Of a stretch of DNA of 46,050 nucleotides, positions 1-46,050 are shown piece by piece. This stretch comes from Aeromonadales bacterium. GTDB lineage: Bacteria > Pseudomonadota > Gammaproteobacteria > Enterobacterales > Succinivibrionaceae. The stretch covers positions 1-46,050 of the forward strand of contig JAAYPN010000084.1 in the NCBI GenBank assembly GCA_012519775.1. The letters are read 5' to 3'. A program made the translations under genes and the position numbers. Every line of letters begins with the position of its first letter. Within the stretch, counting starts at the first letter, position 1. The notes below the pieces were generated by a model. That model worked only from the letters and a program-made list of their open reading frames with translations, was not told the origin of the DNA and did not search any database.

Positions 1-2
1 CT

Positions 3-1703
3 GAGAATTTAAAGGAAAAGGTTTTATCAAAATTTGTAGCTCATGATGAGAGTGAGAATTTAACATCTGATTTTACAGATGAGAATACTCTTTTAAATCA
101 GAATACTACAGATGAGAGTGCTATAAATACTCCTGAAGATACACCAGAAATGAAGAGTGTTGAAAATCCATTTGCAAGTCTTTTCAAACCTATTCCTTCA
201 TCAACTGATACTATCGCATCAGGTAGCAGTACAGAGCAGACTTTAAATCAGAGAGTTGTAACTCTTGAAGAAAAGGCATCAGTATTCTCTGAGGCAAACA
301 CAGCTGATTTAACTGATGAGCTTTCAGATGATAACACTCAAAAGGCAACTGCTGATTTATCATCAGATGATTACGATCCTATTAAGACTGACAATAAGGA
401 TGTAATCAACTCAAATCTAAAGAACGCAGAGCAAAAGCCGGCTTTATTTAATACCCCATTTAATAATACTGACGGCAAGGTTAATACATCAGCTTCACAG
501 AACAATGAGGCAATAAGCCAGAAGATCATTCATGATCTTGTTCCAAAAAATGAACTTGAAGACTCTGTTGTACCATCAGATATTAAAGGTAAAGGTCAGG
601 ATATCAGCACCATTACCACTAATGATGAAGCTATTGATGATATTGAGATTAACTCAATTCCAACAAAGACAGCAGGAGCAGCTGCCATCACCAATGGTCA
701 GAATGAGCCTATTCCAACTAATACAGTAGTTGATGATGTACAGCCTGTTCAGGAAAAATCAGGACTGTTCTCAAAGATAGCATCATTATTCGGTGGTGGT
801 AAAAAAGAACAGATATCAGAGACAAAAGCAGCTGAAACTCAAAGTGTTCAGACACCGCTTGATGCTGCCAACATGTTATCTTTAAGTGCTAAAGGCTCAC
901 CATTAGATAATATGATGTATACCCTAAGAACACAGATTTTAAACCCTGCGCTTCCACAGGCTTTAAAGAATGAAGCTAAAAGGTACTTAGAGCAGCTTGA
1001 AAACCCAATTGATGATTTACCTAGTGTATCTAATTGGCTTAACTTTACACAGGTACCAATGTCACCATCATCTCCTCAGGCATTAGCACTGCACCAGTGG
1101 GCATTTATGCTGCTTGCCATCAGATTCTCACAGATAGGTAAGTCTGTAGATAAATTCTTAAAGAAGAATGTTGATCTTGAAGAAGATGTATTTGACGAGG
1201 AATTAAAGAAGCTCTCATCTGCAGTTACAGGTGATGGCAAAAACGCAATAAAAGGCTCTCTTCAAGAGGCTTTAGATCAGATTATAAGATTCCAGAATCC
1301 TCCAAAGGAAAATCTGCCTGTACTTTATCAGTACATTCCTCTACCTCCATCATATGAAGGTGGTCGTGAAGGCGGATTCAATGCTCAACCTGTAATCGAA
1401 GAAGATGGCAAGCAGTCATGGCACCTGTCATTTGTCTTTGATTTAGAAGGCTTAGGACCTATTGAAATCAGAGCAGAAGCTAAGATCCCAGAATTGAAAC
1501 TATCTGTCGTAGCAAGCACCTTAAAGGGCTTACAGAAAGTTCAGCAGTGTCTTCCTGTATTAAAAGAAAAACTGCAGAATATTGGTATTACCACAAGAAC
1601 AGCATCAGCAAGACTAGGACAAGTACATTTAAGAGAAACAAATGTGGTTTCTAATGCACCTGCCAAGAGAAATGATGGTTCTAATCTGTCTGTAGATATT
1701 TAG
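3..1703 (+). CDS. FliK-like flagellar hook-length control protein, 5' truncated by window edge
   Basis: The frame stays open from the window start through the ORF-track ATG at 150. Long Asp/Ser/Thr-rich N-terminus, then a C-terminal Flg_hook/FliK-C-like segment (WHLSFVFDLEGLGPIEIRAEAKIPELKLSVVAS...LQNIGI). Followed by an FlhB-C-like ORF. Confidence 0.65.
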   Translation, partial: ENLKEKVLSKFVAHDESENLTSDFTDENTLLNQNTTDESAINTPEDTPEMKSVENPFASLFKPIPSSTDTIASGSSTEQTLNQRVVTLEEKASVFSEANTADLTDELSDDNTQKATADLSSDDYDPIKTDNKDVINSNLKNAEQKPALFNTPFNNTDGKVNTSASQNNEAISQKIIHDLVPKNELEDSVVPSDIKGKGQDISTITTNDEAIDDIEINSIPTKTAGAAAITNGQNEPIPTNTVVDDVQPVQEKSGLFSKIASLFGGGKKEQISETKAAETQSVQTPLDAANMLSLSAKGSPLDNMMYTLRTQILNPALPQALKNEAKRYLEQLENPIDDLPSVSNWLNFTQVPMSPSSPQALALHQWAFMLLAIRFSQIGKSVDKFLKKNVDLEEDVFDEELKKLSSAVTGDGKNAIKGSLQEALDQIIRFQNPPKENLPVLYQYIPLPPSYEGGREGGFNAQPVIEEDGKQSWHLSFVFDLEGLGPIEIRAEAKIPELKLSVVASTLKGLQKVQQCLPVLKEKLQNIGITTRTASARLGQVHLRETNVVSNAPAKRNDGSNLSVDI

Positions 1704-1711
1704 GAAATACT

Positions 1712-2164
1712 ATGGAAAACCAAGATCAAGATAAAGAAATTATAAATCCAGAGGTTATTGAGCCAAATGATGACATGTCCTCTATCATCAACGATAAGGC
1801 AGAAGGTTCAAGCAAGGTAAACACTACAGATGAAGACGGCTCTTTTAAAGCCACCTATGATAAGGCCGCAGCTGCTGTTGCTTTGAGCTATCATGAAGGT
1901 GATGAGTCACCATTTGTAAGTGCTTTAGGTTATGAGTCAAGAGCTCAGGCTATTATTGATATGGCAAAAGAGCTTGGCATCTATGTACATAAAGATCCTG
2001 CCCTCTTTGACCAGTTAAAAAATCTAAAAGAAGGTGCTAATGTGCCTCCAGAGCTGTTTGAAATTATCTCAACTATTCTTGCATTCAGCTATTATCTTCA
2101 GGGTAAGACACCTGCATCCTACACAAGAAAAGATGGTTCAAAGGCTATAAATACAGAAGCTTAA
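1712..2164 (+). CDS. FlhB C-terminal domain homologue (FhlB-type, EscU/YscU/HrcU family)
   Basis: AAAAVALSYHEGDESPFVSALGYESRAQAIIDMAKELGIYVHKDPALFDQLKNLKEGANVPPELFEIISTILAFSYYLQG matches the pattern of the cytoplasmic FlhB_C domain standing alone. Confidence 0.75.
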   Translation: MENQDQDKEIINPEVIEPNDDMSSIINDKAEGSSKVNTTDEDGSFKATYDKAAAAVALSYHEGDESPFVSALGYESRAQAIIDMAKELGIYVHKDPALFDQLKNLKEGANVPPELFEIISTILAFSYYLQGKTPASYTRKDGSKAINTEA

Positions 2165-2194
2165 TACTGATTTAAGTTTTTAAGGATTGAATTG

Positions 2195-2223
2195 CGGCGT
2201 GGTTTTCACCACGCCGTTTTTAT
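2195..2223 (+). terminator. Rho-independent terminator
   Basis: cggcgtgg-ttttca-ccacgccg stem followed by ttttta. Confidence 0.8.
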
Positions 2224-2231
2224 TTGTAAGA

Positions 2232-4958
2232 CTAATCGTTTGACTCGTCAGGTGAGTAAGGAACAGGCTCTTTATAGGAGCTGTCAGTTACAGTTACTGT
2301 ACAGTTCTGATCTACATATCTAATCTTATCAAGACGTGCAGGTAGGAGATTTAAACCTGGCAGAATGCAGTTGTCACCAACTATGTTGCCTGACTTGTTG
2401 AAGTTTACGAATTTCACTCCGTCAGGACGCTTTAAATCAAGTGAACTTGGACCACCACGCTCCTGAAGGTATTTTGCGTATACTCTCATTGCACCTGATG
2501 AACCAAACAGACCTGTTGACTTGTTATCATCAAAGCCTACCCAGGTTGCAACAACCTGATCAGAATCGATACCTACAGACCAGGTATCGCGACTGTCATT
2601 GGTTGTACCGGTCTTGGTTGCAATATTAAGATTTGGGAACAGTCTGCCGATACGTCTTCCTGTACCAATCTTTGTAGCCTGCATCATTACATACATGGTC
2701 AGGTATGAATCACGAGGATCAAGTGTTGGTTCACGCTGTTCATCCTTACGCTCGTACACAATCTTACCGTTTTTAATTACAGTTCTTAAAGTGGTCAGAT
2801 TCTTGTAACGGCCCTCTGTTGCAAGTGAGGTGTAAATCTGGTTTACCTCAAATGGAGTTAGCTCGATAGTACCTAAAAGAATTGATGGGTAGAATGGAAT
2901 CCTTGATTTATCAACACCCACAGCAAGTAAGGTATCGCGTACTGAATTTAAACCTACACGCATACCGATTTTAACAGTTGGAATGTTCATGGAACGAGCC
3001 ATTGCAACATAGGTTGCCATACTGCCATGGTACTTCTTATCATCATTGTGAGGCTGCCACTTTTTACCGTCGGCAAGTCTTACTGTAATAGGTTCATCAT
3101 GAACTACGGTACCTAAATGAATACCACGGTTAAAGGCTGTTAAATAAACAAATGGCTTGATAATAGAGCCAACCTGTCTCTTACCTTCAACCACACGGTT
3201 AAAGCCCGCATACTGAGGAGTTCTGCTACCAACCACAGCTGAAACCTCAGCTGTTCTCCAAGAACTTACAACCATAGCAGCTTCAAGTCCCTGAAGATGA
3301 CGTTCTTTTTCAATTACCTTAAGCTCTTCCTCAACAGACTTTTCAGCAGCAAGCTGTGCCTGAGGGTCAAGACTAGTAAAGATCTTAATGCCGTTACCTG
3401 ACAGGAAATCAGAATCGAACTTTGAGGCAATCTCTCTTTTTAGAACACCCATGAAGGCAGGTGTCTTTGAGTAATTCATTGAGCCGCGCTTTATCACACC
3501 TAAAGGACGGGCTGTATACTGCTCATATTCTGTGTTTGTAATAATGCCACGGTTCTTTAAGACAGCTAATACAACGTTACGACGCTCTAAGGCCTGATCA
3601 GGATGTCTCCATGGATCATAGTAGGATGGGCCTTTAATGATACCGACAAGTAAAGCCATCTGATCCTGAGTCAGCTCTGATACAGGAACACCAAAGTAGA
3701 AGTATGAGGCAAGACCGAAACCGTAAACACCAGATGAGCCGTTCTGACCTAAATAGATTTCATTTAGGTAGGCTTCTAAAATCTGATCTTTGGTATAACG
3801 CTGATTCATGATTAGCGCCATAATAATTTCTTTAATCTTTCTTGAATAGCTCTTTTGTGAATTTAAAAAGTAATTCTTAACAAGCTGCTGAGTGATGGTA
3901 GAACCACCCTCAACTACTGAATGAGCGATAGTATTCTTTACAAAGGCACGAATGATAGCAAAGAAGTTAACACCAAGATTAGTCTTAAAAGAGCGGTCCT
4001 CAATTTCAAGCAGTGTGGTGATTAAAGCCTCAGGTACTTCCTGCTTGCTGATAAAGATACGATCCTCTTTTGGATCGATACGGTTGATTCGGTCTAATAA
4101 AACCGGATCCATTCTCACGTAGCCTAACTCTTCTTTTGTATCGGCATTGACGATTTTTGAAATTCTCTGGCCGTTAAACTCAATAAGTAAAGACATGCCA
4201 GGCTCAGTTGCATCCGGAAAATCAAAAGGACGACGCAAAACCACCATACGGCTTGTCTTATCGTTTACAGCAAACTCACCTGGACTTCTTGGATTGCTAA
4301 CCTGACGGTATTTTAATAAACGAAGCTCATACTTCATCTGTTGCAAAGACAGCTTCTGATCGGCATAAAGCTCAAGCGGTCTTGAGTAGACAACTGCAGG
4401 TAGCACCCACTTGTCATCCACACCGAATTTTTCTAAAACAATTGAATCAAAGTAGACAAATAAAATGGCAAGCAGCACAAATGCACCAAGACCAGCCTCC
4501 AGAACAAGAGTTAAAAATCTTCTTTTAAAACTCTTTTTGCCAGGCTTCTTATCATTTTGTTTATCATCGCAGTTCTGATTGTCGCTGTTTGAAGAATCAC
4601 TGCCGCCTGTTGAAGCTTTCGAATTGCCAGATGATGCCTTAAATGAAGCAATTTTATCTACTATGCGACCTAGAAATGAGCCCTCATCATTTTGTGCACT
4701 CTCATTTATCTTTGTACTGCCTTGCTCATTCTTAAAGGATGCATCACTGCTGTCAAAAGATGGCTCACTTTTGCTACCTATTGAGGCGAAACTGTCATTG
4801 CCAAAAGAACTGTTGTCAAAGGTAGGCTCTACTTTTTTAGAATTCTCTGATGCAGGAGTTTTTTTATCCATTTCATCTATGGCAGAAAATCCCTTTAAAT
4901 ATTCGTCTGTTGAATTATTGTTGTTCATAATCGTTGTCATTGCAAAATAATGCTCCAT
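2232..4958 (-). CDS. mrcB: Penicillin-binding protein 1B (bifunctional transglycosylase/transpeptidase)
   Basis: UB2H-like region, GT51 motifs (EDRSF, GGSTITQQLVKN), transpeptidase motifs GSIIKPF (SxxK), SMN (SxN), KTGT. The true start may be an internal Met. Confidence 0.95.
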   Translation of the reverse strand: MEHYFAMTTIMNNNNSTDEYLKGFSAIDEMDKKTPASENSKKVEPTFDNSSFGNDSFASIGSKSEPSFDSSDASFKNEQGSTKINESAQNDEGSFLGRIVDKIASFKASSGNSKASTGGSDSSNSDNQNCDDKQNDKKPGKKSFKRRFLTLVLEAGLGAFVLLAILFVYFDSIVLEKFGVDDKWVLPAVVYSRPLELYADQKLSLQQMKYELRLLKYRQVSNPRSPGEFAVNDKTSRMVVLRRPFDFPDATEPGMSLLIEFNGQRISKIVNADTKEELGYVRMDPVLLDRINRIDPKEDRIFISKQEVPEALITTLLEIEDRSFKTNLGVNFFAIIRAFVKNTIAHSVVEGGSTITQQLVKNYFLNSQKSYSRKIKEIIMALIMNQRYTKDQILEAYLNEIYLGQNGSSGVYGFGLASYFYFGVPVSELTQDQMALLVGIIKGPSYYDPWRHPDQALERRNVVLAVLKNRGIITNTEYEQYTARPLGVIKRGSMNYSKTPAFMGVLKREIASKFDSDFLSGNGIKIFTSLDPQAQLAAEKSVEEELKVIEKERHLQGLEAAMVVSSWRTAEVSAVVGSRTPQYAGFNRVVEGKRQVGSIIKPFVYLTAFNRGIHLGTVVHDEPITVRLADGKKWQPHNDDKKYHGSMATYVAMARSMNIPTVKIGMRVGLNSVRDTLLAVGVDKSRIPFYPSILLGTIELTPFEVNQIYTSLATEGRYKNLTTLRTVIKNGKIVYERKDEQREPTLDPRDSYLTMYVMMQATKIGTGRRIGRLFPNLNIATKTGTTNDSRDTWSVGIDSDQVVATWVGFDDNKSTGLFGSSGAMRVYAKYLQERGGPSSLDLKRPDGVKFVNFNKSGNIVGDNCILPGLNLLPARLDKIRYVDQNCTVTVTDSSYKEPVPYSPDESND

Positions 4959-5242
4959 TATATCAAAATAGAGCTTATATAAATGAGCAATTGCTTAGCT
5001 TTGTGGAAGTTTTTTATCAGATTGTGTAAATAAAAAAATCTGAAAAACGGTACTCAGTTCAATGAATTTGACAATTTTACTGCGCTAATTTTGTTCTATG
5101 TCAAATAATAAATTTATAAACTTGATAGAAATTAAATACTCATGCATAATTGCGAACTTGAAGATATTAGCAATGTCTTTAGTATTAAATTATAAGTGAG
5201 TACTTAAGACTTCTGTATTTTTGGACGGAACTTAAGTTAAGG

Positions 5243-5713
5243 ATGAGTATTATGGCTGACAATGAAAAGACTGCAATTGCAATCGACTCCATGGGCCCAT
5301 TGGCTATTGCCGGTGTAGAACCATACCAAGAACAACCAGGCGAGGAATACATGAATGAGAAGCAGAAAGCTCATTTCAAGAAAATTCTTACCGCTTGGCG
5401 AGATCAGCTACGTAACGAAGTTGATCGCACTGTAGGCCACATGAAGAGCGAAGCTGCAAACTTCCCTGATCCTCTAGACAGAGCTTCTCAGGAAGAAGAG
5501 TTTGCCTTAGAGCTTAGAGCTCGTGATCGTGAACGTAAGCTGATTAAAAAGATTGATAAGACTTTAGCTAAAGTCAATAACGATGAGTTTGGCTACTGTG
5601 AGCAGTGTGGCATCGAGATTGGCATTAAGCGTCTTGAAGCACGTCCAACTGCTGATCTATGCGTAGATTGCAAAGCTTTAGCTGAAATTAAAGAAAAACA
5701 GCTAGAAGGCTAA
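5243..5713 (+). CDS. dksA: RNA polymerase-binding transcription factor DksA
   Basis: [30 protein letters not shown]...[26 protein letters not shown] (zinc finger). Confidence 0.97.
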
Positions 5714-5768
5714 TTACCTTTATTATAGAAGATGGCTTTCAATAAGAATTGAAGGCCATCATCCTTTT

Positions 5769-6635
5769 ATGTCTTACACCGGTCGTTTCGCACCTTCCCC
5801 AAGTGGACGTCTCCACTATGGATCACTTATATGCGCTCTAGGTTCATACCTTGTGGCAAAGCATTTTCATGGCAGAATTCTCCTTCGCATTGAAGATCTG
5901 GATTTTTACCGCTGCAAAAAAGAATACACCACACAAATCATTGAAGAGCTTAACTCTCTAGGCTTTGAATATGATGAACCTCCGTATATCCAGTCAGAGC
6001 ATACTGAGGTTTATGAAAAAGCAATAAAGGCTCTTTTAGAAAAGAACAAAGCCTTTTACTGCGACTGCACCCGAGCAAAGATCAAAGAAACTCCATGCAC
6101 CTGTTATCAAAGGCAACAGGAACTTGATTTATCAAAACCTCACTCTGTTCGCTACAGATTAGATGGCATTGAAAACATCTTTGATGATTTTCTACAGGGA
6201 AAAGTTAAAACTACCTTTAATGAGAACACACTAGTTTTAAAACGCGCAGATGGCATGATTGCCTATAATTTAGCCTGTGTTGTTGATGATATAAGACAGG
6301 GAGTTACTCAGGTGGTACGAGGCAGTGATCTTACAGATATAACGCCTGCGCAAATGTGTTTATACAAAGACTTTAAAGCAAAAGATGTAAGTTACCTGCA
6401 CCTGCCTTTAGTTTTAGAAGATGAAAAACACAAACTCTCAAAACAGAATCTGGCAAAACCAGTGCTTGATTTGGACACAAAAGAGAATCTTCTAATAAGT
6501 GCGCTTGAATTTTTAGGTCAAGATATAAGCAGAATATATGTAAATTCAGGATGCAAAGGTATTTTAAATAAAGCTATTGAATCTTTTGATATAAAAAGAA
6601 TCAATAGCCTTCCAAAACTCTGTCCTTATTTATAG
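5769..6635 (+). CDS. gluQ: Glutamyl-Q tRNA(Asp) synthetase
   Basis: RFAPSPSGRLHYGSL, zinc-site cysteines (FYCDCTRAKIKETPCTC), KLSKQN motif, located directly after dksA. Confidence 0.93.
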   Translation: MSYTGRFAPSPSGRLHYGSLICALGSYLVAKHFHGRILLRIEDLDFYRCKKEYTTQIIEELNSLGFEYDEPPYIQSEHTEVYEKAIKALLEKNKAFYCDCTRAKIKETPCTCYQRQQELDLSKPHSVRYRLDGIENIFDDFLQGKVKTTFNENTLVLKRADGMIAYNLACVVDDIRQGVTQVVRGSDLTDITPAQMCLYKDFKAKDVSYLHLPLVLEDEKHKLSKQNLAKPVLDLDTKENLLISALEFLGQDISRIYVNSGCKGILNKAIESFDIKRINSLPKLCPYL

Positions 6636-6639
6636 ATGC

Positions 6640-7312
6640 TACTTTTTCACAGCCATAATAACTGTAAATTTCTGATTTGAATAAACAGGTAATACCTCAG
6701 AGAATTTAGCCTCTCTTAGCCTAGAGATTTCTCTGTCTACACAGGTCTTACTGTCAAATTCTCTGCGCTCTTTCCATAGTGCAATATCATTCTCAGTATG
6801 GCCACTGCAGTAAATCTGCTCTATCCAGTAACTGTCGAGCTTTTCATTTAAAAATGGAGTGCGGCGCAGAACTCATCGTAGTTTACAAAGATACCGCCCT
6901 GTTTTAGGTTCTTGTAGATGATTGAAAAGAGTTTCTGCTTATCCTCGTTTTAAAGATGATGGATGGATAAGGCTAAGATGATGCAATCATACTTATCGCC
7001 TGGAAAATCATTTAAGTAATCTGAAACTATATAATGAAAATTATGTAAAGACTCAAAACGCTCTTTTGCCACATCAAGCATTTTCGATGCTAAATCAACC
7101 AATACAAAATTTGATTTTTTAGAATATTTATACCAGTAATAGGACAGTAAACCGGTAATATCCCCCAGATCCAGTAGTTTTTCAGGTTTATGAACACATG
7201 AGAGAATGAATTTAGTAGCGCCTATATAGAACTTGTCAAAACAAGTAATGAACTTCCTGCGGTTTTCATCGTACTCTCAGGCTACTTTATTGAATTGGCT
7301 TTCTATAGTCAT
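6640..7312 (-). pseudogene. Class I SAM-dependent methyltransferase, degenerate
   Basis: Reverse-strand translation MTIESQFNKVA*EYDENRRKFITCFDKFY...LLDLGDITGLLSYYW...FVLVDLASKMLDVAKERF...GDKYDCIILALSIHHL*NEDKQKLFSIIYKNLKQGGIFVNYDEF [frameshift] TPFLNEKLDSYWIEQIY...FTVIMAVKK*. In-frame TGA at 7279-7277, TAA at 6952-6950, frameshift near 6855-6872. Confidence 0.85.
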
Positions 7313-7433
7313 AAAAGTAACCTATATAGCGGATTAAAGAGAAAAAAAACTCTTCTTTGTATAGTTTAATATACCATATTACTTATACATAAAAATTAAC
7401 AAAGAGAGATTAAACTGCATTGATAATGTTAAA

Positions 7434-8978
7434 ATGCTACAATGTGCGAGTTTATATTCAATGAGGATTAAAAAAATTTCTGCTCCATTGCAAGGACTTG
7501 ATCTAGAAAGTCTTAAAAAAAATAAAGCATTAGTAAGAAAAAACGGCACTGCTAAATTAGTGGTGTCAGCATCAGATCTGAATCTTGATTTTAATGCTGT
7601 CTCTGAAAAAGCTATGAAAGTGGTTAGCCAGTTGCAAAAACACAACTTTAAAGCATACTTAGTTGGCGGCTGCATTAGAGATCTGCTGCTTGGTAAAAAG
7701 CCAAAGGATTTTGACGTTTCAACTGACGCAACTCCAGAACAGGTGCGAAAGATCTTTCCATCTAACTCAAGAATCATCGGCCGTAGATTTAAAATTGTCC
7801 ATGTAATCTTTGGAAGAAACATCATTGAAGTTACAACCTTCAGAAGCAATAAGGTTGCACCTACAAATAAAGCCGAAAAGAAATTCTCAACAAGAATCTC
7901 TGATAATTCAGGTATGTTAATTCGCGACAATGTTTACGGTAAGAACATTGTTGAGGATTCACTGCGCCGTGACTTCACCATTAACGCTTTGTATCTTGAT
8001 CCTGTTAAAAAGGAAATCTACGACTACAACGGCGGTCTTTATGATATAACACAGAACGTTATTGATATCATTGGTGATCCACAGGTCCGTTACTCTGAAG
8101 ATCCTGTTCGTATGATTAGAGCACTAAGATTCAGTGCCAAATTGAACTTTAAGATTTCAAAGAGAACAGCTGATCCTATTAAAAAGCTTTCTTCAAACCT
8201 GCTTGATGTATCAAATGCACGTATGTTTGAAGAGGTTAACAAGCTGTTCCTGACAGGTCATGGTCATGAGAGCTTTGATATTCTAAGAAAATATCACATC
8301 TTTGAGTTGCTCTTCCCTGCAACTAAGGAATTCTTAGACAATCAGACCTTCCTGCAGTTTGTAGATTACGCTCTTGTAAGCTCAGATAACCGCTACAAGG
8401 AAAACAAGCCTAACATGCCTCATTTCCTGTATGCTGTAATTCTATGGACTGTATTCTCAGTACAGCTCTATCAGTTAAATCAGTATCAGTTCAGCATGGT
8501 AGAGCCTGTAGACAGCGCTAACCTTATTAAAAACGTTTTACACTGCGTCTTAAATGAGCAGCAGAAAGTTACCGCAATGCCTATGGCGGTATCTGACAGT
8601 ATCAAGTCACTATGGAGAATGCAGCTTCGTCTGACCTCTTTTGAAGAAGAGGAAAATCCAAATACAGTAACTGACAGAAACATCTTTAGAGCAGCCTTTG
8701 ACTTCCTGTGCCTGAGAGCTAAATTTGAGCCATTCTTAGAAAGCTATGTTAACTTCTGGCAGCCTTATTATCAAAAATCAAAGATTCAGGCTATGAAGAT
8801 GCAGGCATTAAAAGAGCCAAAAGGTAAAAAAAAGAGAGATAAGTTAGAAGCAAAACGCGGTAAAAAGCAGACTTTTGCAACTGAAGGTTTTGAAGATGAA
8901 AAGAACCTGTCAGCCAAAAGAAAAGCTCAGCTTGATAAGGCAAGAGCATGGCGTGCTTCTATGAATCTGAGTTCATAG
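7434..8978 (+). CDS. pcnB: Poly(A) polymerase I
   Basis: YLVGGCIRDLLLGKKPKDFDVSTDATPEQVRKIF, RRDFTINALYLD, basic C-terminal tail; folK follows. A later start (MRIKKISAPL) is likely. Confidence 0.93.
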   Translation: MLQCASLYSMRIKKISAPLQGLDLESLKKNKALVRKNGTAKLVVSASDLNLDFNAVSEKAMKVVSQLQKHNFKAYLVGGCIRDLLLGKKPKDFDVSTDATPEQVRKIFPSNSRIIGRRFKIVHVIFGRNIIEVTTFRSNKVAPTNKAEKKFSTRISDNSGMLIRDNVYGKNIVEDSLRRDFTINALYLDPVKKEIYDYNGGLYDITQNVIDIIGDPQVRYSEDPVRMIRALRFSAKLNFKISKRTADPIKKLSSNLLDVSNARMFEEVNKLFLTGHGHESFDILRKYHIFELLFPATKEFLDNQTFLQFVDYALVSSDNRYKENKPNMPHFLYAVILWTVFSVQLYQLNQYQFSMVEPVDSANLIKNVLHCVLNEQQKVTAMPMAVSDSIKSLWRMQLRLTSFEEEENPNTVTDRNIFRAAFDFLCLRAKFEPFLESYVNFWQPYYQKSKIQAMKMQALKEPKGKKKRDKLEAKRGKKQTFATEGFEDEKNLSAKRKAQLDKARAWRASMNLSS

Positions 8979-8979
8979 C

Positions 8980-9474
8980 ATGAAAAACGTTCTACTGTCT
9001 TTAGGCTCTAATATGGGAGTAAGCACTGATATTATTAACAGTGCCTGTGAGGATATTAAAAATCATCCATCTGTAAGTTCATATGTAAAGTCATCTTTGT
9101 ATCTTACAAAACCTGTAGGATATTTAGATCAGGATGACTTTATCAATGTTGCACTTGCAATTGAAACAGCTTTAGAACCTCATGAGCTTCTAAAGCTATG
9201 TAACGAGCTTGAACAAAAGTACAAGCGAGTTCGTCTGTTTAAAGATGGTCCTAGAACCTTAGATGTAGACATTATTGCCTACAATGATTTGCGAATTGAA
9301 GATAAAAACCTTATCATTCCACACGCAAGAATGCATGAAAGGGCTTTTGTATTAGCCCCGTTAAAAGAGATTGTTCCTTCATTTGTAATATGCTCTTTTA
9401 ATAAAACCATAAGTGAACTCTACGAAGAACTACCAACTAAAGAAAAGCAAGGTGCTAAAGTATTAAATGGCTAA
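8980..9474 (+). CDS. folK: 2-amino-4-hydroxy-6-hydroxymethyldihydropteridine pyrophosphokinase
   Basis: LLSLGSNMG...; GPRTLDVDIIAYNDLRIEDKNLIIPHARMHERAFVLAPL. Confidence 0.95.
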   Translation: MKNVLLSLGSNMGVSTDIINSACEDIKNHPSVSSYVKSSLYLTKPVGYLDQDDFINVALAIETALEPHELLKLCNELEQKYKRVRLFKDGPRTLDVDIIAYNDLRIEDKNLIIPHARMHERAFVLAPLKEIVPSFVICSFNKTISELYEELPTKEKQGAKVLNG

Positions 9475-10063
9475 AGACAACTGCAATATCAAGCTTATAG
9501 TCGGTCTTGGAAATCCAGGTTCAGAATACGACCACACCAGACATAACATTGGTGTAGACTTTTTATATATGCTTGCTGATAAATACAAGATCTCACTAAG
9601 ACCTGAAAACAAATTCTCAGGTCTTGTAGGCAGAGGCGATATTCTAGGTCATGAGGTACGTCTTGCATATCCTACAACCTATATGAATGAATCAGGCAGA
9701 TGTGTAGGTGCTCTTTGCAATTTCTACAAGATCAAGCCTGAAGAGATTTTAGTCTGCCATGATGATCTTGATTTAGATGCAGGCCACATGAAATTCAAGT
9801 TCGGAGGCGGTCTTGCAGGCCACAACGGATTACGTTCAATAACAGCAAATCTAGCTAACTCTCAGAATTACTACCGCCTAAGACTGGGTATTGGTAAACC
9901 ACCATCAAAGGAAGTAATAAACTGGGTACTAGGAAGACCAAGTTCACAGGACAAAGAGAAAATTGATGAAGCTTACGACACAGCGCTGATTGCTATTGAA
10001 AAGCTATTTAAAGAAGGGGTATCAAAAGCCACTTCACTTATTAACGGTTTTAAGCCACACTAG
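9467..10063 (+). CDS. pth: Peptidyl-tRNA hydrolase
   Basis: KLIVGLGNPGSEYDHTRHNIG (catalytic His), VCHDDLDLDAGHMKFKFGGGLAGHNGLRSI. Confidence 0.97.
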   Translation: MAKDNCNIKLIVGLGNPGSEYDHTRHNIGVDFLYMLADKYKISLRPENKFSGLVGRGDILGHEVRLAYPTTYMNESGRCVGALCNFYKIKPEEILVCHDDLDLDAGHMKFKFGGGLAGHNGLRSITANLANSQNYYRLRLGIGKPPSKEVINWVLGRPSSQDKEKIDEAYDTALIAIEKLFKEGVSKATSLINGFKPH

Positions 10064-10073
10064 GAGATAAAAA

Positions 10074-11168
10074 ATGGGTTTTAAATGCGGTATTGTAGGT
10101 CTTCCTAACGTAGGTAAGTCTACTCTATTCAACGCACTTACAAAGGCAGGTATTGCTGCTGAAAACTTTCCTTTTTGTACTATTGAACCAAATACCGGTA
10201 TCGTACCAGTACCTGATCCACGCTTAGATGCAATCTCAGAGATTGTAAATCCTCAGAAGATTGTTCCTACAACCATGGAGTTCGTGGATATCGCAGGCCT
10301 AGTTAAGGGCGCATCAAAAGGTGAAGGTTTAGGTAACCAGTTCTTAATGAACATTCGTGAAACCGATGCTATCGCTCACGTTGTTCGCTGCTTTGATGAC
10401 GAGAATGTTATTCACGTATCAGGCAAGGTAAATCCTGTTGAAGATATCGATGTTATCAACACCGAGCTTGCTCTATCAGATTTAGACATCTGTGATAAGG
10501 CGTTATCAAGATTAGAAAAACGCGCTCGTACAGGTGGTGATAAGGAAGCTTTAGCTCAGGTTATCGCTCTTGAAAAGTGCAAGCCTGCTTTAGAGCAGGG
10601 TAAGATGTTACGTGCTGTTGATTTTACAGATGCTGACAGAGCTGCACTTCGTAATTTCAACTTCCTGACCATCAAGCCAGTTATGTACATTGCTAACGTA
10701 TCTGAAGATGGCTTTACCAACAATCCATACCTTGAGGCTGTTGAAAAGCTAGCTAAAGAAGACAATTCTATTGTAGTACCTGTATCTGCATCAATTGAGG
10801 CTGATTTAGCTTCAATGGATGAGGCTGACAGAAAAGAGTTCATGGACAGCCTTGGTATTGAAGAGCCAGGTTTAAACCGCGTAATTCGCGCAGGTTACAA
10901 ACTACTAGGTCTTCAGACCTTCTTTACAGCTGGTGTTAAAGAAGTTAGAGCATGGACTGTTAAGGTTGGTGCTACAGCTCCACAGGCTGCAGGTAAAATT
11001 CACTCAGACTTTGAACGTGGTTTCATTCGCGCTCAGACCATCGGTTTTGATGATTTCATCAAATACAAGGGTGAGGCTGGTGCTAAAGAAGCTGGTAAAC
11101 TTCGTTCTGAAGGTAAGGATTACATTGTTAAGGACGGCGATTTATTCGAGTTCCTGTTCAATGTTTAA
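10074..11168 (+). CDS. ychF: Redox-regulated ATPase YchF (Obg-family)
   Basis: [39 protein letters not shown]...; TGS-domain C-terminus ending [11 protein letters not shown]. Confidence 0.97.
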
Positions 11169-11181
11169 TCACTAGACAGTG

Positions 11182-11216
11182 ATAAAAAAGCGAGTTTTTA
11201 AAACTCGCTTTTTTGT
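11182..11216. terminator. Probable bidirectional terminator between convergent ychF and Usp gene
   Basis: aaaaaagcgagttttt-aaaactcgctttttt palindrome with A-tract and T-tract. Confidence 0.8.
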
Positions 11217-11233
11217 TATCTAATCAGTAAGGA

Positions 11234-12121
11234 TTAAAGGATACCGTTTGAATTTACGATGAATACATCGCCTTTAATCTGCTCTAGAACTAATTCACCT
11301 GCTGATGAATTTAAAGAGCCTAAGAAGGTACTGCGTGGAGTTGTACCCATACATACCATACGTGCATTTAACTGCTCGCAAAGACGAGGGATCTCTTCAT
11401 CGATACGACCTTGGATAACGTGAATATTCTTCTCTTCGATATTGTGCTTTTTAGCAAACTCATCGGCAAGCTTTAAATGTAGGCCGATAGGATTGATAGC
11501 ACCACCTGCAACAATCTTTGACTGGTCAAGATTACCGCCCATTAAACCAGAATTTTGTGGGGTAACACAGTTAGCTAAATGCACCTGGCCATCAAAGCTC
11601 TTTGCAAAACGTGAAGCTGCATCAAATAGGTAGTCATCTAGCTTATCTAAATGAGCAACCTCATGAAAATCGATTGCAAGAACTACTGACTGACCTAACT
11701 GGGCAGTAGCTGTTGCTGTTCTTACAACTAAAACAGGTATGCTGCTGTTGCGCATAATTGAACTGTCAATATTGCTGATGAACATATCTCTTAGAGTATG
11801 ACGCTTGTTTGCAGAAATAATTGCAATGTTATAGTTACCATTACGGCATTCATCGGTAAATGCAGTTGCTACTTCTTTTGAGAAAATCACTTTAAAGCTG
11901 AAGTTTTCAATACTTGCATAACTACGCTTTAATGCCTCAAAATTAGAATTCTCTTTTATACGGATCTGATCGATGTCAGCTTCTTTAAATTCGTTCACAA
12001 CACGAATTGCAACAACTTCGATATCCTTATTAACCCGAGCATACTGTGCAGCACGGTCTAATGCAGGTTGAGCATCACTAGGTTTTAATAAAACAGCAAA
12101 TTTGAATGTAGGAGTTACCAT
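11234..12121 (-). CDS. Universal stress protein, tandem Usp domains (UspE-like)
   Basis: Two Usp-like repeats; second ends GTTPRSTFLGSLNSSAGELVLEQIKGDVFIVNS. Confidence 0.85.
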   Translation of the reverse strand: MVTPTFKFAVLLKPSDAQPALDRAAQYARVNKDIEVVAIRVVNEFKEADIDQIRIKENSNFEALKRSYASIENFSFKVIFSKEVATAFTDECRNGNYNIAIISANKRHTLRDMFISNIDSSIMRNSSIPVLVVRTATATAQLGQSVVLAIDFHEVAHLDKLDDYLFDAASRFAKSFDGQVHLANCVTPQNSGLMGGNLDQSKIVAGGAINPIGLHLKLADEFAKKHNIEEKNIHVIQGRIDEEIPRLCEQLNARMVCMGTTPRSTFLGSLNSSAGELVLEQIKGDVFIVNSNGIL

Positions 12122-12345
12122 AACTACCTCCTTCTAGAAATATTAACTTTTTTAAATTATAGTTTGATTTTAAAACTAAAAATACTTTCGTCCCATATTT
12201 TTTCCCTAATATTGCGACATGCCTTTGCTTTTTTTTACTCTAATCAGAAAATATTGCATATAATGCAACGCATTTTCTTTTGTATTGCATAATTTAAGTT
12301 TAGTTTTATAATTGTGAGATACAATTTGAAAATTAAAGGTATCTT

Positions 12346-13809
12346 ATGACACAAAGAACCATAAGCTTCACAGAAGCTGTATATAAAATCGATGAAGAAA
12401 AAAAAGTTAATCTAGGAACTCTTACTATTTCCCCAAATGATCTGATTGTTCTAATCGGTGGCAACGGCAGCGGGAAAACCTCTATTGCACGCGCTTTAAA
12501 CGAAGAGCTTGAACTTGAATCCGGTGTAATTCCATCAAAATATCATTCAGTTTTGGTTTCTTTTGAAAAGCAGATGGAACTGTTCCAGGCTGACTATGAA
12601 ATGAGAAACTCAGACTGCACCACAGCAGACGAGGAAATCGGTATCACTCCTGCTAAATACCTTAAAGATGATGATCCTGAAGTTCTACCTGAGCTTATTA
12701 AAGGATTGAACCTTGAGAAGCTTATGGATAAACCTATACGTCTTCTTTCAGGTGGTGAAGGCAGAAAAGTGCTGATTGCTCATGCATTAGCAGCAAAACC
12801 TAATCTGATTATCTTTGATACACCATTTGATGCTCTAGATGTTGAAACAAGAGCGGAGCTTTTAAAGCTTATCAATGAAATTCATATCAAATATCAGACA
12901 CCTACAGTTTTAATTGTAAACCGTCCAACAGAGATCCCTGAATCACTTACCTCAATGGGTATCATTCAGAACTGCTCTATTGCAAAGATTGCCTCACGTG
13001 AGGAGATTGAAGCTGATGACGATGCAAAAGCATTATTAGGTTATGCTTCAATTCCTGATGTAACTCCACCTAAGGCTCCAAGCAAACTTGCTCTTCCAGA
13101 AATTGAAGGCGATACCATCGTATCTTTAAAGAAGGTAACTGTTGAGTATCAGAGAGTTGTTTTAGATAAGCTTGATTTTGAGGTAAAGAAAGGTCAGCAG
13201 TGGCATATCATGGGACCTAACGGTGCCGGCAAGTCTACCCTGCTCTCTTTAATTACAGGAGATAACCCACTTGTATACGCTAATGATGTTACCGTATTTG
13301 GCTTTAAGCGCGGTACAGGCGAATCAATCTGGGATATAAAAAAGTACTACGGTGTAGTATCAGGTGCACTGCATCTTGATTATCGTGTAAACGGTCCTGC
13401 ACTGAATGTGGTTTTATCAGGTTTCTATGATTCAATTGGTTTATATAACAAACCATCAGATGAGGAAATTACTGTTGCAAGAAAGTGGCTGCAGCTAGCA
13501 GGCCTTGCAGATAAAGAGCACGAATCATTCAAGTCACTTTCCTTTGGTCAGCAAAGACTTTTACTGATTGTACGCGCTCTGGTAAAGAATCCTCCATTAC
13601 TAATCCTTGATGAACCTTTGCAGGGTCTTGATGGTTACTCAAGAGCTTTAGTAAAGTCATTCATCAGCTACGTGATGAAAAACTCAAGAACAAGTATCCT
13701 ATTTGTATCTCACCATCAGGAAGACTTACCAGATGGCTTTACAAACAGATTGTCATTTGTACCAAGTGGCGATGGCAATTTTAAGGTTGTTCAGGAAAAA
13801 CTAAATTAA
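12346..13809 (+). CDS. modF: ModF-like protein with two fused ABC ATPase domains
   Basis: Walker A motifs GGNGSGKTS and GPNGAGKST; signatures LSGGEGRKV and SFGQQRLLL; overall similarity to ModF as recalled. Confidence 0.8.
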   Translation: MTQRTISFTEAVYKIDEEKKVNLGTLTISPNDLIVLIGGNGSGKTSIARALNEELELESGVIPSKYHSVLVSFEKQMELFQADYEMRNSDCTTADEEIGITPAKYLKDDDPEVLPELIKGLNLEKLMDKPIRLLSGGEGRKVLIAHALAAKPNLIIFDTPFDALDVETRAELLKLINEIHIKYQTPTVLIVNRPTEIPESLTSMGIIQNCSIAKIASREEIEADDDAKALLGYASIPDVTPPKAPSKLALPEIEGDTIVSLKKVTVEYQRVVLDKLDFEVKKGQQWHIMGPNGAGKSTLLSLITGDNPLVYANDVTVFGFKRGTGESIWDIKKYYGVVSGALHLDYRVNGPALNVVLSGFYDSIGLYNKPSDEEITVARKWLQLAGLADKEHESFKSLSFGQQRLLLIVRALVKNPPLLILDEPLQGLDGYSRALVKSFISYVMKNSRTSILFVSHHQEDLPDGFTNRLSFVPSGDGNFKVVQEKLN

Positions 13810-13823
13810 GACTTTTCACATTC

Positions 13824-13856
13824 AGCTCTCTAACTAAAAATTAGAGAGCTTTTTTG
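13824..13856 (+). terminator. Rho-independent terminator
   Basis: agctctctaa-ctaaaaa-ttagagagct followed by ttttt. Confidence 0.8.
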
Positions 13857-13899
13857 TATGTAAAAATTAAAGAGCGTGAGATTTCGCTCTAGAAGAGAT

Positions 13900-15156
13900 T
13901 TACTTTCTTGAAAGGTACTGCCCCTGACACACATACTGATATGTTGTAAGAGCCTCTAATGCCATAGGGCCGCGAGCGTGCAGTTTCTGTGTTGAAATTG
14001 CAACTTCAGCTCCTAAACCGAACTGACCTCCATCTGAGAAGCGTGTTGATGCATTTACATAGACACAGGCAGAACCTGCTGCATTTGTAAACAGATTAGC
14101 ATTTACTAGTGAGTCAGTTAAGATTGCATCTGAGTGAGATGCATTATGCTTTCTTAGATGTGCAATAGCCTCATATACATCATCAACTAAAGTAAGGTTC
14201 ATCTTTAAGGATAAGAACTCTCTGTAAAAATCCTCAGCAGAGCCCTGCTCTAATTTCTCATAGCCATTGCATATTTCATAAGCACCGTTGTGAGCAACGA
14301 CAGCTACCTGCTTTTCTTTTAATTTTAAAAGAAGCTTTGAAATAAACTCTTTTGCAATATTCTTGTGAACTAAAAGAGTATCTAAAGAGTTACATGCTGA
14401 TGGTTTTTGAGTCTTTGCATTTATAACAATATCTACACTCTTATCTAGGTTAGCGCTCTCATCTACAAAGATATGAGAAATACCAAAGCCACCGATAATT
14501 ACAGGAATTGCAGATTCTCTCTGACACATTCTCTGAAGTTTCTCACCGCCACGAGGGATCAGAACATCGATGTAGTCATTTAAAGACAGCATTTCTTTAA
14601 CTAATTCTCTATCAGTGCTCTCAAGGAAGGTTACACCATGCTCGTTTAAGCCTGAATCCTTTAATGCCTTAGAGATTAGCTTATGTAAAAGACAGTTGGT
14701 GTTAAATGCCTCAGAGCCGCCTCTCAAGAAGCTGGCATTACCTGATTTTAAGCATAAGGCTGCAATATCTACAGTCACGTTAGGACGAGACTCGTAAATT
14801 ACGCCTACAACACCAAAAGGAACTGATTTTTTAACTAAAGATAAACCGTTTGGAAGTGTTCTGCCATCATAGATTTTACCAACAGGATCATCTAACAGGG
14901 CTACCTTGCGAACACCTTCTACCATCTCTTTAAAGCGGCTGTCATTGAAGGTTAATCTGTCAACTAAAGCCTCAGGCAGATTGTTGTCTTTAGCCTTTTG
15001 AACATCCTCAAGATTTACCTTGTAGATTAACTCTTTGTTTTTATCAAGTATATCTGCAATTCTGTTTAAAGCATCATTCTTGGTTTTAGTATCGAGTAAT
15101 GAAAACTCGTAACCTGCGTTTCTTGCATTCTTTGCTAATTCTTTAATATCTTGCAT
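13900..15156 (-). CDS. proA: Glutamate-5-semialdehyde dehydrogenase
   Basis: GVIYESRPNVTVDIAALCLKSGNASFLRGGSEA; catalytic Cys context QKPSACNSLDTLLVH. Confidence 0.96.
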   Translation of the reverse strand: MQDIKELAKNARNAGYEFSLLDTKTKNDALNRIADILDKNKELIYKVNLEDVQKAKDNNLPEALVDRLTFNDSRFKEMVEGVRKVALLDDPVGKIYDGRTLPNGLSLVKKSVPFGVVGVIYESRPNVTVDIAALCLKSGNASFLRGGSEAFNTNCLLHKLISKALKDSGLNEHGVTFLESTDRELVKEMLSLNDYIDVLIPRGGEKLQRMCQRESAIPVIIGGFGISHIFVDESANLDKSVDIVINAKTQKPSACNSLDTLLVHKNIAKEFISKLLLKLKEKQVAVVAHNGAYEICNGYEKLEQGSAEDFYREFLSLKMNLTLVDDVYEAIAHLRKHNASHSDAILTDSLVNANLFTNAAGSACVYVNASTRFSDGGQFGLGAEVAISTQKLHARGPMALEALTTYQYVCQGQYLSRK

Positions 15157-15157
15157 T

Positions 15158-16276
15158 TTATTTATCTTTTAACACTAAATCATCGCGATGAACTGCCACA
15201 TCACCATGTGTAAAACCTAAAATCTTTTCAAATTCATCAGAAGCTTTTCTGGCAATTAGATTTAATTCATCTGATGAGTATCTTGTAAGTCCGCGTGCGA
15301 TAACATTACCGCCAAGATCCTTAATCTCCACTGTAGCACCACGTAAAAACTCATTTTCAATTTTTACGATGCCCTTAGGAAGAAGTGAAGAACCACGATT
15401 TAAAATGGCGTTCTTTGCACCATCATCTACAACAATTGCGCCCATTGCTAGGGTTGCAGAACTGATCCAGGATTTACGGGCTAAAATAGGAGACTTTGAC
15501 GGCTCAAAGGTGGTTGCCTCACCTTTTCCTTCAACAAGATCAAGAATAATTGAAGGATCAGAGCCAGCTGCAATGATCATCTTTACACCAGCATCTGTTG
15601 ATATTTTAGCAGCTTTAATCTTTGTAGCCATACCGCCTGTACCTAAAGAGGTACCAGAACCGCCTGCAATCTCAATGATATGCTCATCAATAACAGATAC
15701 TGAATTGATTAGCTTTGCATCCTTATCTTTTCTAGGATCGCTTGTGTATAAACCTTTCTGATCGGTTAAAAGGATCACTAAATCAGCTTCAACTAAAACA
15801 CCTGATAAAGCGGCTAAATTATCGTTATCACCTACTTTAATTTCTGATGTACTTACAGCATCGTTTTCATTGATAATTGGAATGATCCCCATTTCAAGCA
15901 GAGCAAACAGAGTATCGCGGGCATTTAAATATCTGTCACGGCTGTCAAGATCAGCTCTTGTAATCAGGATCTGACCTACCTTTAGTGAATAGATTGAGAA
16001 CAGCTTTTCCCACTCTTCAATTAACTTAACCTGACCTACAGATGCAAGCATCTGCTTGTAGCGAACATCCTTAGGTAAGCTTATATGATTTAAGAATTCG
16101 CGGCCTGCTGCAATAGCGCCTGATGATACTAAAATCACCTCTGCACCCATTGATTTTAATTTAGCCACCACACGAACAATCTCTAACATATGAGCTCTAT
16201 CCAGATTCTTTGAGCCGTTAGTTAAAGTGCTTGAACCTAATTTGATGATAATTCTTTTATTTTTCAGAGAATGCAT
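15158..16276 (-). CDS. proB: Glutamate 5-kinase
   Basis: RIIIKLGSSTLT..., VGDNDNLAALSGVLVEADLVILLTDQKGLY, C-terminal PUA domain; one base from proA. Confidence 0.96.
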   Translation of the reverse strand: MHSLKNKRIIIKLGSSTLTNGSKNLDRAHMLEIVRVVAKLKSMGAEVILVSSGAIAAGREFLNHISLPKDVRYKQMLASVGQVKLIEEWEKLFSIYSLKVGQILITRADLDSRDRYLNARDTLFALLEMGIIPIINENDAVSTSEIKVGDNDNLAALSGVLVEADLVILLTDQKGLYTSDPRKDKDAKLINSVSVIDEHIIEIAGGSGTSLGTGGMATKIKAAKISTDAGVKMIIAAGSDPSIILDLVEGKGEATTFEPSKSPILARKSWISSATLAMGAIVVDDGAKNAILNRGSSLLPKGIVKIENEFLRGATVEIKDLGGNVIARGLTRYSSDELNLIARKASDEFEKILGFTHGDVAVHRDDLVLKDK

Positions 16277-16285
16277 TTAGAAACC

Positions 16286-17557
16286 TTAATTATTTAGTTT
16301 TTCTACAAGGAATTTACTTATTCTTTCAATAGAGTCTTTAACAAAAGCTGAATAACCTTCGTTCTCATGCACATACAAAGAAAAATCCTTGTAGTTGTTT
16401 TCAAGCAGAGTAATGTCATTTCCTGACACATAGGAATTTTTAATGGTACATACTAGTGTCGGGGTGGTACATCTATTGGAGTTTGACAGTATTCCCTGAT
16501 TCTTTAAAGAGAAGGCTTTAAAGCGCGGAATTAAAATTTCCCAATTGCTTGCATCAAGATTTAATCTGTTGCACAGAGAAGATCTTAAGCATAAAGGCAT
16601 AGAGTCTAGATAGTCTTTTTCAGTAAAGATGGAATGCACAAATGGAGTAATAGCAATAAGTGCTTTAACAAGATTTGGCTTCATTAAGCTTGCTCTAATA
16701 CAGGTAGTTGCAGCTAATGCTCTACCCATTAAGGCAATTTTTGTTGAATCGATACAATTTAAGGTTGAAAGATGCTCTAAGGCAGCTTCCACACCTAATG
16801 AAAAGTGGTCATCTAAATTAAGCTTGTCACATGCTCCTGTTCCTGGCATTTCAATCAGAAACATAGCAATATTGTTTGGCTTTAGATAATTTGTAAACAG
16901 TCTGAAATGGTCTTCAATGCTGTTCTCATAAGAGCAGGCTACCACAAGGCATGGATGCACTGATTCAGTATCAGGTAAATGAAGATAACCTGTAACCTTT
17001 TTACCGTCGACAGTAAATGTCTCTTCTTTAATAGGTACAAGATTTGGGTCAACCTCAAACATCTGCTTATAGCATTTTCTGCACAAAACGTCTGCTTCTA
17101 AAGCAAGTACATCTGATTTTAAATTTGGATAAGCCGCAATTCCAAAATAGCGGGCTGCCATTCTGAAGTTGTGAGATGCACATTGCATATCCCCCTTCTC
17201 CATTGCAGCACGCGCTTTGGTCACTCGTGACTGAGCAATTGTTGAAAACTCATAAATCCAGTGGCCAGGACCATATTCTTTTACAGTATCAAGGCACTTA
17301 GGTCTGCTTCTTTCATTTTTAGAAACACTGATTTTAGCTAGAGCTTCATCAATATCAAGCACATTACCGCCGCCTATTACCCAGTTGAAGCGGTGAATAG
17401 GTCTGTAATATGAAGGTGTAAAACCAAAGGCAGAATCTTCATAAGACAGCTTTGGCAGTTCTACTCCACTATTAGAAATCATGGAGGTTTCTTCATATTT
17501 AAACTTTGGCTTGAATAATTTTTCGCTAAGATTTTCAGATTGCATGTTGTTTTCCAA
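16286..17557 (-). CDS. frsA: FrsA-like alpha/beta-hydrolase-fold protein
   Basis: N-terminus NLSEKLFKPKFKYEETS and NWVIGGGNVLDIDEALAKI.. follow FrsA. frsA is also near proBA in Enterobacteria. Confidence 0.8.
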   Translation of the reverse strand: MENNMQSENLSEKLFKPKFKYEETSMISNSGVELPKLSYEDSAFGFTPSYYRPIHRFNWVIGGGNVLDIDEALAKISVSKNERSRPKCLDTVKEYGPGHWIYEFSTIAQSRVTKARAAMEKGDMQCASHNFRMAARYFGIAAYPNLKSDVLALEADVLCRKCYKQMFEVDPNLVPIKEETFTVDGKKVTGYLHLPDTESVHPCLVVACSYENSIEDHFRLFTNYLKPNNIAMFLIEMPGTGACDKLNLDDHFSLGVEAALEHLSTLNCIDSTKIALMGRALAATTCIRASLMKPNLVKALIAITPFVHSIFTEKDYLDSMPLCLRSSLCNRLNLDASNWEILIPRFKAFSLKNQGILSNSNRCTTPTLVCTIKNSYVSGNDITLLENNYKDFSLYVHENEGYSAFVKDSIERISKFLVEKLNN

Positions 17558-17783
17558 ATATGTTACTCACTTAATTTTACTAGAAAATTTATGATATTTC
17601 ACAAGAATTACTTAATCTTTAATTGTCAAGCTATCACTTAAGACAAAGTCAGTTTTTACAGAATCAGAAATTAAAAATTTACAAATTCTAAAAACCTGAT
17701 TTTTTGTAAATTCCGCAAGAATTCTATGTAAAAATTCGAGTTTCCCACAGGTTGGAAACATGAGTTTTCCACAGTTTACACCC

Positions 17784-17805
17784 TAATCCACCGAGTTTCC
17801 CACAG
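17784..17805 (+). repeat. Copy 1 of 22-bp perfect direct repeat TAATCCACCGAGTTTCCCACAG
   Basis: Identical 22-mer at 18667-18688. Confidence 0.95.
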
Positions 17806-18125
17806 TTACAGATGAATTGTAGTGGATAATTTTAAAATTCAAAAACCAGAATAAATTTGCCCAAAAATAGTCCATAAAAACGTATTCAAAATTATTTGTA
17901 AAAAAATTTCTTGCAATTTTGAACTAGAGATTAACTTACTGAAAAAAAGTAATATTTTTAATAGAATTTTCATTTGTTACTTTATACCAGCAAAGACATA
18001 TGATTTTTCATGTCAATAATTATATTTTTTAGACGTACAAAGAGTAATTAAGATAGATGAGGAAAATTCTCAAATAAAGCTCAAAAAATAAGGCCTCAGA
18101 GAGAAATTTGATGATTTACAAAAAA

Positions 18126-18147
18126 GTTTCCCACAGCTGTGGAAAAC
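18126..18147. repeat. Near-perfect inverted repeat GTTTCCCACAGCTGTGGAAAAC
   Basis: Two head-to-head DnaA-box-like sequences, one mismatch from a perfect palindrome; a third TTTTCCACA follows at 18149. Confidence 0.9.
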
Positions 18148-18666
18148 TTTTTCCACATAAAAATACCAAAAAATATTTTTCAATTTTGCTTTTTTAAAAG
18201 GGTATACCTTATTGTTTTTACTAATTTTTTTATTATTTTTTAGAATAATAAATTAGCTGAATTTTGAAGCAAGTAGTAGTTTGAAGAACAGAGACTTTTT
18301 TATTTCCCACCAGGTTTCCCACAGGTTGTAGATAACTAAAAAATAGACAGTTAAATTTTCAGTTTTGAAACTCATGTATTCTTATGTATTGTTTATTATT
18401 CATTATTCAATATAAATATCTGTTATTACATAGTTTTATTTTGTATTTCGATGAATTTTCTATTTAATAAAAGTAACATTTCAGTTTGAATTCAAGCCTT
18501 CATATGCGATTTTTCCTACAGTGCAGTTAAAAAATTCACTGATTGTTGATAAACATATATAACTTATTGAATATTAGATACTTTTTTAATTGCAAGAACT
18601 TTAATAAAATAGTTTCCCACAGGTCTTAAATGGCTAATGAATCAAAATTACCCACAGATACCACCA

Positions 18667-18688
18667 TAATCCACCGAGTTTCCCACAG
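18667..18688 (+). repeat. Copy 2 of 22-bp perfect direct repeat TAATCCACCGAGTTTCCCACAG
   Basis: Identical 22-mer at 17784-17805. Confidence 0.95.
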
Positions 18689-18884
18689 GTTGTGGAATTT
18701 TGTGCAAAACAAAGAAATTTGCGTTTTTTCTTTCATTTCTGAAATTATGTAATGTTACTTTTTGTGGATTACGAATGTGAATTGATGATGATTTAAAGTA
18801 GAAAATGAAAATTTTACTTTTACTATCTAATGCTTCAAGGCACTTAATATTTGATAAAATGACTAAAATTTTTAAGGACTTACT

Positions 18885-20441
18885 GTGGCTAAATCAAAAC
18901 TATTAAGATCGGGCGCCATAACAGCTAGCGCTACTTTTATGTCCAGAATTCTGGGCATGCTCCGTGACATTGCAATTGCATCTTTATTAGGTGCCTCACT
19001 ATCAGCTGACGTATATTTCTTTGCTAACCGCATTCCTAATTTCTTTAGACGACTTTTTGCTGAAGGAGCATTCTCTCAGGCATTCGTTCCTGTAATGAGT
19101 AAAACCAAAGAAGAAGGAGATAAAGAAAAGCTAAAGGTTCTCTTAAATAAGACAGCTGGTACCCTAGGTGCCATTGTGCTTATGGTAACGATAATAGGTA
19201 TGTTAGCCTCCCCTGTACTTACAGCATTCTTTGGCTGGGGTTGGTATCAGGCATATCTTGATAATACTAAAGATGCCATTAAGTTCACTCAGGCAAGTTA
19301 TCTTTTAAAAATTACTTTCCCGTACCTTTTCTTTATTACCTTAACTGCACTTACATCGGCAATATTAAACGTATATGGAAAGTTTTTAATTCCTGCCATT
19401 ACTCCATGCGTTTTAAATGTGGTGTTAATTGTCACCTGTTATTTTGTAGCACCATACTTTAATGATCCTAACGTGGTTTTAGCCTATGGTATGGTTGTAG
19501 GTGGTGTATTGCAGCTTATTCTGCAGATACCTTTTATTCTCAGATTAAAACTTTTTATTATTCCAAAATTCGACTGGAATCATGAGGGTGTCAAAAAGAT
19601 TAGAAAACTTATGCTGCCTGCTATTGTGGGAATTTCAGCAAGTCAGATTAACCTTATCGTAAATACAGCATTAGCATCATTTTTAGCAACAGGTGCCATC
19701 TCTTATTTATATTACTCAGACAGATTATTAGAGTTTCCTATCGGTATCTTTGCTGTGGCTATTTCCACTGTGATTTTACCATCCCTCTCAAAGATTGATA
19801 TTTCAAAAGATCATGACAAATATGTAAACACCCTAGACTGGGGTGTAAGATTGGTACTGTTTTTAGGTATCCCATCTATGTGCGGTATGATTGCGCTAAA
19901 AGAGCCTATCTTGCGTACAATCTTTATGAGAGGCGCCTTTACAGCCGATCATGTAGCTTTATCATCAGCATCGTTACTAGCATCTGTATCAGGCCTATGC
20001 GCTATTATGCTAGTTCGCGTTATCGTACAGGGATTTGCTGCAATTGAGGATACAAAAACCCCTGTAAGATGCTCTGTAGTTGCAATCTTTGCAAATATTA
20101 TCTTCAATCTGATTCTGGTATGGCCTTTAGACTATATTGGTCTTGCTCTTTCAACAGCATTAGCTGCCTACGTGAACATTTCACTGTTACTTTATTTTCT
20201 GCATAAAAGAAAGATTTATAACCTCTCAAAGGCAACCATTCTCTTTACCTTAAAGGCACTTATTGCAGGTACTGCTATGGCAGTATCTTTAAAGTATATT
20301 GCTCCAGGTTTTGATAAATGGGTGGAAATGACTACTCTTGAGGCGGTATTACACTTAACTTTATACGTAGGGGTAGGCGGATTTATCTATATTCTTGTAT
20401 GTGCTCTTTTAGGAATTAAGCTTAAAACCTTAAGAATGTAG
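18885..20441 (+). CDS. murJ: Lipid II flippase MurJ (GTG start)
   Basis: SATFMSRILGMLRDIAIASLLGAS..ADVYFFANRIPNFFRRLFAEGAFSQAFVPV is a MurJ N-terminal signature. Confidence 0.95.
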   Translation: MAKSKLLRSGAITASATFMSRILGMLRDIAIASLLGASLSADVYFFANRIPNFFRRLFAEGAFSQAFVPVMSKTKEEGDKEKLKVLLNKTAGTLGAIVLMVTIIGMLASPVLTAFFGWGWYQAYLDNTKDAIKFTQASYLLKITFPYLFFITLTALTSAILNVYGKFLIPAITPCVLNVVLIVTCYFVAPYFNDPNVVLAYGMVVGGVLQLILQIPFILRLKLFIIPKFDWNHEGVKKIRKLMLPAIVGISASQINLIVNTALASFLATGAISYLYYSDRLLEFPIGIFAVAISTVILPSLSKIDISKDHDKYVNTLDWGVRLVLFLGIPSMCGMIALKEPILRTIFMRGAFTADHVALSSASLLASVSGLCAIMLVRVIVQGFAAIEDTKTPVRCSVVAIFANIIFNLILVWPLDYIGLALSTALAAYVNISLLLYFLHKRKIYNLSKATILFTLKALIAGTAMAVSLKYIAPGFDKWVEMTTLEAVLHLTLYVGVGGFIYILVCALLGIKLKTLRM

Positions 20442-20576
20442 CTGTGTAACCATTTGATAAATGATGAAAAAATGTAAATTAACGCACAATTATGAAATCC
20501 AAAAGTGGCTTTGTTTTATTTATATCTTATAGTAAGGTTATGTACAAAGGTATAGATAAGAACTAGGAGTTAACGT

Positions 20577-21497
20577 ATGAAACAGTATAACCGTATATTA
20601 GTGGTAGCAGAGCCCAAAAAGGATGTGCAGGTTGCTTTAAAGCGTGCGTTAGACATTACCAGGTTCAATCCAAGAGCTGTAATTACCTTTTTAAGAGTTG
20701 CCTATGACTATTCATATGATCTTCTCATTCTAAACAAGCTCAAGGAAAAGCCTGTTCACGATGATATTGAACAGACCTATATTGAGAGCATGGAAAAGAC
20801 CATTGAACTTTACAGAAATCAGTGCAATTCAGAGACTACCATTATTCCAAAGGTGGTTGAAAGTAAAGATGTTGGTGAGGCCGTTGTTGATGAAATCAAC
20901 GGTGGTAAATATGATTTAATCATTAAAGCCGCCAACCATCACGGTGTTTTAGACTCAATTATCTTTACCCCTATTGACTGGTATATCCTAAGAAAATCTC
21001 AGATCCCTGTTATCATTGCAAAGGATACTAACTTTGCTGAAGGCGGTAATATTGTCGTATGTGTGGATTTCTCTGTTAAAGAGCATTCACTTGCAAATAC
21101 CGCAATGCTTCGCGAAGCTCAGATTCTAGCTAAACTTACCAAGGGCACTATTCATTTAGTAAACTCAGCACCTGTATACCTTCCAAGTATCATGCTTGAG
21201 GTTCCTCACTACTCTCCTGCCTTATATGAGGAGAATGTTGTTAAAGAGCATAAGAACAGACTAAGAGCTTTTGCTCAGAAACACCATATTCCAGAAAGTC
21301 AGTGTCATACCCGGGAAGGTATGCCTGATGATGTGATCCCACAGATCTGCAATGAGCTTAATGCACGTGCAGTATTTATCGGATCAGCAGGTCGTACCGG
21401 CGTAATGGCAGCACTAATAGGTAATACCTGTGAGGAAATCGTTGATGATATCGATGCTGATTTATATGTGCTAAACAGCAAGACCATCAACAAATAA
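20577..21497 (+). CDS. uspE: Universal stress protein UspE
   Basis: Tandem Usp domains; C-terminal IGSAGRTGVMAALIGNTCEEIVDDIDADLYVL resembles UspE. Confidence 0.85.
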   Translation: MKQYNRILVVAEPKKDVQVALKRALDITRFNPRAVITFLRVAYDYSYDLLILNKLKEKPVHDDIEQTYIESMEKTIELYRNQCNSETTIIPKVVESKDVGEAVVDEINGGKYDLIIKAANHHGVLDSIIFTPIDWYILRKSQIPVIIAKDTNFAEGGNIVVCVDFSVKEHSLANTAMLREAQILAKLTKGTIHLVNSAPVYLPSIMLEVPHYSPALYEENVVKEHKNRLRAFAQKHHIPESQCHTREGMPDDVIPQICNELNARAVFIGSAGRTGVMAALIGNTCEEIVDDIDADLYVLNSKTINK

Positions 21498-21545
21498 TCA
21501 AAATTGGCAAAAGACAGACAAACTATTCATATTTAGTTGTCGTAA

Positions 21546-21587
21546 GCGCCGCAGATACAAATTCCACTTTTTCTGTGGCGCCTTTTT
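21546..21587 (+). terminator. Probable terminator after uspE
   Basis: gcgccgcag ... ctgtggcgc stem (one G-T pair) followed by cctttttg. Confidence 0.6.
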
Positions 21588-21746
21588 GCGCATATCTAAA
21601 GCATATCTTCAGTTTAATAAAGTTTTTCTGCTCTATTTTTGAATATTAGATTTATATATTAAGCAAACTGCACTAAAATTGGTGCGTCATTTTTATCTGA
21701 CAAATAAATTCGCTACAATCTAGAAAAAATAAATAGAGCTTTAATC

Positions 21747-22686
21747 ATGTCAGATCTTAATAAATGCCTATACAGTACTTTTAATCTTTCTAGTAGGTTA
21801 TCTGTTTAAGCGCTTTAGCCTGGTGGATATAGCAACTGCCAGAAAACTATCCTATGTAGTAATGTATGTAACTCTTCCTTGTGCAATCTTATTTGGAAAT
21901 TCGCAGGGAATTGAAATTGAATTAATCCTCTTTTTTATTCTGCTCATTGCCTTTGCTGTAATTTTTCCTCTTTCTGTTTGTTGGATTTTTCTCTATCACA
22001 AAGATCCTGACCGCTGTGTTTAATCCATGCTCAATTTAGGTGGATTTAATATCGGTAACTTTGTTCTGCCATTCATGCATAATGTGTTAACACCTGAGGG
22101 TTTTATTGCGCTGTGCCTATTTGATGTGATAAACGCCTTCTTCTGCTTTGGCGGTGTTTACTGCATGGCTTTATGGTTTAACAGAAAAGGCTTTGTAACA
22201 AAAGATCATATCGATTTAAAGAGAATTATAATTGAGCTTTCAAAGTCAGTTACCTCATACTGCTGCATCATCTCAATCTGTCTTTCAGCACTATCCATTC
22301 ATATTGATGAGACCATTTTGCATCCATTGAAGGTAATAGGAGGCTCTAATACCTTCTTATGCATGTTCATCATTGGTGTGGCTTTGAACTTTGATATTTC
22401 AATTGCAAAATTATCAGGCATTATAAAAATGCTGTTTTTGCGTTATGGACTTGCGCTGACAGCTGCTGTTGCCTTATGGACTCTTCTTCCATACAGCAAT
22501 GATGTGAAACTTATTCTTGTGGTGATTGTATTTGCGCCTATCACTTCTTTTGCACCAATTACAGCAATCAGAAGTCTGCCTGAGTTTGCTGAGGATTCGG
22601 CTAATCTGAACATGGTTTCTGTAATTACCTCAGTAATTATTATTACTGCTATAAATACACTGATACCACTTATTATGTCACTATAA
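21747..22686 (+). pseudogene. AEC-family transporter (auxin efflux carrier/malonate permease-like), disrupted
   Basis: ATG TCA GAT CTT (+A) ATA AAT GCC TAT ACA GTA... reconstructs MSDLINAYTVLLIFLVGYLFKRFSLVDIATARKLSYVV. Extra A at 21759/21760, then in-frame TAA at 22021-22023 (..DRCV*SMLNLGGFNIGNF..). Confidence 0.8.
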
Positions 22687-22688
22687 AA

Positions 22689-23441
22689 TTATTTATAAGC
22701 GATAACGTAATGCCACTTCCAGGTAAGCCTAACGCCTTTATCGCTTTTATAGTTCTGCTCATACTTTTCAATAAACTCGTTCAATTGAGTTTTTGTCCAG
22801 ATCCTTCCAGATAACCCGCTTACACCAGTACGCTTAAAGCTTCTTAACATGCTTTTCACGTCTTTATAGTAAAGTACGATTTCTCGTGGCATTAGAGTGT
22901 AACAAGGGAAAATTCCTGAGAGCATTTTCTGAAGAGTTTTCTGATATTTATAGGCAAGAGATAAACCCGAGCAGTGTTTAATCTCGGCAAAATTTCCCTC
23001 AGAAAAAATTGAAAAGGCAAGACAGCCATTGTCTTTTAGGTAGTATTTGAAATCTTTTAAAACTTTTTCAAGATCACTCATCCACTGCAGGCAGGCATTA
23101 GATATGATTAAATCGAATCGGTCCTGCTCTTTAAAATCAAGCGACTCGGCATCTTTTATAAGATAGGATACGCGCTCACTTTCTGGTACTGCGTTTTTGC
23201 AGTGCAATAGCATAGACTTGCTAATGTCATTTAGTATAAGGTGTTTAAAATCAAGATTATCAGCAATCATTTTTGATAAAAGACCTGTACCGCAGCCGAT
23301 CTCTAAGATTTCATCATATGGCTGAGATTCAACTCTATCAATAAGCTCACGTGCCATGACCGCCTGGACATTGGCATCATTCTGATAACTATCAGAGGCT
23401 CTTGAAAAACGCTGCTCTACTAAATTCTTGTTAACTAACAT
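22689..23441 (-). CDS. bioC: Malonyl-ACP O-methyltransferase
   Basis: Methyltransferase motif ILEIGCGTGLLSKMIAD, LIISNACLQWMSDL; next to bioG and bioF. Confidence 0.9.
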   Translation of the reverse strand: MLVNKNLVEQRFSRASDSYQNDANVQAVMARELIDRVESQPYDEILEIGCGTGLLSKMIADNLDFKHLILNDISKSMLLHCKNAVPESERVSYLIKDAESLDFKEQDRFDLIISNACLQWMSDLEKVLKDFKYYLKDNGCLAFSIFSEGNFAEIKHCSGLSLAYKYQKTLQKMLSGIFPCYTLMPREIVLYYKDVKSMLRSFKRTGVSGLSGRIWTKTQLNEFIEKYEQNYKSDKGVRLTWKWHYVIAYK

Positions 23442-24100
23442 TATGACTCTAAAACTTTTTTTATTATATCAAGGCTATAATGAGCAATATCTTCACATAC
23501 AACAGATGTATCTGTCTTATCCCATGCTGATAGCTGATTTTTAGGAGTGATAATTTTATCTTTATTACCGACAATTGCCAAATCATAATTGAAATTTTCA
23601 ACAGATGGAATGATGGCAAGCTCTTTAATATAGTTTAATTCAGCCTTTAATGAATCAATGCTTCTTTTAGGTTTTGTATTGACATACTCCTGATACAGGG
23701 CTGCATTTAAACACATTCTACGAATGAATTTTGCGTAGGTATCCTCATTTAAGGCATCAATTGTAGCCTGCCACAAAACCATAGGAATACCGTAGTTATC
23801 ATCAATGCCGGCTATTGTACCGTTGATGGCTGTAGCTTTTGTAACCTTTGATAATAAAGATGCCTTATTAAGGACTTTAGGTGCAATCATTACACCCATT
23901 GACCAGGCAACAAGCTCAATTGCCTTGTAATTTTTCAGCTTTTCGCAGTCAAAATCTAATGACTCATAGTCATAAACAATAGCATAATCATCCTTTGTGC
24001 ACTCTTTTGTAACCTCAAAGGGAGTTGCATCCTGTCCATAACCTAAAAAGAACAGCTTTAGAGAGTCAGTGCCGTTTTGCTTTAAAAATTCAATTTTCAT
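23441..24100 (-). CDS. bioG: Pimeloyl-ACP methyl ester carboxylesterase BioG (DUF452)
   Basis: MKIEFLKQNGTDSLKLFFLGYGQDATPF.., VAWSMGVMIA (nucleophile elbow); position between bioF and bioC. Confidence 0.85.
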   Translation of the reverse strand: MKIEFLKQNGTDSLKLFFLGYGQDATPFEVTKECTKDDYAIVYDYESLDFDCEKLKNYKAIELVAWSMGVMIAPKVLNKASLLSKVTKATAINGTIAGIDDNYGIPMVLWQATIDALNEDTYAKFIRRMCLNAALYQEYVNTKPKRSIDSLKAELNYIKELAIIPSVENFNYDLAIVGNKDKIITPKNQLSAWDKTDTSVVCEDIAHYSLDIIKKVLES

Positions 24101-24102
24101 AA

Positions 24103-25266
24103 TCAGATTCTGAATGCTTTAATGGTTTTTGCTAGTTTCTCGACTTCACTATCTGTAAGTGATGCAGTAAGTGATAAGCGTAATCTTGCCTTGCCTAAAG
24201 GAACTGTAGGATGACGGATTGGCATTGCATAAAAACCGTTATCTCTAAAGAAGGCAAATGCCTTAATTGCCTTGTCATTATCGCCTGTAATAAAAGGAAT
24301 GATTTGAGATGATGACACGTTCTCATAACCGCACTCAATTAAGGTCTCATGAATAAAGTCACTGATTCTATACAATCTGTCTCTTAGTGCCTGTGCCTTT
24401 TGCATGTACTTTAACATAAAGGCATTGTGAGCAAAGGTAAATGGAGATAGCGCAGTTGAGAAGATTAAAGAGCGAGTGGTATTTATAAAGTAGTCATGAG
24501 CTACTTTATTTGATAAAAGACAGGCTCCCTGTGAGCCTAAACCTTTACCGAAGGTTGTCAGGATAAAATCAATGTCTGATAGCTTGTTCTCACTTGCGCA
24601 AAAACCTGCTCCATTATCGTTATAAAGACAGAATGAATGAGCCTCATCAACATAGATGTAAACATTGTCATAGCGCTTTTTTAAGGCAACTAAAGCATTT
24701 AAATCGCACTTGTCGCCATCCATACTAAAGACAGCTTCTGTAACAATGATAATAGAATCATATTTCTCATGATTTGCCTCAATAAGTCTTTGCAGGTGTT
24801 CATAATCATTATGAGCATAGCGAAGACATTTACCCTCAGCGCCCTTAATACCGTTGATAATTGATGCATGGGCAAGCTTATCTGCAATAATAAGATTCTC
24901 TTTAGTTGCAAGAGCTCCAATTAAACCGCTGTTAGCTGCAAAGCCGCTTGTAAAGAAAAGAGCTGATTTATTAAATAGTGACTCCATTACCTCTGTCGCC
25001 TCAAGGTAACTCTCATGAGCACCTGTAAGAAGTGGCGAACCAGATGAGCTTTGCCTGATATAAGGACCTGATACGCTATCTAAAAATTCCTTTGCAAGAT
25101 TAAGATTAGATGCAAGACCTAAATAATCATTTGAAGATAGGTTGATGTAATCTTTGTTATCTACGATAATTTTACTTTGATGCTGACTTTTAGCGACGAT
25201 AGTGCGCAGTTTTCCTGCCTTTAGATTCTCGTCTAAAAGCTGCTGCATGTTCATATATAAACTCAA
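24103..25266 (-). CDS. bioF: 8-amino-7-oxononanoate synthase
   Basis: INLSSNDYLGLASN, VDEAHSFCLYNDNGAGF, PLP lysine context TTFGKGLGSQGACLL. Confidence 0.93.
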   Translation of the reverse strand: MSLYMNMQQLLDENLKAGKLRTIVAKSQHQSKIIVDNKDYINLSSNDYLGLASNLNLAKEFLDSVSGPYIRQSSSGSPLLTGAHESYLEATEVMESLFNKSALFFTSGFAANSGLIGALATKENLIIADKLAHASIINGIKGAEGKCLRYAHNDYEHLQRLIEANHEKYDSIIIVTEAVFSMDGDKCDLNALVALKKRYDNVYIYVDEAHSFCLYNDNGAGFCASENKLSDIDFILTTFGKGLGSQGACLLSNKVAHDYFINTTRSLIFSTALSPFTFAHNAFMLKYMQKAQALRDRLYRISDFIHETLIECGYENVSSSQIIPFITGDNDKAIKAFAFFRDNGFYAMPIRHPTVPLGKARLRLSLTASLTDSEVEKLAKTIKAFRI

Positions 25267-25521
25267 AACAACCTTCTTATTTTTTAGATAATTATTTAGT
25301 TCTTCATTATATAGGTATCAGACATAAACTGCCTATTTAATCTTTTTTTGTCAATTCAGGCAATTAATAGGCGAACTGACTTTTAAAGAAGAATTTTTCA
25401 AAAAAAACACAGTATATTATACGTATATGCAAATTTTTTTATAAATCCCATGTATAATACTCAAACTTCCCCTATCAAAAGATTATAATATTGTCAAACT
25501 CAACGAAAATTAGGTAAAAAA

Positions 25522-26967
25522 GTGAGCATTTCAATTTCAGATCTTGAGCCAAAGGCGCTTTGGTCGATTTTTGACAGAGTTACATCTATTCCTCGCCCTT
25601 CAGGACATGAGCAGAAAATTGCTAAGTTTATTATGGATTTTGCAAAAGCTCATCAAAAATCCTGCACAATGGACGAAACAGGAAATGTCATTATCGAAGT
25701 TGAAAGCAATAATGGCAAAAATGCCCCCCTGGTAATTTTACAGGGTCACATGGATATGGTACCTGTTGTTGAATCAGGTTACAGCCATGACTTTTTAAAC
25801 GATCCTATCGATACCTACATTGACAATAATAAGGTTAAGGCTCATCACACCACTTTAGGTGCTGACAATGGTATTGCCATTGCAATGATGCTTGCTTTAA
25901 TCTCAGAACCATCATATAAGCACGGACCATTGCGTCTTATCTTTACAGTTGAGGAAGAAACCTCAATGAAAGGTGCCAGCCTTTTAGATAAGAAATATCT
26001 TCAGGGAGATTATCTAATCAATCTTGATTCTGAGGATAACGGCTATGTATTTGCAAGCTGTGCAGGCTCCTGCGATATCAACATCGGATTCGGTTACGAC
26101 ACTGTAAAAACAGAAAACACCAGATCACTTGAGATCTCATTAGATGGTTTCAACGGTGGTCATTCAGGTGCCGACATTCACCTAGGTCGCGCTAATGCCA
26201 TCAAGGTTTTAGCTACCATGCTAAATGATCTCGCTGAAGACTATGATTTCTTTATCGAATCAATCGATGGTGGCTTTGTAAGAAATTCAATTCCTACAAA
26301 GGCAAAGGTAACATTAGCGGTAGATGAGTGCGAGTTTGATGCTTTTAAGGATGCTGCAGTTAAATGCTTTAATGAGGTTTATGAGATTTTCAGTACAACC
26401 GATCCTAAAGCTACATGCACTTTAAAAGATACCGATACAGTAAACTCACTTGCCTACGCTCAGACACTTGATTTAATTCATTTACTTGTAGCTCTACCAG
26501 ATGGTATTGAGAGAATGTCACCTGTTTATGAGGGTATTGTTGAAACCTCTATAAATCTTGGTGTTGTAAAAACTCTTGATAATGCTATTGAGATTTCTCT
26601 ACTGCCTCGCTCATTATCAGGCAGAGCATTAGAAAAAGAGACTGCAAAGGTTTTAGCTTTATGTGACCTTACTGATTCAGTAGAGGTTAGTGTATCTAAT
26701 TTACATGAAGCATGGGAATCAGCTTCTCATACCCATTTAATTGAAGTTTTAGATAAGTGCTACAAGGAAATTACAGGATGTAATTTCAAAATCACAGCTC
26801 TTCATGCAGGAGTTGAATGTGCTCAGTTTGCAAAGGCTAATAAGGAATTACAGCTTATTTCCATTGGCCCAACCATTGAACACCCACACTCAATTGACGA
26901 GTGCTTGGATATTGAAGGCACAAATCAGATTTTTTCAACCGTATGTCGCGCTTTAGCGATACTTTAA
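25522..26967 (+). CDS. pepD: Aminoacyl-histidine dipeptidase (peptidase D, M20 family; GTG start)
   Basis: LEPKALWSIFDRVTSIPRPSGHEQKIAKFI, QGHMDMVP, LGADNGIAIAMMLAL, EEETSMKGA. Confidence 0.94.
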   Translation: MSISISDLEPKALWSIFDRVTSIPRPSGHEQKIAKFIMDFAKAHQKSCTMDETGNVIIEVESNNGKNAPLVILQGHMDMVPVVESGYSHDFLNDPIDTYIDNNKVKAHHTTLGADNGIAIAMMLALISEPSYKHGPLRLIFTVEEETSMKGASLLDKKYLQGDYLINLDSEDNGYVFASCAGSCDINIGFGYDTVKTENTRSLEISLDGFNGGHSGADIHLGRANAIKVLATMLNDLAEDYDFFIESIDGGFVRNSIPTKAKVTLAVDECEFDAFKDAAVKCFNEVYEIFSTTDPKATCTLKDTDTVNSLAYAQTLDLIHLLVALPDGIERMSPVYEGIVETSINLGVVKTLDNAIEISLLPRSLSGRALEKETAKVLALCDLTDSVEVSVSNLHEAWESASHTHLIEVLDKCYKEITGCNFKITALHAGVECAQFAKANKELQLISIGPTIEHPHSIDECLDIEGTNQIFSTVCRALAIL

Positions 26968-26985
26968 TAACAAGGAAGGCTCATT

Positions 26986-29046
26986 ATGCGTCAGAACACC
27001 AGTTCTCCACGATCATCACTTCCATTTCAGTGTTTCCACACCTGTTCTGCACCACATCTTGCTTCAAAGACTGCGGTTTTATTTGTACGTGGTGCTAATC
27101 ATAATCGTTTAAAGATTTCTATCGTTACCTTTGCACAAAACGAAGATCATACCAATGCTATGACCTACACAGGCTCATGCTCTGGTATTCACCGTTTTGA
27201 GGCACCTTTAAGCGCTGATAAGTCTCAGAATCTTTTAACATACTATTTCAAGATTGCACTTACAGATGAAAAATCTAATGTAGTTGACGTTGTATGGTAC
27301 AGTTCACTTGGTATGTCTCGTGAACCACCTCTAATGCAGCACTGCTACTCTATTGAGCTGTTCGATCCACATCCTCAATGGGCTTTAGATTCTGTTTTCT
27401 ATCAGATCTTCCCTGACAAGTTTGCCTCATCACGCGGTTACTTCACCGTAGATGGCAACAGAGTTCAGGCTGATGCTCCAATCAGAAATAAGGACTTTGA
27501 GTTTGTAAATATTGATGAAACTCACTGCGGCGGTGATTTAGATGGCGTTGCAGCCATGCTTCCATATATCAGAAGTCTAGGTTGTGACAGTATTTATCTG
27601 ACACCTGTTTTCAAGTCTCCTTCTGTTCACAAGTTTGATACAGAAGACTATGACATTGTTGATCCTCACTTTGGCGGTAACGGAGCTCTAAAGAGACTTC
27701 GTACTGTAGCTCTAGGCTATGAAATGAAGATCATCATGCACGGTAATTTCAATCACACAGGTGACTCACACCCATGGTTTGACAGACAGGAGCGTACCGG
27801 TAAAGGCGCACTTCGTCATAAGGATTCTCCATACCGTGAGATGTATACTTTCACCTCAGAAGGTGAGGCATACGTATCTGACAATAAGGCAAACTATCCA
27901 AAGCTTGACTACGCCAACTACTTAACCTGCCACGCTATTTTTGACGGTCCTAACAGCATCGTTAAAAAGTGGATCAGAAGTCCATATTCAATTGACGGCT
28001 GGGTTATCGATCACGCTTCACAGATTGGTGATAACGGCAGCGCCAAGAACAATTTAAAGCGTCTGTCTCAGATCTGTAAGTCAGCACGCAGCAGCCATTT
28101 AGACTGCCTGATGATAGGTCAGTTCGGTTCTGACCCTCGTTATGCAATCTGCTCTGATGGTAATGTTGACGGTACCATCAATTACACAGGTTTTATAAGC
28201 CCAATCCGTTCATTCTTTGGCGGTGTAAATCTGCAGGGCGATCCTATACCATACAGTGGTGAGGATTTAAAGCGCTGCTGTGAGGAATTCTCTGTTGGTG
28301 TTTCTCAGCAGGTAAAACTATGCCTTATAAATCAGCTTGATAACTACAAGCTGCCTCGTTTCTACGACATCATTGGTGCTGACAAGTATATGTATTTATC
28401 AGCTTTAGCATGTCTTTTCACCTGGCGTGGTATTCCTTGTCTGTATCAGGGCGATGAATTAGGTGATGTATTAGATAAATACGAGGTAGGTCCTCGCGGT
28501 CTTATTCCATTCCAGGCTCTAAAGGACAGACACGTAAGCGTTAATTCAAATGATGTACAGTCTGTAATCACGGAGCTGTCACATCTAAGACGTTCAAACC
28601 CAGCCTTCTCTAAAGGCTCAATGCTGTTTATCTGCGCAGGCGGTGCTTACTTTGGTTATATCAGACTGTTTGAAAACAGATTCAGTATCGTACTTGTAAA
28701 CGCATCTCGTCAGCAGGTTAAGATTGAGCAGGGCTCAATGCTCTTCCCTATTTTAGCAGCTATTTACATGCCTGAGGATTGCGGATCTGACGATTCAGCT
28801 GATTCTGGTGAAGATCTTTTAATTCCACTGTCAGGTCGCAATGTTCGTCGTTACGATCATGGTGGGGGTCTTGAGGGTCTATATGACATGTTAGCCCGTG
28901 AAACCATCAGCGTTAAGAGCTATGGTGCTACAAGAACAAGTCCAGAGTATGAGGAGAAATTCCTAAAGGAATTAACTCAGGGTAAGACTATTACCATTCC
29001 TCCACGCTCTACTGTTATTGCAGGCAACATTAAGAAAAAAGCCTAA
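26986..29046 (+). CDS. MalZ-like (GH13) family protein, probable catalytically inactive pseudoenzyme
   Basis: DSVFYQIFPDKFA, CGGDLDGVAAMLPYIRSLGCDSIYLTPVFKSPSVHKFDTEDYDIVDPHFGG align with maltodextrin glucosidase. Conserved regions read HGNFNH, GWVID, GQFGSD and QLDNYKLPRF instead of DxxxNH, GxRxD, GE and ..HD. Confidence 0.85.
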   Translation: MRQNTSSPRSSLPFQCFHTCSAPHLASKTAVLFVRGANHNRLKISIVTFAQNEDHTNAMTYTGSCSGIHRFEAPLSADKSQNLLTYYFKIALTDEKSNVVDVVWYSSLGMSREPPLMQHCYSIELFDPHPQWALDSVFYQIFPDKFASSRGYFTVDGNRVQADAPIRNKDFEFVNIDETHCGGDLDGVAAMLPYIRSLGCDSIYLTPVFKSPSVHKFDTEDYDIVDPHFGGNGALKRLRTVALGYEMKIIMHGNFNHTGDSHPWFDRQERTGKGALRHKDSPYREMYTFTSEGEAYVSDNKANYPKLDYANYLTCHAIFDGPNSIVKKWIRSPYSIDGWVIDHASQIGDNGSAKNNLKRLSQICKSARSSHLDCLMIGQFGSDPRYAICSDGNVDGTINYTGFISPIRSFFGGVNLQGDPIPYSGEDLKRCCEEFSVGVSQQVKLCLINQLDNYKLPRFYDIIGADKYMYLSALACLFTWRGIPCLYQGDELGDVLDKYEVGPRGLIPFQALKDRHVSVNSNDVQSVITELSHLRRSNPAFSKGSMLFICAGGAYFGYIRLFENRFSIVLVNASRQQVKIEQGSMLFPILAAIYMPEDCGSDDSADSGEDLLIPLSGRNVRRYDHGGGLEGLYDMLARETISVKSYGATRTSPEYEEKFLKELTQGKTITIPPRSTVIAGNIKKKA

Positions 29047-29055
29047 TTAAGTACT

Positions 29056-29080
29056 AGTACTCCTGAATCGCAGGAGTACT
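29056..29080. terminator. Hairpin between convergent genes, possible terminator
   Basis: agtactcctg-aatcg-caggagtact perfect stem; no strong T-tract. Confidence 0.45.
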
Positions 29081-29098
29081 TATATCCAATCCTAAATA

Positions 29099-29440
29099 TT
29101 AAAAATCTCTGTCATGATGTGATCTTTTAGGTTCGTCCATTCTGTTCATTGCATATTTGCCATGTTCGTGTTCAAAACGTGCCATTTCTTTTCTTTGATG
29201 TCTCTTATCGAAATTTGGACCGTGTCTTTTGGCAAACTTATGAGGCTTGTATTGGCCTTTGTGCATTGAAGGATGTTGATTGTCATATCCACCTTGACCA
29301 TAGCCATAGCTCTGATTATTGTCAGATTGCTGCACAGAAATTGTTGAGTTGCTGTTCTGATAGTAGAAGCCAACACTATCAGCATAAGCGCATGAACCTG
29401 TTGCCAGTACCAGTAAAGCTAATAGATGTCTTAATTTCAT
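29099..29440 (-). CDS. Small secreted, basic, histidine-rich protein of unknown function
   Basis: Signal peptide MKLRHLLALLVLATGSCAYA; mature part Gln/Asn/Gly/Tyr-rich, then His/Lys/Arg-rich (HKGQYKPHKFAKRHGPNFDKRHQRKEMARFEHEHGK...SHHDRDF). Confidence 0.65.
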   Translation of the reverse strand: MKLRHLLALLVLATGSCAYADSVGFYYQNSNSTISVQQSDNNQSYGYGQGGYDNQHPSMHKGQYKPHKFAKRHGPNFDKRHQRKEMARFEHEHGKYAMNRMDEPKRSHHDRDF

Positions 29441-29538
29441 ACAATTCTCCTAAAAGATATTTTGTATAAATTAAGTTACAGTAAAAGACTTAGATATTTA
29501 TTAGTATCAGGTGATCTAAAAGGCAGATCACCTTTGAA

Positions 29539-31113
29539 TTACCACAGATGCCACCATGGCTTGATTGAGCGTACTGCGCCTATTGAATCTAAACGGTCGC
29601 AGATTTTACCGCAGATAGAAGTGTTATCATCAGGCTCCCCCCAGTGAGTCTTTAAAAGAACCTTAGCAGCTCCTGTTACATGGTCAACAGCGTAAATATG
29701 GAATCTGCCGTTTTTAATGGCCTTTAAGACACTAGGACGTAAAACCAGCTGATTTACACAGGATCTAGGAATAATTACCCCCTGTGTACCTGTAAGTCCG
29801 TGCAGTCTGCAGATTTTAAAGAAACCTTCAATCTTTTCGTTAACGCCGCCTACGGGCTGAACATCACCAAACTGATCAACGGCACCTGTTACTGCAAGAT
29901 CCTGACGAATAGGTAAATCAGAAAGACTTGATATAACAGCACACAAGCCAGTTAATGAAGCACTGTCACCATCAATTTCAGAATAGGACTGCTCAAATAC
30001 AAGACTTGCTGAGATTGGAAGTGGCTGCTCTGAACCAAACTCATTTGATAAAAAGCCGTTGATGATCATCATGGCTTTAGCATGGATATGACCTGCAAGC
30101 TCTGCTTTTCTTTCAATATCAATAACATCACCTTCACCGCCTGCTCTTAGCGTTGCGGTAATTCTTACAGGCTCACCATACTCATATGAGGTACCTGCAG
30201 TTTCAATTACTGATAAACCGTTAATCTGACCTATGGCCTCGCCTTTTGTAGCCACAAAGATCTGATTGTCACGGTGATTTCTAAGCCCTGATTCAGCAAG
30301 GTAGTTAACTCTAAAGTCAGCAGCTCCCATAGCTTTTAGAACATCATATAAGGTAACCTTATCGCCTTTTGCAAATAGGTTAGCCTCCTGAATTAAGCCT
30401 CTTAGTTTTACCTCAGGTAAACCAAGCCAGCGTCTGTCTCCGCTCTGACGGCATGACCATGAGCATAAAAGTGAGATGGCATCCTTTGTAAAAGGCTTTA
30501 CAGGAAGTCTCTTCTCATAGTTAGAGATTAAAGCGCCCATTGTTGATAAAGCGCCCTTTACAGGAAACTCCATAACAATATCTGCTCTTAGGACGTTATC
30601 AAGTGTTGGCCACATCATATTGATAGCAGCACACTCTGATGCGTCACCGCATAAGATAAGTTTTAAATCTTTGTTCTGAGCAAGACAGGCATCAGTAATA
30701 CCAAGCCACTTTGGATGATCCATAAGATGAGTGCATGGCATTACCACGTAGCCTTTAGATGTGAAAACACCTTCAGTCTTATCATCACCAAAGCACTCAA
30801 ATTTGGTTGGAGCATAGGCAATGGTAGGTGTTACATCAGCTATATCCTTTAACAGCTGACAGGCAATATCGATAGTATCTACATTAGAAGAGCCGCATAA
30901 CAGCAGAATCTTCTGAGAGCTATTGCGAACTAGTGCTTTAACTGCGTTACGGGCACGTAACTGCATGTTAGCAAAAGAACGGGCTTTAACATCACTAGAA
31001 TACTCAAATTGTGCTTCATCAAAACAGGTGATCAGATCATTATATTCAAGTTCTAATACAGCATCTTCTGCTTCATGGGCTTCTTTAGTATTCTGTGTAT
31101 ATACGTATTTCAA
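29539..31113 (-). CDS. Lon-family (S16) protease LonH/YcbZ-like, degenerate ATPase part
   Basis: Lon proteolytic domain with Ser (EIDGDSASLTGLCAVISSLSDLPIRQDLAVTGAVDQFGDVQPVGGVNEKIEGFF) and Lys (NEKIE); no canonical Walker A in the N-terminal region (LLLCGSSNVDTID). Confidence 0.85.
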   Translation of the reverse strand: MKYVYTQNTKEAHEAEDAVLELEYNDLITCFDEAQFEYSSDVKARSFANMQLRARNAVKALVRNSSQKILLLCGSSNVDTIDIACQLLKDIADVTPTIAYAPTKFECFGDDKTEGVFTSKGYVVMPCTHLMDHPKWLGITDACLAQNKDLKLILCGDASECAAINMMWPTLDNVLRADIVMEFPVKGALSTMGALISNYEKRLPVKPFTKDAISLLCSWSCRQSGDRRWLGLPEVKLRGLIQEANLFAKGDKVTLYDVLKAMGAADFRVNYLAESGLRNHRDNQIFVATKGEAIGQINGLSVIETAGTSYEYGEPVRITATLRAGGEGDVIDIERKAELAGHIHAKAMMIINGFLSNEFGSEQPLPISASLVFEQSYSEIDGDSASLTGLCAVISSLSDLPIRQDLAVTGAVDQFGDVQPVGGVNEKIEGFFKICRLHGLTGTQGVIIPRSCVNQLVLRPSVLKAIKNGRFHIYAVDHVTGAAKVLLKTHWGEPDDNTSICGKICDRLDSIGAVRSIKPWWHLW

Positions 31114-31139
31114 ATTATTATTTCCGTTTTTATTTTTTC

Positions 31140-34100
31140 TTAATCTATTTCAAAACTATAAATTAAATCAACAGACTCATCAATGGCTGAGACAAACTCA
31201 ACATACAATCTGCGTACAAGTTCATATCTTAGTTTAAATTCATTTACTGAGTTAAAGACACCATAACCGTATGATAATCTTAATCTGTTGGTAATATAAG
31301 TCTGCACCTCAACCTGGGAATCATCGCCATTGCCTGAGGAGCCAATCTGCACGCCCTGCATACCAAAGATTCCGGCTACAGAATTTAAAATACCTGTTGT
31401 AGTACCTAAACCTAGTGACATTAAAAGCTGAGCGCTTGAATTGTCTGAGTTTGATGACTGCATATTCTTTTCAAGACCATGTCCATAGAGAAGATAAGAT
31501 AAGATCTCGTTCTGACTCTTGGCAGGTTTTGAGAATAATGTGATCTGCGGATTTTTAGCAGGTCCCTTTACACGAACACCTGCAACAACATTATCCTCAA
31601 TAGCTGAAGGGTCAATTACCACCTCAGCATCAAGCATAGGATTATCAATGCTGCTCTTGAAGATGGCATCTGCTCTGTTTACAAGGAACTTATGTCCATA
31701 AAGTTCTGCTCTACCCTCATCAAGATAAATCTTTCCTTTGGCTACAATCTTGTTGGAGGTGCTTTCCTTGGTGATTCTGATACCGCCTAAAGCATCTGCC
31801 TTAAGTCCCATGGCATCAACTTTAACCTTATCGCCTAAATTAAGGTTAACATCAAGCTCCATGTCATTGTTTAAAGTTTTTTCTTTGTTTTTTGCAACAA
31901 TGTTACGAAGACTGGCATTGTCATCAACAAAGATTTCATCTGAAGACGGAGCTATGGCACCTGATTCAAGGTTGCTTATCTTAATTAAAGCCTGAGGAAT
32001 TTCAATATCACCCTGAACACTTATATGATCATCAAGCTTTGCTTTAGTATGAACATTAGCAGTAACCTCGCCGTAGCTTAAAAGGAATACTGGAAGCTTT
32101 TCAGCGTCAAAGGTAAGTGCGCCTTTAGCTCCATCTTGCCAGTTTAAAGTACCACGAAGATATGATTTAACGTCATTTAGTGAGAAGACTCCATCTAAAT
32201 CACCTGTAGCACCGTTTGCCTTTACCTTTACATCAAAGTCATTGATTACACCGACATTCAGACGAGGATGAGCACTACCCTTTACACTGATTAAGCCGTT
32301 AAATAAAGGTTTTTCTAGAGAGCCAGAGATATGACCATCTACATTTGCCTCACCATCTAGTGAATTTAGAGCTGTTGATGCGCTTGTAAACAGATTTAAG
32401 TTTAGCTTATCAAGTTTAATATCACCATCTAGCTTTCTTGTAGAGTATGGCTCTAAAACTCTTAAATTTACATTTAAATTGCCATTGTCTCTGAAAAGCT
32501 CCACTTTCGCATCAAGTTTGGCGCTTTTTGCATTCATTGTAGTATCTAAACTTATTGTTTTATATGGAATAAAACAGTCTGATACAAGAATTCTGCCACG
32601 AGTTGCGATTGCTTTTGCCTTAATATTCGGAACATTATTTATGTATTCAATATCAGAATGTACAGAAAGCTCACCGCTTGTCTTGACGTTATCAGGAAGA
32701 TACTTTTCAATTGCCACAAGCTTCAGTTTATCAAGATTAACTCTTGTCTTAATGCCGTTTTCTAATATTGAGGTGTCACTAATAACGATATTGGCATTGC
32801 CATCAGATAAAATCACATCTGAAACCTTACCCTGTTTCTTATCAATGCTGTAATGGATGTTTACAGGCTCTAAAAGAGAAATAGGATCAATAACGTTACT
32901 TACGATAATAAGGTTTGAAACATTAGCATCATATGTCTTTTTGTTTTTATCGTACTCACCTTTAACACTTACATAACTTCCTGATGACGCACCGCATGAT
33001 AATGTAAGTCTGTGAGATGCTACAGTTCCTGAAACATCTAAAGCGCATTTTCTGTAGGCTTTGATGCCCTTTGCCACACGCACAGAATCTGTAATAAAGG
33101 AATTTGCAAAGGTTTCCTTTTCGATATCAACATTTGAATCGATAAGCAGTTTTGAAATTGAAAAGTCGCCTGCAGTAATTCTGTTTGAACGGCCTACCAC
33201 ATTTACACGAGGATTCTTAATATTATTCTTTACGGTAATACGACCATCAAAAGTGCCTTTCACACTCTTTTCAAGTAAAGATATATCATTAAAACCAATG
33301 ATTCCATTTAGGTTTGATGTCTCAGACAGGCTGCCTTTTACAGTTATCTTATTGGTATGAGCCTGATCAAAAGCTAAGAGGTCTAAATCAAAACCGTCTT
33401 TTGTGTCGCCTACAAGAGAGTTTACCTTTAAGGTGGTGGCATTCTGATTTAAATAAAAATCGGCATTGAATTTATTGATCACAAATGCAAGTTTGTCATC
33501 AGCACTGTCATAGGATACGTTAATGTCACTTGAAAGCTTAATAGGACCTTCAAGCATTGGATGTATATCACGAGCCTCCTGAGCGTTTAAATTCACATTA
33601 CCTGCAAAGGTTAAATTATCAGCAAACTCAAAATCACCATCTACTTTTGCATCAAAGTTCTTATTACCTAATTTACCCTTTAAGCAAAAATCATTAAAGT
33701 GTGCGTTATCAGTATCTAAATCTGTATCTACATTAACATTCAGATCTTTAAAACCATATCCGTTAATTCTGGTTTTGAACAGTACCTTGCTCTCATCAAA
33801 TAAGGCTCCCTTATAGGAAAAATCTGTATCTGAAAACACAAGCTTGGTGTTTTTATTCAATCTTGCCTTTATAACATCATTTGTAGTGCTCTTGGCGTTT
33901 TTACTTTTAAGAGTGTCAGTTGGCTCTTTTGAGCTCTTTGCTTTAGCCTTCTCAATCTCTGATTTAACCTTAGACTGCAGTGAGTTTAAGCTATCGAAAA
34001 GGCCAGAAAGCTGAGGGTACTCTTTTACTAGAGCCTTTTCTTTTTCCGTGATGGTTAAATCATGGAAAGGATAGATTATCTCTTTTGATTTTAAATAAAC

Positions 34101-35186
34101 ATTCATTGGCAGTTCATTTGATAATGAATTTAAACGAACACCAAAATCAATCTTCTGAGGATGCAGTACATTTGCATCCATTGATAAGTCAGTAAGATTT
34201 CCTTTTACCTTAATAATACCTTTCAGATCATACAGGCCACCTTCATATTCCTTTTTGTTCTCCTGAGTTTTAGCGCCATAACCTGCCACATCAAAATCAA
34301 GATTATAGTAGTCTATAAAGTCCATGGTGCCTCTAACTGAGACATCACCTAGCGCATGTCTTATATTTATCTTTGGAACAGACAGTAAGGTGCCGCGCCA
34401 GTTGGCATTTATATGAGCGTCAAAATAACCTGTTGAAAAGCCATCCATGTAGTATTTTGCATGGCTTACATCAAGGTTGTTGATATAGGCATTAAGAGGC
34501 AGTTCAATGTCAGTGATTTTTTCAATTGCGCCGTTGCCATTATCAAAGGTCAGGATTTTTGGAAGATTATTTGGCTCTGACTCTGTAGATTCATACTTTA
34601 AATGTACAAGCACACCCTCAGCTTTTCCTGAGGTGATAAAGGCGTTGTCATCAAATGCCTCTAAAGCCATTTGAGCCTTTGGAACTCTTACATCAACAAT
34701 TGATGATAGATAGACAAAATCCTTTACATCAAGATTAGGGATAAAAATATGGGTGATAAAGTCTAGTCTGAATGGAGTATCATCAGATGATGTCTCCTCC
34801 TGAGCAGATTCATTTTCATCTGATGGGGTATCTAAAAGCTCTACTTCAACTTTGTCAGCTGTAAAAGTATCAAAGACAAGTGCGTTTTTAGACAGGCAGT
34901 CCATAATGTTGTAGTGCACATTGAGTTTATCTGCGCGTATGGTTACAACATCTACGAGCTCTACTTTTAATGGAGTATCAAATTTAAAGCCTGTGGCAAT
35001 AGAGCCTTCTTTAATATCAGCTGAGATTTTTATAACATCTGATAAATTTGCATTAACCTTATCAACTACGTATTTTGCACCACCTGTTGTTGCCAGAAGA
35101 TAGTATAAACAGCCTGTCAGAGCACTTATAAATATAATGCCAAGTAAAAGGCCGTACTTAATAAAACTCTTTACACTTTTTTGCAT
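31140..35186 (-). CDS. tamB: Translocation and assembly module subunit TamB
   Basis: Very long beta-rich AsmA-like protein, N-terminal membrane anchor, DUF490-type C-terminus (SQNEILSYLLYGHGL...RLRLSYGYGVFNSVNEFKLRYELVRRLYVE); tamA adjacent. Confidence 0.93.
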   Translation of the reverse strand: MQKSVKSFIKYGLLLGIIFISALTGCLYYLLATTGGAKYVVDKVNANLSDVIKISADIKEGSIATGFKFDTPLKVELVDVVTIRADKLNVHYNIMDCLSKNALVFDTFTADKVEVELLDTPSDENESAQEETSSDDTPFRLDFITHIFIPNLDVKDFVYLSSIVDVRVPKAQMALEAFDDNAFITSGKAEGVLVHLKYESTESEPNNLPKILTFDNGNGAIEKITDIELPLNAYINNLDVSHAKYYMDGFSTGYFDAHINANWRGTLLSVPKINIRHALGDVSVRGTMDFIDYYNLDFDVAGYGAKTQENKKEYEGGLYDLKGIIKVKGNLTDLSMDANVLHPQKIDFGVRLNSLSNELPMNVYLKSKEIIYPFHDLTITEKEKALVKEYPQLSGLFDSLNSLQSKVKSEIEKAKAKSSKEPTDTLKSKNAKSTTNDVIKARLNKNTKLVFSDTDFSYKGALFDESKVLFKTRINGYGFKDLNVNVDTDLDTDNAHFNDFCLKGKLGNKNFDAKVDGDFEFADNLTFAGNVNLNAQEARDIHPMLEGPIKLSSDINVSYDSADDKLAFVINKFNADFYLNQNATTLKVNSLVGDTKDGFDLDLLAFDQAHTNKITVKGSLSETSNLNGIIGFNDISLLEKSVKGTFDGRITVKNNIKNPRVNVVGRSNRITAGDFSISKLLIDSNVDIEKETFANSFITDSVRVAKGIKAYRKCALDVSGTVASHRLTLSCGASSGSYVSVKGEYDKNKKTYDANVSNLIIVSNVIDPISLLEPVNIHYSIDKKQGKVSDVILSDGNANIVISDTSILENGIKTRVNLDKLKLVAIEKYLPDNVKTSGELSVHSDIEYINNVPNIKAKAIATRGRILVSDCFIPYKTISLDTTMNAKSAKLDAKVELFRDNGNLNVNLRVLEPYSTRKLDGDIKLDKLNLNLFTSASTALNSLDGEANVDGHISGSLEKPLFNGLISVKGSAHPRLNVGVINDFDVKVKANGATGDLDGVFSLNDVKSYLRGTLNWQDGAKGALTFDAEKLPVFLLSYGEVTANVHTKAKLDDHISVQGDIEIPQALIKISNLESGAIAPSSDEIFVDDNASLRNIVAKNKEKTLNNDMELDVNLNLGDKVKVDAMGLKADALGGIRITKESTSNKIVAKGKIYLDEGRAELYGHKFLVNRADAIFKSSIDNPMLDAEVVIDPSAIEDNVVAGVRVKGPAKNPQITLFSKPAKSQNEILSYLLYGHGLEKNMQSSNSDNSSAQLLMSLGLGTTTGILNSVAGIFGMQGVQIGSSGNGDDSQVEVQTYITNRLRLSYGYGVFNSVNEFKLRYELVRRLYVEFVSAIDESVDLIYSFEID

Positions 35187-35188
35187 AA

Positions 35189-37006
35189 TTAGAACTCAGG
35201 ACCAAAGGTCAGATGCAGTTTGAATTGACTCTGGTCTCTTTTATTATCAATACCATAGGCAATATCAGCTTTAAAGACACCATACTTTGATAAGTATCTG
35301 TAACCAATACCAGGTCCATACAATACAGAATGATCTTCTCTGTAATTATCCGTACAAATTGCCGAATCAAAAAACATCGCACCACGGGAATCTGAAATTC
35401 CAAGTGGGAAATTATATTCAATAGTTGTAGCAGTAAGGAATCTACCACCTCTTAGGTAACCGTCAATTCTTGGAGATTGAGACTTATAGCTAAAACCACG
35501 TAAACTCTTATCGCCACCTGCAAAATATCTAAGTGAAGGTGGTGCTTTCATGGAATCTGAACCGATTACTGCACCCTGATATAACTTATACAGGATCCTT
35601 GAGTCTGTAGTAGGAGCATAGATTCCGCTGAAAACAAATTCTGTCTGCCAGAAAGTCAAATCAGATACAGGAGCAAAACTTACCTTGTTATCAAAACTTA
35701 CGCTATAGCCTGCTCTTGGGTCAAAGCCTCCTGTGGTGGTACGCTTTGATATTTTAATGCCTGGCATTAGATTGGTTGTTCTTCCCTTTTCACTACCCTG
35801 AGTAAAGTCTTCATACTCTAGCGCAAGATAATAATCCTTACGCCATGTTGAGGTCATGCTGTCTACATAGTGCAATGACAGGTGTGACAAATCAGATAAA
35901 GTGTCATTAAAGTCAGTATGAGTTTGAGCTGCACGGATAAAATAGTAATCAGAGATTGGATTCTTGTGAGGGATCTTATAAACAGCCTGAGCATCCTGCT
36001 TTACTTTAGATACTCTAAAGTAGGAACTAAATGAATGTCCCTTGCTGCTTACCAAAGGTTTATCCCAGGCTAGAATACCGCGAACCTCTTCATCGGTTGA
36101 ATAACCTAAACCGACTCTAAACTGATTCTTGCTCTTTCTAGTAAGTTCGACTTTAACTGGAACCTTTCCATCCTTACGCTCCTCTACTAATGGGTGAACA
36201 TCGACAGAACGGTAGTAATTAGTCTGTGAAAGTGAATTTGAAAAGTTAGTTATAACCTTTGATGAGAAATTCTGATCCTCATGAAAATTAACTAAAGACT
36301 TAGATGGCTTTAATAAAACTTTTGTATCAGCATCTGTAACCATCTGACCGAATTTATAACGGTTACCGGTATCAAGCATCAGCTCGATGTCAGCTACATT
36401 CTGCTCTTTATAAACTAGAATTCTTGCAATCAGGAATTTCGCATCAAAAAAACCAAGCTCAATGGCTCTGTTTAAAAGATCATCTTTTAGCTGCTTGTAA
36501 TTGCCGTGATCTAGTAAATGATAAGATCCGATACCTGATTTTTTTACAATCTCTGAAAATGATTTATAGTAGGCACCCTCACCTACAACATATACATTAG
36601 CCTTACGTATAAAAAGAGGCTTTCCAAGGTCGATTTTTGCAAGAAGCTTTTTATCATCCTTATTCTTTATCTTTGGATAGGTAATTTCAATCTGAGGATG
36701 GTAATAACCAAAAGTATGAACAGCTTTGGTGATATTCTCTTTAATTTCACGATCATATAAACGAGCACGCTTTTTGGAAATTAAAGGGAGGGATTCAAGA
36801 TAGGCATTAACATTATCTAATACTTCAGTTTTATCAATGCCATCTACCTGAATAGAAACCGGATCTTCAACCACATTTTTAACTTTTAATGGTTTGTTGT
36901 CGCTTGAACAGGCTACAAGAGTACAGACACCTGCTAGAAATAGAGCTGTGCAAATTTTATTGAAAAATTTGTCAAAGCAATCTGTCGCTTCCCTTAGTCT
37001 GTACAT
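35189..37006 (-). CDS. tamA: Omp85-family TamA with predicted lipoprotein signal
   Basis: POTRA-like N-terminus, Omp85 barrel (FRVGLGYSTDEEVRG..., RYFAGGDKSLRGFSYKS, GPGIGYRY), terminal F (FGPEF); N-terminus ..CTALFLAGVCTLVACSSDN. Confidence 0.9.
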   Translation of the reverse strand: MYRLREATDCFDKFFNKICTALFLAGVCTLVACSSDNKPLKVKNVVEDPVSIQVDGIDKTEVLDNVNAYLESLPLISKKRARLYDREIKENITKAVHTFGYYHPQIEITYPKIKNKDDKKLLAKIDLGKPLFIRKANVYVVGEGAYYKSFSEIVKKSGIGSYHLLDHGNYKQLKDDLLNRAIELGFFDAKFLIARILVYKEQNVADIELMLDTGNRYKFGQMVTDADTKVLLKPSKSLVNFHEDQNFSSKVITNFSNSLSQTNYYRSVDVHPLVEERKDGKVPVKVELTRKSKNQFRVGLGYSTDEEVRGILAWDKPLVSSKGHSFSSYFRVSKVKQDAQAVYKIPHKNPISDYYFIRAAQTHTDFNDTLSDLSHLSLHYVDSMTSTWRKDYYLALEYEDFTQGSEKGRTTNLMPGIKISKRTTTGGFDPRAGYSVSFDNKVSFAPVSDLTFWQTEFVFSGIYAPTTDSRILYKLYQGAVIGSDSMKAPPSLRYFAGGDKSLRGFSYKSQSPRIDGYLRGGRFLTATTIEYNFPLGISDSRGAMFFDSAICTDNYREDHSVLYGPGIGYRYLSKYGVFKADIAYGIDNKRDQSQFKLHLTFGPEF

Positions 37007-37387
37007 GTTTAAAATTCAAAAACTTCTTTTTAGTTAGGATTATATGTTCATTCTTACACTTAATTGAACATTATACTTAATAGACAGGGATTTTTTGCTA
37101 TTTATTTAGATTAACGAGCGTTTTTATCATATTTTTTTTTACTTTATAATTAAAACATAAGTCTGATTTTAGAAAAAACTCAATCCAATGCACCTAAGCG
37201 CATTAAAATTCACTGCAACAACATATATGTGCACCATAATAATGATACTTGAACTATATATTTTGCTTGTATAAATAAAGTATCACCACACAAGTAGAAT
37301 AGACTTAGCTATGTAAGGTGGAAGATACTAATAATTGCTGATAGAAATTGATTACGAAGGCAAATGTTAAAAGTTTTTTGAACAGAG

Positions 37388-37400
37388 TGCTCTTTAACAA
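37388..37400 (+). promoter_or_regulatory. rrn-type boxA-like element in carAB leader
   Basis: TGCTCTTTAACAA is identical to the E. coli rrn leader boxA as recalled; ~130 nt before carA. Confidence 0.5.
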
Positions 37401-37528
37401 TTTTTTCTTGAAAAAATACAAGATTCGTATAAAATATTACAGACTAAGATCACTAAATCAAAAAATATTCTTTTTGAGCCATTGATCTGCGTCACTTGGT
37501 ATACTCAATATAATTCTTGGGGGTCTTT

Positions 37529-38665
37529 GTGGTCGCATCCGCAATTTTGGCTCTTGCTGACGGTACAGTATTCAAGGGCAAGGCTTTTGGTGCTAAGGCA
37601 ACAACCGTTGGTGAAGTCGTTTTCAACACATCTATGACCGGTTATCAGGAAATACTAACCGATCCTTCATACGCTAGCCAAATCGTTACATTAACTTATC
37701 CTCATATTGGTAATTACGGTACTAACGAAGAAGACGTTGAATCAGTAGACGTTTTTGCAATGGGTTTAGTAATTCGTGATTTATCATTGGTTCCTTCAAA
37801 TTTCAGAAGCACCGCATCATTAAGCGATTTCCTTCAGAAATATAACAAGCCAGGCATCTACGGTATTGATACTCGTATGCTAACTAGAATTCTTCGTGAG
37901 AAGGGTGCTCAGAACGCCTGCTTATCAACCGATCCGGAAATGACCGAAGAAAAGGCAGTTGAACTTGCCCGTCAGTTCCCTGGTTTAAAGGGTATGGATC
38001 TTGCTAAGGTAGTATCAACAAAAGATATCTACACTTGGACCGATGGCACCTGGGAATTAGGCCAGGGCTACGTAAACAAGAGCAGAACAGAATTTAACGT
38101 TGTAGCTTATGATTTCGGTATCAAGCACAACATCCTAAGAATCTTAACCTCAATTGGCTGCAAGGTAACTGTTGTTCCTGCAATGACCCATGCAAGTGAA
38201 GTTATCAAAATGAATCCTGATGGTATCTTCCTATCAAACGGTCCTGGCGATCCTGAGCCATGTACCTATGCTCAGGAAGCTATCAAAGAGTTTATCGAGA
38301 AAAAAATACCTCTATTTGGTATCTGCTTAGGCCATCAGTTACTAAGTTTAGCTTCAGGTGCTAAGACCATGAAGATGAAATGTGGTCACCATGGTGCAAA
38401 CCACCCTGTTCGTGATTTAGCAACAGGTGTTGTATACATCACTTCACAGAACCACGGTTTCTGCGTAGATGAGGCAACTCTTCCAGCTAACTTAAAGGCT
38501 ACCCACAAATCACTGTTTGACGGCACTTTACAAGGCGTTGAACGCACTGATGTTCCAGCATTCAGCTTCCAGGGTCACCCTGAAGCAAGCCCAGGTTCTC
38601 ATGACCCAATGGCTTTATTCAAGCACTTTGTTGAACTAATGCGTACATATCGTCAGAAGGACTAA
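37529..38665 (+). CDS. carA: Carbamoyl-phosphate synthase small subunit
   Basis: [17 protein letters not shown]; glutaminase motif [13 protein letters not shown] track starts at TTG 37517, but the GGGGG run ~7 nt before GTG 37529 favours the latter. Confidence 0.95.
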
Positions 38666-38671
38666 TCACAA

Positions 38672-41600
38672 ATGCCAAAGCGTACAGACATTAAAAAAAT
38701 ATTGATTCTAGGTGCAGGTCCTATTGTTATTGGTCAGGCATGTGAGTTTGACTACTCTGGTACCCAGGCTTGTAGAGCTCTTCGTGAAGAAGGCTACGAG
38801 GTAATCCTAGTTAACTCAAACCCTGCAACCATCATGACTGATCCTGATGTTGCAGATGTAACCTACATTGAGCCAATCCACTGGAAGGTTGTAGAAAACA
38901 TCATCGCTAAAGAGCGTCCTGATGTAGTACTTCCAACCATGGGTGGTCAGACCGCTTTAAACTGCGCACTTGATTTAGAGAAACACGGAGTACTAGCTAA
39001 GTACAACGTTGAAATGATCGGTGCTAAAGCAGATGCAATTGACAAAGCAGAAAATCGTGAACGCTTTGACAAGGCAATGAAGAAGATTGGTCTTGAGTGT
39101 CCACGTTCAGGCATTGCACACAGCATGGACGAAGCATGGGAAGTTCAAAAACAGGTTGGTTTCCCATGTATTATCAGACCATCATTCACAATGGGTGGTA
39201 CCGGTGGTGGTATTGCTTATAACCCAGAAGAGTTTACCGAGATCTGTAACAAGGGCTTAGAGTTATCTCCAACCCACGAGTTACTTATCGATGAGTCTTT
39301 AATCGGCTGGAAAGAGTACGAGATGGAGGTTGTTCGCGACCATGCTGACAACTGCATTATCGTATGTTCAATCGAAAACCTTGATCCTATGGGTATTCAC
39401 ACTGGTGACTCAATCACTGTAGCTCCAGCACAGACCCTAACCGATAAAGAATACCAGATCATGCGTGATGCTGCTATGGCAGTTCTACGTGAGATTGGTG
39501 TTGAGACAGGTGGTTCTAACGTACAGTTTGGTATCAACCCAGATAACGGCCGTATGGTTATTATCGAGATGAACCCACGTGTATCACGTTCATCAGCTCT
39601 TGCTTCAAAGGCAACTGGTTTCCCTATCGCTAAGATTGCAGCTAAGCTTGCTGTAGGTTATACCTTAGACGAGTTAGGCAACGATATTACAGGCGACAAG
39701 ACTCCAGCTTCATTCGAGCCAAGTCTTGACTACGTTGTAACCAAGATCCCACGCTTCAACTTTGAGAAGTTCCCTAATTCAAACAACAGACTAACCACTC
39801 AGATGAAGTCTGTAGGTGAAGTTATGGCTATCGGTCGCACCTTCGAAGAGTCATTACAGAAAGCTCTACGCGGTCTTGAGACCGGCAAGCTAGGCTTTGA
39901 CCCACGTGTTGACAAGGAGCACCCTGAGGCTCGCAAGAAGTTATTACACGAGCTAGAAAATGCCGGCGCACACAGAATCTGGTACTTAGGTGATGCATTC
40001 CGTCTTGGCATGACTGTAGAAGAAGTATTCAGCTACACCAAAATTGATCCATGGTTCCTGTTCCAGATTAAGGAAATCATTGATATCGAACAGTCACTAT
40101 CAGACAGAACCTTAAAGTCAATCGATGCTGATGAAATGCGCGACTTGAAGTCACGAGGCTTCTCAGATGCACGTCTTGCTTCTCTTCTAAAGACTACAGA
40201 AGATGAGGTACGTGCTCGTCGCTGGTTATTCGAGGTTTACCCTACCTACAAGCGTGTTGATACCTGTGCAGCTGAGTTTGCTACATCAACAGCTTATATG
40301 TACTCAACCTACGAGCAGGAGTGCGAGGCACGTCCTACCGATAAGAAGAAGGTTATCGTTCTAGGTGGCGGACCTAACAGAATCGGTCAGGGTATCGAAT
40401 TCGATTACTGCTGCGTACATGCATCTATGGCATTACGTGAAGACGGTTACGAGTCAATCATGGTTAACTGCAACCCTGAGACTGTATCAACCGACTATGA
40501 TATTTCAGACAGACTATACTTTGAGCCTGTTACTCTTGAAGATGTTCTTGAAATTGCAAGAATCGAGAAGCCAGTTGGCGTTATCGTTCAGTTTGGTGGT
40601 CAGACCCCATTAAAACTTGCAAAGAAACTTGAGCAGGAAGGTGTACCTATCATCGGTACCTCACCTGGTGACATCGACAGAGCAGAAGATCGTAAGCTAT
40701 TCCAGGAAGTTGTTAACAAGTTACAGCTTCTACAACCTAAGAACGGTACTGCTACATCTCTAAGCCAGGCTGTAAGCGTAGCTGAAGAGATTGGTTACCC
40801 TCTAGTTGTTCGTCCATCATATGTTTTAGGTGGTCGTGCAATGGAAGTTGTTTACGGTGAAGAAGATTTAAGACATTACTTTGCTGAAGCTGTTAAGGTT
40901 TCAAACAAGTCTCCAGTTCTTTTAGATAAGTTCCTAGATCATGCAACCGAAATCGACGTTGACGCTGTTGCAGACGGTAAAGACGTTGTTATCGGCGGCA
41001 TCATGGAGCACATCGAAGAGTGTGGTGTTCACTCAGGTGACGCAAGCTGTGTATTACCTCCATACCACTTAACTAAAGACATGATTGAGCGCTTAACCAA
41101 GATCTCTAAGGAACTGGCTTTAGCACTTAACGTTAAGGGCTTAATGAACATTCAGCTTGCTATCCGTGAGGATAAGATTTACCTAATCGAGGTAAACCCA
41201 CGTGCTGCACGTACAATTCCATTCGTATCTAAGGCAACAGGTCTTGCACTAGCTAAGATCGCTGCAAGAGTTATGACTGGCAAGACCTTAGCTGAGCAGG
41301 GTATTACCAACGAGGTAATTCCTCCATACTACTCTGTTAAGGAAGTAGTTCTACCATTTGCTAAGTTCCCAGGTTCTGATCCTCTATTAGGACCAGAAAT
41401 GAGATCAACTGGTGAGACCATGGGTACTGCAACCACCTTCCCAGAGGCTTATGCAAAAGCTCTGTTAGCAGCTAAGTCTCCAATTCAGAGAGAAGGAACA
41501 ATTCTTCTATCAATCAAGAAGTCAGATCAGGACAGATTACCAAGACTAGGTAAGCTACTTGCTGATGCAGGCTTCAAGTTAGAAGGAACTAGAGGCACCT

Positions 41601-41902
41601 GCAATGTTCTTAAGGCAGCAGGTCTTGAGTGTGTACAGGTTAATAAGGTTTATGAAGGTCGTCCAAACCTATTAGACTTTATTAAGTCAGGCAGATACAG
41701 CTGGGTAATCAACACCACTGAAGGTCGTCAGTCTGTTGAGGATTCACGTTCACTACGTCGCAGCTGCTTACGCTACAACATTGCATACACTACAACCTTA
41801 AATGCAGCCTTTGCATCAATTGAAGCATTCGATGCTGATGAGTACGCTTCAGTGCACTCATTACAGGAACTTCATAAGATGGTTGAAGAAGCTAACAAAT
41901 AA
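38672..41902 (+). CDS. carB: Carbamoyl-phosphate synthase large subunit
   Basis: [44 protein letters not shown]; two ATP-grasp halves. Confidence 0.98.
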
Positions 41903-41923
41903 TCAGTATTTGAAAGCTTAAGC

Positions 41924-41953
41924 AAAAATCGCTCCTTCCGGGGCGATTTTTTT
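41924..41953 (+). terminator. Rho-independent terminator after carB
   Basis: aaaatcgctcc-ttcc-ggggcgatttttttt. Confidence 0.8.
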
Positions 41954-42143
41954 ATCTGTACATTTCAAAAAATGCACATTTTTACATCAAATTTTCTAAT
42001 TTATTGAACAGTTTTCTCTCAATTAAATGATTTTGTGAGCATTTTTGCATAAAAACTCACGAACTTATTTTGTAATCTAGAAAGTGAAACCTATACTTTA
42101 GATAAACAGAAGAAATTAGGCTTTGATTTCTAGGGAGTTGAAA

Positions 42144-42650
42144 ATGATAAAAATTAGAAAAGCAGATTATAGTGATATTGAAACTATTAAAGATCTTGCA
42201 TTAAGTCTAATACCTAACTCTTTTAAGGGAGTATTAAATACTTCCCAGATTGATTACATGTTAGATACCTTTTACTCACAACAGGCACTGCAGGATGCAC
42301 TAGATGCTGGTAAAGAATACTTCATTGCAAACTACGATGGTGTGGATGTGGGTGTTGTATCTGTGATAAAGCACGGCCCTGACTTATATCTAATGCAGAA
42401 GATCTATGTTGAGCCAAAGGTACAGGGTAAAGGCGTGGGAACTGCATTATTCAATCAGCTAATTGATTATGTAGCTAAAATTCAAGATGGTCCATGCACC
42501 ATTGAGCTTTTAATCAACAAACACAATCCTGGACTTGCCTTCTACACCAAGCGCGGTATGGTAAAGGTAAGAGATACTGGTCTTGATATGGGAGACTTCT
42601 TTATCAATGAAGAGGTTTACTCACTTGACGTAAACAGATTATCTAACTGA
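42144..42650 (+). CDS. GNAT-family N-acetyltransferase
   Basis: KIRKADYSDIETIKDLALSL; IYVEPKVQGKGVGTALFNQLIDYV; NPGLAFYTKRGM. Start at MIKIRK preferred (AGGGAG upstream). Confidence 0.88.
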   Translation: MIKIRKADYSDIETIKDLALSLIPNSFKGVLNTSQIDYMLDTFYSQQALQDALDAGKEYFIANYDGVDVGVVSVIKHGPDLYLMQKIYVEPKVQGKGVGTALFNQLIDYVAKIQDGPCTIELLINKHNPGLAFYTKRGMVKVRDTGLDMGDFFINEEVYSLDVNRLSN

Positions 42651-42674
42651 TAACTATATGATCAGTACTAAATA

Positions 42675-42706
42675 GAACATGAGTTTTTGCTCATGTTCTT
42701 TTATTT
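42675..42706 (+). terminator. Rho-independent terminator
   Basis: gaacatgag-tttttg-ctcatgttc followed by ttttatttt. Confidence 0.8.
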
Positions 42707-43169
42707 TGCAGTTTTGATGCAGAAAAACTCTTCTCTCCTGCCTAAAAAGTTATCGCCACAATTTTTTTTTGCCCTAAAAAATAACTATCCAAAGATCACT
42801 TTTACGTAACAATGAGCTACTTTATGTAAAAAGTCAGCTCCAAAAGAGTGCAATACATCTTTTTGCATTATTTCAAACTAATTGTAATTTACTTTAATTT
42901 ATCAATACGTTATTTCATCAAAAAGTAGTATTTTAAACAAATAAAAATTCATAAATTACTCAGTAAGAGTCTTAAATATCACTATCTCTTTGATTTGTAG
43001 GATTTTAATAGTCATCGCACCAAATAAAAACATATAGTAAAATAATATGTGATGTTTTAGTGCTACAAAAAATTTTCTTTGACTTAATGCGCTATAACCA
43101 CGACAATTTACTCAGTTAATAAAACTCGGGTACGAAGTACTCATTCATTTGAAAATTAGGAGCACCTAA

Positions 43170-44579
43170 ATGGATTTCACTTCAGTAAGTAAGCTCATCA
43201 AAGATAACGATGTTGTTTTTGCTGACTTAAGATTTACAGATACTAAGGGTAAAGAGCAGCACATTACTCTACCTATTTCTTGCATCGATGAGAAATTCTT
43301 CGAGCAGGGTACGATGTTCGATGGTTCTTCAATTGCTGGCTGGCGTGGTATTGATAAGTCAGATATGATTTTAATGCCTGATATCGACACTGTTCAGTTA
43401 GACCCATTCTACGCTGACCCAACCATCATCGTTCGTTGCGATATTTTAGAGCCTGTAACTCTAACCGGTTACGACCGCGACCCACGTTCAGTTGCAAAGC
43501 GTGCTGAAGAGTACTTAAAGTCAACCGGTATCGGTGATACTTCATTCTTCGGTCCTGAGCCAGAGTTCTTCTTATTCGACGACGTTCGCTTCAAGTCAGA
43601 TATTTCAGGTTCATTCGTAGCTATCGACGATATCGAAGCTGCTTGGAACTCAGCAACTGAGTACGAGGGCGGTAACAAGGGCCATCGTCCAGCAGTTAAG
43701 GGCGGTTACTTCCCAGTTCCTCCAGTAGATTCTTCACAGGATATCCGTTCTGCAATGTGTAAAGTAATGCAGGATATGGGTCTTGTAATCGAAGCTCACC
43801 ACCACGAAGTTGCAACTGCAGGTCAGAATGAGATTGCTACCGAGTTCAACTCTCTAACTAAGAAAGCTGACGAAATACAGATTTACAAGTATGTTGTTCA
43901 GAATGTAGCTAACCAGTACGGTAAGACAGCTACCTTCATGCCAAAGCCAATCTACGGAGACAACGGTTCAGGTATGCACTGCCACCAGTCAATCGGTAAA
44001 GACGGCAAGAACATCTTCGCAGGTAACCTATACGGCGGTCTATCACAGGAAGCTCTATGGTACATCGGTGGTATCATCAAGCACGCTAAGTCATTAAATG
44101 CTTTCACCAACCCATCAACTAACTCATACAAGAGACTAGTTCCTGGCTTTGAGGCTCCTCTAATGCTAGCTTACTCAGCTGCTAACCGTTCAGCTTCAAT
44201 CCGTATTCCATACGCTTTAAATCCTAAGACTGCACACATTGAGGTTCGCTTCCCAGATTGTACAGCTAACCCATACTTAGCATTCGCTGCAATGTTAATG
44301 GCAGGTCTAGATGGTATCTTAAACAAGATTGACCCAGGTGATGCAATGGATAAGAACCTATACGATCTACCTCCAGAGGAAGCTGCAAACATTCCACAGG
44401 TTTGTGGTTCATTAGATGAGGCTCTAAAGGCTTTAGCTGCTGACCATGATTACCTAAATGCAGGCGGCGTATTCTCAGAGGATATGATTAACGCTTACAT
44501 CGAACTAAAGGCAGCTGAAGATACAAGAGTACGTTCTACTCCACATCCAGCTGAGTTCGAACTTTACTATAGCTTATAA
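43170..44579 (+). CDS. glnA: Glutamine synthetase type I
   Basis: [44 protein letters not shown]; adenylylation-site context [11 protein letters not shown]. Confidence 0.98.
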
Positions 44580-44626
44580 TAATATATTAAGGTAAAAACC
44601 ATATAAAACAATGGTTTAATTATCAC

Positions 44627-44651
44627 AAGGGCCCTATTTAGGGCCCTTTTT
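44627..44651 (+). terminator. Rho-independent terminator after glnA
   Basis: aagggccct-atttagggccctttttg hairpin. Confidence 0.8.
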
Positions 44652-44682
44652 GTATCTATACCACTTGAAAAGGTGAATATAA

Positions 44683-45826
44683 ATGACTAATTCTGGCTTA
44701 TACAGAAGTGAGTCTGAACATGACGCATTCGGCGTTGGTTTCATCGCTCACATCAAAGGTCACAAAAGCCACAGCATCGTAAATCAAGGTCTTGAGGTAT
44801 TAAAGAACTTAACTCACCGTGGCGCTGTAGGAGCCGATCCATTACATGGTGACGGTGCAGGTATTCTAATTCAGATCCAAAATCAGATCTTCCGTGACGA
44901 CATGATGAATCAGGGTGTAAAACTTCCACCAGAGGTGAATATGGTGTTGGTATGGTTTTCCTACCTCGTGAGGAAGCTTCAAGACACGCCTGTCATGAAG
45001 AGATCAAAAGAGCTATTGCTGCAGAAGGACAAATCATCCTAGGATGGCGTGATGTTCCTCTAAATGAGAACATCCCAATGTCTCCTGTTGTTCATGAAAA
45101 AGAGCCAGTTATCAGAAAGATTTTCGTTGATCATTCACCTGATGTGCTAGTTACAGATGCTTTAGAAAGAAAGCTATATATCATTAGAAAGACCTGCTCT
45201 ATTGCAACTTCTAATCTAAAACTAAAACACTGTAAAGAATTCTATATCTCATCCTTCTCTGCACGTACTATCTTTTATAAAGGTCAGTTACTTGCAAACC
45301 AGGTTGGCGAATATTTCAAAGATCTTAAAGATTCACTTTGCGTTAGTGCCATCGCTCTAATCCACCAGCGTATTTCAACAAATACATTCCCTCTGTGGTC
45401 ACTTGCCCACCCATTCAGAATGATTGCCCACAACGGTGAAATCAACACCCTACGCGGTAACTTCAACTGGATTAAGGCACGTGAGAAGAAGATTTCTTCA
45501 CCTGTATTCAGTAAAGATCTTGAAACCTATGGCCTTTAATTTTCTAGTGCCAGTCAGACTCTGCATCTTTTGATAACGAATTTGAGTTATTAACCATGTC
45601 AGGTTACTCACCCCCATCAAGCGCTCTTATTAAAGAGTTTGGCTTAGAAACAGGTAAGCTTGGCAACATCAAAGCTGATATTACAGGACCTAACGCTTAC
45701 CAGACATCTAATGCAAAGGTATTTGCAGCAGGTGACGGTAGAAAAGGTCAGTTTCTTGTAGTGTAGTCGATTGCTGAAGGCCGTCAGTGTACCGAGAGCG
45801 TAAATAACTTCCTGATGGGAGAATAA
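44683..45826 (+). pseudogene. gltB-gltD (glutamate synthase) remnant: gltB N-terminal part fused to gltD C-terminal end
   Basis: GltB start GLYRSESEHDAFGVGF (Cys to Phe); frameshift at ~44934 (PPE|GEYGVGMVFLPREE); glutaminase continues to INTLRGNFNW; second shift ~45535-45550 before SDSASFDNEFELLTMSGYS; then GltD-like [62 protein letters not shown] with TAG at 45764-45766. Confidence 0.88.
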
Positions 45827-45856
45827 TTTACCTAAAAAATTTGCCTGTTAGTAGTT

Positions 45857-45887
45857 GCCTTCTGCATCCCTTGCAGAAGGCCTTTTT
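45857..45887 (+). terminator. Rho-independent terminator after gltBD remnant
   Basis: gccttctgca-tccct-tgcagaaggc followed by cttttt. Confidence 0.8.
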
Positions 45888-46050
45888 ACAAAATCCCTTC
45901 ACATAATTTAACTTTTCTTTAGTTTATTAAGTATTATTTAACTGCACTGAAAAATTTAGTGCAAAATCAAAATTCAACATCTCATTTCCAAATTCTAAAA
46001 TTCCAGTTAACTATTTGATTTTATTTTATTTTACTAAAGGTTAATATATA

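Follow-up and report, generated by a model that had tools for sequence, protein, structure and literature searches.

The window, meaning the whole stretch of 46,050 nt that was analysed, corresponds to contig C157 of a genome (G000) of 1.72 Mb in 159 contigs. The host is taken to belong to the Succinivibrionaceae, near Anaerobiospirillum, as the one relative identified in the named collection was an uncultured member of that genus. The gap between frsA and murJ in this window (Table 1) contained no long coding frame and had a GC content of 25.9%, compared to 38–39% on both flanks. The exact boxes counted in it were six copies of TTTCCCACA, three of TTTTCCACA and one each of TTACCCACA and TTTTGCACA. 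The preliminary description of this DNA had reported a cluster of DnaA-box-like repeats here and the cluster proved to be real; 10 exact matches to TTWYCCACA were found, compared to a mean of 0.05 and a maximum of 1 when the gap was shuffled 300 times with its dinucleotides preserved. The six copies of TTTCCCACA compared with 0.01 in the shuffles and, when up to one mismatch was allowed, TTTYCCACA occurred 14 times (shuffle mean 1.34, maximum 5). Exact TTWTNCACA was present four times (0.44 in the shuffles), and most of the boxes in the gap had C at position 4. Six of the eight exact copies of TTTCCCACAG in the whole genome fell within the gap, an enrichment over the genome as a whole. The repeats had been described as lying on both strands; both strands were indeed used, but 12 of 15 boxes were directed towards murJ. 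The absence of GATC sites was confirmed (none in the gap versus 157 in the window). An Rfam scan gave just two sub-threshold matches, both over the palindrome of the core, and these were read as chance.

Table 1. Coordinates of the array, its components and its flanking genes in the window
Feature	Position	Strand	Remarks
frsA (esterase FrsA-like), left flank	16286–17557	-	Sole NCBIfam match (290 bits); curated cut-off of 477 not reached
Whole element: DnaA-box array between frsA and murJ	17558–18884	.	1,327 bp
Module 1: boxes at 17741 (TTTCCCACA), 17765 (TTTTCCACA) and 17796 (TTTCCCACA)	17741–17804	+	Last two boxes spaced 22 bp, conserved
Core: TTTCCCACA (+), 2 bp, TTTTCCACA (-), 2 bp, TTTTCCACA (+)	18127–18157	.	
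Very AT-rich stretch, 12% GC	18209–18268	.	Just downstream of core
Module 3: TTTCCCACC and TTTCCCACA, head-to-tail, 3 bp between	18303–18323	+	
IHF-like site ATTCAATAAGTTA, one mismatch to WATCAANNNNTTR	18560–18572	-	53 bp before module 4
Module 4: boxes at 18613 (TTTCCCACA), 18648 (TTACCCACA) and 18679 (TTTCCCACA), weak boxes interspersed	18613–18687	+	Spacing of 26 and 22 bp conserved
murJ, right flank, the array's constant neighbour	18885–20441	+	

In total about 15 boxes were spread over about 950 bp, and the spacing within modules recurred across genomes: 22 bp at the end of module 1, 2 + 2 bp in the core, 3 bp in module 3 and 26 bp followed by 22 bp in module 4. The head-to-head pair of the core (18127–18146) formed a palindrome, and the core motif was retained in six genomes when up to three mismatches were allowed. 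AT-rich runs had been noted previously at about 18160–18260; such runs are present, with their minimum at about the position given in Table 1. The 60 bp of lowest GC content lay at about +24 to +62 bp past the core in several genomes, including G005 and G008, where the upstream region as a whole had 55% and 46% GC respectively; in other genomes the GC minimum fell at a different place within the gap, or no core could be recognised. Of 19 genomes, 15 had an IHF-like site with no more than one mismatch at a distance of 51–54 bp ahead of module 4. The site fell inside one 3-bp window in 14 of the 19, against a mean of 0.24 over all windows, a figure that is not a probability as the genomes are related, although G045 and the CALXNP contig come from other genera. 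The box map of the CALXNP contig was the same as that of G038.

The array was found 5′ of murJ in most genomes of the same genus (g1) and in G045, G030, G038 and G034, and was weak upstream of murJ in G033, G036 and G037. The conservation check proposed in the preliminary description showed that position and spacing were kept in g1 and in other genera. No murJ array was seen in the examined genomes of g2, g7, g9, g11, g12 and g13, nor in G040 (g8) or G029 (g3), some of the upstream stretches being short (G044 480 bp, G048 796 bp). In G005 and G011 a further gene separated frsA from murJ or lay upstream of murJ. In the 1.35 Mb sampled from G002, the densest box site was the murJ array, with 18 boxes per 1.3 kb (up to one mismatch), followed by the mnmG-linked oriC with seven. 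Our literature search revealed nothing relevant on a murJ/mviN-linked DnaA-box locus, on TTTCCCACA boxes or on the oriC of Succinivibrionaceae.

Comparison of the arrays with the DnaA proteins of the same genomes revealed that position 4 of the box varied with the residue aligned to H439 of E. coli DnaA. Genomes whose arrays consisted mainly of TTTCCCACA encoded Glu in this column, with Asp in G005 and Gln in G018, whereas the genomes with TTTTCCACA arrays encoded Thr (G006), Ala (G013) or Ser (G015). G007 encoded Glu and had a mixed array, with two copies of TTTCCCACA versus three boxes with T at position 4; G011, which has no murJ array, encoded Thr. With all genomes included, only columns 352 and 439 of the aligned region (E. 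coli 130–466, domains III–IV) fully separated the two box types. Of these only 439 lies in the recognition helix, and residues 438–439 in helix 5 of E. coli DnaA appear in a published list of base contacts (PMC5043019); a second candidate for covariation with box type is column 352. In a tree built on DnaA domain III, with domain IV left out, the T-type arose at least twice, in G006 beside G000 and in G013 with G015 (both branches are starred). The covariation sample comprises three T-type genomes in two lineages, and two switches are few. The mnmG-linked oriC showed a weaker pattern: both forms were present in TTTCCCACA genomes, only TTTTCCACA in G006 and G013, and one of each in G015. Mutation pressure towards AT was rejected as the cause of TTTTCCACA because the very AT-rich gaps of G004 (24% GC) and CALXNP (18% GC) retain TTTCCCACA.

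In the reading proposed here, box position 4 tracks DnaA, with Glu, Asp or Gln at 439 going with TTTCCCACA and Thr, Ala or Ser with TTTTCCACA. Covariation with residue 439 in two independent lineages supports the suggestion that a shifted box preference reflects co-evolution of DnaA domain IV. A similar association is found in Epsilonproteobacteria, where alteration of the box core to TTCAC has been tied to changes in helix 5 (PMC5043019). In both cases the box variant goes with a change in helix 5 of DnaA; the Epsilonproteobacterial box has T at position 5, whereas in the array it is position 4 that is C or T, following residue 439. We judge it about as likely as not that this is a natural rewiring of DnaA specificity, in which residue 439 determines whether position 4 is C or T and whole off-origin arrays of about 10 boxes have twice changed along with it.

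Unusual dnaA genes were also observed among the relatives. In five genomes of genus g2, dnaA was a single open frame of 1,217 to 2,894 codons (G021, L240, C2:147843 onward; G022, L241; G025, L243; G027, L244; G024, L246), which began with a domain-I-like segment, continued in a long Ala-rich linker of low complexity and ended with the AAA+ and DNA-binding domains. The frame examined in G020 (L245, 1,155 codons) lacked the domain-I-like segment and opened in sequence of low complexity, and that of G026 (L242) is known by its size alone (2,270 codons). Extra partial dnaA-like copies, besides the main dnaA, were found in G002 (C1:3232592–3233284 and 1915153–1915872) and, containing a TAA, in G016 (C95:1158–2183).

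The preliminary description had put forward the gap as a candidate replication origin, while correctly noting that mnmG and dnaA are not adjacent to it (both are on other contigs of this genome). Like the Gammaproteobacterial mnmG-linked oriC, the gap combines DnaA boxes, an IHF-like site and an AT-rich stretch; unlike it, the gap has no linkage to mnmG and no GATC. That it might be the origin, or a second, conditional one, is in keeping with the IHF-like site and head-to-tail arrays and with a 60-bp AT-rich stretch that several genomes keep at a nearly fixed place past the core, including some with upstream regions of 46–55% GC. The origin reading nevertheless fails: in G002 and G030, relatives from two genera in which the skew was followed in place of the 159-contig genome, a long distance separates the array from the GC-skew minimum. 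In the complete, same-genus genome G002 (3,468,545 bp; 60 stretches of 20 kb sampled), the skew was mostly negative between ~0.23 and 1.93 Mb, and from ~1.95 Mb through to ~0.19 Mb it was mostly positive. The turn at 1.93–1.96 Mb is the site of mnmG (1,944,519–1,946,363 bp), with a canonical oriC, and dnaA (1,958,199 bp). The murJ array of G002, at 3.083 Mb, was inside a mostly one-signed skew arm, 1.14 Mb from the mnmG-linked oriC and about two thirds down the arm. On a 1.3-Mb contig of G030, from another genus, the array was at 740 kb in a nearly monotone arm and the minimum was near dnaA at 1.15 Mb. The window itself showed no change in GC skew, and its own genome has an oriC-like site linked to mnmG on contig C141, with two copies each of TTTCCCACA and TTTTCCACA, the former being common to this site and the murJ array. 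The oriC reading was rejected on the GC skew of these relatives, and any originating role for the gap is highly improbable. A search of six genomes for the E. coli dif pattern found none. Upstream of mnmG in G002 (L136:4580–4845), a second box-bearing stretch, similar by eye to the first oriC stretch, lay ~1.1 kb farther upstream, giving the region the look of a partial duplication.

The other function proposed, a datA/DARS-like or titrating locus, is on its anatomy the best remaining reading: the gap would be a DnaA-control site of the datA/DARS type with a new architecture. E. coli datA is a non-coding, off-origin cluster of DnaA boxes that point the same way and are accompanied by an IHF site (PMC5742627), and the gap likewise holds a non-coding cluster off the origin with an IHF-like site and boxes mostly in one direction, yet also has one head-to-head pair. 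The minimum datA is 183 bp with three essential boxes near oriC, whereas the gap has a far longer array in another gene context, with the head-to-head core in addition. The location in G002 is not near oriC and, for a titration site, is less suitable than that of datA. E. coli DARS has a head-to-head box pair, and DARS2 an IHF site and head-to-tail low-affinity boxes (PMC8682772). The gap shares the head-to-head pair but does not adjoin mutH or bioD-uvrB, unlike E. coli DARS. The array fits the full definition of neither datA nor DARS. The E. coli chromosome carries a DARS1-like box triple between bioD and uvrB; in the window, bioC, a BioG-family gene and bioF were found in a row at 22689–25266, ~4 kb downstream of the array.

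A DARS-like site, in which the head-to-head core pair reactivates ADP-DnaA, is the main rival to titration or datA-like action. The core pair is placed as are boxes I and II of DARS, and DARS2 likewise joins a core with an IHF site and head-to-tail boxes. The printed sequences of E. coli DARS1 and DARS2, however, have a + - - core with spacings of 5 and 3 bp, whereas the core here is + - + with 2 and 2 bp, its third box being opposite in direction, and we consider a DARS-like site unlikely. Less probable still, at about the level of an origin, is that the gap controls the divergent frsA and murJ genes in response to DnaA and has no role in the DnaA cycle. Where found, the array is always 5′ of murJ between divergent genes, and terminator-like stems were in excess in the gap (3 versus a shuffled mean of 0.5); but promoter-like sites were at chance level, boxes in such number and at fixed spacing are more than a promoter requires, and the intervening genes of G005 and G011 speak against it. 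Titration or datA-like action is favoured over these alternatives, and we put at roughly two in three the probability that the gap binds DnaA away from the origin and withdraws it from oriC in one of these ways, with box position 4 following DnaA residue 439.

In this locus, DnaA would occupy about 10 strong boxes plus several weak ones, with filaments nucleated by the head-to-tail modules 1, 3 and 4 and their assembly aided by an IHF bend before module 4. The array would then draw DnaA off oriC by titration or by datA-like ATP hydrolysis, and the head-to-head core pair may have a DARS-like reactivating role. The sequences themselves show the clustering of the boxes, their kept position and spacing, the IHF-like site, the separation from the skew minimum in two genomes and the covariation with residue 439; occupancy by DnaA and IHF, and the effect on initiation, are what we infer from these arrangements. 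G002 encoded an IhfB-like protein (111 bits, cut-off 115), no IHF alpha was recognised in the sequence sampled, and the best NCBIfam match of a protein encoded by the genome of the window (L010:1480–2202, G000:C60) was Hda (186 bits, curated cut-off 194.8).

Detailed knowledge of off-origin DnaA-control loci comes from E. coli. The array is a candidate for such a locus of differing architecture, conserved in several genera of a different family. It also offers a comparative test of how DnaA may read box position 4, for which the proposed residue-to-base rule is directly testable.
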